Part shown: in pieces, positions 1-64,000 of the stretch
Layout of the letters: the number at the start of each line of letters is the position of its first letter
How positions within the stretch are numbered: the first letter of the stretch is position 1
DNA from: Mycoplasmataceae bacterium
GTDB taxonomy: Bacteria > Bacillota_I > Bacilli_A > Mycoplasmatales > Mycoplasmoidaceae
Length of the DNA stretch: 64,000 bases
Assembly (NCBI GenBank): GCA_031290395.1
Contig: JAITNN010000007.1
Location: 1 to 64,000 of the forward strand
Direction of reading: 5' to 3'
Translations under genes and position numbers: made by a program
The notes under the pieces: model-generated
Seen by the model: only the letters and a program-made list of their open reading frames with translations
Told to the model about the DNA's origin: nothing
Databases searched by the model: none

Positions 1-536
1 AAGATCCAGATTTAAAAATATTAATTTTTATAGTCAATTTTATCAATCAATATTTTAATGTGATAAAAATTTATTCAACAATTGATTCTTTAAATCAATA
101 CAAATTGATTGAAACATATGTTGAGATGCTAAAAGCTAACGTAAAACACATTGAAGCTGATAGTTTATTGGAAAAACTAAGCGGGATAAGCAAAGTTACT
201 AAACATCAAATACTATCAATGGCTTCGTTTGCAGAAACGTATAGTTTATTAATTGAAAAATATGCTAAAGAACGCGGTGTTCATTTTGTCACTAAACAAG
301 TAAGCGAGTTGTTTCGTTATATTATTAAGTTATTTCTAATAAACTATCGTTCTGAACAATTGCATATTTCTGCTAAAAAGAATTTAACCAACCAATATAA
401 CAAAACGATTGAATTTACTTTAATACAATGCGAATACTTAACTGAAATTCACAATTTATTAAAAATAATTCTCCCAGCTAAAATGGACATGCTAGTTGTT
501 TTAATCAACCAATTATTAAGACCACTACATTCTTAG
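1..536 (+). CDS. Unknown protein, C-terminal part only
   Basis: The reading frame (codons starting at base 3) is already open at the window edge and runs to TAG at 534-536, so this is the last ~177 residues of a longer protein. A GTG at 60 is unlikely to be the true start because the frame is coding-like upstream of it. The product is helical and mildly basic, without a membrane segment or a motif I recognise. It converges with the NagB-like gene and the two stop regions overlap by four bases. A role in replication (for example a clamp-loader subunit) is possible but nothing visible supports it. Confidence 0.6.
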   Translation, partial: DPDLKILIFIVNFINQYFNVIKIYSTIDSLNQYKLIETYVEMLKANVKHIEADSLLEKLSGISKVTKHQILSMASFAETYSLLIEKYAKERGVHFVTKQVSELFRYIIKLFLINYRSEQLHISAKKNLTNQYNKTIEFTLIQCEYLTEIHNLLKIILPAKMDMLVVLINQLLRPLHS

Positions 537-1273
537 TTTGTCATTAACTTGGTGGCTTCTAGAGTCACAAAAGCAGTCACGTCTTCACCAAAAATTAACG
601 AAGTTATCGGCCAAATCTGTAAATATCCTTTTTCAAATAGTTTACTTATCGCTGCGCTTACAGAACTATCTGAAGCAATTAAAATAATTTTTTTAGACTC
701 TAAAATAGTTTTAAGTCCAATTGTAATTGCATAATATGGAACATTAATTTTTTCATCAAAAATCCCAGTTAGCGATGATCTTGTATCATTTTCTAATTTA
801 CTAATGTGAGTTTTAGAATTAATCTTAGTGCCAGGTTCATTAAAGCCAACATAACCATTTGCACCTGGCAACAAAATAAGTAAATCAATTCCCCCTAATT
901 TACGAATTGTCTTATCAAATGTCTTGTAATTTTCTTTATTAGGAGATAGAACATTATCCAAATTAATGTCAGTACGTTTAAATAAAAAATTCTTCATTAA
1001 TTCTATTTTGGAATATTTCTTATAACGTTGTTCAATATCAATATATTCATCACTATTAATAATTACAACATCTTTAAAACTAATTTTACGACGTTTAAAT
1101 TCAATAGCAATTTGATCATATAAGTCTGATAACCCCATTGCAGCACCGAAGCCAATAATTGAATTTTTTTTCTTTTTTACTTGGTCAAAAATAATATTAC
1201 TAACACTAGTGATAATCTCTTGTCTATCGATGCAAGGTACAAACTTGATTACTGTTTTCTTTCTTAAAGCCAT
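533..1273 (-). CDS. NagB/6-phosphogluconolactonase-family protein, diverged
   Basis: 246 residues with the fold signature of glucosamine-6-phosphate deaminase (GlcN6P to Fru6P plus ammonia). Visible are an SDEY stretch near residues 74-77 (the catalytic-base Asp region) and NEPG at 145-148 (Glu of the ring-opening triad). The usual G-x-x-N/D-G-H motif reads LPGANGY at 135-141, so the ring-opening His is Tyr. The phosphate loop is also changed: GFGAAMG instead of a T-G-S/T loop. Length is normal for the family. It is divergent from the next gene with a shared promoter region. It may be a deaminase variant, a lactonase-like enzyme, or a sugar-phosphate-binding relic; family assignment is firm, activity is not. 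Confidence 0.75.
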   Translation of the reverse strand: MALRKKTVIKFVPCIDRQEIITSVSNIIFDQVKKKKNSIIGFGAAMGLSDLYDQIAIEFKRRKISFKDVVIINSDEYIDIEQRYKKYSKIELMKNFLFKRTDINLDNVLSPNKENYKTFDKTIRKLGGIDLLILLPGANGYVGFNEPGTKINSKTHISKLENDTRSSLTGIFDEKINVPYYAITIGLKTILESKKIILIASDSSVSAAISKLFEKGYLQIWPITSLIFGEDVTAFVTLEATKLMTN

Positions 1274-1285
1274 AAATAGTAAGAC

Positions 1286-1297
1286 AATTATATAATT
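1286..1297. promoter_or_regulatory. Palindromic shared -10 for divergent genes
   Basis: AATTATATAATT is a perfect 12-base palindrome that contains TATAAT on both strands. It lies between the NagB-like gene (-) and the membrane-protein gene (+), about 13 and 15-21 bases from their starts. It could serve both directions. Inferred from sequence only. Confidence 0.5.
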
Positions 1298-1317
1298 AAA
1301 TTACTTTAAGGATGTTT

Positions 1318-1962
1318 ATGGAAACACGAATGGAACGTTATCGAGTTTATCGTAATGAAATCACTAACGAAGGTATGTTGATTGATAGGTTAGTGGATGA
1401 ATCAAATATATCTTCACAATACCGTGACAAAATAAATGCACTAGATCCTAACATTCTCATAAATCTCAATATTGATAAATCGCTCGCCAAATTGATTTCT
1501 ATCAATACCAATGAAATGAAAGAAGCAAACCAAATGACACATTTCATGAATTTAATTGACGAAAATCGTATTAACAATATGAATGCTGAAATTATAGAAT
1601 GAAGTACAAAATATCAACCCCAACCAATCATTGATCAAAAGGGCAATATTAATCGTAAGTGATTGGTTGAGGATAGTACTTACTTAAAATTTTCAGACAA
1701 TGAAAAAAACTTAGAGTTCCAAAATTCTAGTTGAGCTCATTTTCAATCTAATAGTAAAAACCAAATCACTCAAATCAACGAACTTTCTAAAATTGCCGAT
1801 AATTCTAATGCTGTGGAGAACATCAAATCAATTTCCGCTTATTCTAGTACCAAAAAAAATTACAACAAAATCATTTATATTGTTCCATCAATTTTGAGTT
1901 TTTTAAGTTTATTAGCCATTATTGTACTCTTAGTATTAATTGTTTCTGGATGGAGTGTGTAA
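1318..1962 (+). CDS. Single-pass membrane protein of unknown function
   Basis: About 214 residues. Three in-frame TGA codons (1600, 1660, 1731) must be read as Trp to reach the TAA at 1960-1962. The N-terminal 170 residues are polar and charged. The C-terminus carries one hydrophobic segment (IIYIVPSILSFLSLLAIIVL region) and only a few residues after it, so it is probably a C-tail-anchored cytoplasmic protein. ATG 1318 is chosen because AAGG at 1308-1311 is well spaced from it; ATG 1312 sits directly on that motif. It lies one base before cmk, suggesting co-transcription. Not recognised. Confidence 0.7.
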
Positions 1963-1963
1963 T

Positions 1964-2623
1964 ATGGCTAATAAAGTACGTCAAATAGCGATCGATGGAC
2001 CAGGTGGTGCAGGCAAAAGCACAATTGCTCAAGCTGTTGCTAAAAAACTTGGATTTTTATTTATCAACACAGGTGGAATGTATCGTTGCTATGGCATCGC
2101 GCTTCAAAATGCTGACTTAACCAACATTGATGAAGTTAAAAAAATATTAAATGAAAATAAAGTCATGCTAACTCCTGATAAGCTTTATTTAAACAATAAA
2201 GATGTCACTGCTGAATGCTACACTGCTCCCATCGCAATGTTGGCTAGTAAAATTGGCACAATCGGTGCAGTCCGTGAAAAATGTGTGAAAGATCAACAAA
2301 TTATTGCTGCCGGGCAAAGTTGCGTTATGGAAGGTCGAGATACTACAACAGTAGTATTACCAAATGCTACTCTCAAAGTATTTTTAACTGCTTCATTGGA
2401 AACTAGAGCAAAAAGACGTTGGTTACAAAATAACAAACGCGAGTTACTTGAGGACATTAAAAACGATTTGGTCACTCGTGATTATCAAGACTCTCACCGT
2501 GCCATTGCTCCATTAATGAAAGCACCTGATGCCATAACTATTGACACTGACGGTAAATCTTTTGATGAAAATGTTCAACAAGTGATAAGAGCATTTGAAT
2601 TAAAAAGGGTTCTCGATGATTAA
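1964..2623 (+). CDS. cmk: Cytidylate kinase
   Basis: 219 residues. Phosphorylates CMP and dCMP with ATP in the cytoplasm. The start shows [13 protein letters not shown], the P-loop with the DGP signature typical of bacterial Cmk. GRD (EGRDTT) and [12 protein letters not shown] near the C-terminus are also typical. ATG 1964 follows the preceding stop by one base; a TTG further upstream is ignored because Cmk proteins begin close to the P-loop. The 3' end overlaps der by eight bases, the usual cmk-der arrangement of Firmicutes and Mollicutes, giving translational coupling. Confidence 0.95.
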
Positions 2624-3947
2624 AGTCGCCTTAGTTGGTAAACCTAATGTAGGTAAATCTACATTATTTAATAGGATTATTAATAAGAGAAAATCGATTG
2701 TTGATGATCAACCCGGTGTGACGCGTGATCGGATTTATGCCAATGCCACTTGATTAAATAAAGAATTTGTGGTAATAGATACAGGCGGTTTAACTAATAA
2801 AAATGTCTCCTTTCAGAAAAACATTGAAACCCAAGTGAAGTTTGCTATTGAAGAGGCAAACATTATTATTTTCATTGTTTCTTGTAAGGAAGGTATTAAT
2901 ACTGAAGATTATTATGTGACTAAGGTGTTAAAGAAATACAAAACTAAGCAAGTCATCCTCGTTGTTAATAAATCTGAAAATGATAATGGTCAAAACATCA
3001 AACAATACTATTCCTTAGGTTTTGGCGAGCCTCGTTTTATTTCTTCAGAACACGGTATCGGTGTCGGTGATTTATTGGACCAAGTTATTAAATCCACCAC
3101 CGCTGATGCTAAACTTGATCAAGATAATGGTTTTGCTTTTTGTATTGTTGGACGACCAAATGTTGGTAAATCCACACTTGTAAACACAGTATTACGAGAA
3201 GACCGTGTATTGGTATCGCCTATTGCTCATACCACAAGAGATAGTATTGATGTTGATTTCAAATACGAAGGTAAGTTGTATACTATCATCGATACAGCTG
3301 GAATTAGGCGCAAAGGAAAAATTACCGATAACATTGAAAAATATGCTGTGATGCGTACTGAAGATGCCATTGAGCGTAGCAACTTGGTTTTATTTATGGT
3401 AGATGGTAGCGAAGATTTTAATGAGCAAGATGAAGTGATAGGTGGTCTTGCATATGGGGCTAATATCCCTACAATCATTTGTGTGAATAAATGAGATAAA
3501 GTAAAAAAAGATGAACGAACGATGGTAGAAATGACTAAATTAATTCGTCAACGTTTCAAGTATTTATCATGAGCACCACTAATTTTCATTAGTGCTGAAA
3601 TGAATAAAAGGGTACATACAATTTTTGAAACTATTAGTGAAATTCGAAAACAATTAACTCTTAACATATCAACTTCTTTATTAAATGATGTGATTGCCAA
3701 AGCACAAATCTCTAACCCCCCACCATCATTTAAAGGTGGTCGTGCCAATTTATCATATGCGACACAAGTTAAAAGCCAAATTCCCACATTTGTTATCTTT
3801 GGCAATGACCCTAAACATATCCACATCTCATATGCACGTTATATAGAGAATCAAATCCGCGAATCATTTGGTATAACAATGGTACCCATCACTGTGTACT
3901 TCAAGGATAAAAACGCAAGATCACGTGGTGCAAGAAAGGATCGTTAA
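2616..3947 (+). CDS. der: Ribosome-assembly GTPase Der (EngA)
   Basis: 443 residues with two tandem GTPase domains, the hallmark of Der, which acts in maturation of the 50S subunit. G1 motifs are GKPNVGKST at the N-terminus and GRPNVGKST near residue 180. DTGG and DTAG are the G3 motifs, NKSE and NKWD the G4 motifs. A C-terminal KH-like domain ends in [17 protein letters not shown] is Trp at 2751, 3492 and 3570, the last two giving NKWDK and [13 protein letters not shown] 2616 overlaps the cmk stop. Confidence 0.95.
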
Positions 3948-3948
3948 T

Positions 3949-4938
3949 ATGGCTAAAATCGCAATTTTAGGTACCGGAGCATGAGGAACAGCACTTGCCA
4001 ACATCTTAATGGAAAATGGGCATACCGTGGTGATGTGAGGTGTAGATTCTAAAGAAGTTAATGATCTAAATCATCAACTGAACACTCGTTATTATGGCAA
4101 TAAAAAATTAGTTGACAAACCATTAATTGCTTCAACCAATATTGACCAAGTTTTATCCGCCCATCCTAACTTTATCTTAATTGCGGTTCCATCAATTTAT
4201 ATTGTTAACACCTTAAAACAATTCATTGATAAGCTTACATACAAATGTTATTTTATCAATGTATCCAAAGGTTTAGACCCACAGACTAATGACATCTGAT
4301 CAAAAACCATTAAGCAAATTATTAATGGTAAATCTAAGGGTTTAGTAAGTTTAATTGGTCCATCATTTGCAATTGAAGTTTTCAATCAGCAACCAACAAT
4401 GATCAATAGTATCTCGTCTAGTTTACCGTTAGCTAGGATGGTAAGCTTACTATTTAACAATTCCCATTTTCGTTGTATTGAAATTAAAGATGAGGTTGGT
4501 GCAGAAATTATAGGTGCTCTTAAAAATGTTATGGCGATTGCTATGGGAGTTGCTTATCAATTGCATACATCTATTAACACTAGAGCCGCCATGTTAGCGC
4601 AAGGTACAAAAGAAATTAATAGATTAGTAGATATCTATGGTGGCCAATCTAGCACTATTACTCAATTTTGTGGTATTGGTGATATCTACCTAACTTGTAC
4701 TGATGAAAAATCACGTAATTTTTCTTTTGGTAAACTTGTGGCAATGGTTGGTGTTAAAAAAGCACTAATTCAAAACACATCAACAGTTGAAGGATATTTG
4801 GCTACAAAAGTAATTTATCAAACTATTAAAAATAAAAAATTAAATTCCCCATTGCTTGACGAAATCTACCATGTTTTATATGAAAATAAAGACCAAAATT
4901 TATTTGTAAAAAATGTCATAAAACGTATAATTGATTAA
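3949..4938 (+). CDS. gpsA: NAD(P)-dependent glycerol-3-phosphate dehydrogenase
   Basis: 329 residues. Interconverts dihydroxyacetone phosphate and sn-glycerol-3-phosphate, supplying the lipid backbone. The N-terminal Rossmann motif reads ILGTGAWGTALA, with Trp encoded by TGA; a second TGA-Trp (VMWGVD) follows. SKGLDPQT, GPSFAIEV and the catalytic-lysine region EIIGALKNVMAIAMG are conserved, as is the C-terminal GIGDIYLTCTDEKSRN. It begins one base after the der stop, completing the cmk-der-gpsA run. Confidence 0.95.
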
Positions 4939-4956
4939 TAAGATATTTAGATAAAT

Positions 4957-5255
4957 ATGAATACTAATCAAACAATAAAACAAAAAAATAATGCCTCCCC
5001 CTCTAAAACTAAAAAACATATAGTGGGGATTACTTTAACATTTATGGCATAGGGCTGTTGGCCGTTGGTGTAATTTTGACTATGTTAGCGGCCTTTGGGC
5101 ACGTTTTTGGCGGGCCAGAGACACTTGCCATCATTCTTCCATCGCCTGTCGTAGGTGTTGTACTTTTAATCATTGGAATTGTTTTTTGAGTTAAAGAATC
5201 CAATAAATTAAAATCTAAACATCATTCTCCATCCACTAAAACCATTAATAAATAA
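4957..5255 (+). pseudogene. Frameshifted two-TM small membrane protein
   Basis: The frame opened by ATG 4957 (MNTNQTIKQKNN...) stops at TAG 5050-5052 just as a hydrophobic segment begins. A second frame, open from 5013, continues as GIGLLAVGVILTMLAAFGH and ends at TAA 5253-5255 with a second membrane helix and a basic tail. Joined, they give a ~98-residue two-TM protein that resembles in layout the SHOCT protein at 29.0-29.4 kb (short basic N-terminus, two TM segments). A one-base indel between 5013 and 5049 would repair it; the GGGG at 5025-5028 is a likely site. It may be a decayed gene, a sequencing error or a slippage switch. Confidence 0.55.
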
Positions 5256-6168
5256 ATATTTTTTTAGATTGTTTTGCAATTTTGTAACGATTATTTTGTC
5301 TATTGTTAATATACACTAAAATCAAAAAATCAAGTGCAAAGTAAATATAAATAATAGGCACTGTAAATAATCTTCATTCTTTCCCACTATTTCACGAGTC
5401 ACTTGTTGGATCACTTGGCGAACCACCTGGAAAGAAGTTTCATGTACTTGAACTCGAATCTCAAATTGGAATGAAACATTTAGGATTGTAATCAGTCAAA
5501 AGACTGTAAACGCTTACATAAGAGTATCCATAACTTAATTGTGAAGCATATGGTTCCATGAATATTGAAGATGGCATCGCAATAAAATTAATCGCTACCA
5601 CATATGTAAAGTAAATTAATGGATAAATAAATGCAAATGCCAAATTAGTCCAAAATTTTAAAGTACGTTTTATATCTGGACGGGGATATTTCATTGCAAA
5701 TATGGCAAACACAACAAATAAAACTGGTGTAAGCAAATGAACTAATATAGTCTCAATTGAATCTAATTTGCCAGCTGGATTTGTGCCTTGTAAAACAAAA
5801 ATAGGCGACATCATAAATCAGGCAACCGTGAACACAAGGATAATATATGATGTTGTAAATATCAAAAACTTATTCGTGTTGAATATCTTGGTTTTAAGCG
5901 CTACTATTCAAAGAAAATAAAAGACCACAAGTAATATGTTTGTTTGAATTGTAAAAAATTGCAGATTTGCAAATCATAACTGTGCAATGACATTTGTATA
6001 GATAGGATGCTTATTTAAATCGGGAACAAATTTCAAACAAAAAGATCATGCTATGACAGAAATTCCGATGATGAAACCAATTCAAGCTAATATGTATGCT
6101 GGAGATTTGTAAATATGTTTCCTAATTACCTTAAAATTGGATTTTTCAGGTTTGATAAAAGTTTTCAT
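5245..6168 (-). CDS. Six-TM membrane protein, DUF1600/Pr6Pr-like
   Basis: 307 residues reading TGA as Trp. It has about six hydrophobic segments, and FFTIQTNILLVVFYFLW near residue 75 matches the F-T-x-Q-T/S-N motif seen in Pr6Pr and mycoplasmal DUF1600 membrane proteins. The C-terminus is basic. It is the last gene of the proS operon: its ATG (6168-6166) shares one base with the stop of the gene before it. Its 3' end overlaps the convergent frameshifted gene by 11 bases. Function is unknown; family recognition is by the motif and topology only. Confidence 0.65.
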
Positions 6169-7235
6169 TATTTTTGATTCCTTTCAACAACCGAAGTATA
6201 ACCAATTGTAGATACCACTAGTGTTGGTAATGCAATTCCCAAATTAATGACACCGATGGTTGTATACATAATGTTTTCTTTATCAAAGTTGGCCCACATG
6301 TTATAAACCGATGTAGATATCAAGAAGATAGCAATTATTAAAAAATTAATTAAATAAATTACAAACTCTTTCCGAGGAAACATTAGAACTTTCCCTTTTG
6401 ACTCTTGACGAATCCTGAAACCAAAATAAAAAATACAGAAAAAGAAATTAGAAATAATGAGAAGTAATGCTAAATAAAATAAAATACAGGAAAAAATGTA
6501 TTCATTCATAAATTCAGGGTCTTTAAATAATTCAACTATTAGTCCACCTAGAGTAAAAACTAAATTATCTGGTTCTCCTCAGATTGAAAAAATTAAACTT
6601 ACAGAAATTAATATTAAAAGAATAGTTAATAAACGAAATTGAAATCTATGCTTATCTTTATTATTACCATATAAACTATATTTAGTGCCAACATGGACAT
6701 TCCATGCATTATCAATAAAACACATTACATTTAAAACTAACATCGGTAAAATAGCAATTGTGTCTATTAACGGTGTACCATACATAAATAGTGGATTGAA
6801 AGTGTTAGTATCAGCATCGATTATTTGTCAATCGTATCCTAAAAATCCAACATAAGATACAATCAGAATAGCAAGGGTAAAGACTAAAAAATCAACCAGT
6901 ATAAATACCTCAAATTTAGACAATCTTACCATCTTACTCTTGCGCACAAAATGGATATGCATTAGAAGATAAACAAATAATAGCAAGCAAGTAGAAAATA
7001 AAAAAATAGCTATAAATAACGCATATATATACATGGTAGCATACCCAAAACCATCAGCACTTTTAAATACGGAATGGAAAATTGTATTATAAAGTGAATC
7101 AATGGATATAAAAGTTGCGAATAATATTGCGTTAGCAATTATTAGTGAAAATCTAACATAAGTAAAAAAACGAAATGCATGTCGGTTTCCCTTACTTGTA
7201 TTTTTTATTCATGTTTTATTTTGTTGTACCATCAT
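6168..7235 (-). CDS. Polytopic membrane protein of unknown function
   Basis: 355 residues assembled across two in-frame TGA-Trp codons at roughly residues 137 and 219, plus one near the N-terminus (KTWIKN). About eight to ten hydrophobic segments are separated by short basic loops, with no substrate-binding or catalytic motif that I recognise. Two adjacent ATG codons (7235 and 7232) overlap the stop of the dCMP deaminase gene as TAATGATG, so translation is probably coupled. The gene downstream is also a multi-TM protein and the two could form a pair. Confidence 0.65.
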
Positions 7236-7714
7236 TAAATTTCAATTGTTAATTTTTTATTAGAAGACTCGTATTTACGGTGAATTACCCCAGATGCATC
7301 TAGCATTTTTTTAGATGCTTTTACAGAATCTGTGTCTGAGTAGCGATCTTCACCGTAAACTATTTCTTTGATTCCTGATTGAATAATTGCCTTGGCACAT
7401 TCATTGCAAGGAAATAATGTTACATAAATTTTACAACCGGTTAAATCATCACCAGAGAAATTTAATATGGCGTTCAATTCAGAATGCACAACATATAAGT
7501 ATTTAGTTTCTAATGGTGTACCTTCACGATTTCATGGGAATTCATCATCTTTACAACCCCTTGGTAGACCGTTATATCCCAATGACGCAATGCGATTGTC
7601 AGCTGTTGCAATGCAGCATCCGACCTGTGTCCCTGGATCTTTAGAGCGCAAAGCTGATAGCTTTGCTACACCCATAAAGTATTCATCTCAACTAATATAG
7701 TTAGTACGTTTCAT
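7235..7714 (-). CDS. dCMP/cytidine deaminase family protein
   Basis: 159 residues. The zinc-site motifs are VHSELNAI (His and catalytic Glu) and [11 protein letters not shown] (two Cys ligands), with YNGLPRGC before them as in deoxycytidylate deaminases, which turn dCMP into dUMP for dTMP synthesis. The classical HAE is HSE here, a conservative change. Two TGA codons encode Trp (ISWDEYF and EFPWNREG), both at positions that are Trp in the family. The start ATG 7714 lies four bases before the end of the upstream gene, whose last codons supply the GGAG ribosome site. Confidence 0.9.
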
Positions 7715-7717
7715 ACG

Positions 7718-8203
7718 TTATTTTTTCTCCTTGATTTTTTTAGTCATAGCAAGATCAAAATCAGTCTTAGTAATTCATCCTAATTTCTTGAACCACATTA
7801 AATCTTTTAGTTTATATTTTGTAAGATCCTCATTACTATATTTATGAAGTTGTTGTTTGTATTCTTCAGTTCCCATATATAGTTGCTTAGATGTTTTATA
7901 CACCATTGGAAAATAAATACCACCAACAAAGCCTGCAGCAATAGCCACTAACACAAATAAAACTATTCCTGGAATCAAATAATAAAGTGGTCCATCACTA
8001 GTATCATATGGATTAGGTTTATTAGGATCAAACTTTAATCCTCATAATGCAAAGAAAACAATGGATCCTAAAAATAAAATAAGAAATCCACACATAATAC
8101 CAGCATAAATATTGCGAAACTTCACACGACTTTTTTTATCCTTGTGAATCCATTGAGCATTTTGTGCTCCACGAATAATTCAATTATGAATTTTATTTGC
8201 CAT
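7718..8203 (-). CDS. Two-TM membrane protein of unknown function
   Basis: 161 residues. After a basic N-terminus (about 40 residues) come two hydrophobic segments, the second being IPGIVLFVLVAIAAGFVGG, then a charged C-terminal tail of about 60 residues with lysine-rich ends. TGA-Trp occurs at HNWIIRG, ALWGLKF and LGWITK. The start overlaps the proS stop by one base (TAATG). Both ends face the cytoplasm if the helices form a hairpin. Not recognised; the tight coupling to proS is the only clue. Confidence 0.65.
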
Positions 8204-9618
8204 TAGTATGCCCTCGCAAAGTATACAATATCATGTGCTGGTTTTTTAGTAAAAAAACAAACCTGATTATCCGCTTTATCTACAATGCATCGTGGTGATG
8301 CACCTGTTTGCTCTTTTAATGCCTTTTCATCAGATGGTGATCCGCCTCATGCCGCTTTAATAATTTTACGATTTTGAATAGCTGTATTAAATTCTTCAAT
8401 CGTTTTTACTTCTACAATTGCATCATTTAATCTAATTTCAGCCTTCTTATAAATGGCGATTTGATATGAATGACATTGTTCATCAATAGTTTTAACTATG
8501 TCATTCAAATTCACATTTATTTTCTCGCCATTATCACGTCTAATTAATGTGATTGAATTATTTTGGATATCTTTTGGTCCTAACACTAATGAAATTGGTG
8601 TGCCGTTTACTTCTTGTTCAGCAATCTTATAACCAAAACCGTTATTGGTAGTGTCAATTTTTACACGATATTTAGTGTGAAGTTGTTTATATAGATCATT
8701 GGCCGTTTCCATCACTTTAGGATCTTTGTCTGCAAAAACGGGAAGGATTGCGACTTGAATTGGAGCAACACCAATCGGCAACACTAATCCTTTATCATCG
8801 GCATGCGACATAATAATTGCTCCAATAATCCGAGTTGATAATCCAGCTGAAGTTTGGTGTACATATTCATATAGGTTTTCTTTTGATTGAAATTTAATAT
8901 CGAATGTTTTGGAAAAATTTTGTCCTAAATAATGTGATGTTCCACATTGTAAAGCTTGACCGTCTTGCATTAAAGCTTCAATAGTGTATGTGTTATTAGC
9001 ACCAGCGAAACGTTCACCTTCAGTTTTCTCACCCATTAATACGGGAATACATAAAAAGTAATTCACAAAATCTTTATATAGTTGAATCATTTCTTTCGTG
9101 GTTTGAATTGCATCTTCGCTAGTTGAATGAACTGTGTGCAATTCTTGCCAAAAGAATTCACAATTTCTTAAAAATGGACGTGTATTTTTTTCGACTCGGA
9201 ATACATTACACCACTGGTTATATTTGAGTGGCAACTCATTGTATGAGTTGACTATTTTTTTATAATAATTACAAAAAGCCACTTCACTAGTTGGTCTCAC
9301 TACATATGGCTCTTCTAATTTTTTGTCACCTTGTTGAGTAACTAAAAATAATTCTGGTGCAAAACCTTCCACATGTTCTTTCTCTTTCGTAAATTCAGAA
9401 TATTTAATAAAGAGTGGCAACTGTACATTTAGAATACCTTTGGTAGCAAAACGTCGATCTAATTCGTGAACAATATTTTGTCAAATAGCCCATCCATTGG
9501 GTTGAAAAATCATGGTGCCTTTGATGGAGGCATAATCAATTAATCTAGCAGCCTGAATTACACTAGTATATCAGTCTGCAAAATTTTCACTACGTGTAAC
9601 AATCTTTTCTAATTTCAT
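8203..9618 (-). CDS. proS: Prolyl-tRNA synthetase, archaeal/eukaryotic type
   Basis: 471 residues. Charges tRNA-Pro. It is the short ProS type lacking the bacterial editing insertion. Class II motif 2 is seen as WCNVFRVEKNTRPFLRNCEFFWQELHTVH and motif 3 as STRIIGAIIMSHADDKGLVLP; LQCGTSHYLGQNF is typical of this type. The anticodon domain follows VAPIQVAILP, and the C-terminus ends in the family-specific ...IVYFARAY. Mycoplasmas commonly carry this type. It is the first gene of the five-gene minus-strand operon. Confidence 0.95.
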
Positions 9619-9873
9619 TGTGCTTAATTATATTAATTCTTTATGTTAAGTAATTGATGATTTTTAATAATTCTATTTTATCTAACACTTATTTTCAAAT
9701 TTCTTGCTTTGCCTCCCGTCATATACAGATGTTATAAACTCAAATCATTATTCTTATAAATTAGAAATCCAATATGAATGTTGATCTACCATTTTTATCC
9801 TTAGTAACACCATATTTGAAATAAACACAATAAAAATTTAATAGAAAATTATTTTTTAGCTTAATATTTTTAT

Positions 9874-10803
9874 ATGACTAAGCCATTCTTAACGTTTGAA
9901 CAGCAAATAGACCATTTGCATAACGATCTAAATTTAGATATATCAAATAGGGAAAGATTATTAAAATATTTAGAAAAATATAACTATGAAAACCTAATCA
10001 ACGAATTCGCTTATCCATTTAAAGATTCTACAGGTTATAAATTCATAAATAGAACATCCTCAAACGATATAGTTGCTTTATTTAATTTTGATCAATCAAT
10101 TAGAATGAATATTTTATCCCATATTTTTACAATTGAAAAGCACTTAAATACATGTATTGCATATTGTATATGCAAGGAATATCCATAAATGAAATTTGGA
10201 GATATATGCAATTTATCAGATAATAATTTCAAAATAATTTTCCCAAAAATTAGCAAAAGGAAAACCATAAGGATGTTTAAAAATAATTTATTGCATTATT
10301 GTGATAAAGAAAGAAGATTGACTGAAAATTATGAAAAAGTTGATGATATTCCTATTTGAAAAATGTCGCTGTACTGAACTCTCGGATTAAGCGTAGAAAT
10401 ATACGAAAGTTTAAATAAATCTATTCGAAGAAAAATTGTTGAATCATTTCAACATTGTGGCGATGATACAGAAACTACAAACTTTTTTTGAATTCTTAAA
10501 ATGTTGAATAAAGTAAGAAATTTATTGTCACATAATAAAAAGATTTTTGATTTTCATAACAAAGATGGCAAGAGCAAAATATACAAATACATGGAACAAA
10601 ATGCAATTAATATTTCCAAACCCAAAAAGGAGATTAGGTTATTTGAGATGTGCAATATTATTGATTTTTTAAACCCTACAACAAATAAGCATAAGGGCTT
10701 GGCTTTATCTTCATATATACCTAAAATGTATGGAAAATACATTGTACAAAAAGGCATAGATGTTAAAATAGACGGTAAAATCAAAAATATTTGTAATTTT
10801 TAA
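9874..10803 (+). pseudogene. Abi_2 (AbiD/AbiF-like) HEPN gene interrupted by TAA
   Basis: The first part (104 codons) begins MTKPFLTFEQQIDHL and contains FDQSIRMNILSHIFTIEKHLNT, typical of the Abi_2 abortive-infection family. It stops at TAA 10186-10188. The same frame restarts at once with ATG 10189 and runs to TAA 10803 with three TGA-Trp codons. This second part holds VRNLLSH, the R-x4-H HEPN ribonuclease-type motif. So the gene looks like one ~308-residue protein cut by an ochre codon, or two polypeptides made by stop-restart. It is isolated, AT-rich, and followed by a hairpin. Confidence 0.65.
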
Positions 10804-10858
10804 ATTTTGCTTATAATAGTTTTGTAGATGTATGGGATGGCAACATTACCATATAGAG

Positions 10859-10886
10859 AAAATGGCACTAGTGATGGTGTCATTTT
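10859..10886. terminator. Hairpin between convergent genes
   Basis: AAAATGGCAC and GTGTCATTTT form a 10-base stem (one G-T pair) around an eight-base loop, 55 bases after the Abi_2 gene stop and 42 bases before the PHP gene stop. T and A runs flank both arms, so it may terminate both transcripts. Confidence 0.5.
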
Positions 10887-10928
10887 CATTTAATGTCAAC
10901 GTTTGTTAAAATAATCAACTTAACCATT

Positions 10929-11723
10929 TTATTTTCCATATGAATGAAAATAAATGATATGAATTGTATCAACAAGGTTCTTATATAAACCATAGCTAAT
11001 GGCTTCTTTACGAGCAGATTCTAATCAATTGCTTTGCAAAGCGTCATTATGGTGGGCATCGGCTTCAATAATGACTTTAACTTTGCTTTTGCTGACTTCA
11101 TTCCAAAAATATTTTGATGGATAATTAAATCCATTTCTAGACGAATGCATACCATTAGCATTAAAACCTAATGGTAACTTGTGCTTTTCACATAATCTAA
11201 TTGTTTCTTGAGTTAATCATTGAGCTTTTTGATCCCACTTTTGATATGATTGTAGAAAAATATCGGGATGAGCATATAAAGAAAAGATTCCTTTTTTTAT
11301 GGCTAATGTGAAATTCTCATAGTACTCATCCAAATCTACTTCTGTCTTTGTAAAATCCATTACTAATCTTGGACTTATTCACATATCACCTAAATAATGA
11401 TTACCAAAGATTAAATAGTCACATTGTGGATCTTCAGCAAATTGATCAAAATATTTAGTGTTTCATTTGGAATATTCTGATTCAAATCCAAAATGAATTA
11501 ATAATTTGCCTTTGTATTTTTTATTGGCCTTATTAATTTGATTTCTTAAGTCATTAATTTCTTTTCTAGATGGTCGAAAAATAATATTATTATTGTCCAG
11601 AGGACAATGCTCTGTTAAAAACAGCTCTGTATATCCTTCTTTTAACGATGTCTTAATTATGGAATCTAGAGTGTTACTAGCATGTCCACAACATTGATCA
11701 TGAATGTGATAAATAATCTTCAT
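10929..11723 (-). CDS. PHP-domain phosphoesterase (histidinol-phosphatase-like)
   Basis: 264 residues. PHP enzymes hydrolyse phosphate esters with metals held by His and Asp. Visible ligands are the H-x-H start (IYHIHDQCCGHA), LTEHC near residue 38, an HFGFESEY Glu, FGNHYLG, LYAHPD and a C-terminal EADAHH. This pattern fits the HisK/HisJ histidinol-phosphatase branch, but no histidine genes are nearby, so another phosphate ester is likely. Three TGA codons encode Trp. The start has TATAAT about 14 bases upstream and no clear ribosome site. Confidence 0.85.
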
Positions 11724-11785
11724 ATTAAAGTAAAGTAATTATAGAACGATTTTATGTGTCTTATAATTTCTACAACGAGGTGTCT

Positions 11786-12445
11786 ATGCCAAGTCAAGTT
11801 TTATCTATATTAGTCCAAGTATTTATGTGGGTAGCCGTGGTGCTAACTTTTATTTTGTTAATCCCAGGAGTGTGAGTTGTTTTTAAAACACGTAACACTA
11901 CTGGTATTTCCAAATGAATGTATGCTTTATATCCATTATGTAGTGTTATGTGGATTACTTATGCCATTTTATTAATTTATGTGGATACACCAATTTGAGA
12001 AGTGGTCGGAATTGCTGTGGCTGAAGGTATAAGTATGATTTTAGCTCTCTATATTTTAGTTATTAAATTAAGCAATTTATCCCAAGCCAAACAACAACAC
12101 ATGAGCGAATCTGAATGATACCGAGCTTATGTGAAACAGAAGAAAGAAAAGCAACAACTAAAAGCTCTCGGTATTAATTCAGATTTAGATCTTAAGAATA
12201 GTCATGAACATCAAGTAAGTTTATCTAAGATATTGGATGAACTATCCGTGGAACACCCCAATATCGTAGATGATCGTATTACTTCGTCTAAACAATATCG
12301 TAAAACTGCTAATAAAACTATTACCTCTCCCGTTAAACGCTTAGAGCATTTTAAAAATGTGGCCACTAATGCCGAAATGGCAAATACGATTCATCTTATT
12401 TATCTTGATATGTATCAAGGTAAAAAGAGTCATATTGTCCAATAA
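11786..12445 (+). CDS. PQ-loop/SemiSWEET-like membrane protein
   Basis: 219 residues. The first ~105 form three hydrophobic helices with LLIPGVWVVFKTRNTTGISKW in the first loop, which matches the PQ-loop repeat (P-x-x...K-T/N-x-x-G-I-S) of SemiSWEET sugar or amino-acid carriers; the Gln of the PQ pair is replaced here. A long basic, helical cytoplasmic tail of ~110 residues follows and is unusual for the family. Three TGA codons encode Trp in the membrane part. An AGG ribosome site precedes ATG 11786. Two other PQ-loop genes lie in the pst operon. Confidence 0.75.
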
Positions 12446-12468
12446 GTCTATTTATTTGGCAAAATATT

Positions 12469-12540
12469 TTGTTAATTTTAACTTTCGTATATAATTATCC
12501 AACATTTTTAAGGAGCCATCGCCCGCCGATCGCTCCTTAA
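12469..12540 (+). promoter_or_regulatory. nusA promoter and 5' leader hairpin
   Basis: TATAAT at 12490-12495 with a TTGTTA-like -35 at 12469 predicts a start near 12502. The leader then forms a hairpin: TTAAGGAGC (12508-12516) pairs exactly with GCTCCTTAA (12532-12540), with a further ATCG/CGAT pairing inside. No T-run follows, so it is a leader structure rather than a plain terminator. The nusA ATG is 25 bases downstream. Confidence 0.55.
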
Positions 12541-12565
12541 TTTATTTAAAGAGAAGGAAAAACCC

Positions 12566-13969
12566 ATGAAAAACGAAAAACAAGTCGACTGAAATAAACA
12601 AATCGTTGACACCATAACTGCTTTGACACTAATCGCCGATGAAAATAACATTCCGCGTGATTCTGTTGTTGATGCGTTAAAAGACGCCATTATTAAGGCA
12701 TATACCAAAGAATACCCAGAAACTGAGTTAGAAGTAATTATTGATATTGATAGTAAACGCATCAACATTAATAAACTTTTCAAAGTTGTAGAACCATATG
12801 ATGATTTGAACGACTATGCTGAAATGACAATAAAAGAAGCTCAAAAATATGATCCAAGTTTAAAAGTTGGAGATATTTATAAAGAACCAATTCATTTAAG
12901 CGAGCTATCTAAACTATCACTTGGTTTAAACTTATCCCAAATGTTTAAGCACAATGTGACTAGTCAAACTAATAAACAGGTTTATAACAATTGAAAACCT
13001 CGTATTGGTGAAGTTGTCTATGCTGAAGTGGAAAAAGTTGACAGTAAAACAGGATACGCCACTGTCAACTTGGAAGGTACTTTTGGTTTCGTGAGTCGTC
13101 AAGAAACAATACCAGGAGAAATTTTAATCCCTGGACAAAAATATAATTTTTATATTAAAGATGTTAAAGAACAAACTAAAGGCTGACCAATCATTCTTTC
13201 TCGTGCCGATGCTGGTTTAGTACGTTTTTTAATTACATTAAACATTCCTGAAGTGCAAGAAAAGATCATTGAAATTAAAGATATTGCTCGTGTTGCTGGT
13301 TTCAAAACTAAATTATCCGTAGTGTCTCACCAAATTAGTGTAGAACCTGCCGGTACAATCATTGGACCTCGTGGTTCTAGAATCAAAATCATCCAAGAAC
13401 AAATCCATGGTGAACACATCGAAGTTATTGAATACGATGAAGAATTCAAAAATTACATCGTTAATGTTTGTGCTCCTGCTGAAATTGCTGGTTTTTCCAT
13501 CATTGAACCTAAAACTATTGAAGAACGTCGTCAAATTATCCTTGTTGCCCGTGGCGATAAATTAGCATTATTAATTGGCAAGCGTGGTGCTAACGTACGT
13601 TTGATTGCTGAAATGTTAAAAGCTAACATTGAAATCAACACAATCGAAGAAGCACATGAATCTAATTTACAATATCAAAGAGTTGATATGCAATCATTGC
13701 GTCAACAAACATTTAGTCGTGCTTATAAAAAATACCATTCTGGCCGTGATGTATTAAGTCAATATAATAAGGCATCTCGCGCTCGTCCAAATGCTACACC
13801 AACACCACAAACTGCTTCACAATTAGCTACTAGCATAGCTAAGAAACAAAAATCTTCTATTCTTGAAGACTTTAAGGGCATGAATAAGGATGACATCTTA
13901 AAAGAATTATCAAATGTAGAAACGAACGAAAACACTACCGATAATATTGATGACGATTTCCAAGAATAA
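12566..13969 (+). CDS. nusA: Transcription factor NusA
   Basis: 467 residues. Binds RNA polymerase and modulates pausing, termination and antitermination. The N-terminal domain is followed by an S1 domain (IGEVVYAEVEKVDSKTGYATV), KH1 (EPAGTIIGPRGSRIKIIQEQI) and KH2 (LIGKRGANVRLIAEML). A ~100-residue tail rich in Gln, Ser and Asp replaces the acidic repeats of E. coli NusA. TGA-Trp codons include VDWNKQ near the start. GAAGGA precedes ATG 12566. It heads the nusA-infB-rbfA operon, as in Firmicutes but without ylxR and the L7Ae-like gene. Confidence 0.95.
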
Positions 13970-14000
13970 ATAAATTAATAAAAGAAAGAAGGTGAGATAT

Positions 14001-15818
14001 ATGAAAATAAACAAGAAGATAGACACTAGAAAAAATCTTGATATTAAGTCTCAATTCAAAACAGTTGATACTGGTGTTAAAAATGGTGTTTTTATATTTA
14101 GCTCGCCTTTGACCGTGGAACAATTTGCAATTAAAATTGGTAAAGCACCTAGTGAAATCTTAAAATACTTTTTCTTAAAGGGAAAAATGATGAACTTGAA
14201 TGCCATGCTTTCAGAAGAAGAAATTGGCGAACTATGTTTCGAATTCAATTTTGATTTTGAAAAACGTGTGGCCATTGATGAGAGCAATGTTTTAAGTCAT
14301 ATTAAAGTTGATGATGATGCTTCCACTTTAAAACCACGCCCACCTGTTGTAACCATCATGGGGCATGTTGATCATGGCAAAACTACTTTATTAGACTATA
14401 TCCGTAAAGCTCACGTTGCCAAAGGCGAAGCTGGTGGCATTACGCAACATATCGGTGCATATCAAATTAAATATAAAGATGATAAAGTCACTTTTATTGA
14501 TACTCCAGGACATGCCGCTTTTACTGAAATGCGTGCACGTGGAGCAAATATTACCGACATCGTTGTGTTAGTTGTTGCCGCTGATGATGGTATTAAACCG
14601 CAAACAGAAGAAGCAATTGACCACGCCAAAGCCGCCAAAGTACCGATCATTGTATTTATTAACAAAATGGATAAAGTTGGCATTAATCCCGACAAAGTCA
14701 TGACACAATTAAGTGACAAAGATTTGTTGGCAGAAGAATGAGGTGGTTCAACCATCACTATTAAAGGTTCAGCTTTAACTGGAGATAATGTCAATAAATT
14801 ATTAGACGCGATCTTAGCCATTGCCGAAATGAATGAATATAAAGCTAATCCTAATCGTTTAGCCATGGGTATTGTGATTGAATCAAATATTGATAAGGGG
14901 TTTGGACCAGTGGCAACTGTTTTGGTAAAAAACGGTAGTTTAACTAAAGGTGATTTTATTATTGCTGGTAGTGCTTTCGGTCGTATCCGTGTAATGCTAG
15001 ATGAAAATTTAAAAGAAGTTTTGATTGCTTACCCATCACAACCTGTGAAAATTACTGGACTATCAGAAGTGCCAGCCGCTGGCGAACACTTTGTTGTTAG
15101 TACTAATGAAAAAGATATTAAGAATTTAGCTGAGAAAATCCGTCTTCATAAACTAACAGCAAGTCGCCAAATGGAAACATTGATTAACAATACTGAAGAT
15201 GGTTTAAAATCTTTTAATGTAATTCTTAAAACTGATGTTCATGGTTCATTAGAAGCGATTAAAGGTATGCTATCTAAAGTAAGCGTTGAAGGCACAAAAT
15301 TGCAAATCATTCGTTCAGCAGTTGGTGGGATTACCGAATCCGATGTACAACTAGCTAAAGCATCAAAAGCCGTAATTATTGGTTTCAACATTAAACCCAT
15401 TAGAGCAACAAAAGAAATCGCTGATAGCCAAAAAGTTAAAATTCTTTTCTATGACATTATTTATAAATTGAATGAAGATATTCAAAACTTCCTATTAGGT
15501 GAATTAGACCCAATATATGAAGAGCAAGAAACTGGTGAGGCCATTATTCAACAATTATGAAAGCACTCAGATGTTGGTGTTATTGCTGGATGTTTAGTGC
15601 AAAATGGTGAAATGAACCGAAATGACAACGTTCGTGTTTTAAGAGATGGTGCTGTAATTATTAATACCAAAATTGCTTCCATGAAACATATAAAAGAAGT
15701 AGTTAACAAGATTACTGCTGGGATGGAATGTGGTATTACATTAGAAAAATACAATGATGTTCGTGTCGGTGATATTATCCAAACCTACAAATTAATTGTT
15801 AAAAAACGGGGGAACTAA
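14001..15818 (+). CDS. infB: Translation initiation factor IF-2
   Basis: 605 residues, a short mycoplasma-type IF-2 without the long N-terminal extension. It places fMet-tRNA on the 30S subunit and promotes subunit joining with GTP. GTPase motifs are [15 protein letters not shown], the [12 protein letters not shown] switch II, and NKMDK; SAL-type G5 is GSALTG. Domain IV and the C-terminal tRNA-binding domain follow. TGA-Trp occurs at EEWGGST and QLWKHSD. ATG 14001 with AAGGTGAG upstream is used rather than the in-frame GTG at 13992. Confidence 0.95.
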
Positions 15819-15819
15819 A

Positions 15820-16155
15820 ATGCATTCTAACCATAAACACGAACACATTGAATCGGAAATTTTAAATGTAATTAACCACACCATTAAGAGCGAAATTTAT
15901 GATGAGTCTTTAAAGCATTGTTCTTTCACTGCTGTGAAATTATCACCAGATTATTCTTTTGCAACCATCTATGTGGACACATATGACCGTAGCAAAATTG
16001 AACACATGCTTGAGAAACTGACAATTGCCAAAGGAGTGTTTCGTAGTCAATTAGCCCAATATATGAGGATCCGTAAGATCCCAGACATTAGATTTGTGAA
16101 AGATGAAACAATTGATAATTCTTTAAAAATTGACCAATTATTAGATAAAATATAA
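15820..16155 (+). CDS. rbfA: Ribosome-binding factor A
   Basis: 111 residues. Cold-associated 30S maturation factor that binds 16S helix 1. The KH-fold core shows VKLSPDYSFATIYVDTYD and RSQLAQYMRIRKIPDIRFVKDETIDNS, the family's C-terminal signature (R-x-x-P-x-L-x-F-x-x-D). ATG 15820 is one base after the infB stop, with GGGGG within the infB end as ribosome site. An earlier in-frame start would overlap infB and is less likely. Confidence 0.93.
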   Translation: MHSNHKHEHIESEILNVINHTIKSEIYDESLKHCSFTAVKLSPDYSFATIYVDTYDRSKIEHMLEKLTIAKGVFRSQLAQYMRIRKIPDIRFVKDETIDNSLKIDQLLDKI

Positions 16156-16170
16156 GTCCATTCAAACATT

Positions 16171-16965
16171 ATGAGCGATTTGCAAAACAAAGATAAGAAT
16201 AAAGAAGTTGAATCCACTACTGGTGGAATCAAAATAGACTTCAAGCCTGCCGATGACAAAGCACCTACTTTTGCCGTGAAAAAAACGGTTGAACAAATTA
16301 AGATTGATGGTAATCAACCAAAGGCACAACCAGATACGTTAGACATTAACTCTAACCTTGGGTCTTTCGGTAGTGTTGATGAACCAAATCCTTTACAAGA
16401 AAAAATATCTATGGAAGAAGCCCAATTAGGTACTGCAAAAGTTTCTGTAATTGAAAAAATTCAAGAAATTAAAGACGAAACACCAGTTGTTGTTGATGAA
16501 AAAAATGCTAAAATTGATTTTGCCAAATTTGATCGTAAAAAACAAACAAAGCTTCAAACAAAACTTGGTACCAAATTAGATATTTGATTACGAAACCCTA
16601 AAACATTATTAAAAATTTGATTATTGGCAATTGCTATCATTGTGATCATATGAGGATCGCAAATTTGTTATGTAATCTTTGTAACTAAATTATTAAAGGC
16701 GCCAACAATTGGTAATTTATTCCACAATGTTGGTGTAGCCGGAAATATTTTAAGTTACATTTCTATTGGTTTACCAGTACTACCATTTATTTATTTAATT
16801 ACCACAGCAATCATTGGTGTTAATGGTGTATTGAGTTCTAGAACATTCCATTACTTCTTATGGATTACATTGATAGTAGCTTTTGCTTGTTTCCTTGCTA
16901 GCACATGTTGTTCAGGACTATTCATGGTTGAATCGTATACATTCAACTTCTATTCTGGTTCCTAA
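16171..16965 (+). CDS. Membrane protein with long polar N-terminus
   Basis: 264 residues. Roughly the first 135 residues are polar, rich in Lys, Asp, Gln and Val-Asp-Glu stretches, and probably disordered. The C-terminal half has three hydrophobic segments (around IWLLAIAIIVIIWG, LSYISIGLPVLPFIYLI and HYFLWITLIVAFACFLA). TGA-Trp codons at 16585, 16618 and 16651 are needed to read the membrane part. It follows rbfA by 15 bases and overlaps no other gene, so it probably ends the nusA operon. Not recognised. Confidence 0.65.
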
Positions 16966-16968
16966 ACT

Positions 16969-17757
16969 TTAATGATTACGATAAGACTTGGCTAACAAGT
17001 CTTTTTTCTTACCTTTAGCATCAAATCATAATTGAGATTGCTTGCCATTTAATAAAGCCACTTGAAAGTTACGAAGACTCGCCGCAAATTTAGGATTAGT
17101 ATAGAAATTCTTAGCTAAAAATTCCTTCATATATTGCCTTTGGGTAGTGTTCTCGTTAGGGCAAGAATTCTTAATTACGGGAATTTTTAATTTCTTACAG
17201 ACAGAAATCGTATCGCTTTCTTTAATTAAGATAAATGGTCTAATTAAATGAATATCGTTACGATCAAAGAAGTTGTCAGGTAAGAATGTATTAATTCTAC
17301 CTTCGTTAATTAAGTTCATGAAGAAGGTTTCAATTGCATCATCTATATGATGCCCTGTGGCTAATTTATTAATACCTAATTTCTTGGCTTCTTTGACCAT
17401 AATAGCTTTCTTTAACTTGGCACATAATGAACACTGTACTTTACCCTTACGACTTAATTTAGCTTTTAAAGCATCTCCGACTGTGGAATTGATAAATTTT
17501 ACTTTTAGATCATTTTCTTTTAATCATTTTTTATATTTGGTGTAATCAACGTCGTAATAATTCATCACGATATGAATTCCATATATTTTAATGTCTCACC
17601 CTTTTTTATGTTTCATGAAATCAGCATAATGTTTCAAAGCCATAAATAGGAGCGTGGAATCTTTTCCACCGCTTACACCAACACCGATTTTATCACCATC
17701 TTTAATAAAATCAAAGGCGTTATTCGCTCGAATAATACCACCAACAAGTCTGCGCAT
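16969..17757 (-). CDS. TtcA-like tRNA thiolation PP-loop protein
   Basis: 262 residues. The PP-loop ATPase motif is VSGGKDST (residues 28-35), with ATGHHIDDAIET later as in the TtcA/TilS group. A C-x-x-C pair (VQCSLC, 109 and 112) plus Cys199 in NSCPNE match the three-cysteine Fe-S site of TtcA, which makes 2-thiocytidine in tRNA; TilS lacks these. ATG 17757 is six bases after TATAAT on the minus strand, suggesting a leaderless mRNA. The gene diverges from truB with only 24 bases between starts. TtcA is not usual in mycoplasmas; another thiolation substrate is possible. Confidence 0.8.
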
Positions 17758-17763
17758 AAAGAA

Positions 17764-17776
17764 ATTATATTACAAT
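17764..17776. promoter_or_regulatory. Overlapping divergent -10 boxes, leaderless starts
   Basis: The 24-base gap between the TtcA-like gene and truB holds TATAAT on the minus strand (17769-17764) six bases before one ATG and TACAAT on the plus strand (17771-17776) five bases before the other. Neither gene has a ribosome site. Confidence 0.55.
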
Positions 17777-17781
17777 CTTAT

Positions 17782-18432
17782 ATGGAAAATATTCTAGTCA
17801 TTGATAAACCAAAGGGTTGAACTTCAAATGATGTTGTTCAAAAAATAAAAAATCATTTCAAATATAAAAAGGTTGGCCATGCCGGTACATTGGATCCAAA
17901 TGCGACTGGTGTTTTAGTAATTGGATTCAACCAAGGCACCAAATTACTATCTACATTGGTAAATGACACAAAAGAATATATTGCTGATGTTCAATTTGGC
18001 ATAGAAACTGATGCATACGATATTACTGGCAAAGTAATTGATAACAAGCCTTATAGTCATATCACATTAGAATCAATTAAGTTGGCACTTGAATACTTTA
18101 AAAATATTGATTACCAACAAGTACCACCAATGTTTTCGGCCAAAAAAATACAAGGTGTGAAACTTTACGAACTAGCCCGGGCTAATAAAACCATTGAACG
18201 TAAGCCAGTGTTGGTAAAGATTAACTCATATGATCTTATTGAATATACCAATGGTGTGCTAAAAGTTCGTCTCAATGTATCTAAGGGTTTTTATGTTCGT
18301 AGTTTTGCTCACGACTTAGGTCAGTATCTAAACTCATGTGCAACTCTTAGCGAGTTAAGACGAACCAAAAGTGGTAAATTTGATATTGAAAATAGTATTG
18401 CACTTGATATTTTATTAAAAGATAATTTATAG
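17782..18432 (+). CDS. truB: tRNA pseudouridine-55 synthase
   Basis: 216 residues, short because the C-terminal PUA domain is absent, as is common in mycoplasmas. Makes pseudouridine 55 in the T-loop of tRNAs. Motifs: VIDKPKGWTSNDVV at the start (Trp by TGA), VGHAGTLDPNATGVLVIG with the catalytic Asp, and YVRSFAHDLGQYL near the C-terminus. Its TAG stop is followed directly by the ribF ATG, so truB-ribF form one unit, the common Firmicutes order after rbfA. Confidence 0.94.
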
Positions 18433-19260
18433 ATGAACAAAATCATTCCTTTTACCAAAAATATCAAATTAAATAAAGCATCGCTACCGTTAGTGATTGG
18501 CTTTTTTGACGGAATTCATAAGGGACATCAGAAATTATTTAAAAATTTAAATCGTCATAAATTTAATATTCTAACATTCATCAATGTACCAGGAAAACCA
18601 AATAATTTTATTTTTACAGACAAACAGCGTATTGAGAATTTGGGTAATTTGTTGCCAAATAGCATTTTTGTATTAGATCTTCAAAAATCCAATATGCAAG
18701 CAATGACATTTGTTTATATCTTGTGTCATAAGATCAAACCGTCTTGTGTCGTGGTTGGTAATGATTTTAAATTTGGTCGTGCTAGGTCTGGCGATGTAAA
18801 GCAATTAAAAAAATATTTCAATGTAAGAAATATTCCGATTCAATCTTCGTATAAAACATCACAAATAAAATTGTCTTTACTTAATGGCGATGTTAAGTTT
18901 GTTAATGAATCTTTAACATCTCCTTACACAATAATCGGCAAAGTGCAGCATGGTAAACACCAAGGGTGTAAATTGGGCTACCGTACAGCAAACATTGCTT
19001 TACCAAATAATATTGTTCAACCCAAAGAAGGATCATATTTAGGTTATACATATTTTGATGGTAAAAAATATAAATCTGCAGTATTTATCAAAAATCACCT
19101 GTTGGAAACTCACCTTTTTAACTTCAATAAAAATATTTATGGCAAAACTATTAATGTTGTCTTAATTAAATACCATAAACAATTTGATAAAGTTCATTCT
19201 TTTAATGAACTAAAAAAAATAATCAACATTAAAGTAAAAGAAATTAAATGTGCTTTTTAG
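18433..19260 (+). CDS. ribF: Bifunctional riboflavin kinase/FAD synthetase
   Basis: 275 residues. Converts riboflavin to FMN and FAD. The N-terminal adenylyltransferase domain has LVIGFFDGIHKGHQKLF (the G-x-F-D-G-x-H-x-G-H motif) and VVGNDFKFGRARSGDV. The C-terminal kinase domain has GKVQHGKHQGCKLGYRTANI and LETHLFNFNKNIYGK. Slightly shorter than E. coli RibF (~310). It abuts truB with no gap. Its last 17 bases overlap the convergent HIT gene. Confidence 0.94.
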   Translation: MNKIIPFTKNIKLNKASLPLVIGFFDGIHKGHQKLFKNLNRHKFNILTFINVPGKPNNFIFTDKQRIENLGNLLPNSIFVLDLQKSNMQAMTFVYILCHKIKPSCVVVGNDFKFGRARSGDVKQLKKYFNVRNIPIQSSYKTSQIKLSLLNGDVKFVNESLTSPYTIIGKVQHGKHQGCKLGYRTANIALPNNIVQPKEGSYLGYTYFDGKKYKSAVFIKNHLLETHLFNFNKNIYGKTINVVLIKYHKQFDKVHSFNELKKIINIKVKEIKCAF

Positions 19261-19666
19261 AACTAACTTTTTTTAGTTCACCATAAATTTTATCAATATC
19301 ACCTAAAAATTTATTACCCATACCAATTTTAAACCCCTCAGCTTTACCGTATTTTGGTATCACATGGATATGAAAATGCATTACCACTTGACCGGCAATA
19401 CTACCTTCATTAGATAAATAGTTAAACCCTCATGGTTTCAGAGAAGAATCTTGAATGGTTAGAGACACCTCTTGCACAAGATCCATTACATCGTGTAATG
19501 TTTTCTTGTCGGCTTGGCTTAAATTCATAACATGTTTTTTAGGAATGACAACTGTGTGTCCATCACTCATGGGCTGAATATCTAAGAAAGCAACTGCTCC
19601 TTCATTTTCTGCAATGATTTTTGCTGGTATTTGTTTTTCTACTATTTTACAAAAGATACAATCCAT
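19244..19666 (-). CDS. HIT-family nucleotide hydrolase
   Basis: 140 residues. The histidine-triad motif reads HFHIHVIPKY. The N-terminus MDCIFCKIVEKQIPAKI is typical of Hint/HIT proteins, which split nucleoside phosphoramidates and AMP conjugates. A TGA-Trp at LKPWGFNY replaces an apparent stop. ATG 19666 is chosen over upstream starts because MDCIFCKI is the usual family start and a TATAAT lies six bases before it (leaderless). Confidence 0.92.
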
Positions 19667-19672
19667 GAAATC

Positions 19673-19700
19673 ATTATAAACTAATGAGTATTGGTATAAT
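19673..19700. promoter_or_regulatory. Two back-to-back -10 boxes in a 40-base gap
   Basis: TATAAT on the minus strand (19678-19673) lies six bases before the HIT ATG. TATAAT on the plus strand (19695-19700) lies six bases before the ATG at 19707. Both fit leaderless transcription. Confidence 0.55.
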
Positions 19701-19706
19701 AGATAT

Positions 19707-19892
19707 ATGGAACAAAATAATAACATTACTCCCGATCAAATTGCCAAAATGTCTGAACAAGAATGACAAGAATTTCGTCATAAATCTTGAGAACGTAAAG
19801 GCGAATACTACTCTAAAGAAGTGCCAGATTGATATTTGCGAAGTCAAGAAAGCTTTGCACAATTTTTAGAACGTAAACAACCTAAACGATAA
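19707..19892 (+). CDS. Small Trp-rich hypothetical protein (61 aa)
   Basis: 61 residues that require three TGA-Trp codons (QEWQEF, KSWERK, PDWYLR). Highly polar with many Glu, Gln, Lys and Arg and no membrane segment. TATAAT six bases upstream of the ATG and no ribosome site suggest a leaderless transcript. It is divergent from the HIT gene and stands alone. Coding potential is inferred from the conserved-looking promoter spacing and charged composition; no family recognised. Confidence 0.55.
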
Positions 19893-19962
19893 TTTATATA
19901 TGATTTTGTGGACAAATCTAATTTAGTGATTCGCCTACATAATTAGATTAGTTTCCTGGCCC

Positions 19963-20529
19963 TCAGTGTTTATCCATTCTCTCATTCATTTTAATGAGCG
20001 TTACATTAATCGCTAATAAACTTTCGTTAATAGGCTCTAGTTTAGCCTTGAACGCTTGTTCTAATGTTTCTTTTAGTTCAACTTTAGTAACCATAGGTTG
20101 TAGGGCTACTTTGAGTTCATCTTTGGTGACCATAGGTTCTAAAGCAACCTTTAGCTGGTTGTGTGTCACCATAGGCTGTAGGGCTACTTTAAGCTCGTCT
20201 TTGGTAACCATTGGTTCCAAAGCAATCTTTAACTGGTTGTGTGTCACCATAGGTTGTAGAACCACTTTAAGTTGTTTATGTGTTACATATTTAGTTTTTT
20301 CAATTTTACTCATAATAACCTTCCTCAATAGAATTTCCTCTAATTTTGTTGTAGAAACCTGGCCAATACTTTGATACTTTGAACAAATTTCTATGAACGC
20401 TTTATTATAAGATCTAGCGTCCATAGTCCAATAATCTTTTTCAATTTTTGCTCCATATTCTATAAGAATATTATTTATGTTCTCGATTTCTTCTTTTGAT
20501 AATGATTTGTCTAATTTGATGATTTTCAT
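19963..20529 (-). CDS. Coiled-coil protein of tandem 13-residue repeats
   Basis: 188 residues. ATG 20529 is used because GGGGAGG lies nine bases upstream; an in-frame ATG at 20541 sits on that motif. Residues 1-75 form a helical domain (LDKSLSKEEIENINN). Then come six 13-residue units of type VTHNQLKVALEPM / VTKDELKVALQPM, and a C-terminal heptad stretch (LEPINESLLAINVTLIKMNERMDK). The overall form recalls mycoplasmal DUF16-like coiled-coil proteins. It shares its upstream element with the gene at 52.5-52.9 kb. Function unknown; probably an oligomeric cytoplasmic or cytoskeletal protein. Confidence 0.75.
   Translation of the reverse strand: MKIIKLDKSLSKEEIENINNILIEYGAKIEKDYWTMDARSYNKAFIEICSKYQSIGQVSTTKLEEILLRKVIMSKIEKTKYVTHKQLKVVLQPMVTHNQLKIALEPMVTKDELKVALQPMVTHNQLKVALEPMVTKDELKVALQPMVTKVELKETLEQAFKAKLEPINESLLAINVTLIKMNERMDKH
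20053..20286 (-). repeat. Six tandem 39-bp coding repeats
   Basis: Six consecutive 39-base units encode the 13-residue repeats. Alternating unit types (THNQLK and TKDELK) make a 78-base higher-order period with very high identity, so the array probably expands and contracts by recombination in frame. Confidence 0.85.
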
Positions 20530-20558
20530 ATGCTTCATCCTCCCCTTATTAATACACC

Positions 20559-20645
20559 GAAAATAATTTTTTTGTAAAAAAACTTTCAAATTATTTTCTG
20601 AATTTAGGGGTATTTTTGAACTTTTACTCTCTATAAGAGAGTAAA
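20559..20645. promoter_or_regulatory. Inverted repeat plus hairpin upstream of coiled-coil gene
   Basis: GAAAATAATTT (20559-20569) is exactly inverted as AAATTATTTTC (20588-20598), 30 bases upstream of the ATG. A separate 10-base stem (20623-20632 with 20636-20645, loop ATA) lies further out. The first arm with flanks, CCGAAAATAATTTTT, recurs upstream of the coiled-coil gene at 52.9 kb. Confidence 0.6.
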
Positions 20646-20671
20646 GAAATTATTTTAAAAACAAAAAAATC

Positions 20672-21913
20672 CTAGATGAGACCGATATCTTTACGATAAT
20701 GTGCACCATCAAAACGTACATTATTAATTTCTTTATAAACAGTCTTGCGGGCATTTTTTAAAGTATCTTGTACAGAAACTATAGATAAAACACGACCACC
20801 AGTAGTAATTAAGTCAGCTCCTTTATGAGCTGCACCACTTATAAATATTAGCGATTTGCCTTTTATTGTAATTTTCATATTTTTAACAAAACTTTGGGGG
20901 TATCCATGTGAAGTCATTACAACATTAATTGCAGTACCTTTTTTTCAATTAAATTTAAATTTGTCTAATTTATTTTTCAAGGTATCTAAAAATAATTGAA
21001 GTAAGTCAAAATTCATTAACGGTACAATGGATTGACATTCAGGATCACCCATTCGTACATTGTATTCTAGACATTTACAACCGTCTTTGGTAACCATTAC
21101 ACCAAAAAAGACAAAGCCATGAAAATCAAATTTTTCTTTTTTAATCCCTTGTAATGTTGGATTCATAATATTTTTTATAAAATCGTCCATGATTTCATTA
21201 GTGATATGGGGATTTGGAGCGACTGCTCCCATACCACCAGTATTAGGCCCCTTATTACCATCAAAAATTGTTTTATGATCTTGAGCCGATACTAATGGAA
21301 CCATAGTTTTGCCATCAGTGACACAAATGATCGATGCTTCAATACCTTTTAAGAATTCTTCAATAACAATGGATTTACTAGCCTCTTGAAAAGAAGCGTT
21401 AATCATAAATCTTGTAACGGTATCTTCGGCACTTTTAAAGTTTTTACAAATTTCTACACCTTTGCCTGCCGCTAAACCATTTGCCTTAATCACTAATGGA
21501 AATTTGGCAGTCTTTAAATAAGCCAATGCGGCAAATGGACTTGTAAACGAATTGTAAGAAGCCGTGGTAATACCATAACGTTTCATAAAATTCTTAGAAA
21601 AAATTTTACTGCCTTCTAACATTGCACCTTTTTTGTTTGGACCAAAGATGTTTAATTTTTGTTTTTGAAATAAGTCCACAATACCATCAACCAAAGGTTG
21701 TTCTGGACCAACGATAGTTAAATCAATTTTATTATCTTTAGCAAAAGATAAATATTCATCATTGGAATGCAATGCCACATTGCAACATTTAGTAAAACTT
21801 TCGGTACCAGCATTCCCTGGTGCAATATAGATTGTATCAACGTTTTTTGACTGAGATAGTTTCCAAGCAAGAGCGCTTTCTCTCCCCCCAGAACCAATAA
21901 GCAATAACTTCAT
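20672..21913 (-). CDS. purD: Phosphoribosylamine-glycine ligase (GARS)
   Basis: 413 residues, full length. Catalyses step 2 of de novo purine synthesis (phosphoribosylamine + glycine + ATP to GAR). Motifs: MKLLLIGSGGRESALAWKL, VGPEQPLVDGIVD, the ATP-grasp stretch FPLVIKANGLAAGKGVEIC, GPNTGGMGAVAP and LEYNVRMGDPECQ. A TGA-Trp lies between FKFN and KKGTAINV. No ribosome site is seen; TAAAAT lies seven bases before the ATG, so it may be leaderless. It diverges from an APC permease and stands apart from purH, purN and purM by a few genes. De novo purine genes are generally absent from mycoplasmas. Confidence 0.95.
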
Positions 21914-21943
21914 AGCGTTAATTTTACTTAAATTAGTTTATTT

Positions 21944-23608
21944 ATGTATAAAATTAAACTAATGAGAAAGAATAAACCGTTTGTTGATGCACTTCAGGAT
22001 TTTAGTCCGTCAATAGTCCAAGTCGTATCTAAGAAAAAAAGCATTGGGTTTGTTTCAGCGATTAGTTTAGTAATTGGTTCGTCCATCGGTGCTGGTATTT
22101 TCATCAAGAACCATGAAATCTTAAACAACGTTCATGGTTCGGTTGCTCTTGCTATTTTAGCTTGAGTCATTGCAATCATTGGCATTATGGCCTTAGCAAT
22201 GGCTTTGCCAGAAATTTGTAGCGGCATTCGTACTAATAACCAAGGAATTATTGGGTGAGTGCGTAAATTTAGTAGTAAATTTATGTATTTAGGTAGTAAG
22301 AATTTTATGTCTTATTTGCATTTGACTATCTACTACTTTGTCATGCCTTTATATTTGGTGATGACATTACAAGAGGCTTTTGGCTTTCAAATGGAATGAT
22401 ATTGGTTGGTGCTGATTTCATTTGGTGTTTCGACATGGTTTATATGAATGTCAGGTATGTCGGCAAAAGCTGCTAATATCCAAAACTGAATTACAACTGC
22501 TATTAAATTTTTACCAATTATTTTTGCTGTTGTTGCTGGTTTTGTACTAGTCGGTTTAGGAAAAACTGATTGACAAGAATCAAGTGGTTCGATCAATTGA
22601 ACGGGTGATTGGCCAGTATATTCTAATAACTTACCTTTGTTTAGCGATAAATGACCTGTATTAGGTGTTTTAAGTAGCATCCCTGCGATTTTCTTTGCTT
22701 TTGATGGTTTCTATTCCACCGCTGGTATTCAAAGCGAAATGAAGGAGCCTAAAAAAATCTCCATGGCAATGGGTGTCGGTATGGCGATTGTTAGTGCTTT
22801 AGATGTTATTATTTCTATTTCGCTATTATTAAGTACTAGTACTGGTAAAATGGCTGATTTAAATGTTGCTAGAATAATTGTTCAGATTGCTAATATTTGT
22901 GTGGCTGTCGGTATTTTAGGAATTATTAATGGGGTTTCAATATACTCAGCACGTTATTATCAAGACTTAATTATTCATAACGAAATTCCTTTCTCTCGTT
23001 TTCTAAAAATACATAGTCATAGTGATAGACCAATCATGGGTACGCTCGTGTCATTTATATTAACTATTTTCTGGTTCATCATTTTCACAGTCGTTGGTGT
23101 GTTCTTTATTAACTCTGGACATTATGGTGCTATCCCTGGTTGAAGTAGTTCTACTACTGGAAGCGCACCACTATATGGTGACAAATATGTGTGTGCTTTG
23201 TATTCTTTTGCTGATCTACTTGGTAACTGAAATGCTGTGATTGCATTTGCCATTATTATGTTTGCTGTAATTGGTGTTATGAAAAATCGAAAAACTAATC
23301 ATATTAAAGTTACCAAGTCTAAATACTTTATGTTTGGTGGCACGGTTAGTTTAATTATTGTTGGTATAGGTATCTTATTTATTCCCATCCAATCTATTGG
23401 TAATTTAATTTATTTAATCGGATATGTTAACGGGTCAATTTTAGTCCCATCTGGTTGTCTAGTTCCAGATGGAGTAGATATATTTGGTGCTAGCGCCCAA
23501 ATTGGTATGTTATTTATTTTTTTAGCGATAATGTTGCTACCTGCCATTAACCGTTCCATTAGCGATCGTTTAAAAGGTATTAGCAAACATTCACACATGG
23601 AATATTAA
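21944..23608 (+). CDS. APC-family amino-acid permease
   Basis: 554 residues reading many TGA-Trp codons. The start of the transport domain, AISLVIGSSIGAGIFIKNHEIL, is the APC-superfamily TM1 motif in its mycoplasmal form. Further hydrophobic segments and the conserved FFAFDGFYSTAGIQSEMKEPKK stretch follow. ATG 21944 or ATG 21962 could be used; no ribosome site is clear. It is followed one base later by apt and then fRMsr, so the three are probably co-transcribed. Substrate cannot be read from sequence. Confidence 0.85.
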
Positions 23609-23609
23609 A

Positions 23610-24161
23610 ATGAAAAAGTTAACTCAAAATCAAAAATTAATAATTAGTGCTATTCCCAATATTCCCAATTTTCCAACTAAAGGAATTCAATTTAAAGATA
23701 TGACTCCAATTTTGGCAAAGCCAAAAGTATTATCAATAGTTACTAACGAATTGGTCAAAATTGCTAAAAAATATAAATTTGACTATATTGTTGCTCCCGA
23801 ATCTCGTGGTTTCTTTTTCGGTATTCCACTAGCTGAAGTTTTAAAAAAACCTTTTGTGCCTATCCGAAAAAAAGGAAAATTGCCAAGACCTACTATCACC
23901 GTCACTGAACAGATTGAATATTCCGAAGTATCTCTGCAAATTCATAAAGACGATATTAAACCTGGTAGTCGCATTTTAATTGTGGACGATTTGCTCGCTA
24001 CAGGTGGAACTCTAAAAGCTATTCTTAAATTAATAAAATTATTAAAAGCCAAACCAGTTGCTATTCTCTTCGTAGTGGAATTATCCGATCTAAATGGTCG
24101 TCAATTACTCAACGAATATCAATTACCATTACACGCGATTGTTCAGCTACTAGGTAAATAA
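23610..24161 (+). CDS. apt: Adenine phosphoribosyltransferase
   Basis: 183 residues. Salvages adenine to AMP with PRPP. The PRPP site reads ILIVDDLLATGGTLKA; VAPESRGFFFGIPLA and FVPIRKKGKLP are family signatures. ATG is one base after the permease stop, and its TAA overlaps the next ATG. Its presence shows that this organism keeps purine salvage as well as the de novo genes around it. Confidence 0.95.
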   Translation: MKKLTQNQKLIISAIPNIPNFPTKGIQFKDMTPILAKPKVLSIVTNELVKIAKKYKFDYIVAPESRGFFFGIPLAEVLKKPFVPIRKKGKLPRPTITVTEQIEYSEVSLQIHKDDIKPGSRILIVDDLLATGGTLKAILKLIKLLKAKPVAILFVVELSDLNGRQLLNEYQLPLHAIVQLLGK

Positions 24162-24628
24162 TGAATGAAACAGAATTGTTGAAACAATACCAATCATTAA
24201 TCCAAGATGTTGATAATGAAATTTCTTTGTTAGCTAACACATCTGCTTTTATTTATCAAAGTTTTAATCAACTTGACTGAGCGGGATTCTATTTAGCAGA
24301 TGATAACAAAAAGATTCTAAACCTTGGCCCATTCCAAGGCAAAGTAGCTTGTATTAAAATTCCATATAGCAAAGGTGTATGCGGTGCTTGCGCTAGAGAA
24401 AATAAAACAATCGTTGTTGCAGATGTACATCAATTTCCAGGACATATTGCTTGTGACAATGCATCTAATAGTGAAATTGTTATACCAATTAATGTGAATA
24501 ATAAGTTTTATGGAGAGTTGGATATTGATTCACCAATCATCAATCGTTTTAGTGACACAGATAAAACGATTTTAGAATCTATTGTAGAAATACTAATTAG
24601 TAAATTAACTTCTTTTAAGATTTTTTAA
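24161..24628 (+). CDS. Free methionine-(R)-sulfoxide reductase (GAF domain)
   Basis: 155 residues with a single TGA-Trp (LDWAGFYL), just where the family has Trp. The GAF fold shows IPYSKGVCGACARENKTIV, VADVHQFPGHIACD and SEIVIPI, matching fRMsr, which reduces free Met-R-sulfoxide. The three cysteines expected for catalysis and resolution are present (VCGAC and HIAC). Start overlaps the apt stop (TAATG). The 3' end overlaps the convergent PAP2 gene by 24 bases. Confidence 0.9.
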
Positions 24629-25347
24629 TTTATCATAAAGTTTATTAAAAAGCAATTCAACTTTCACAAAACATTTGGTGAGACGCAATACAACATAGGC
24701 AATCGCTACTAAAACTAAAGCACCAATCACATCTGCCACAAAATGTTGCTTTATGAGTAATACTGATGCGCCTACAGCTATGAAGAAAACAAAACATAGA
24801 CTAGTTTGCAAGATAGTTTTTCAATCTTTTTTAAGAAAGAAAAACGATACTAACAATGGTGAAAACAAAAAGATAATATGTTCTGATGGAAAACAAGTAG
24901 CCAAGTTTTGTGAGTCCTTTGCAATAAATGTTACATATAGTCATGAATTAAAGCCATTAACTACTGGTTCTGGGGAAGGAGCCAAGATACTACCAGGTGA
25001 AGGCGCACAAATATAGAAAATAAACGCAACACTGAATGTGACAATTTCAACACACATATTTGTATACATTGCTTTACGGCCACTACAAAAATTAAAAATA
25101 AAATATACAAAGAAATGGTAGATTAATCCTAGTATATAGACTCATGTAAAATCAATGATAAAGGGAATTTTAAAGTCGATCGGCAGAGAAACATCAATAC
25201 TATATTGAGAGCTATAAAAATGATTAATAAACCCCCCCCATAATATGTAATCATTTGTGTCAAGAACACTATTAATGTGGGAATAATTGGAACGATTAAT
25301 AACTCTCAAATTAATACGCGTTCATTCGTTTTAATACTATGACCCAT
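24605..25347 (-). pseudogene. PAP2-family membrane phosphatase, out of frame at G8 tract
   Basis: ATG 25347 starts MGHSIKTNERVLIWELL and a first TM segment, then meets a run of eight G on the coding strand (C 25232-25239). This frame stops about 35 codons later at a TAG. The frame continuing after the tract instead gives a full PAP2 domain: IPFIIDFTWVYILG, CFPSEH (active-site P-S-x-H) and LIKQHFVADVIGALV (final His-Asp). A tract of nine (or six) G would restore one ~247-residue protein. It starts two bases after the purH stop. Either a phase-variable gene now off, or an indel in the sequence. Confidence 0.75.
25232..25239. repeat. Homopolymer C8 (G8 on coding strand)
   Basis: Eight C at the frame-break point of the PAP2 gene. 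Runs of this length are prone to slipped-strand mispairing, and one added base would open the reading frame. Confidence 0.85.
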
Positions 25348-25349
25348 AT

Positions 25350-26846
25350 TTAATGTTTAAAGTGTCTAATCCCTGTAATAACCATAGTGATATTATATTC
25401 GTTAGCTGCATCAATCGATTCTTGGTCTTTCAATGAACCACCAGGTTGAATAATGGCTTTAATGCCATGTTTGGCAGCCTCATCCACAACATCACGAAAT
25501 GGGAAAAATGCATCAGACGCTAATACCGTCGCTCCTTTGCCACGTTTCAAGGCGTCGATAGTTGGCCAAATGCGATTCACTTGCCCACCACCAATACCAA
25601 CAGCAACACCGTTATTAGCAACAACGATGGCATTAGATTTAACAAATTTCACAACTCGGAGGGCGAATATCATATCTTTCATTTGTTGCTCTGTAGGTTG
25701 TGTTTTTGTCACTATTTTGTTTTCAATAACAAATTGTTTGTCTTCAGATTGCACAAGTAACCCACCATCAACTGAAACAGCATTGTATTTGCACTGAGGT
25801 TTTTTATGAAATTTGATAATACGTAAGTTCTTTTTAGTTTTTAAAACAGCAAGTGCATCTTGATCAAATTCTGGTGCTGCGACTACTTCTAAAAAGATTT
25901 TAATCATCTCTTGAGCAACATCTTTTGTGACTTTATGGTTGAAAGAGACAATGCCTCCAAAAATACTCGTTGGATCAACAGCATAAGCTTTGCTATATGC
26001 ATCCATGGAATCACTACCAATGGCAAAGCCACACGGAGTATTGTGTTTTAGAGCACAACAAGCTGGCTCTTCAAAATCACTCACGGCTTTTCAAGCAATA
26101 TCGACATCTTTAAGATTATTGAATGAGAGTTCTTTACCATTCAATACCTCAAATGTATTCATCGCACCATCTACCATTGTTGAAGAATAGAAGCATGCTG
26201 ACTGATGAGGATTCTCACCATAGCGTAATGATTGCTGCTTTTGGAGCGACATGGCAAAGTATTGTGGATATTCATCTTGCAACATAAATTGGCTAATCGC
26301 GCCATCGTAAGCGCTCATTAAATTAAATACTTTGCCTGCTAATTTGCGTTTTAAGTCGAGGCTTACTTCGCCACGTTCTAATTGATTTTGAATTTCTTTG
26401 TAATCATTTTTATCGCAAACAACAACGACATCTTGGAAATTCTTAGCGGCAGCTCTTAACATAGTAGGACCGCCAATGTCAATAAATTCTACTTTCTCTT
26501 CAAATGTTAAGTTCTCTTTAACTTTCTGGAAAAATGGATAGAGGTTAACGATCACAAAATCAATTGGATCAATTTTGTGTTCACTAATTTTATCCATATG
26601 AGTTTTATTACCACGAATGGCTAAAATACCTCCGTGAATGTTTGGATGTAATGTTTTTACACGACCATCTAACATTTCAGGAAACTTAGTAATATCACTG
26701 ACTTCTACAACTGAAACATTGTTTTCTTTTAAATAACGAAATGTTCCACCAGTAGAAACAATTTCTACACCTTTACTAATAAGGAATTTTGCAAAGTCCA
26801 AAATACCTTCTTTATCATATACACTAATCAATGCACGTTTTTTCAT
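25350..26846 (-). CDS. purH: Bifunctional AICAR transformylase/IMP cyclohydrolase
   Basis: 498 residues, full length. Performs the last two steps of de novo purine synthesis, AICAR to FAICAR to IMP. The N-terminal cyclohydrolase (MGS-like) domain has [37 protein letters not shown] and [15 protein letters not shown]. The transformylase domain has [24 protein letters not shown] (catalytic Lys-His), GGIVSFN and SDAFFPFRD. One TGA-Trp occurs at DIAWKAVSD. All key residues that I can check are present, so it should be active. It diverges from an APC permease and is followed by the PAP2 gene. Confidence 0.96.
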
Positions 26847-26860
26847 AATTTACCACTTAT

Positions 26861-26874
26861 GGAATTATAATTCC
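26861..26874. promoter_or_regulatory. Palindromic shared -10 between purH and permease
   Basis: GGAATTATAATTCC is a perfect 14-base palindrome with TATAAT on both strands. On the plus strand it ends seven bases before the GTG start of the permease (leaderless); on the minus strand 17 bases before the purH ATG. Confidence 0.55.
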
Positions 26875-26878
26875 TTTT

Positions 26879-28429
26879 GTGAATAACCAACCATCAACTA
26901 AACAAGTTAATACAGCAAAAATTGGTTTGTTTAGTTCTATCACCATTTTAATTAGTGCGGTTGTCGGAATTGGTATCTTTTTCAAGAACAAAAGTGTTCT
27001 TGCGAATAACGACTACAATGGTTGAGGTGTATTAATCTCGTGAATTGTCGCATCTTTAATTACATTAACCACTGCACTTGCTTTCGCCGAAATAATTAGT
27101 GCATCCAAGAAACACGATGGATCAGGATTGGCTGGATGAGCATTAAAATTTTGTGGCCATCGTATTGGCCGTTTCATTTTGATTGTCATGCCGTTATTTT
27201 ATTTTTTATTTAAACTAGTAGATACATCTTTTTTTTGCGGCGAAAGTATTTTATTAATTTTTAATAATGAGTCTAGTACTAGTGGTGCCAGAATAATTGC
27301 ACAAGATACTTACGTCATTGTGCTAATCGCTTTTGCAATTATGTTAATTTTCATAGCAATTAATGCTTTTTCGACACGAGCTGCTAAGACGATTTCAAGT
27401 ATTGCATCCATTGCCAAATTTCTACCATTAATCGTTGTTGGCATATTAGGTATCGTTTTTGGAGCATTAGACGGTTTTCAACATACTTTTTTTCATACAT
27501 CGCTGAGTAGTGGCCTCACCGATGATCCTACCATTATTGGTAACATTAATGTGCTGGGCATATTCGCATCATTACCAGCCTTACTTTTCACATTCGATTC
27601 ATTTTTAACAATTGGTAATGCTGCTTCTAGCATGAGAAACCCAGAAAAGGATGTACCCAAAGCAATTTTAATTGGTATCCCAGTTATCGTATTTTTATAT
27701 CTATTTGTCACAATCGGTCAACTATTAACAGGACAAAAAGATGTCTATTCATTCTTTAGCTATGTCGTTACGCAATCTGGTGGAAGCCAAAATGCACTAG
27801 TGGCAACAAATATCATTATAGGTTGTGTCATCATGATTTCTTTGTTGGGGTCTGTAAATGCCTTCACTCTAACTGCTATTCGTTCTATGCAATCAGCCAT
27901 TAATGATGAAATTTTAATTGGATCAGTAGCATTAAAACGCATTACCAATGGCAGAGCGCTTAAAGGTGGGGCATTAATGGCTGTTGTTCTAGGAACAATT
28001 GCCTCTGGACTAATGGCGATTCCCATTATTATTCAAAATAAAGACGCTGCTTACGATGGAGTCTCCAATTTGCCAACATTATTTTTCTTCATAATCTATG
28101 CCATCATTATTTTATTCGGTCTTATTAATCACTTCACCAATAAAATAGCAGTGAAAAAAATAAAATTGTTTCCAGTAATTGCATGTATTGCCATCATTGG
28201 TTGTGCGTTTGCATTTGGTTACAATTTATTTTATGAATATTTCGGTCGTTGTTTTGCCGACAATAAAGATGTAAGCTGAGGAATGTTCAAAGGGGAGAGT
28301 ATTAATAGACCTATTGCCTCTGGACTAGTATGAGCGGTCTTTGGAGTGTTCTTACTAATTCCGTTTATTAACGACCTTTGTATTAAATTATTTAGAAAAA
28401 ACCACAATCAAAGACTACTTTGGATGTAA
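26879..28429 (+). CDS. APC-family amino-acid permease, GTG start
   Basis: 516 residues. GTG 26879 is the only in-frame start that keeps the first membrane segment ITILISAVVGIGIFFKNKSVL, the APC TM1 motif in mycoplasmal form. LLFTFDSFLTIGNAASSMRNPEKDVPKAI is the conserved TM6-loop stretch. Five or more TGA-Trp codons occur. The final ~15 bases overlap the convergent purN. Together with the permease at 21.9 kb it brackets the purine genes, but no sequence feature shows that it carries purines. Confidence 0.85.
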
Positions 28430-28999
28430 AACTAAATTGATTGCTTCTGGCAATATTGTATGTTCTTCAATTAATACACGTTCAGCTAAAGATGAAGTTG
28501 TGTCCCCAATATAAACTGGTACTTTTTTTTGCAGAATTATTTTGCCACCATCAATATTGGCAGTAACATAATGTACGGTTGCCCCTGATTCTTTTTCTTT
28601 AGCATTAATGACTGCTTCGTGAACATAATGTCCATACATACCAGGACCACCAAATTTAGGCAATAATGCAGGGTGAATATTAATAATCCTATTATGATAT
28701 TGTTTAAGAATATCCCCGCTTAAAATACCAAGATAACCAGCTAACACTATTAAATCAATTCGATTGTCTTGCACAATCTTTGATATCTCACTACTTGGAT
28801 TGGAAAATAATTTCTTGGAAATGATATGAGTATTAATACCATGTTTTTTAGCTCGTTCTAATGCATATGCTTTAGTATTAGACGAAATAACTATCTTGAT
28901 TTCAGCATTCAATCGTTTATCATCTATCGCATCAATAATAGCTTGTAAATTGCTGCCACCACCACTTACTAATACTGCAATTTTAGGAATGTGTGCCAT
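28415..28999 (-). CDS. purN: Phosphoribosylglycinamide formyltransferase (GART)
   Basis: 194 residues. Step 3 of purine synthesis, using 10-formyl-THF. Motifs: IAVLVSGGGSNLQAIIDAI, VLAGYLGILSG, and the active-site Asn-His in IINIHPALLPKFGGPGMYG; the catalytic Asp is in TANIDGGKIIL. The G-G-N-L form and length are normal. It lies two bases after the SHOCT gene, in the order purM, SHOCT gene, purN, and so probably belongs to one transcript. Confidence 0.95.
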   Translation of the reverse strand: MAHIPKIAVLVSGGGSNLQAIIDAIDDKRLNAEIKIVISSNTKAYALERAKKHGINTHIISKKLFSNPSSEISKIVQDNRIDLIVLAGYLGILSGDILKQYHNRIINIHPALLPKFGGPGMYGHYVHEAVINAKEKESGATVHYVTANIDGGKIILQKKVPVYIGDTTSSLAERVLIEEHTILPEAINLVLHPK

Positions 29000-29000
29000 T

Positions 29001-29438
29001 CTATAATTCCTTTAAATATTCAGCTCGCTTTTGATCGTATTCTTCTTGAGTTATTAAATTCTGACGATGTAAATCTTCAAGCTTAGTTAATTTATTTTGA
29101 AGTGAATTACTATCAAATGGATCCTTCTTTAAATACGGTGAACTAGTTGGTGTAACTGCACCAACTTGGCCTTTAGTACCGCGTGTTCTTCGTTTCATAA
29201 CTGGTATTATTATGATTGGTCCAATTACTAATATTATCATTCCAATACCCATTAAAACTCCGGCTAAAATATAGTCAGCTTTACTAGGCCCACCAGATCC
29301 GCCGGGCATTGTAGAGACTATTAGAATAATCATACCTGCTAAAAAACATGCAAACCCCCCAATCATTAAACCAAACAAAACCCACTTTACTTTTTTTATG
29401 GGGTTTTTAACAATGGGTGCTTGATTCTTATTTTCCAT
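29001..29438 (-). CDS. Two-TM protein with C-terminal SHOCT domain
   Basis: 145 residues. A short basic N-terminus is followed by two TM segments (LFGLMIGGFACFLAGMIIL and YILAGVLMGIGMIILVIGP) separated by a Gly-Ser-rich loop. A basic linker precedes the C-terminal SHOCT motif LTKLEDLHRQNLITQEEYDQKRAEYL, a short domain common at the ends of bacterial membrane and oligomeric proteins. It sits between purM and purN with gaps of five bases or fewer. Role unknown; layout resembles the frameshifted gene near 5 kb. Confidence 0.75.
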   Translation of the reverse strand: MENKNQAPIVKNPIKKVKWVLFGLMIGGFACFLAGMIILIVSTMPGGSGGPSKADYILAGVLMGIGMIILVIGPIIIIPVMKRRTRGTKGQVGAVTPTSSPYLKKDPFDSNSLQNKLTKLEDLHRQNLITQEEYDQKRAEYLKEL

Positions 29439-29443
29439 AATAT

Positions 29444-30457
29444 TTATATTAATCTCACTTGTTCTTTGCCTTTGGCAACATAACCTATTTCATAGGCTTT
29501 TTCACCATTTGATTTTAAGATGGCAAGAGTTTTCTTAACATCTTTTTTAGCAATACAAATAATGAATCCAATACCCATATTAAAAGTGTTGTACATATGG
29601 TTTAAGTCAACACCACGTTCATTAATTAATTTAAATATTTTTGGTAATGGATAACTATTTTTATTAATAACTATTTGTAATCCATCTTTAGCAAACATAC
29701 GTGGTGAATTTTCAATAAAACCACCGCCCGTAATATGAGACATCCCTTTTACTTTAACTTGTTTCATTAAATTCAAAACTGGCTTAACATAAATCTTTGT
29801 AGGTGTTAATAATGTTTTTCAGATTGGCTGTCCATCAAATTTTTCATCTAAATTAGTAAATACTTTACGAATTAAGGAAAAACCATTAGAGTGGCATCCG
29901 CTAGAAGTTATACCAACTAATGCGTCACCAACTTTAATGGTTTTGCCATCAATGATCTTATTTCGTTCAGCGACGCCAACGGAAAAACCAGCAAGATCAT
30001 AATCTCCTACTTTGTAGAATCCAGGCATTTCTGCAGTTTCCCCACCTAATAATGCGCTATATGATTGTTTGCAACCATTAGCCACACCTTTAACTAAGTC
30101 TGCTGCCACATGTGCATCTAATTTACCACAAGCAATATAGTCTAAAAAGAATAATGGTTGGGCTCCGTGACATAATACATCATTCACACACATCGCCACA
30201 CAATCAATACCAACTGTATCGTATTTTCTTTTAGCACAAGCAATTGCAATTTTAGTACCGACACCATCAGTTCCAGAAATTAATACTGGATCTTTTAATC
30301 CTTTCGGTAATTTAAACATACCAGCAAAAGAACCTAAGCCATTTAGTACGCTTGGACTATATGTTTCTTTTGCTAGTTTCTTAATGATTTGTACTTCTTT
30401 GTAGCCTTCGTGAATATTCACACCGCTATCTTGATATGTTAATGATTTCTTAGTCAT
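29444..30457 (-). CDS. purM: Phosphoribosylformylglycinamidine cyclo-ligase (AIRS)
   Basis: 337 residues. Step 5 of purine synthesis, FGAM to AIR with ATP. Motifs: SLTYQDSGVNIHEG, LISGTDGVGTKIAIA, GIDCVAMCVNDVLCHGAQPLFFLDYIA, LLGGETAEMPGFY, SGCHSNGFSLIRK and SHITGGGFIENSPRM. One TGA-Trp lies at QPIWKTLL. Length is normal and ligand residues look intact. It is the first gene of purM-SHOCT-purN and follows phoU of the pst operon by 26 bases in the opposite order. Confidence 0.96.
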
Positions 30458-30483
30458 AATGTTAATTGTAATTCATTAATGAA

Positions 30484-31167
30484 TTACTTATTTACTTGTT
30501 TACTTTGTTTAGTAAAGAATAGATCTGGTTGCTTAATAAACATAAAGTTTTCAGCAATATTTACAACATGATCCATTAGTCTTTCAATATGTTTAATAAT
30601 GATGATGGCACCACGAAATAATGACTCAATTTGTTCCACGGTACTTTTTTTAAGAATGGTTGATAAAGCATCTAACATTGTGTCGTATTGTTTACGGAAG
30701 TGTGTATAAACAGTCTGACATGTTTTGTAAGTGTCAATGGCTGCTTTGGTTTTCAATGATTGGTTAACTTTAGCATTGGCACTTAATGCATCATGCATAA
30801 TGTTCACGATTAATATTCTAATATCATCTGGAATTTTATTATTCACAAAGAAACGCATGGCACTAACTGCATAATCAGACATTCTTTCTAAATCTTTTGA
30901 TGAGTTAATAATCGCAATTAAATAACGTAAGTGATTAGCCAATGGTTCATTCTTAGAGATAGACCAAATACAATCATCTTGAATTTGGGCTTCAGAATGA
31001 TTAGAGATATCTTCCATTGAATAAACATATTCCAATTCCTTTTGGGTAGTATGTTTAGTTTTTAATGATTTATGAACAAACAATCAAATGTTGTACACAT
31101 GTTCACAATACTTAAGAAACTCAGCTTGCAATTCCCTTTCGGATTGTTTCATCATTTCGTAATTCAT
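30484..31167 (-). CDS. phoU: Phosphate-uptake regulator PhoU-like protein
   Basis: 227 residues, all helical. PhoU proteins damp the Pst phosphate importer and bind metals. Two helical repeats are visible, each with a conserved D/E-x-x-x-D segment (SKDLERMSDYAVSAM and IKHIERLMDHVVNIAENFMF). One TGA-Trp (VYNIWLFVHK) links the N-terminus. The start overlaps the stop of the preceding PQ-loop gene (TAATG). It ends the pst operon, its usual place. Confidence 0.9.
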
Positions 31168-31532
31168 TATTTAGTCTCCTCAGACTTTTTGTAGTGAGTT
31201 TCTCAGTATTTTAATTCCGTCATGTGTTCTTTTCTCGCGAGGCTCATATTTTTAAACTTAATTACTAAAGTGATTACAGCAATCGCTACACAAAAAGCGT
31301 TAGAAATTAATACTGGTAGCCCGAATGCTAAATGTGCATCAACTGTTGTATCTAAAACAGTGCCTATTCCATAAATCATAAACATGATGCATGCAAATGT
31401 AAAAATTAAATACATTCATAAATTAATGCCAGCTGTATTCTTAGTTTTTAAAACATTAATAAGATTTGGTAATGAAAATATACCGATGAAAACGGCACCA
31501 ACAATCATTACAACAATAATTACAGTTTCCAT
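31167..31532 (-). CDS. PQ-loop/SemiSWEET-like protein in pst operon (A)
   Basis: 121 residues, three TM helices. The loop after TM1 reads FSLPNLINVLKTKNTAGINLWMY, the PQ-loop signature of SemiSWEET carriers with PN instead of PQ. A charged C-terminal tail follows. GGAGGAG lies before ATG 31532. It is translated between another PQ-loop gene and phoU. Three-helix proteins of this kind act as dimers; two different subunits here could form a heterodimer. Substrate unknown. Confidence 0.75.
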
Positions 31533-31534
31533 AG

Positions 31535-31942
31535 TTATTTCTCCTCCACAATTTCTACTTTTGGTTCAGCATGATTTGATAATTCGTATACTTTCCGTTT
31601 ATATTCATCACTCAAAGATTTTAGTTGTTTACAATAATGCAATTCAGTAACTTTCGCTTTCTTGGCTGCAAAATAATTTTTGAGTTTTCAAATAAAGATA
31701 ATTGATGAAATAGTTCCGCAAACACTTTGAGCAATAATTAGGGGTAAACCACTAGCCAAGCTCGTTGTGGCCGTTAAAATTCCACCCAATAAAAAACATA
31801 AACAACCAATTAAATAAATAATATACATTGGTATATTAATAAAAGCCGTGTTCTTAGTTTTAACAATATTCACTAATTGTGGAACTGTGAATACTGCAAT
31901 TGCCGCTGACGCAATGAGTCCTATATAAAAATATCAATCCAT
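31535..31942 (-). CDS. PQ-loop/SemiSWEET-like protein in pst operon (B)
   Basis: 135 residues, three TM helices, with the canonical PQ pair in AVFTVPQLVNIVKTKNTAFIN. The second segment is YIIYLIGCLCFLLGGI. A ~50-residue charged tail ends EPKVEIVEEK. One TGA-Trp after SSIIFI and one in MDWYFYI. ATG 31942 is three bases after the pstB stop, and the gene ends two bases before gene A, so both depend on the pst transcript. Paralogue of gene A; the two are not identical. Confidence 0.78.
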
Positions 31943-31945
31943 AAA

Positions 31946-32926
31946 TTAACCTATCTTTCCTGAGATGTATTCTCTTGTTTTCTTATTTTTTGGTGATGTA
32001 AACATTTGCTTTGTTGTCCCCATTTCAATGACATTGCCCTGGTAAAAGAAAGCAGTTTCATCACTAACTCGCTGGGCTTGTGCCATTGAGTGTGTAACTA
32101 TTATGATGGTAAAATGTTGTTTTAGTTGATTGATTAACACTTCAATTTTACTAGTTGCAATGGGATCAAGCCCACTAGTTGGCTCATCCATAAGTAAAGT
32201 TTCAGGTTTTAATGCAATCGCTCTAGCAATACAAAGTCGTTGTTGTTGACCGCCTGAAAGTGATGTACCTAAATCAAATAAATTATGTCTTACCTCGTCT
32301 CATAATGCAGCACCCTTTAACGATTCTTCTACAAGATGATCTAAGGTTTTTTTATCATTAATTCCATGAGAGCGTGGTCCGTAGGCTACATTTTCATAAA
32401 TGCTCATAGGGAATGGAGATGGTTTTTGAAAAATCATACCAACTCGAGTTGTGAGTTCAAGGGTGTTTAATTTTTTACTTTTTAAATTGATACCCTTATC
32501 AAAATAAATATTACCTTCACTAGAGGTATTCTCAATTTGATCATTCATACGATTTAAACAACGGATAAATGTAGATTTACCACAGCCTGATGGTCCAATT
32601 AAAGCCGTAACTTTATTACGCTTAATTTTCATCTCTACATCTTTAAGGGCTTGCTTACTACGGTTGTCATATCAAAAGTTAAAGTTCTCAACCTCAAATA
32701 TATTTTCACGATTGAAATTTTTCTTTAATGTATCAACATTCTCTTTGCTCTTTTTAGAAATAACTTTATATAGCTCTTTTTGTTTGTCAGTTAATTTAGA
32801 ATATTTCATCCAGCGAGTAAAAACACCACTAGCAAGAACAGCAGAAATTTTAGCAGCATCAGCTTGTTGCTGATCAATGCTTTCTGATGTTTCTTCTGTC
32901 TTTTTAATTTTAGATGTATCGCTCAT
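31946..32926 (-). CDS. pstB: Phosphate ABC transporter ATPase
   Basis: 326 residues. Powers phosphate import. Walker A is [11 protein letters not shown], the ABC signature [17 protein letters not shown], Walker [12 protein letters not shown], and the H-loop [10 protein letters not shown]; the phosphate-type RCLNRMND follows Walker A. A ~75-residue Lys/Glu-rich N-terminal extension precedes the domain, as in other mycoplasmal PstB proteins. TGA-Trp at ENFNFWYDN and AALWDEV. It lies 36 bases after pstCA. Confidence 0.95.
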
Positions 32927-32962
32927 TTTTATATGCTCTTAGATTATAACTAACTCCGAGAG

Positions 32963-35050
32963 TTATGTTACTACCCTTCGCCTTTTCTTTTTAACTTTGG
33001 GAGTACTTCTCACTTTCTTACGAATAGTTTTTCTCATTTGTCATTTAGTTTGATCATTTGGTACTAATAATGTGGCTACTGCTAACTCTGCCCTTTCAGC
33101 TCTAGCTTCTTCTGCTTTCAATTGACTGTAAGCAATACGTTGTTTGCGACGTTTATAGTTGTAGTATGCTGGAATCGCAACATGCACTACCAAGATAATG
33201 ATTAATACTAACAGCATAGTCACAAAGGCACACTCATACATAATGTTGGTGCCTTCAGTGACATTAGCCGTATAAATTTGAGCATAAATTCTAGTGGTCA
33301 ATGTTTGTCCTGGGTTGATTAATGAAATAGAACTTGACGAAGATAATCCACTCGTTAAATATAATGGTGCTGTTTCTGCCAAAATACGACCAATCGAAAG
33401 AATTACCGCAGTAGTGATACCCTGTCTAGCAGCTGGTAAAACAATCTTTCTAATGGTTTCTCACTTACCAGCACCAAGTGCATATGAATTCGTGCGTAAA
33501 TCTTTGGGGATTGATTGTAATGCCTGTTGAATAGTTCTAATAAAGACTGGTAGGATAACAATCAATATTGTCATCGCTCCAGCAATAATTGATTTACCTG
33601 CTGTCCCGCCTGCTGACATACCACAAGTTTGTAGAAAGAATATCAAACCAAACATACCAAATAAGATTGACGGTGTTGCACCCAATGAGTCAATAAAGAA
33701 TAATAATAGTTTTTTTAATTTACCTTCTTTAGCAAACTCATTTAAGTAAATGGCAATCATCAAAGACAATGGTAATCCAATACCAATGGCAATAATAATA
33801 ATTAACACTGTATTCATAAATGCTTGCCCAGTGGAATTATCCGTAAATGAGAATACCGTGGCATCCCCAGATGCTAAAGCAACACCGCCAAAGCCAATAA
33901 TATCTACCAGAATTCATGCTAGGAATCCAATGGTGATCACAACAGACACGATTTCTCAAAAAAACTTATAGATAGTATAAGCATGTACAAATTTATTTGT
34001 TTGTACACGCTTTGCTAAATAATCCGATAAGTTTTTATCTCTATCAACCTTGGAGTGGTAAGTTAATTTTTCTCAACCAATTTTAATTTGTGTCGGTAAA
34101 AATAAAACAAATGATGCTATGGCCTTTTCCGCTTTGTTCCATCATTGTCATTTGCTTTTGCTCTTTTTCTTAGTCGCATACATAGCAACACCATTAAGAA
34201 TCATGACAAAGATAAACATAAATAAACCAAAAGCAAATAGCAATGATTGTAACGCTGGCCCACCACCCTCAGCAAACATATTAGCAGCGATTAATGCACC
34301 GAGTGATCTTAAACCACTTGTCGCTGTGGCTCAAAATCCTTGATCAAAGATAGGATTATACCCTTGTGATTGAAGGATCATAGACACCGCCATTGTTTCA
34401 CCAATCGCTCGAGCCAAAGCGATAATCACACCCACCATGATACCATTACGTGCATCTTTCTTACACACCTTATAAATGGATCTAGTCTTTGTGTTACCCA
34501 ATACCATAGATGCGCTGATTAATGTTGAATCTACCCCATCTAATGCATTTAAAGACAAGGACACAATCGTTGGCAAAACCATAAACGTCAACATAAACCC
34601 TGTTGTAATTAAGTTATAAGATGTCGACATGTGAAAGATTGTTTTTAAGACAATACCCAACATCTCTGAAGCAAATAAACCAAAAATTACTGATGGGATA
34701 TCTGCTAATAATTCAATTGCAATTCGCACACCCTTTTGATATTTAACTGGTAAACGATATTTGATAAACATCGCTGTTTTAATCCCAACAGGTCCTGCAA
34801 TTACAATCGCCAATAGTGAAACCATAATCGTAATACATAGTGGTAATCAAACAGATGCTTTATCGTCAGCCAAATCAAATGTACCACCAAAAATACTTCA
34901 ACCGTACGCTCTAAACCCCGGAATAGAAGCATAAACAATAAAAATTATTAATAAAAGGAAGACTAATGAAAATAGTCAGCTCAAAGACATCGAAACAATT
35001 TTCGATGTCTTATCAGCACTTTGTTTCTTTTGTAATAAACCAGTGGCCAT
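32963..35050 (-). CDS. pstA: Fused PstC-PstA phosphate permease
   Basis: 695 residues in one frame across several TGA-Trp codons. The N-terminal half is PstC-like (AIELLADIPSVIFGLFASEML and GVIIALARAIGETMAVSMILQSQ). The C-terminal half is PstA-like ([64 protein letters not shown]). Each half carries an EAA-type loop that docks PstB. A fused permease is known in mycoplasmas. The C-terminal tail is very basic (RKKVRSTPKVKKKRRR). The ATG overlaps the pstS stop. Confidence 0.93.
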
Positions 35051-36351
35051 TAGCTTATTCCTTTAGGAATAGGAGCAAAGTTCCATAGTTCAGGTTCAGG
35101 TCACTCCTCTGGTGTGGATCATAGTGAATCATGCATTGGGCCACTTATTGTTGTACTTAAAGCATAATCTGAGTACCACTCACCCAATTCCGCAAGTGAC
35201 GTCATACTAGGAAACATTTCTTTCAATTCGTTTTTGTTATCGGGGCCAGTATTTGTTAGTGCTTTGCATCCAATTTGTTCTAATAATGTTGGGTTTGTTA
35301 ATAAATATTTAATAAAAGCAATTTCCGGAGAATCTTGATTGTCAACTGAAATCAAAGTATTTAATGGCCGAAATCAATTGTACCCGCTTGCTGAATCTAT
35401 TTGCCTTATATCATACGGAGTTTCTTTGTAAGACATAAGTCCATAGCCTTTATTATTTAACAATGATTGATTTTGGGCAATAAACCCTGATGATAAATAA
35501 ACAATTTGCCCAGGAATATTGGACTTAGTGAACATATCCCAAGCACGACTATTGGCCTCATCAGTTTGTTGAATGCCAAAAGAAACTCCATATTCCCCAC
35601 TATCGAAAGCACTTTTTTGAGCAGTGCTTAGTAGATCATAAGGATTTATAGGTTGTTCAGGTGTTCCGACATTAAGATGTGTGCCATTCACAAAAGACGC
35701 AGCTGTTCCTGATGTCAATGAACCACCGGCTCTAACATAAGGAATGATAGAAGTATCTTTTAATAATTGTTCGTCATTTCCAGGCCATTGGCCATCCAAT
35801 GATGTATTTCGGAAATGTCACATGCTGTTATTAGAAATATTGCTATCGGAGTCTCAACTAATACCTTCATTAATTCCAGAGAAAACTCTCATAAAATTAA
35901 CGATATTAGATTCATCAATCGATAATATATTGTTGATATTTACAGCTCCATTAAAATTAAAACCTTTGGGTGGAATATAAACTAGACAAATTGCTTCTCA
36001 ACCAATGGTAATGGTTTTGATGTTATTATCTATTCATTGTTCTCTAAAACCATCTTTCCCAGCTGGTTGTACAGCACTATAAGGGTCTGTAGAAGCATTA
36101 CCAATGTTGGCATATCCTTCAGCAATTTGTTGAATACCAAAACCACTACCACCAGCTTCAACTGTGATGTCTACATTTTTGTTAGATTTCATGTAATCTT
36201 TGGATAACTCTTCAACGAATGGTTTAACACCACTTGACCCAACACAAGATATTGGTGCCTTATTTGACCAACTATTAGAAAAACCAATTACAAGCCCTAC
36301 AGGTATTAAACATAGGGAAGCGGTTAGGGTATTTTTAACTCAACGTTTCAT
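35050..36351 (-). CDS. pstS: Phosphate-binding protein PstS
   Basis: 433 residues. The N-terminal signal segment (TLTASLCLIPVGLVIGF) is followed by APISCVGSSGVKPFVEEL; the Cys may be lipid-modified although the lipobox is not classical, and S-S-G-V begins the phosphate site. EAGGSGFGIQQIAEGYANIGNASTDP and GWEAICLVY are typical PstS stretches, with several TGA-Trp codons. First gene of the operon; the ATG is 36351, 170 bases from the divergent HTH gene. Catches phosphate outside the membrane for PstCA. Confidence 0.9.
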
Positions 36352-36520
36352 TGGGCTTGTGGAATGGTTAATTCCGCATTGATTATATGAAATTAGTAGT
36401 TAGTTTTACATATTGTAAAAAGATTAAAGAATTAATGCAAAAAATATACTAACTCAACTAATAGTTGTATCATTTTTATGTAGTAATTTGGTTAAATAAT
36501 ACCAACAAGAGGAGCAAAAC

Positions 36521-37390
36521 ATGAGAGAGAGAATACAGAATTATAAAGGGAGAGCCATGGTTCACCAATTAACTATCGGTAAAAGAATCACAGTCCTCCG
36601 CAAACAGCTAAATATTACACAAAAAGATTTAGGAGCAATGTTTGGTGTAACACCACAATCCATTAGCAAATGAGAAAATGGATCATCATTACCTAATATA
36701 GTAACATTATCTGTGCTATGCAAAATATTTTTTACAGACTTAAATACTTTAATTAGTGATGATTTTATTCATCTTAATGAGAAAAGTAAACCTATTACTC
36801 ATTATCCATTACGAAAACTAGAGAACACTAATGTACATAATTTAACTCAATTTACATCTAATAAATTGCTATATAGAGTTGATATAAATAATTTGCAAGC
36901 TAATGAAGCACCACTCATAGATTGTACTTTTAGTGAATGCGCATTCCGTAACCTTTCACATCAAAAAAACCAATCTAGAAATATTCGTTTTATAAACTGC
37001 CGTTTTGAAAGCACCGTTGATTGTAGCAATAGCATTGCCGACAATCAATACTTACGAAATAATTTTATTGCTGGGAATTATGAGAATTGTAACTTTGCTC
37101 ACACAAGTTATGATCATGAAACAATAAATGGCGCTAATTTTAAAGGTATTCACTTCACATCTAGCACATGCACAGATTCATATTTCGAAAAAGTAAATTT
37201 AACATCGGCAGTGTTCAAAGACCACATTTTCTATCGTACCACAATGAAGAATTGTAATTTGACTAACATTACATTCCAAGACTGTCAATTCTATGAAACA
37301 ACGTTTGAGAATTGTACTTTTGACAAAAAAACATTTAATTTTCTAGCAACTAACGGTTATGCAAAAATACTTAGTCCTAAGATAGTTTAA
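36521..37390 (+). CDS. XRE-type HTH regulator fused to pentapeptide-like repeats
   Basis: 289 residues. Residues ~18-75 form a Cro/C1 HTH (IGKRITVLRKQLNITQKDLGAMF, then VTPQSISKWENGSSLPNIVTLSVL, Trp by TGA). After a linker, residues ~120-285 show irregular five-residue repeats rich in Cys, Asn, Phe (CTFSECAFRNL, NCNFAHTSY, GANFKGIHF, NCNLTNITFQDCQF), a right-handed pentapeptide helix. AGAGGAG lies well placed before ATG 36521. It diverges from pstS and may regulate that operon; a pentapeptide helix could be a ligand or protein-binding part. Fusion is uncommon. Confidence 0.85.
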
Positions 37391-37391
37391 A

Positions 37392-37416
37392 AAAAATCAG
37401 CCGTAGGCTGATTTTT
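37392..37416. terminator. Bidirectional terminator
   Basis: AAAAATCAGCC and GGCTGATTTTT pair perfectly around GTA, directly after the HTH-pentapeptide stop and four bases beyond the rpsB stop of the other strand, with A and T runs on both sides. Confidence 0.85.
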
Positions 37417-37419
37417 AAT

Positions 37420-38541
37420 TTAAGATTTAACTTCTTCTGCTTTTGGTTTAGAGGCTCATGGCTTTGAGTCACCATAAGGTCTAGAATAATTACCTCGGGT
37501 AAAGCGTTTATGCTGAATAAACCCTTGATTTGGTTCTCTTTTAATAACTTCTGGTAAAACGATTTCTTCATCTTTTTTACCAACTACTGATAGAGGATCG
37601 CCGGCAACTTCTGCAATGGCATCACACATAACTGAAATTAATAGTCAAACAGTTTTGATAGAACTAGAGTTTGATGGAATAATGAAATCAATCAAATCTG
37701 GATCAGCATTAGTGTTGGCAAATGCAATCACTGGAATATTTAATTTCTTGGCTTCCATTAAAGCATTCTTTTCGTGAATTGGATCTGTTAAAACAATTAC
37801 TTGAGGTAAGCCTCTCATGGTGCGAATACCACCAAGGAATTTGCTCATTTTTTCCATTTCCTTATTCATCATTACTTGTTCTTTCTTAGAGTATTTCTTA
37901 ACTTCATCAGAAAGTTGTAGAGCAATAAGTTTATTTAACTTATTAATAGAATTATTAATGGTTTTGAAGTTGGTTAATGTACCACCTAATCATCTTTGAT
38001 TAATGTAGAAACATTTCACACGTTTTGCTTCATTTTTTACATGCTCTTTAATTATTTCGCCACGAGTACCAACTAACAATACAGTACCACCCTCACGTGA
38101 AACATCACGTAAGAAGTTATATGCACGGTCCATAAATACCATGGTTTTTAAAATATCAATTACTTGTGCTTTATTTCCCTTTTTAGGGTAAATAAATGGT
38201 TTCATCTTAGGATTTCAGAATTTAGCCGGCATTCCGATATGTGCACCAGCTTCCATTAATTTGGAAGCAGATACTAATTTACGGAGGCCAGATTCTTTAT
38301 TAGCTTCAAAGAAGTCATTGATTTTCTTTTCAATGGCATCTCTAACGGCTTGGAAATCTTTAGGTGAATTTGCGTATGATTTTTTGTCGTGAAACCTTCT
38401 TGTCTCACCTTGATCAGCTGCAACTGGGGATGAACCCTCAGTTTTTGAATCTACTACTTTACGAGTAAATTTGCGAACAGTCGATCGTGCTTTTACAGCT
38501 GTTGTTTTAACTTCAGCTGATTCAACCTTTTTATCTGTCAT
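37420..38541 (-). CDS. rpsB: Ribosomal protein S2 with N-terminal extension
   Basis: 373 residues, about 120 longer than usual. The S2 core begins near residue 90 (LMEAGAHIGMPAKFWNPKMKPFIY) and includes INQRWLGGTLTNFKTI and LPQVIVLTDPIHEKNALMEA, AFANTNADPDLIDFIIPSN. Ahead of it is an 85-residue basic, Ser/Lys/Val-rich extension (MTDKKVESAEVKTT...). The C-terminus is also extended, ending KPKAEEVKS. Several TGA codons are Trp. AAAGGAAA precedes ATG 38541. No tsf follows, unlike the usual rpsB-tsf pair. Confidence 0.93.
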
Positions 38542-38566
38542 TTTATTTCCTTTATAAAAATATCCT

Positions 38567-38584
38567 CTATGAACGAATTCATAG
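38567..38584 (-). promoter_or_regulatory. rpsB leader hairpin with UUCG loop
   Basis: On the minus strand CTATGAA-TTCG-TTCATAG forms a perfect seven-base stem closed by the very stable UUCG tetraloop, 26 bases before the rpsB ATG. A TACAAT box lies just upstream, so the hairpin is near the 5' end of the transcript. It could be an S2 autoregulation site; inferred. Confidence 0.45.
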
Positions 38585-38650
38585 GGACATATATTGTAAT
38601 ATATAAACTAATCTTTACATAATAAATCTAGTAAAAAATGACTAAAAAAA

Positions 38651-38658
38651 GGGGGGGG
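38651..38658. repeat. Homopolymer G8 between nusG and rpsB
   Basis: Eight G follow seven A in the gap between nusG and the rpsB promoter. The gap is otherwise AT-rich. It lies upstream of rpsB and could alter promoter spacing if length varies. Confidence 0.8.
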
Positions 38659-38694
38659 TTGTAATTAAGAAGTCCCACAAGAAATAAATATGTA

Positions 38695-39402
38695 TTAAAT
38701 TGATAATTTAAATTGGTTGTATGGAATTTCCACTTCCTGTGAACGGCCAAAGAAATCAATTACCACTGTCGCCACACCTTTAGTGCCATCTAGTTTTTTA
38801 ACTTCACCAGTCATTCCCACGAATGATCCTTCGAAGATTTCCACCGTCTGACCAAGTTTAGCTTCAGTCACATATGTTTTCTTTTCTTCAATAATTGGTG
38901 CTGCATCAGACACTTGTGTAGACTGTTGTATTTCAGTCTCAGATGGTGATTCAGAAGATGTTTCACCTTCACCACTAACTTTAGCATATTCTTCAATTGT
39001 AATTGGAATTGGTGTTGCACCTTTACCAGATGAACCAACAAACCCTAAAACACCTGGCGTATTACGAATGGCAAATCAAACTTCGCGATCATAAATCATG
39101 TTAATGAAAATATATCCAGAAAATTTATTAACAACACGAATTCTAATTCTTTTGTATTTACCATCTGGTAATACTTGTCATTCAGTTGTTTTAGTTTTCT
39201 TAGGGTTAGCCGGAATTTGATTGCTTTCCTTTGGAAAAATATCCTCTTTTGTATCTTTAATCTTGAAGATTCTAATTGCACCAACATATGAGTCATAGCC
39301 AAAGTTGTGTACCTTATCTTTTATCGCTTCAGCAATTGAATCTTCTTTACCGCCAATTGCGGTAATGATAAATCATTGTGCTTGTTCCATTTTATTTTCC
39401 AT
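38695..39402 (-). CDS. nusG: Transcription antitermination factor NusG
   Basis: 235 residues. The NGN domain starts QWFIITAIGGKEDSIAEAI and ends GYIFINMIYDREVWFAIRNTPGVLGFVG. Between the first strands and this core lies an extra ~30-residue segment rich in Lys and Thr. A Ser/Glu-rich linker (SGEGETSSESPSETE) leads to the KOW domain (VEIFEGSFVGMTGEVKKLDG). Four TGA-Trp codons occur. ATG 39402 is preferred to 39390 because AAGGAG is eight bases upstream. It is the last gene of rpmG-secE-nusG. Confidence 0.94.
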
Positions 39403-39420
39403 ATTAATTTCTCCTTGTTT

Positions 39421-39966
39421 TTAATGCGGTAATACGCCTGCTAATGTTAATAATGTGTCAATTCCTAAGAATAGTAAAGCCAATATTGCAACGATGATGA
39501 TAATGATAACGAAATCTTTTCAAACTTGTCTGCCACTAACTCAACTAACTCTGCTGAATTCTTTGCCAACTCCGAAGAACCATCGTTTGAATCTGTAGGA
39601 AGAGCTTTTCTTCAATTCATCTGAGCTTAAATTAAATATTTTTTGTTCTTCTCCTCGGAATTGTTGAATTCTTTCATTACGATATTTTTTGAATTGTAAT
39701 TTTCCTTCTTTTTGTTCAAGTTTTTTATCACGTACTTGCTGTTTGAAGTATGTGAGTTTATTCTTAATATCGTCTTGGCATATTTTCAATATTCGTTTTC
39801 TTTCAATTGATTGTGCTACATACTCGTCACGAATTTTTTTACGATCATCAGCTTTTTTTTGTTTACTAAGTGCTTTTTGTTTACTTAACTCTTCCCAAAG
39901 TTTATTACGTTCTTGTTTTTTTAATGTCTCGGGATCAGTGGATGGTGGATTAATATCAATAGCCAT
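39421..39966 (-). CDS. secE: Preprotein translocase subunit SecE, long N-terminus
   Basis: 181 residues. The C-terminal ~50 residues form the SecE core: VGKEFSRVSWVSGRQVWKDFVIIIIIVAILALLFLGIDTLL, a single TM segment with the preceding amphipathic helix, where two TGA codons give Trp. The first ~130 residues are a highly charged helix (KLWEELSKQKALSKQKK...) likely to be a coiled coil, much longer than in most bacteria. The start overlaps the rpmG stop (TAATG). Its place before nusG supports the call. Confidence 0.88.
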
Positions 39967-40112
39967 TATCTCGTCTCCTTGTGAATAGTAACTTTCTTAC
40001 AGTGTGGACAATACTTGCGTAATTCTAAGCGCTTTTCTTTATATTTGTTTTGTGATAAATGGTAATTACGAGCATTACATTCACTACATACTAAAATTGC
40101 TTTTACGCGCAT
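39966..40112 (-). CDS. rpmG: Ribosomal protein L33, zinc-binding form
   Basis: 48 residues, too short for many gene finders. MRVKAILVCSECNARNYHLSQ and LRKYCPHCKKVTIHKETR show two C-x-x-C pairs that bind zinc. L33 is typically just before secE and nusG in Firmicutes. GGAGGAAATAT is the ribosome site. Part of the large ribosomal subunit near the E site. Confidence 0.92.
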   Translation of the reverse strand: MRVKAILVCSECNARNYHLSQNKYKEKRLELRKYCPHCKKVTIHKETR

Positions 40113-40132
40113 ATATTTCCTCCTGTATGATT

Positions 40133-40208
40133 TGGGCTTGAATTAAAAAGGTGCCGTTTCCAACACCTTCAAGCCCATATATTATATATGGAACACAATT
40201 TTTGTCAA
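40133..40208 (-). promoter_or_regulatory. Consensus promoter and structured leader of rpmG-secE-nusG
   Basis: On the minus strand TTGACA (40208-40203) and TATAAT (40186-40181) are 16 bases apart, a near-perfect sigma-70 promoter. The -10 lies in a near-palindrome. Transcription should start near 40174, inside a long hairpin: TGGGCTTGAA (40177-40168 on minus) pairs with 40142-40133, with an inner AAGGTG/CACCTT stem followed by TTTTT. The inner stem plus T-run looks like a small attenuator. Confidence 0.7.
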
Positions 40209-40245
40209 GATGGTTTTAAATGATCGCAATTTTCCTTTATAAAAT

Positions 40246-41004
40246 TTATTGACCTTTAGTGTTTGCTTTTTCTCTTTTATATTCTTCCAATGTTGAAGAA
40301 CTTGTAGAAAAAGTAGAATTCTTGATCTTATTTTTTAAAGATTCATCAATATGCTCAAATTCTTTTATGAATCATTTGTTTTTCATGCTATTAATAAATG
40401 TTTGCTCGTCAATCTTGTCAGTATAAAAGGATGTTAATAATTTACTAAACTCATTTTTTGATTGAACGGGAACATTAATGAAACCTATTTCGGCGCTAAT
40501 TAACAACGAATTACAAAAAACTAATGCAGTTCTTTTATTACCATTATTAAAAATTTGTTGTTTGGTCATATAACCAAATAAATACAAAATAGCCTCAATG
40601 TTGAGTTGTGCTTGCAAAACATTTTGTATTTCTTCCTTCCAAATTTCAGGTGTTGGAGGGAATGGTGGGTGGTAAATGTTACCTACGGTTACATCTTTAT
40701 ATCTAAACACACTAGAACCAGGAATTAAATCTAGTCCAACTAACCTATTTATATAGATCACATCTTTATAATCATATTTCCATGTTGAGTCGTTTGCCAT
40801 TGAAATAGCATTTTGATAAGCGTGTTTTAGATTAGTAATGACTTTTATTTCATCATCATCCAAACCTGACGCTCTACCAAAATCCAAAACATCTTTTGTT
40901 TGGTCAAATGTGGCAGAGTTTCCATCAATTTTAGCAGCTTCATGAATTGCTAATGCAAAATAATCATGCACTTGCCTAATTAAGTCATTTTTATATTTTT
41001 TCAT
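40246..41004 (-). CDS. Fic-family protein with degenerate active site
   Basis: 252 residues with the all-helical Fic fold. The active-site loop normally reads H-x-F-x-D/E-G-N-G/K-R; here it is QIFNNGNKR (150-158), so the catalytic His is Gln and the metal-binding acid is Asn. An N-terminal AAKIDGNSAT segment resembles the inhibitory-helix region (I-E-G-N). The C-terminus after a TGA-Trp is charged. Fic proteins AMPylate targets; this one is probably not a standard AMP transferase. Isolated gene, 134 bases from rpmG in the same strand. Confidence 0.78.
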
Positions 41005-41202
41005 TTATATTAGTATACTCGTTTTGAACAAATTTTTTCTTGTCAAATCACGCAAAGATTCACGATTATTTAAATTCCTTATAATCATGCTCATAAAAAA
41101 CACAAGCCTAAGCATAATAGAAATTAATTAAATATTTTTAAGATAAAAACCTTGAGTTAATAGTTTATTCATCTGCTAAAAATCATTTTACCTTACAAAG
41201 TT

Positions 41203-41805
41203 TTAAATATGACAATTCCGTCCATAGCGTATTAAAAAAGCACGTCTCACTAAATTGAATCTGGCATTAACTCCACGCACGGATATACCTATTTGCCTAG
41301 AAATCTCTTTATTACCACACCCCTGAGATTTCATTTGAATTAATTTTCTTGTCTTCTCGCTAAAATTGTTAAGGAATTTATTGATTTTTTCTAACATTAA
41401 TTCTTGATCAATTTGTCTTTCAATTCGTTCTAGCTCAGTGTTCTCACTAGCATTTACAGCTCATTCGTATACATTGCGATTACAAGTACTATAAGTTATT
41501 GCACGATTGTGTAATGATATCATCTTTCTGCCTTGGCGTATTAACATACCATGATTAATCATGGCTAGTGCCTGAGCAAATGTATATTTGATTTGATGCA
41601 AGTCATATTCTTTTAAACATTTCATGAATGAAACATATGTGTTGGAAATGTAATCATCGTTATCTATGGTTACATTTCTACTTAAACTTTTGACTAAGTT
41701 ATGAGTTAACGCTTTTAGCATATTATGATTCTTCTCATAAATCATATCTCGTACCATTGGATGACGTTCACTACGATATAAGTAAACCATTTCTTGTTCT
41801 GTCAT
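41203..41805 (-). CDS. Alternative sigma-70-family factor
   Basis: 200 residues. Residues ~20-110 resemble sigma region 2 (NHNMLKALTHNLVKSLSRNVTIDNDDYISNTYVSFMKCLKEYD), and the C-terminal part is a region-4 HTH (KTRKLIQMKSQGCGNKEISRQIGISVRGVNARFN). One TGA-Trp (VYEWAVN) joins the parts. ATG 41805 is preferred to GTG 41832 because AAGGTGG lies just upstream. Mycoplasmas usually have one main sigma; a second is known in M. genitalium (MG428, recombination control). Similar role is only an inference. Confidence 0.75.
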
Positions 41806-41836
41806 ATTCCACCTTGATAAATAATTTACCACAAAA

Positions 41837-41863
41837 GAAAAAATTCCTTTTCGGAATTTTTTC
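41837..41863 (-). terminator. Terminator after APC permease
   Basis: GAAAAAATTCC pairs perfectly with GGAATTTTTTC around a five-base loop, 20 bases after the permease stop on the minus strand and 31 bases before the sigma-factor ATG. Confidence 0.8.
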
Positions 41864-41882
41864 GGATTTATTTAAGTTACTT

Positions 41883-43826
41883 TTAAGCTTCTTTCCCAAT
41901 AACTTCTTTATTAATTGTAGACAAGAATAAGTAATCGGCTGGTTTGGTTTTAATTCGAGTTTGAACTTGAGTCATAAATTTAACAGCTTCTTGGTTGTGA
42001 ACAAATACTTCTTTTCTTGAATCATTACCTTTTTGGGCATTATAGTGTTGAATGCTCTCACTGTATTGGAGATAATTCATTAATTGTTTTTTAGATTTTC
42101 TTAAAAATGATTCAGTTGACTTTTCATATTTCTTTTGAAACTTTTCAGAAGACAAATCATCATAATGATCGTTAACTAATTTAGAACGTTTAGAGAAGAA
42201 ACTTAATGCATTAGCGTAAATCTTTCCTTTTAAGAAAAGTCATCCATCCAACACTCTAAATTCATAATTTAATTTCTTTTGACTAGCAGAATTTGATTTC
42301 ATACGCTTATTATATTTTGGTTTGTAATATGCCATATAAATGCATGTTATCATAATAATAACTATAGCTACAAATCCCATCTCAATGCCTAGCGCCACTT
42401 TATCTTGTAGTACTGCACCTTGAGCAAATGCAGTTTTAAATAAATCATAATAATGATAAGCAAATACGACAGATAAACAAAGCATTGCAAGGATGTAAAT
42501 AATGCCCTCGTATCAAGCGACTCCGATAATGCCTTTAAACCCATATTTCAAAAGTGCCGCTAAAATAAATACGTAAATAACGATTCAAAAGACACTAGTT
42601 GCAGAAATGATTGTATTAATATTAATAAAATCCGCTTCTGGTCCAAATATACCAACGAGAATATCAGGAATTATTAACCAGACACCAATAGTAATAGAAA
42701 CGATGATAATATTTAACTTCATCGCATTTGCTGGAAAATGACTACTATTTAATTGAGCAAACTTATCAGAAATATAACCTTCTTGGGACAGTGGTTGTAG
42801 TGTTGCTCCACCATATAGTGTTGTTTGGGAGACCATGTTCCCACGCATGGCAATTGTTGAAATAATCATAATAATCGGACCTGCATAGAATAACCATTGA
42901 AGTTGTTCCATACCATCCCTAAAAGGAATTCAAAATCCAGTCATAATGTTTTGTGTAAAAGTAGTTTGTGCAAACATGAATAATAAAGTCATAACAATAT
43001 AAAATATACCAGCCGCAACCGTTACGATCATGATACCACGACTTACATTTTTTTCTGGTTCTTTAACCGTCTTGCCGGCAGTGGCAAAAGTTTCAAATCC
43101 AGTAAAATAATAAAAACAAGCACAAAAAGCTTTTAAAAAAGTTGAAAAAGAAATTGAAGAATTGTCTGCTCAGCTTTGGATGTTTCCACTATTCTGTGGT
43201 AAGCAAGCTGCCACTACACCAAAAAGAATGAGAAACCCTGCCGATGCTCATTTAACGATTAATGAATATTTGGCAACCTTTTTATATGTCTTTGCTCCAA
43301 AGAATGCTACAAGACAAAAGAAAGCTGATAATGCAACACCAACAAGATCAAAAACCAAACTCTTTCAGTTCCCTAAGTGGGTAGTTCAATCTGATCACCA
43401 GAATGGACCAGTCGCTCCACCAGTAGACATCGTGGGATCCAAATTTGCTTTAACAAACATTAAAATTTGATTCGCCAATAATAGGGGAATCAAAATATAC
43501 CCTAGCATGCAAATAATAAAACCCACTAATCTACCAAACGCGCTTCTAGCGAATATGTACGATCCACCATTATTATCTTGGTTGTGATAGCGCGCTAATT
43601 TTGCAAAAGCAAAAGCACATGTTCCAGTAACAAGTGCCATTATTAAAAAAATTCAAATCATGTTTAAACCAAGTCCAGCATTGTTTGGATCGTCTGCTGT
43701 TGGCTTATTCGCTAAGAGTGCTAAGCTTCCCAAAAATGCAATACCAACTGTCATGTTAAATCCGTTTCAAGCAAATTGTCGTAAGCTAAATTTATTACTA
43801 CTCTTACTTTTAATATTCTTTCCCAT
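41883..43826 (-). CDS. APC-type permease with cytoplasmic C-terminal extension
   Basis: 647 residues in one frame using at least ten TGA-Trp codons. The first ~480 form the transport domain: NMTVGIAFLGSLALL (TM1), RYHNQDNNGGSYIFARSAFGRLVGF (the N-N-G-G-x-Y motif of mycoplasmal APC carriers), YYFTGFETFATAGKTVKEPEKNVSRGI and YGGATLQPLSQEGY. The last ~150 residues are polar and helical, probably cytoplasmic. It is a paralogue of the 720-residue gene at 45.2-47.4 kb, with threonine dehydratase between them, so amino-acid uptake is likely. Confidence 0.85.
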
Positions 43827-43949
43827 ATTTTAAACTGCCTTATGATATATATAATTGATTAATTTCTTAAGATAAGTATAATACTTATTAATTAAGAGTT
43901 ATTAAATTACGTAAAAATTAACCCTCATCTTAATTTTAAGGAGAGCATG

Positions 43950-45167
43950 ATGAAAACCGTTACACTCAAAGATATAAAAATAGCACAAAAAAATATATCA
44001 GGTATCGTTAGAAAAACAGATTTAGTTTATGATTATGTAACCAGCCATAAGTTCCACTCCAACATCTTTTTTAAATTAGAGAATACCCAAATTGTTAAAT
44101 CATTTAAAATCCGTGGTGCATTAAATGCCATTAAAAACTTAACGGCTAAGCAAAGAAAATGTGGTGTGATTGCTGCAAGCGCTGGTAATCATGCTCAAGG
44201 TGTGGCTTATTCCGCAACACAATTAGGCATTAAATCCGTTATTGTAATGCCAAATTCTACCCCCGTTGCAAAAGTCAAAGCAACTTTGAATTTTGGTGGT
44301 GAAGTTATTTTTGGTCCAACACCATTTTTTGATGATGCAAATAAACTTTCGCAAGAATTAGCTAAAAAACAAAAATATACATTAATACCTCCATATGATC
44401 ATCCAGATGTTATTGCTGGTCAAGGTACAATCGGATTAGAAATATTAGAGCAAAACCCTAATATTGATTTAGTTATCGTACAAATTGGTGGGGGGGGATT
44501 GATTGGTGGCATCACAACAGCAATTAAAGCCATTAAACCAACTTGTGAAATTATTGGTGTGCAGATTGAAAATTTTCCTGATGCACACGATATTTTTAAA
44601 GGGTGTAAACTAAAGACTAAGAATCGATACATACCTTCATTGGCAGATGGCATTCATGTAAAATGTCCATCTCCTACAGCTATGCAAATAGTCAAGAAAA
44701 ATGTTAAAGATGTGGTTACTGTTACAAATTGTGATGTAGAAAAGGCGATCTTATGATTAGCAGAAAAATCTAAAATTGTTGCTGAGGGTGCTGGGGCTAT
44801 TGGGTTAGCAGCAATCTTAGCTAATAAAATAGATGTAGTAGGGCGTAATGTTGCTGTGATAGTTTCTGGAGGTAACATTGATATTGATAAATTTCTTAAT
44901 GCGTGTTTTAACTCAGTTAAACGCGACCACCGACGTGCCAGCTTTAAATATTGATATACACCACTTTCATACAAACAAATGCTTTCTTTCCTGCCAAGTT
45001 TAAACGCAAGACTATACACTGATGGTTTTTACAATCCGTTGAAAAATGGTGATGTCTTGTCTAAAGGCTGAAGCACTTTGGATGTATTCACTTCAAGCAC
45101 CAAAAATACCAACGAATTTTTTAACAAATTATCTGAAAGCAAAATTAAATACTTACCTATTAAATAA
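43950..45167 (+). CDS. Threonine/serine dehydratase with odd C-terminus
   Basis: 405 residues. PLP enzyme that deaminates Thr to 2-oxobutyrate or Ser to pyruvate. The PLP Lys is in VKSFKIRGALNAI; ASAGNHAQGVAYSATQLG and QIGGGGLIGGI (PLP phosphate loop, written with a G8 run) are conserved, as is AEGAGAIGLAAILA. After SGGNID, the last ~85 residues are unlike the usual end or ACT domain (RDHRRASFKYWYTPL). ATG 43950 has better spacing from AAGGAG than ATG 43947. It stands alone between two amino-acid permeases. Confidence 0.9.
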
Positions 45168-45191
45168 AAAAATCCCAAAACGGGATTTTTT
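45167..45191. terminator. Bidirectional terminator
   Basis: AAAAAATCCC and GGGATTTTTT pair around AAAAC, between the dehydratase stop and the stop of the permease on the other strand. Confidence 0.85.
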
Positions 45192-45199
45192 TTATTTAT

Positions 45200-47362
45200 T
45201 TAATTTGGAGTTAGCTGATCATTTATCAATTCTGAGATTTGAATTTCATTAAAGATTTCATGTTGTCGATCAGTCTCATCAAAACGTAAAGCAATTTTAC
45301 CAAAGGCATTAATCACAGGAGTCGTAGTCGCATACAACTTAGTCAATAATTTTTGAGCGCTCTTACCTTCAACTAATGTATTAGCAACTAATTTATTCTT
45401 TTCTAAATATTGAGTTAAATCATGAATCGCTTTATCTGGACCATGGTATGGTTTGTGCAAGATTTTGGTCAATGCTACCAAGTCTTGTTCAGTCAATGTT
45501 GGTGATTTAGCTTTTGTCAAGATAGACTTAATGCGTGTTGCTTCACGGTAACTTTGATTGTTAACATTTTTAGTAATTGCCTTATTGCGAATTAGATATT
45601 CATCAATTAATCTAATAACTTTCGCACGACCACCACTAGGCTTATTCTTAAGAATATTGCCTGTAGCGATTGCAGTAAATGATCAATCATCAATTGGCTT
45701 AAATTCAGCATCTAATTCTTTTTGTAGACCTGGTTTAGTTTGTAATCTTGTTTTATATTTCTTACCATAGTATGTAAAGTATCAAACAATGAAGAAGATA
45801 ATGGCACAAGCAACAAATGCTAATTCAACTATTGAACCAACTAGTTGTGCTTGGTTTCTATTTGCAACAGGTGTATTGAAGAAATTGTAAATGGTCGAAG
45901 AAACTTCATAGTAGTGATAAACAAACAAGAAACACATTACGATGAACGCAATTGGGAATGCAATCAATTCTCAAACCCTTAATGTGATTTGCTTACGTGC
46001 ACCCATAACTGAGGCACACAATAGGACAACAATATAAACAGAAATGGTAATGGTACTAGATGCAGCTGTTAAAGATTTAACGGAGAAAGCAGATTTTTGT
46101 ACAGCCAGCCATTGTTCGGCAGCTTCTTTACCACTGGATGCAACCAACCCATTGTAATAATTAGTATTTTGAATTCCTTTTACTAGATCAGGAATTGCTA
46201 ATCAAACAACAACAAATAGCGCTACGATAAATAAGTTGATTTTAGAAGCCTTGTTTGGCAATCCATCTTTATCTAATTTACCCCAACTATCAGGGAAGTA
46301 TCCTTCCACCGCCATTGGTTGAAGCATCGTGCCACCATACAAAGAGTTCTGCATGGCGGCATTAATTTTTAAGGCGACCGAGCTTATGATCAATAAAATC
46401 GGACCTCCGTATAAAATGACAGGGTTTTGAAATTTGCCCCACAAACTCATAGTTTCATTTTGTTGGAATCCATCACTAAGAGGAAGAGCCGCAAAGAATA
46501 ATAAAAGAATTAGTACATAGAAGATAGTGGACACAAACATAATAATCGTCACACCTAATCCAATATTTTTTTGTGGATTTTTAACATTACGCCCAGCTGT
46601 TGAAAAGATTTCAAATCCAGCAAAGAAATAGAAACATGAGTTGAAAGAAGAGATAATACTATCTGCATGTAAAGCATCTGATTTGCCTGAATAATCAGCT
46701 CATTCTTTTATATTAGTGGCGCCAGCATTTTGCATACAAGCCAAACCAATCGCTGCGATAATTAAGAACAAAGCAGCACCTCATTTCACAGCAGCAGTAA
46801 TGTGTGCAAATTTCTTGTACATTCTTACACCTAAGAAAATAATGATGGCACTTACCATGTAAATACCAATTCCGATTAAATCTAAATATAAATCACCAAA
46901 TGGTCCTCATTGGAATCCGTATCATGGAATGTCTGCGCTACTACTAGGAATTCAAACATATGAAGGTGAGAATGTACCACGAATCAACATTAAAATTTGA
47001 AAAGTTATCATAAACGGCATGCCGACATATAGCATGAACGTGACAAATAATCCTACAAATTTATTGAATGTCCCACGTGCATATATATATGCACCACCAT
47101 TGTTATCTGATTTATATGCACGTGCAATTCTTGCAAATGCTCAAGCGCAAATACCAGCGATGATACCTTCAATAATATAAACTCATAAGATGTTCATACC
47201 AATACCATTGACGCCATCAGAGTTGTGATCTAGTGGATTGCTTAATCCCGCACAGGCTCCAATGAAACTAATACCAACAGTATAGTTAAATCCTAACCAA
47301 ACGAATTCGCCAAGACTAAATTTCTTTTTATCGGCATTAAATTGTTTTTGCTTTTTGCCCAT
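45200..47362 (-). CDS. APC-type permease with long C-terminal extension
   Basis: 720 residues using many TGA-Trp codons. The transport domain has NYTVGISFIGACAGL (TM1), SDNNGGAYIYARGTFNKFVGLF, CFYFFAGFEIFSTAGRNVKNPQKNIG and LYGGTMLQPMAVEGYFPDSW, the same motifs as the gene at 41.9-43.8 kb. A polar helical C-terminal region of ~200 residues (LTEQDLVALTKILHKPYHG...) follows. GGAGGGATGG precedes ATG 47362. Paralogue; the C-terminal regions differ, so regulation may differ. Substrate unknown. Confidence 0.85.
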
Positions 47363-47414
47363 TTACCATCCCTCCAATAAAATCAAATAAAATTGTAATG
47401 GAATAATTAAATTA

Positions 47415-48122
47415 TTAATTACTTATTTTACTTAGCAAAATGCCAGTAGCAACAGCTACATTCAAAGATTGAATTTTACCTTGCATTGGTATTTTGATAA
47501 GAAAATCAGAATGTTTAATAATATTTGGTGATACACCATTTTCTTCATTGCCAACTACAAGCACACATTTGTGATCGTATTTAACTTGAGAATAATCTAC
47601 AGAATTATCAATTAATGATGAGGTATATATTCAATAACCATTCTTTTTAAGTTCATCTAATACATGTGAGATATTCACCACTCTTACTAAATTTAAATAT
47701 TGGATTGCCCCCATACTTGCCCTGGAAACAAAATCGTTGATTTGTACTTGATTATCTTTTTTATAAATGACAGCATCCACACCCATCGCATCACAAGTTC
47801 TTAAAATGGAACCAAAATTTTGTGGGTCTTGAATACTGTCTATTAATAAAATAGTAGATTTAGTTTTTGTCTTAGTAAATTCGATTAACGAACATAAATC
47901 CTTAATTCCATTAGATTGATTTAATGTAATCACAATTCCTTGATGGTTTAATTTTTTATCATATTTATTAAAGAAACTATCATCTCTCAATTGAAAGTGA
48001 ATATTATGTTTTTTTAATGTACTAATTAAATCTCGATTTGTTTTTGACAAATCGACATTCACAATTTTGCCACTAATTAAATTTTCCAATAGTGGTTTGC
48101 GACCAAATAATGTGTTTGTCAT
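47415..48122 (-). CDS. rlmB: SpoU/TrmH-family rRNA 2'-O-methyltransferase
   Basis: 235 residues. Has the SPOUT knot motifs LLIDSIQDPQNFGSILRTCDAMGVDAVIY, VVGNEENGVSPNI and IPMQGKIQSLNVAVATGILL, which bind SAM and fold the trefoil knot. The N-terminal ~70 residues are the small RNA-binding domain (TLFGRKPLLENLI). Best match is RlmB-like (23S G2251), with TrmH a less likely choice. ATG overlaps the cysS stop, the common cysS-rlmB order. One TGA-Trp. Confidence 0.9.
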
Positions 48123-49435
48123 TACAACACCTTCTTAACAATTAACTGCTCACGGTACTTGTCCGATAAAACATAATTCTTTTGTTCTAGTGCTAAATTT
48201 CATTCATCAATTAATGACTTAATTTCTGGATTATCAAGTGGATTTATATAAATAATACCTAAAATATCTAACTCAGCTTTCACTATGGCTACTTGCTTTT
48301 GGAATTTATCAAACTTCTTAGAGCGAATTAATCCCGCTAGTTTTTTGACTTGACTTCAAATAAAAGCTTTGGCGTTAGGAATGTCTAAGTCATCGTTCAT
48401 GATGGTGACAAATTCCTTATCAACACTAGCGATGGTTTTCACAATCTTCACTTTTTGTAAATACATTTGAATAAAGCCTTGGTTCATTTGCTGAAAGATT
48501 TTATTGAGTTCATTACATGATTGTGTTAATAAATCATCTGTAAAGTCCAAAGGGTTTTCATATTTAGTTTGGTAAATGAATCAACGTAAATCATTGCCAG
48601 AATACTTGGCTAATAAATCCTTGACTAAAATAAAATTACCTAATGACTTCGCCATTTTTTCATTATTAACATTAATATGCCCAACATGCATTCAAATGTC
48701 GGCAATGTTTCTTTTATATAAAGCATTATTTTGTGCATTTTCATTTTCATGGTGTGGGAATTTTAAATCAATACCACCGCCATGAATAGTCACATGGTCG
48801 CCAATGTATTTGTTAATGAACAATGCACATTCTGTGTGTCACCCCGGTCTACCAGTTGACCATGGTGATTTTCAATTAAGCCCAGTTTCAGTTTTCTTTC
48901 ATAGAACAAAGTCTAATGGTGACTTCTTATCAGTTGCTAGTTCTTTTCTAACACCTTCTTGTAGTTGGTCCAGATTTTGATGCGAGAGTACACCGTAATT
49001 AGATATACTCTTCACATCAAAATAAACATCACCGTTTTCTGTGACATATCCAGATTTTGATTTAATAAGTCTTTCAATATAGTCAATCATGCCAGGAATG
49101 TTTTCTGAAACACGTGGCATGACCATGGGCATAATATTTAATGCCTTTAAGATATCCATGTAATGTTCTATATATGTTGTTGCCACTTGAGATTCGGTTT
49201 GTTTCAATTCCTTGGCGCGTTTAATGATCTTGTCATCAATATCTGTAAGGTTGTGTAAGTATTGAACCTGAACTTTTTGGGATTTTAGAAATCTGATTAG
49301 TACATCAAATGTAATAACTGGTCGGGAATTACCAATATGAATATCGTTGTATACAGTGGGGCCGCAATTGTAGACAGTAATATTTTTAGATACAATTTCA
49401 TACACTTTCCCACTTAATGAATCATATATTTTCAT
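48122..49435 (-). CDS. cysS: Cysteinyl-tRNA synthetase
   Basis: 437 residues. Charges tRNA-Cys. [17 protein letters not shown] holds the zinc Cys and the HIGH box (HIGN). GWHTECALF and [17 protein letters not shown] give further zinc ligands; the KMSKS loop reads KMAKSLGN. The DALR anticodon region is short. Several TGA-Trp codons lie in the central part ([15 protein letters not shown]). GGGAAG precedes the ATG. Overlaps rlmB at the 3' end. Confidence 0.95.
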
Positions 49436-49495
49436 ATTAACTTCCCTACCAAAACTGATTTAATTATTATATATAGATATACAATAAGACTCATT

Positions 49496-52423
49496 ATGAA
49501 ACGTAAAAGCAAACCTAAAAAAGACATTAGTCTTTTTAAAGCATACTTGGTAGAAATTAGGGATCGTTGATTTTCATCACGCAAACGTACTGTTAAAATT
49601 ATTGGCATTTGTACCATACCATTAATTTATGGAGGTGTGTGTATTGCTGCATTTTGAAACCCATTAGGAGAAATTGGGAAAATGCCAATTGCTCTTTGTA
49701 GTTTAGATAAAGAACAAATGATGATTGAAGATTGAAATACAGGCGACGAATTGCATCCAGTTGCTATGGGTGTACCGGAATATTATGCTGCGACTACAGA
49801 TCCAGCTGATTGAACTACTAATCCAATTCCTACAGAAAGTTTGGCATCTGAATCGGCTTGAGACAATTTTAATCCTTACAAAAGTAGTGCCGAATTTTAC
49901 ATAAAAACTTATGGCGGTAGTGTTGTCAATTATAGTCATACCAAAGGGGATCAAAACGCTAATGGCGGTCGTAAAGTTATTTCCTTAATGGATGCGGTTG
50001 CTAATAAATGACAAAATGGTTTAATGTCAGAAAGTGGCTTATCTTTTGATGCAAAATCTAATACTTTCGGAATTAAAATGGGTAGTTTCCCATTAACAAA
50101 TATTACATATCATAATATTGGAAACACTGATAGTTTACCAAATTGAGATACGGATGCGAATAAACTTGCAAAATATGATACTGATATGCAAGAATGACGC
50201 ATTACTAATAATAATGATTATGCTCAAATCTCCATCCCTGAAGAAACAAGTTTAGATTTAATAAGCGCGATTGATGGTAGTTTGTCTGGTAATTCTAGTC
50301 CAGTAGATTGAATAGATAAGATTCAACAAGAAAAAATCAATCTTTATGTTACATATGATAGGACATTTCTAGCTGCCCGTTTAGTTGAACAATCAATGAG
50401 CACAATGTCTTCATTGATAACTTCATCATTACCAATGATGGGAATTACACTAGCCGAACAGTTTGTTAATGATTTAACAAATAATATTAGTACAGTTTCA
50501 AGCGTAACTAACGGTCAGTGAAATGGTGGGTACAGTTGAAGTTTCCAAGGAAGCGGGCCTGCAGTATTCACATTATTAGAGTCTTGAAAAGATCACAAAT
50601 ATTTTACCAATAGTGATGTTGGAGAAATTGAAGAAACAGATCCTAGCGGAACCCCAATAACTACTATAACATTCCAACCAAACACTCTCTACACTCTCCA
50701 AAACGAAGAATTGAGGGATGTAATAATTAAAAGCACTAATGAAGCCGATCCGAACCAAAAAATAGTTAGCGATATTATTAACAATGTAAATAGTACAAGT
50801 GCCCCTTATGTCCCATCTATTGAAGGCTATACAACCGATGTTGGTAGTGGGTATGATAAATGAAACGATACCACTACTGGTGATGATGCCCATAACACTA
50901 ATGCCACTAATTCACTATTACACAAATTGTCTAACATCACCACGGCTATAACTCAAGTACCGATGGTTGATGACGCCATAGCTCAATTAATGAATTTTTA
51001 TATTAATAGTACATTAAAGGATCTAGATTTTGGTACAGGCACTTCATTAATATCGGTTGATATTACAGGTGGTAACATCCGAAGTTTATTTATGTCAGAC
51101 CAATTCTTGTCTTCCTTACTATTACAAGATCCAAGATTTATGATTCCGGATGTAAATGCACCAGTCGTTCCAATAATCGGAAATATTGCAAATTTACCAG
51201 TAGATATAGGATTAAATCTACATTTAGGAAATGTCCTTGCGATCGGATGTTATGCGGCTGAATCTGAACAAAATACATTTCAGAAATACGATTTTAGAAG
51301 TTCATATACTAGTGATAACACATCGACTACTGCTGACGCTAGTTATCATAAAGGAGATATATTTGATGATTTATTAGGTGGCCTTTGGCCAGGCGCTGGC
51401 GATGATTACAGTCGAGCCATCAATACACCAACATTGGAATCATCTCCTCCTTCTACCGCAACTAATGATTTTGCATATAGTACTAACTTACTACACAATT
51501 TCAAACGAGTAGAAAGCACCATATCTGATGCTTTTAACACTGTTAATCCCAGCAACTTTATTGATGAAACCGTAATTGGTGGAGATTGAGCACTATATGG
51601 TATTGGTCTAGGTCAATATTTCGTATGCATTGGTTTATGTGTTGGTACGTTGTCACAAATCATGCTTTATGACAAAAAGAAACGTGTAAAACGCATTCAT
51701 GCTAAAAAGTGATTTATGTCTAAAACCATGATGATGTTTACGACTTCTGTCATCCAATCTACAGTATTGGCTATTGTTATTTGTGCAATTGGCTGATGAC
51801 ATATTGGTAATGCCATGGTATATCAATGACTATTTATGATGTTCTGTGGTCTCATCTTTGTTTGCATTATTCAATCTATATGATTTTGTTTTAGAGAAAG
51901 ATCGTTGGCGTTCTTCTGCGTTATTATTTTTATGGTAATTAATCTATCAGCTGGTTGAGGTACATTCCCGGCCTACATGCAATGACCTGTCTTTGAATGA
52001 TTATCTTACATTGCTCCATTCACTTATATGATCCATATTCAGTCGGCGATTGCATATGGTATTGCTACAGGCAGTAATGTTTTAGCCAATAGTCTATATA
52101 TTCTTGAAAACATGGCTATCTTGCTTATCTTTGCTGTTGGTTTCTACACGCTTGGACTATTCATGTCTAGACACCGTGAGCGTGAACTATATTACGGAAC
52201 ATGTAATGGTAAACACCTAGGTATCGTTTTAAGAAAATTAAAATTAGAACAATACTACTATGAAACTGAAAAGGGACCAAGAGTTGATTGAAAAATGATT
52301 CCACACGAAGAAATGAAACGTGTAAAAGTAGAGGTTCAAAAAACATTCCCTTATGAAACATTCAGACATAAAAAAGTCAGTAAAGAGCTTGTTCGTGATA
52401 TCTTAGACTTCGATAACAATTAA
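49496..52423 (+). CDS. Giant YhgE/Pip-like membrane protein
   Basis: 975 residues reading ~30 TGA-Trp codons. The N-terminus RTVKIIGICTIPLIYGGVC then AAFWNPLGEIGKMPIALCSLDKE matches the YhgE/Pip pattern (P-L-x-Y-x-G... W-D-P-x-G... P-V-A-V). A ~600-residue extracellular, Asn/Thr/Ser-rich domain follows, and five to six TM segments from about residue 700 to 900, then a basic cytoplasmic tail. The family includes phage-receptor Pip and type VII secretion EsaA-type proteins. It stands alone, with TACAAT ten bases before the ATG. Transport or export role is likely but unproven. Confidence 0.75.
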
Positions 52424-52456
52424 CAGTCCGTTAATTAACACTTTATATTATTTAAT

Positions 52457-52503
52457 AAAAAACCAGATGGCAATTCTGTAAGCTACATCCCATCTGGTTT
52501 TTT
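52457..52503. terminator. Bidirectional terminator
   Basis: AAAAAACCAGATGG pairs exactly with CCATCTGGTTTTTT around a 19-base loop, between the YhgE/Pip-like gene and the coiled-coil gene on the other strand. Confidence 0.88.
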
Positions 52504-52515
52504 GCATAGTTTGAA

Positions 52516-52881
52516 TTATGCGGTTTTTAAATTATTAAGTTTAATTACTGTTTGAAACAAATTACTTTGCTCTTTTTGAATAGTTTCCACGTTGGTCATT
52601 CTATTTTCAAGATTGACAAGTCGAGTGTCAATTGTATCAAGGCGAGAGCCAATTGGTTTTAGTGCTTCAGTAACAATATGTGGCACTATTTTTACTATAA
52701 CTTCTGCAATTTTTTCTTCCAAGGACTTTTTATGAGGTTTTGGGTTTGATGGAATTGGTGGCTTCGGAGGTTTAGGCCTTTTCTTGGTCAGAATAGAGAC
52801 TTTTATTTCATGTCCTTCCCTATTCGGATCCTTCTCATATTGTTCAATCTTTATCATTTTCTCTTTCTTATTATAACTCAT
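52516..52881 (-). CDS. Proline-linker coiled-coil protein
   Basis: 121 residues. A charged N-terminus is followed by a proline/lysine linker (KKRPKPPKPPIPSNPKPHKK) and a C-terminal heptad region (IGSRLDTIDTRLVNLENRMTNVETIQKEQSNL) that should form a coiled coil. The shape is like DUF16-type proteins of mycoplasmas. AAGGGATGG upstream gives the ribosome site for ATG 52881. It shares its upstream inverted-repeat element with the gene at 20.0-20.5 kb, although the two proteins differ in sequence. Confidence 0.7.
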   Translation of the reverse strand: MSYNKKEKMIKIEQYEKDPNREGHEIKVSILTKKRPKPPKPPIPSNPKPHKKSLEEKIAEVIVKIVPHIVTEALKPIGSRLDTIDTRLVNLENRMTNVETIQKEQSNLFQTVIKLNNLKTA

Positions 52882-52915
52882 GGCATATTACCATCCCTTC
52901 AAGTAGTAATATGCC

Positions 52916-53002
52916 GAAAATAATTTTTCTATACTTTTTATTTTCAATAAATCGAAATAACCTATGTATTACATACATAGGTTAATTTTGAGAATTATTT
53001 TC
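52916..53002. promoter_or_regulatory. Inverted repeat and palindrome upstream of coiled-coil gene
   Basis: GAAAATAATT (52916-52925) is inverted exactly as AATTATTTTC (52993-53002), 35 bases upstream of the ATG. Between them lies a hairpin, AACCTATGTAT (52959-52969) with ATACATAGGTT (52973-52983). The stretch CCGAAAATAATTTTT also occurs at 20.56 kb before the other coiled-coil gene. Confidence 0.6.
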
Positions 53003-53071
53003 TATCGCTTAATGATTGAAATGTGATATTTCGGTTTATATCGCTATGTTTCAACTGTCAATGTCAGAACT

Positions 53072-55061
<1,990 letters not shown>

Positions 55062-55081
<20 letters not shown>

Positions 55082-56693
55082 TTCACAACTCCTTTGGTTT
55101 TAGAGTAAAGACCTTACTCTTGCTTATATGATTATTAAATCATAACAATAAAGGCACTAATACTAGAAAGTTTATTAATCCGATATCAAATAAAGTAAAG
55201 TATCCATCAGAGTTGAGTTTAAAGAAAATATTTAACGATAAAGGGTTGACAAATAAAATAATCATAACCAAAATTAATATCAAATATGGTGACTGACTCA
55301 ATTTTACTTTTTTGGTAGCTAGTAAAACAACACAAACTACCAGGATACAAAATATGACACCTCATGAAATCGTATTTAAATATAATGGGAAATTTGTATA
55401 TTGTTGTGTGCTAATACCCCAAATGTGCTGATATAAGGCTTCTGGTCATAGTTGCCAACTAAACTTGTAATCAAAGACTGTAACAAGAAGAAATATTGAA
55501 AGCACATAAATGACAAGTGTAAATAATCCAATGATCGCAAATGGGTGTTTGCTCACAATACCATTAATCCGACTAATAGTAATTTTCATAAAACCCCTAG
55601 TGTATAGTAAGAACATTGCCAATGCCCCAACCAAACATATAGTTAACATTACAATATATGGAATGGATGAAGACATTGGAGCTCAAACAAATACTAAATA
55701 CATTAACGGAAAGAATAAATAAATAATCTGCCCCACTGGATTCATATTTTTAAGTGATGCGTAGCAAAAGTTAAAAATTAATAATAGGATAGTTAACAAC
55801 GTCAAGTTAATATCCAAAGCGCTTAAACCAATAACGATAAAAGCTAGGATATTAATTGAATAGTCAGCATCTACATGGACACGCTTGAACATTTGATAAC
55901 AATATAAAATGATTGGTATAGAAATTCAACTATCACCAACAATCGGCGACTCATAAAACATAAATGACAACAATAGAAGCAATAAACTTATAGGTATCAA
56001 AGCGAAAACTAAACAAACATTGCTTCGATTGAAACGATTGTAAAAAAATCCAGTAGTTGCACATGCAAATATCACCGCAAATGTAATCACCTGTTGTCAA
56101 AATAAATATTCGTAAACATACTCATTAGGAATTTTGAATAATGGCATAAAAATGGCAGCAAATGCGGCAAATATGGAGAAGGATTGAAAACTAAAATTTC
56201 CGCTAAGGTCGCCAAATCAAACTATTGAATCATATTTATTAAATGCCCTACTAGTAAACGCATTAATCAAACGAAACATTTCATCACCAGGTTGACCAAA
56301 TTCAACTGGTGAGACCGCTTCTGTATGATAAGCATAGAGAATAATAATGACTAAATAAACTATGGCTAATGCAAATATAAGTAAAAAATGTATTAATGGT
56401 TTCGCTTTGAGCTTTCACGAAATAAAAGCATAGCGATAATTTCAAATATAAATTCCAATTAAAGCTACTTGAATTGCTAAAAAGAAAGACAAATAAACTA
56501 AAATGGCTACTTTAGAAATATACAATAATGTGAAAAATAAAAACATCACACTAATAAAGATAAAAAAACCAATAACTGTAGCAATATATCCATTAACACT
56601 AATGTTCTTTCTACGAATTAATTTCCCAAGAAAATAACTATTAAAAATGATTATTAGTGGAACTAAAAATATACTTAAAATTAAACCTAACAT
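55062..56693 (-). CDS. Large polytopic membrane protein
   Basis: 543 residues with about a dozen hydrophobic segments and few charges. An extended outer stretch with charged residues follows TM4-5 (HTEAVSPVEFGQPGDEMFRLINAF), which recalls GT-C-type glycosyltransferases, but no catalytic motif is certain. Reading the last TGA as Trp carries the gene to TAG 55064-55062, 20 bases inside ligA. TATAAT lies eight bases before the ATG, with no ribosome site. Function unknown. Confidence 0.6.
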
Positions 56694-56713
56694 TGCTTCT
56701 TATTATATAAACA

Positions 56714-56749
56714 AAAAACGATGGTTCTTTGAATGGAATCATCGTTTTT
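56714..56749. terminator. Hairpin between tRNA-Gly and membrane gene
   Basis: AAAAACGATG pairs exactly with CATCGTTTTT around a 16-base loop, directly downstream of the tRNA on the minus strand. Ends the tRNA transcript. Confidence 0.82.
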
Positions 56750-56752
56750 ATT

Positions 56753-56826
56753 TGGAGCAGATGACGAGAATCGAACTCGCGTCTCGACCTTGGCAAGGTT
56801 GCGTTCTACCATTGAACTACATCTGC
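56753..56826 (-). tRNA. tRNA-Gly(GCC)
   Basis: The minus strand reads GCAGATG ... CATCTGC T CCA: a seven-base acceptor stem, discriminator U, and an encoded CCA. The D-arm region is GTTCAATGGTAGAAC. The anticodon loop CCTTGCCAAGG contains GCC. The T-arm GCGAGTTCGATTCTCGT has the TTCGATT loop. Single gene, followed by a terminator. Confidence 0.95.
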
Positions 56827-56862
56827 AAAAAGTAATATAAATATTACCATAACAAAATCAGT

Positions 56863-58587
56863 CTAAATTAATTTCTTTTGTTTTAAGAAATTTGACACAA
56901 GGTTGTTTACTTCAGTTAATGTGTCTAATTCTATTGCTTTACTAGCTAGTAACTTGCATTCTTCAAAGGAAAGGCTGTTCACAATCATCCTAGCTTTAGG
57001 GATAGATGTGGCGCTCATTGAAAACTCATCCAAACCTAGGCCCAATAATATAGGAATAGATAAAATGTCTCCAGCCATCTCGCCACACATTCCGATTCAC
57101 CGTTTGTTGATGTGACCTCCATCAATTGTGAATTTTACTAATGTTAATAAAGATGGATTATTAGGTTGATATAAATAAGCTACCTTTTGTGACATTCGAT
57201 CGCAAGCAAATGTATATTGATTTAAATCATTAGTACCAATAGAAAAGAAATCAGCATATTTACTAAATTGTTTTGCCAATACAGCCGATGATGGAATCTC
57301 TGTCATCATTCCTAATTGAATGTCATCAGCCACTTTTTGACCTTCTTTTCTTAATTCAGCAAAAGTAGTCTCAGCAAAAGCTTTAGCCTCCTTAAATTCA
57401 TCAATTGTGGCAATCATAGGAAACATGATGCCTAATTTACCATAAATTGATGCTCGACCCAAAGCGCGTAATTGTGTTTTGAAAATTTCTTTATTGTCTA
57501 AACAAAAACGGATAGCACGATAACCCAAGAAAGGATTCGCTTCTTGGGGAAATTGGAAATAAGATAGTTTTTTGTCTCCACCAATATCCAATGTGCGAAT
57601 GACAACCAAGGCATCATGCATTTTATCTAAGACCGCTTTATAGCCTTCAAATTGTTCTTCTTCAGTCGGTCAATGGTCATTATCCATATATAAGAATTCA
57701 CTACGATATAAACCTATGCCTTCTGCCCCATTAGCAATAGCGGCATCTACATCACTTGGTTTACCAATATTAGAACTTAAATGTACTTTATGCCCGTCTA
57801 TAGTAACACTTGGGACATGAATGTACTTTTTAAGTTCTTCTTTTTCTTTTTCAAATAAAACAATTTGTTTCTTCCATCCATCTGGATTAGTCGGTTCAAT
57901 TTCAATTTCACCAGTAGAACCATTTAAAGCCACCATTTGATTAGATGTGACTAATGTTGAAATATTCTCTACACCTAAAACTGCTGGAATTTCCATCGTA
58001 CGAGCCATAATAGCCGCATGGCTAGTTCTACCACCGATTTCAGTAATAAAACCTTTGACATACTTCTTGTCTAATAAAGCTGTTTCAGACGGTGTCAAAT
58101 CTGGAGCAATAATAATTACTTCTTCATTAATGTCCACAATGTTAGGTAACGAAACACCTAACACATTACTTAATACACGTCTCTTAACATCTTTGACATC
58201 GGCTGCACGTTCTTTAAAATAAGCATCGGACATATTTTTGAATATTTCAAAATATTTATCAAAAACAAACCGAATCGCAAAAGCAGCATTAACTTTAGTT
58301 TCATTAATGGTTCGCTCAACTTCTCCAACAATCTCTGGATCATTAGCTATTTGAATATGAGCATCGAAAACTTCCGCTTTCTCTTCACCAATCTTTTTGG
58401 CTGCCGCTTCTTTTATTTTTAATAATTGCTCACCAGTTTTTTCTAATGCTATATGAAATTTCTTAACTTCATTAATGGTGTCAGTAATTTGTTTATCGTT
58501 AATATCAAATTTGGGTGTTACTAGTAAATAAGCCCTATTAATGGCGATACCATTACTAGCTCCAATCCCTTTAAGTAATTTGCCCAT
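56863..58587 (-). CDS. ptsI: PTS enzyme I
   Basis: 574 residues, normal length. Takes phosphate from PEP to start the sugar phosphotransferase cascade. The phospho-His is in [18 protein letters not shown]. The PEP domain has [57 protein letters not shown] and the active Cys in [13 protein letters not shown]-Trp at NDHWPTEEE and NKRWIGMC. The ATG is 10 bases after the crr stop, so crr-ptsI is one unit. ptsH is not in the window. Confidence 0.96.
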
Positions 58588-58597
58588 ACTGAAAACA

Positions 58598-59134
58598 CTA
58601 CTTAAGTTCTACAATTTTTGTGCCTTTAGTGACTTGACCTTTTAAAATGTCTGTAAAGTTTTTGTTGGTACTAAATTCATTGTTCACAATAATGACTGGT
58701 GTAATAGTATCATATCCTGCTTTTTTAATCGCTTCTAAATCAGCAGTGATTACAGGAGCACCAACGCTTATTTTATCACCAGCTTTAGCATGTAGTGTAA
58801 ATCCTTGTAGTGCTTTACCAGACTCACGATTTGCATTCATATTTACTGTATCAATACCAATGTGAACTAGTATTTCTACACCACTACTATGTTTTACCGA
58901 AAAGGCATGTCCCGTCTCAGCTACTAAAGTTAATTCACCATCAATTGGTGAACCAAATTCTCCAGATGTTGGTCTAACGGCAAAACCCTTACCGATCATA
59001 TCTTGACTAAATGTTTCATCTTTCACTTCAGTAGTCGCTACAACTTCGCCATCTACAGGTGAACAAATATTGATAATTTGTTCGCCTCCAGTGTCTTTAT
59101 TCTTTTTTCCAAATAATTTACTAAAAAAACCCAT
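58598..59134 (-). CDS. crr: PTS glucose-type EIIA component
   Basis: 178 residues. ICSPVDGEVV, DMIGKGFAVRPTSGEFGSPIDG, AETGHAFSVKHSSGVEILVHIGIDTVNM (phosphorylated His in VHIGID) and the second His region are typical of EIIA-Glc. A short Lys-rich N-terminus (FSKLFGKKNKD) is as in other soluble EIIA. Passes phosphate from HPr to a sugar-specific EIIB. TATAAT upstream (59167-59162 on minus) and GAGGAATT before the ATG. First gene of the unit. Confidence 0.95.
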   Translation of the reverse strand: MGFFSKLFGKKNKDTGGEQIINICSPVDGEVVATTEVKDETFSQDMIGKGFAVRPTSGEFGSPIDGELTLVAETGHAFSVKHSSGVEILVHIGIDTVNMNANRESGKALQGFTLHAKAGDKISVGAPVITADLEAIKKAGYDTITPVIIVNNEFSTNKNFTDILKGQVTKGTKIVELK

Positions 59135-59477
59135 AATTCCTCTTTGATTTATATGCCGTTTATTATAAATGTTAATTAAGTAATTAGTTATAGAAGTAAA
59201 AAAGAATAATATGCCCCCTAATTAGAATGATAATTGTTTGTCCCTATAACCCCTTAATTTTATTGCATTCTAATTTAGTCGTAATTTTCGACTTTAGGGT
59301 TAATAATGTTTTTAGAAAAGTAAAACTAGCTACATACATTGCATAGGATACATTTTATGATAAAAGCATATTAATAGTAAACCATGTAAAATTTATATAG
59401 AGAGTATTATTAATTTAATTATCTGATGTAAAAAATCTAGACATTGATATCAATGTCTAGATTTGGAAGAAAGATAA
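59135..59477. other. Gene-less gap with promoter and terminator
   Basis: The right side serves the lipoprotein terminator (59433-59464) and the left side the crr promoter. A near-inverted repeat CTAATTAGAATG (59219 on) / CATTCTAATTTAG (about 59263-59275) and a short GTCG/CGAC hairpin follow. No open frame of note. The phrase AATATGCCC...CTAATT recurs near 62.15 kb. Confidence 0.55.
59433..59464 (-). terminator. Perfect 32-base palindrome, lipoprotein terminator
   Basis: AAATCTAGACATTGAT is followed directly by its exact inverse complement. On the minus strand, six T follow it, 14 bases after the lipoprotein stop: a strong Rho-independent terminator. Confidence 0.88.
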
Positions 59478-61574
59478 TTATGTTGTTGGATATACTGATC
59501 AATTGGTAAAATTGCTTTTTACTGCAGCAATTTGGTCCCTAATGGTTACAGCGCCAGCATGAGTTGCAGCAGCAATGGTGCCGGTTGGTTGGTCACAGCC
59601 GTTAAAGGCAGAAGTGCCGATGGAAGCAGTAGTAATTGAACCAAAACCAATATAGATTAAGTTCGCACAGCCGTAGAAGGCAAAGTTGCCGATGGATGTG
59701 CTACTAAGTGAAGTAAAAATAACTTTAGTTAAAGACGCACAGCCGCTGAAGGCCTCAGTGCCGATGGAAGTGGCGGTGTCTTGTAGGGGAATAGGAAATG
59801 CTATACTAGAAATATCGCCGACATATAGACAGCCGTCTGCGCAAGCAGTTGTACTGGCGGTTTTATAGATCGCAACACCGTTTGTGCTTGATACTTTTGT
59901 GTATGCTGGATTTAAATTTAAAGCTTTTACACCAGTCGTTGTTAAACTCGCACAGCCGCTGAAGGCATAAGAGCCGATGATGGCGAGCGTACCAAATGAA
60001 GAAGCATCCACATCTAAACTTGCACATCTATCGAAGGCGTAGTTGCCGATGGATATTGATTTGCTAGCGAAAGATTCTAGATTCACACAGTCGTGGAAGG
60101 CAGAAGTGCCGATGGAACCTGCTGATAAAGAAGCATCCACATCCACTAAATTTGCACAGCCGTCGAAGGCAGAAGTGCCGATGGATGTATTTGTTCCTGC
60201 AATTTGTATTTCAGAGATAGTACCTCCAGCGGCCATACTTACACTACTTTGTAAACCAGCAATGGATGTGACATCAGCAGGAAAAATAATTTTAGTATAA
60301 CCTGCAGCTTTTACTTCAGCATCTTTACCAGCTTGTCAGCCAATGATCGCTGGGTATCCTGCAAATCAAGTAGCATCGGCTATCAAGAGGTCAGCATCAG
60401 TAATTGTCAATGTAATATTTAATGTTGCTGGAGTATAGTTAGTCGCTACAGACTGAATTGTAAAAGAATAAGTATTGGCGGGCGTCGCGTTAGTTCAAGC
60501 AAGCACGCCTGTATTTTCACCAATTGCAATGTTATTATCAGGAGCACTACCAACAAATGATCAAGTAGTAGTTCCAGCACTACTAGTATATGTTTCTGTA
60601 CCACCAGTTCCAAATGTTGCTGAAGGTGAAAAATCTCCTCCAAGCTGTTGTTGGGTATTTTGAATATGAATTGTTAATGGATTGCTTACAGTATTTGTAG
60701 CCGTATCTGTGATAGTTATGGTGTAATCAGCGACTGCTAAAGTTTGGGACTTTCTAGTAAGCGTGAAAGCGGAACCTGTGATATCTAAATCAAACTTCGC
60801 GGCATCATTCCCTGTTAAAGTACAGGCACCTAATGTGAAATTAGTGGCTGTGATGGTACCAGAAATAGTGTTGGTAGTGTCATAAACCAAATTAGTATTA
60901 GTGCTTGAGATGGTCAAAGATTTTTCAATCGGATTGGTAACAATTATTGTTAAAACATTAGAAGTAACACCATTAGCAGTTAAAGTTACATTGTAATTGT
61001 CAGCTACCAAAGCAACATCTTTACGACTAATTTTGGTGGGATTGGTCGCACTATCTAATTCAAAATTAGTCGTATCAGAAATACTATAACTGGTTGGTGT
61101 AAAATTGGCAGCTGTTACGGAAATAGTCACATCACCAGCCACATCAACGGTTAAGTTGGGATTACTTGATGATAGTGTAAGTGATTTGGCAATTGGGTCC
61201 GCAACATGAATTGTTAATGGATTGCTTACAGTATTTGTAGCCGTATCTGTGATAGTTATGGTGTAATCAGCGGCTGCTAAAGTTTGGGACTTTCTAGTAA
61301 GCGTGAAAGCGGAACCTGTGATATCTAAATCAAACTTCGCGGCATCATTCCCTGTTAAAGTACAGGCACCTAATGTGAAATTAGTGGCCACAATTGAACC
61401 AGAGATTGTCGTAGCGGTATTATAAATTAGATCGGTTGACGCACTATAGATAGTAATCGCTTTATCACCGGTTGGATTGCCACAAGAAGTTAGCGTAGCT
61501 GCGGTCACGCCAGCACTGATAATACCTACAGCAGAAATTGATGCTAGTGTTTTAATTAATTTTGATTTTTTCAT
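59478..61574 (-). CDS. Surface lipoprotein with beta-repeats and BspA-type LRRs
   Basis: 698 residues. The signal peptide MKKSKLIKTLASISAVGIIS ends in the lipobox TLTSC (Cys ~32). Residues ~40-310 hold three Ig-like repeats, two almost identical (TLTGNDAAKFDLDITGSAF, SQTLAAADYTITITDTATN). The C-terminal ~300 residues hold seven BspA-type leucine-rich repeats of form IGTSAFDGCANL, IGNYAFDRCASL. Several TGA-Trp codons in the middle. The family binds host proteins or mediates adhesion. It stands alone with its own terminator and a (CT)11 tract upstream that may vary expression. Confidence 0.9.
60666..60848 (-). repeat. 183-bp near-identical coding repeat, copy 1
   Basis: Copy 2 is at 61206-61388, exactly 540 bases away. 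The two differ at one base (60733 A, 61273 G), changing one residue. A third, diverged repeat lies between. Such copies favour gene conversion and in-frame deletion of 540 bases. Confidence 0.9.
61206..61388 (-). repeat. 183-bp near-identical coding repeat, copy 2
   Basis: Partner of the copy at 60666-60848, offset exactly 540 bases with a single mismatch. Encodes the first beta-repeat of the lipoprotein. Confidence 0.9.
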
Positions 61575-61713
61575 TTTATGTTTCTTTCTATTTTCATTTG
61601 GAAAATTATTTTTGTTAAATATGTTTTGACAAATAGACAAAATAAAAAACAAGAATTATCTTTTTGCTAGTTCTTGTTTATAAGAGAGAAGAAAAATTAA
61701 ACCACTTGCGTGG

Positions 61714-61735
61714 CTCTCTCTCTCTCTCTCTCTCT
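61714..61735. repeat. (CT)11 dinucleotide tract
   Basis: Eleven CT units (AG on the lipoprotein strand) lie about 140 bases upstream of the lipoprotein ATG and next to TTATAAA on the same strand. Length change by slippage could tune the promoter. Confidence 0.85.
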
Positions 61736-62191
61736 ATTGTGATCATGTTTACCTATTAATGATACACAAAAATCTTACAGAAAAAATTTATTTTATAACC
61801 CCCCCCAAAGGTATTTTTGTATATGAAAAATATGTGAAAAAATTTGATCTAAAAAGCATTAAAAATCTTTCGCACTTAGACAAGTGCTCAAGATTACCAA
61901 ATTGGTGGGTTTTGCATTGCAAACAACGACAAAACATTCCTTTAACATAATTTGGATTGACAATGGGTGGTCGCCGGTTCCAACCGGCGATACCTGCGGT
62001 GCTAGAATAAAACATGGTACATCTTCCTGACATTTTGGTTGATTTACAAGTGAATTGCTGAAGGAAAAGCAAAACACTTAACCAAAAATTGGCTTGGATC
62101 CTATTTTTTACCTTAAAAACTAGTGGTGAACTTAATAATCCCCAAAAGAATTAATATGCCCTAATTGCCAATCATTCCTTCGCCAAAAAAC

Positions 62192-62216
62192 AAAAATCAC
62201 TTAAGTGATGATTTTT
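62192..62216 (-). terminator. Terminator of rplK-rplA operon
   Basis: On the minus strand AAAAATCATCACTT pairs with AAGTGATTTTT (one bulge), followed by TTTTTT-rich sequence, 75 bases after the last gene's stop. Confidence 0.7.
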
Positions 62217-62290
62217 TGATTTGCTAACTATAAGTTATTTCAATGAAAAGAAATATATTAACATTAGGAATAAATAATTTTGACGTTTTA

Positions 62291-62791
62291 CTAATCGTTT
62301 GATGTCTTCTTCGATTGCTTAGATTGCTTTTTTAGCAAGGCAAGTTGCGCATGCAATTGTTTTTTAGCATTACGCTTGTCTTGAAATAATTTAGATTTTA
62401 AAGGATCCAACATTAAAATGTAGTATTTATGTTGGAGTGCCTTTTTTTCTTTTTCAAATTTCGCCAATCTTGCCTTGCGATCAATAACTAATTTACTAGT
62501 AATCTTATTATCGCCATCATGTTTGGATTGTTTTATAGCTAATTTACTATTAACTTTATAAATTTTAATTTGATGTATTAGTAAATTTCACTCGTATTGA
62601 AATTTACGAAATAAAACATCGTCATGATCGGCATGATCTAAATTGATGGAATGATCTACTCCACTTATTATGAGTTTTCGTTCACGCAAAATACATTGAC
62701 GATCATAACTATTAACAATCATTTCCAGCTTATTAAAATACAAACGAATGATTTTAGCTTTTTGATTGGTGTAGTTTATTCTAGAAGACAT
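62291..62791 (-). CDS. Charged coiled-coil hypothetical protein
   Basis: 166 residues, rich in Lys, Leu and Gln, predicted almost wholly helical. One TGA-Trp at QYEWNLL. The middle part (KLVIDRKARLAKFEKEKKALQHKYY) and the end (NAKKQLHAQLALLKKQSKQSKK) suggest coiled coil. The start is one base before the rplA stop, so it is translated from the rplK-rplA transcript. No family recognised; a ribosome-associated role is only suggested by place. Confidence 0.7.
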
Positions 62792-62792
62792 T

Positions 62793-63476
62793 CTATTTGC
62801 TTACGCCAACTTTAATAGAAGGACCCATTGTTGTGCAAAGGTAAATCTTCTGAACATAATCACCTTTAACAGTAGAAGGTCTTTTTGATAACAAGAACTC
62901 AAGTAAAGCATTGATATTAGCAATTACCTTTTCAGCAGCTGCAGATACTTTCCCAATGACCATATGAATGTTCCCATATGTGTCAGTACGATAATTCATC
63001 TTACCTTTTTTAAATTCCTTAGTTACTTTAAGCACATCAGGAGTTACTGTTCCTAATTTAGGGTTAGGCATTAATCCTTTTGGTCCTAAAATTTTACCAA
63101 GTTTAGATAATTCAGGCATGAACTTAGGGGTGGTAATAATTACATCAAAATCTAATCAACCACCCTTAATTTCATCAATTTTATCTTTGCCACCTAAATA
63201 ATCTGCACCAGCTTCTTTAGCTTGGGTTGATGTAACATCATCACTTAAAACCAAAACTCTAGTTTGTTTACCAAAGTAATACGGTAAAGCGATTGTTCCT
63301 CTTAATTGTTGTTCAGCTTTAGTTGTATCAAGATTTAACTTAATTGCGATTTCAATTGAAGAATCAAATTTAGTAGTTGAAGTTTTTTTAGCTAAAGCTA
63401 CAGCTTCCTCTATTGTATATAACTTCTTACTATCAACAAGAGCCTTAGCAGCAGTGTATTTCTTATTCTTTGCCAT
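62793..63476 (-). CDS. rplA: Ribosomal protein L1
   Basis: 227 residues. Binds 23S rRNA at the L1 stalk and, in many bacteria, its own mRNA. KFDSSIEIAIKLNLDTTKAEQQLRGTIALPYYFGK, KLGKILGPKGLMPNPKLGTVT and STVKGDYVQKIYLCTTMGPSIKV are conserved. TGA-Trp at KGGWLDFDV. Two bases after rplK; its TAG overlaps the next gene. Confidence 0.96.
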
Positions 63477-63478
63477 AA

Positions 63479-63937
63479 TTATTTACCACCTTTCGCTGTT
63501 TTCTTTGGTGTTAAATCTACACCTTCAATGGTAATTCCCATTTGTTTGGCAGTACCAGCGATCATTCTTAATGCGGCTTCTTCATCATATGCATTAAGGT
63601 CTGGTAATTTATATTTAGCAATCTCAAGCGCTTGTGCTTTTGTAATAGTTGCAACATGATCAGTTAGTTGGTTTTTACCAGCCGTTTCTAATTTGGCCGC
63701 TTTCTTTAACATTACACTCGCTGGTGATGTTTTTGTGATAAATGTAAAAGACTTATCATTGAACGCAGTAATAATGCAAGGCACTACTTCTCCATTACGA
63801 GTTTTTGTCTTATCGTTGAATTGCTTAGTGAATTCTCCCATATTAATACCAATTGACGCTAATGCAGGTCCTGGTTTGGCTTGTCCACCAATAAGTTGTA
63901 TTTTGGCAATACGAACTATTTCCTTTTTTGCAGCCAC
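63479..63937 (-). CDS. rplK: Ribosomal protein L11, GTG start
   Basis: 152 residues. Forms the GTPase-associated centre. [33 protein letters not shown] is the N-terminal domain, and [14 protein letters not shown] the C-terminal. No ATG is available; GTG 63937 has AGGAGG six bases upstream. It is separated from secE-nusG, which is its usual neighbour. Confidence 0.96.
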
Positions 63938-64000
63938 AAGTATACCTCCTATGTTTTTGTATCTCTACGTGGTCTAACGGATAAATCAGTTCCTTCCACA
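63938..64000 (-). promoter_or_regulatory. Part of rplK leader
   Basis: 63 bases upstream of rplK with the AGGAGG site at the gene end. AAC-GAT/ATC-GTT forms a small stem with mismatch. This could be part of an L1 autoregulation site, but the sequence is cut by the window edge. Confidence 0.35.

Follow-up and report, generated by a model that had tools for sequence, protein, structure and literature searches.

The window, by which we mean the whole 64,000-nucleotide stretch of DNA analysed here, comes from a Mollicute assembly of 1.01 Mb (21 contigs, 91.6% complete) and carries a full Pst-PhoU unit, with pstS, pstC, pstA, pstB and phoU together, deep within a 147-kb contig. Genes were called under code 4, in which TGA specifies tryptophan; this code is required because code 11 reads TGA as a stop and makes the genes appear broken. 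In the pst region, where all coordinates refer to the minus strand, the gene order is pstS, a fused pstC-pstA, pstB, PQ1, PQ2, phoU and purM. The pstS-like gene (35050..36351) specifies a phosphate-binding protein of 433 aa, identified with Pfam and NCBIfam profiles, which exceeds the Pfam PBP_like_2 cut-off and has a weak NCBIfam match (57 bits). Next come the permease gene (32963..35050, 695 aa; PstC half at 14-295, PstA half at 363-623) and pstB (31946..32926; TIGR00972, 383.7 bits), with PstC, PstA and PstB all above their NCBIfam cut-offs. PhoU, encoded at 30484..31167, scores 104.1 bits versus an NCBIfam cut-off of 130.25 and exceeds the Pfam PhoU cut-off. purM (29444..30457, named from its translation) lies 26 nt downstream of phoU and also follows it in relatives; it is probably cotranscribed with phoU and falls outside the phosphate system. 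Divergent from pstS, an XRE-type helix-turn-helix protein whose C-terminal part resembles pentapeptide repeats is encoded at window positions 36521-37390 (+) and is a candidate regulator.

Between pstB and phoU lie two different genes for three-transmembrane (TM) proteins of the PQ-loop/SemiSWEET fold, PQ1 (31535..31942, 135 aa) and PQ2 (31167..31532, 121 aa). Spacing is tight: 3 nt between pstB and PQ1, 2 nt between PQ1 and PQ2, and a 1-nt overlap of the PQ2 stop and phoU start codons (TAATG). The earlier note had described two distinct three-helix genes with such junctions at this site, and its coordinates proved exact. The canonical pstSCAB-phoU operon is thus matched in that every component is present and phoU comes last, but here PstC and PstA are fused, two PQ genes are inserted and no response regulator was found in the genome. 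Since this assembly yielded no response regulator, the likeliest route for PhoU is direct action on the transporter, not signalling through PhoB. The dN/dS ratios of the PQ genes (0.11-0.27, versus 0.06-0.19 for phoU and pstB; dS is close to saturation) indicate purifying selection; both genes are also conserved and intact under code 4, and on these grounds broken genes or chance open reading frames were rejected. Separate transcription of the PQ genes was likewise rejected. Promoter-like sites numbered 36, against 36.2 in shuffled sequence, and of the terminator-like sites (6 found versus 3.7 expected) a single weak one falls inside PQ2, within chance.

Profile searches give both proteins modest SemiSWEET scores. 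PQ1 passes the Pfam PQ-loop cut-off of 22 bits (24.8 bits) and PQ2 falls below it (17.9 bits); both match SemiSWEET_2 near 1e-8 (PQ2 at 6.7e-9), each with about 35 bits, below the NCBIfam cut-off of 80. A profile built from 28 relatives, including PQ1 and PQ2, matches solved SemiSWEETs at 8e-10. AlphaFold2 models (pLDDT 82 for PQ1 and 80 for PQ2) have three long helices, to which PQ1 adds a cytoplasmic C-terminal helix. The top PDB matches of both models are all SemiSWEETs, with target TM scores of 0.76-0.85 for the best chains and a probability of 1.00; owing to the small size of the proteins, the Foldseek E-values are no better than 0.01; subunits of the mitochondrial pyruvate carrier (MPC) appear behind them as weak matches to the PQ1 model. 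In the Pro-Gln hinge the proline is invariant among the 28 sequences, and the second residue is Gln in 8/9 PQ1 proteins and Asn in 8/9 PQ2 proteins; in the window, PN replaces PQ in PQ2. By these models, the two proteins adopt the SemiSWEET fold.

The insertion is conserved. Our search covered all 35 other species of the genus, with phoU present in 24 genus genomes; in 17 of these, one (8 genomes) or two (9 genomes) PQ genes stand directly upstream of phoU, in one case (G003) two PQ genes without pstB in front. The three genomes of the sister genus g24 that carry phoU all show the order pstB-PQ-phoU. The arrangement is thus conserved across two genera, beyond chance, and the earlier note's proposal to look for PQ genes beside pstB/phoU in other genomes was borne out by these 17/24 and 3/3 counts, which rule out a lack of conservation. 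The PQ2/phoU stop-start overlap is kept in most pair-bearing relatives. At least five genus genomes have phoU with no PQ gene alongside (G026, G027, G030, G033 and G035), G022 carries its PQ pair away from phoU, and the phoU of G034, drawn as 'none' on the IF2 and PstCA trees, lies near a contig end. Metagenome-assembled genomes (MAGs) in this set are 50-94% complete, and absences are weak evidence; the sample codes of the nearest relatives suggest an origin in insect-gut metagenomes. In Malacoplasma (g18), a related PQ gene sits away from phoU, near recR/ybaB or a radical-SAM gene, and in the two loci read nothing separates pstB from phoU. The Malacoplasma placement and the phoU genomes devoid of PQ indicate that neither gene needs the other. 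The slot before phoU can hold other genes: a protein of about 186 aa, apparently with four TM helices and unrelated to PQ, follows the PQ gene in G011 (L064:8222-8782, -; no Pfam match) and stands in place of PQ in G030 (L069 ~6628-7185, +). A PQ-like stretch with three in-frame stops (one TAG, two TAA) at G000:C18:120393-120746 (-) is possibly a decayed PQ gene.

Further afield, PQ-loop genes are common, occurring in 191/298 genomes of the order. No other PQ/phoU adjacency was seen among the listed coordinates of these 298 genomes, compared by eye, and within 1.5 kb of 29 non-window PQ loci from a phylum sample nothing matched PhoU, PstB or PstCA. On the entries listed, we discarded the insertion as a general Mollicute trait. 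The arrangement is likely absent elsewhere, and the earlier note's statement that pst operons normally carry no such genes agrees with the matches listed in both samples.

Phylogenies suggest a simple history. In the PstCA tree, g24 groups with the window genus (g1) at 100/100, and Malacoplasma and g25, both without the insertion, fall outside; an independent IF2 tree places the two-gene species on one side of a branch (78/71). In the PQ tree, pst-type proteins sit with the Malacoplasma proteins (81/89), and PQ1 and PQ2 form separate, old lineages. One displaced G022 gene falls within each of these two clades, which implies that the pair moved together. In a second PQ tree, built from other taxa, PQ1 and PQ2 are again apart, with a shifted relation to the rest and the second G022 gene no longer placed; these protein trees have 111-126 columns and weak deep forks, leaving the deep order unsettled. 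The fewest steps would be an insertion in the common ancestor of both genera, a single duplication within the window's subclade, and loss on several occasions. PQ genes of the pst clade are missing from the 12 genus genomes in which no phoU was found, mostly through a single loss event on the tree. On the IF2 tree, all genomes lacking pst fall into one group, and a formal test of PQ/phoU co-loss is therefore uninformative.

Broken operons in three genomes reveal which genes stay together. G003 keeps PQ1-PQ2-phoU apart from pstCA-pstB, and both G006 and G277 keep pstB-PQ(-PQ)-phoU apart from pstS/pstCA. The two PQ genes are adjacent in 10/10 genomes that have the pair, including G022, where both moved. 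The sample is small, the MAGs are fragmented and some break-ups may be assembly errors; within it, the linkage pattern speaks for a function common to PQ1 and PQ2 and, as PQ genes go with phoU more often than with the permease genes, for a PQ tie that may be closer to phoU, leaning towards PhoU. Judging from spacing and conservation, the PQ genes are part of the pst-phoU unit.

The pocket residues divide the pair. In EcSemiSWEET the pocket consists of Trp50 and Asn66; sucrose uptake falls with N66A and is unaffected by W50F (PMC4309421). By alignment, the LbSemiSWEET counterparts are W48 and N64, and Asn64 has been reported to bind glucose, according to a work cited in PMC5742349. The W48 site is Phe in 33/34 proteins of the operon-resident and Malacoplasma groups (Phe50 in the window's PQ1, and Phe in its PQ2 too). 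At the N64 site, all nine PQ1 proteins have Gln (Gln72 in the window) and Asn is found in 9/9 PQ2, 8/8 single-copy, 3/3 g24 and 5/5 Malacoplasma proteins. The PQ1 Gln is not universal, as both partners of the displaced G022 pair have Asn. The Trp + Asn pair of SemiSWEETs is hence incomplete here, with Trp replaced by Phe nearly throughout and Asn by Gln in PQ1 but retained in PQ2. Because EcSemiSWEET tolerates W50F, the change to Phe is compatible with sugar transport. Charged residues occur in at most 3 of the 28 aligned sequences at any TM1 or TM3 position, and the pocket Lys and His of MPC are absent from these columns.

Compared with LbSemiSWEET (4QNC/5UHS) and EcSemiSWEET (4X5M/4X5N), the PQ proteins share the three TM helices, the PQ/PN motif, the fold and, in PQ2 and all single-copy relatives, the pocket Asn. 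They differ in the pocket substitutions, in being encoded by two different genes instead of one, in the longer charged C-terminal helix and in the pst operon context, of which the available part of a published gene-context survey holds no example (PMC5972207). MPC1/MPC2, a heterodimer of three-TM protomers of the same fold (PMC12007569), offers a model for a split, asymmetric SemiSWEET, but its pocket Lys and His are lacking in PQ1/PQ2 and the structural matches are weak.

A second set of tandem PQ genes, family f4, bears on whether PQ1 and PQ2 pair. The f4 pairs (L090, L092, L202, L210, L211 and L213) are likewise adjacent and nonidentical. Phe occupies their Trp site, and at the Asn site the first gene of each pair encodes Gln (Glu in one case) and the second Asn. 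In G057 the pair is fused as a single 245-aa protein (L094:6509-7246, +) with halves in Gln-then-Asn order, which suggests, by analogy, that such a pair can act as two halves of one carrier. A shared origin of the f4 pair and PQ1/PQ2 was dismissed, as the tree lends it no support; the duplications are independent, and the listed phoU coordinates lie far from the f4 pairs. Other multiplied PQ genes in this set include family f7, whose loci encode PQ proteins of 244-275 aa that have two domains and unequal halves, and L080, L081, L082, L083 and L088, each with three different tandem PQ genes with Asn/Asp/Asn at the pocket site; most of the genus members with such three-gene clusters have no PQ gene in their pst operon.

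Among the indirect signs that PQ1 pairs with PQ2, the f4 fusion is the strongest; further support comes from a pair unsplit in 10 genomes, the old PQ1/PQ2 split and the complementary Gln/Asn pocket. We infer from these indirect but good supports that PQ1 and PQ2 form a heterodimer. The earlier note had suggested a heterodimeric carrier dependent on phosphate supply; the pairing part of this suggestion is strengthened by the lines just given, and it is more secure than the physiological role. Our best-supported model, in which our confidence is evenly balanced, is that PQ1 and PQ2 constitute a heterodimeric SemiSWEET-type carrier of an uncharged solute, coproduced with PstB and PhoU. An ancestral single pst-type PQ gene, presumably acting as a homodimer as we presume for the living one-copy relatives, would have entered the pstB/phoU site in the ancestor of both genera. 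Duplication in the window's subclade would then have been followed by specialization, with Gln in PQ1 and Asn in PQ2. The two three-TM protomers would share a transcript with PstB and PhoU and form one pore for a substrate that is probably uncharged and polyol-like, not phosphate itself, and coregulation would tie solute flux to the state of phosphate uptake. Speculatively, the carrier might relieve an imbalance between sugar phosphorylation and phosphate supply.

The main rival to the carrier model makes the PQ proteins a membrane partner dedicated to PhoU in a cell lacking PhoR/PhoB, either a dock that keeps PhoU at the membrane or a sensor reporting a solute to it; the state of the PQ dimer would then determine how PhoU gates PstB. 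The widely kept PQ2/phoU overlap, the retention of PQ with phoU after three separate break-ups and the missing response regulator, which makes action through PhoB improbable, all speak for it, as does a conserved cytoplasmic tail with K86 and E100 invariant across the 28 sequences. The tail motif, however, is common to PQ paralogues elsewhere in these genomes, and since these carry the C-terminal helix too, its role as a PhoU-specific dock is weakened; the displaced G022 pair, the five or more phoU genomes without an adjoining PQ gene and possible assembly errors behind the break-ups also count against a dedicated partner, which we regard as rather unlikely. A bolder version seems to us distinctly unlikely: in a bacterium lacking two-component systems, a SemiSWEET-fold transceptor dedicated to PhoU would replace the PhoR/PhoB branch and make the gating of phosphate import depend on a carbon solute that it passes or binds.

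The PQ genes might instead be ordinary operon passengers, common Mollicute carrier genes useful on their own that share the pst promoter with no tie to phosphate. Such a reading accommodates the abundance of PQ-loop genes in the order, tandem pairs at other loci, the different neighbours of the Malacoplasma gene, the unrelated membrane-protein gene in the same slot of G011 and G030 and a purM with no obvious relation after phoU. We consider it unlikely, as PQ has been kept at the exact site over two genera despite break-ups, tightly coupled to phoU, and the clade's genes are missing from the phoU-less genus genomes, even if mostly through one event. That the pair moves phosphate or a sugar phosphate, as a valve beside the Pst pump, has the operon context in its favour and is very improbable: the membrane core has no conserved basic residue, the pocket is Phe plus Asn/Gln and an anion carrier of the same fold, MPC, uses an essential pocket Lys and His (PMC12007569).

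The protein family, its fold and the operon are already known. In the open-licence literature, including the available part of PMC5972207, we found no report of a pst-embedded PQ pair, its Gln/Asn division or its conservation in two genera; searches there for PQ-loop proteins with pst or phoU, PQ-loop/SemiSWEET proteins in Mycoplasma and SemiSWEETs with phosphate-transport operons returned nothing relevant. PMC5972207 describes the physiological role of bacterial SemiSWEETs as unproven. A SemiSWEET-type pair kept beside phoU in two genera provides a concrete lead, pointing to a site, to a partner and to phosphate limitation as the condition for testing such a role. Inheritance of the arrangement across many species of these uncultured, wall-less bacteria suggests, at the level of gene order, that phosphate control may be linked to how another small molecule moves, and it bears on how PhoU acts where PhoR/PhoB are absent. 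Two independent Mollicute pairs, of which one has a fused form in a relative, converge on the Gln/Asn split, and this makes heterodimeric SemiSWEETs directly testable as small bacterial counterparts of MPC1/MPC2.

The window encodes a third PQ-loop protein, PQ3 (11756..12445, +; 229 aa), a paralogue outside the pst-type clade with a cytoplasmic tail of about 120 residues, in line with the long-tailed protein that the earlier note had placed at 11.8 kb. PQ3 retains the pocket Trp and has Glu at the pocket Asn site. Its counterpart in G006 adjoins a PstC-PstA-PstS triple-fusion gene (L167:4238-7549, +), whose 1103-aa product carries the phosphate-binding domain at residues 698-1056, after the permease halves.
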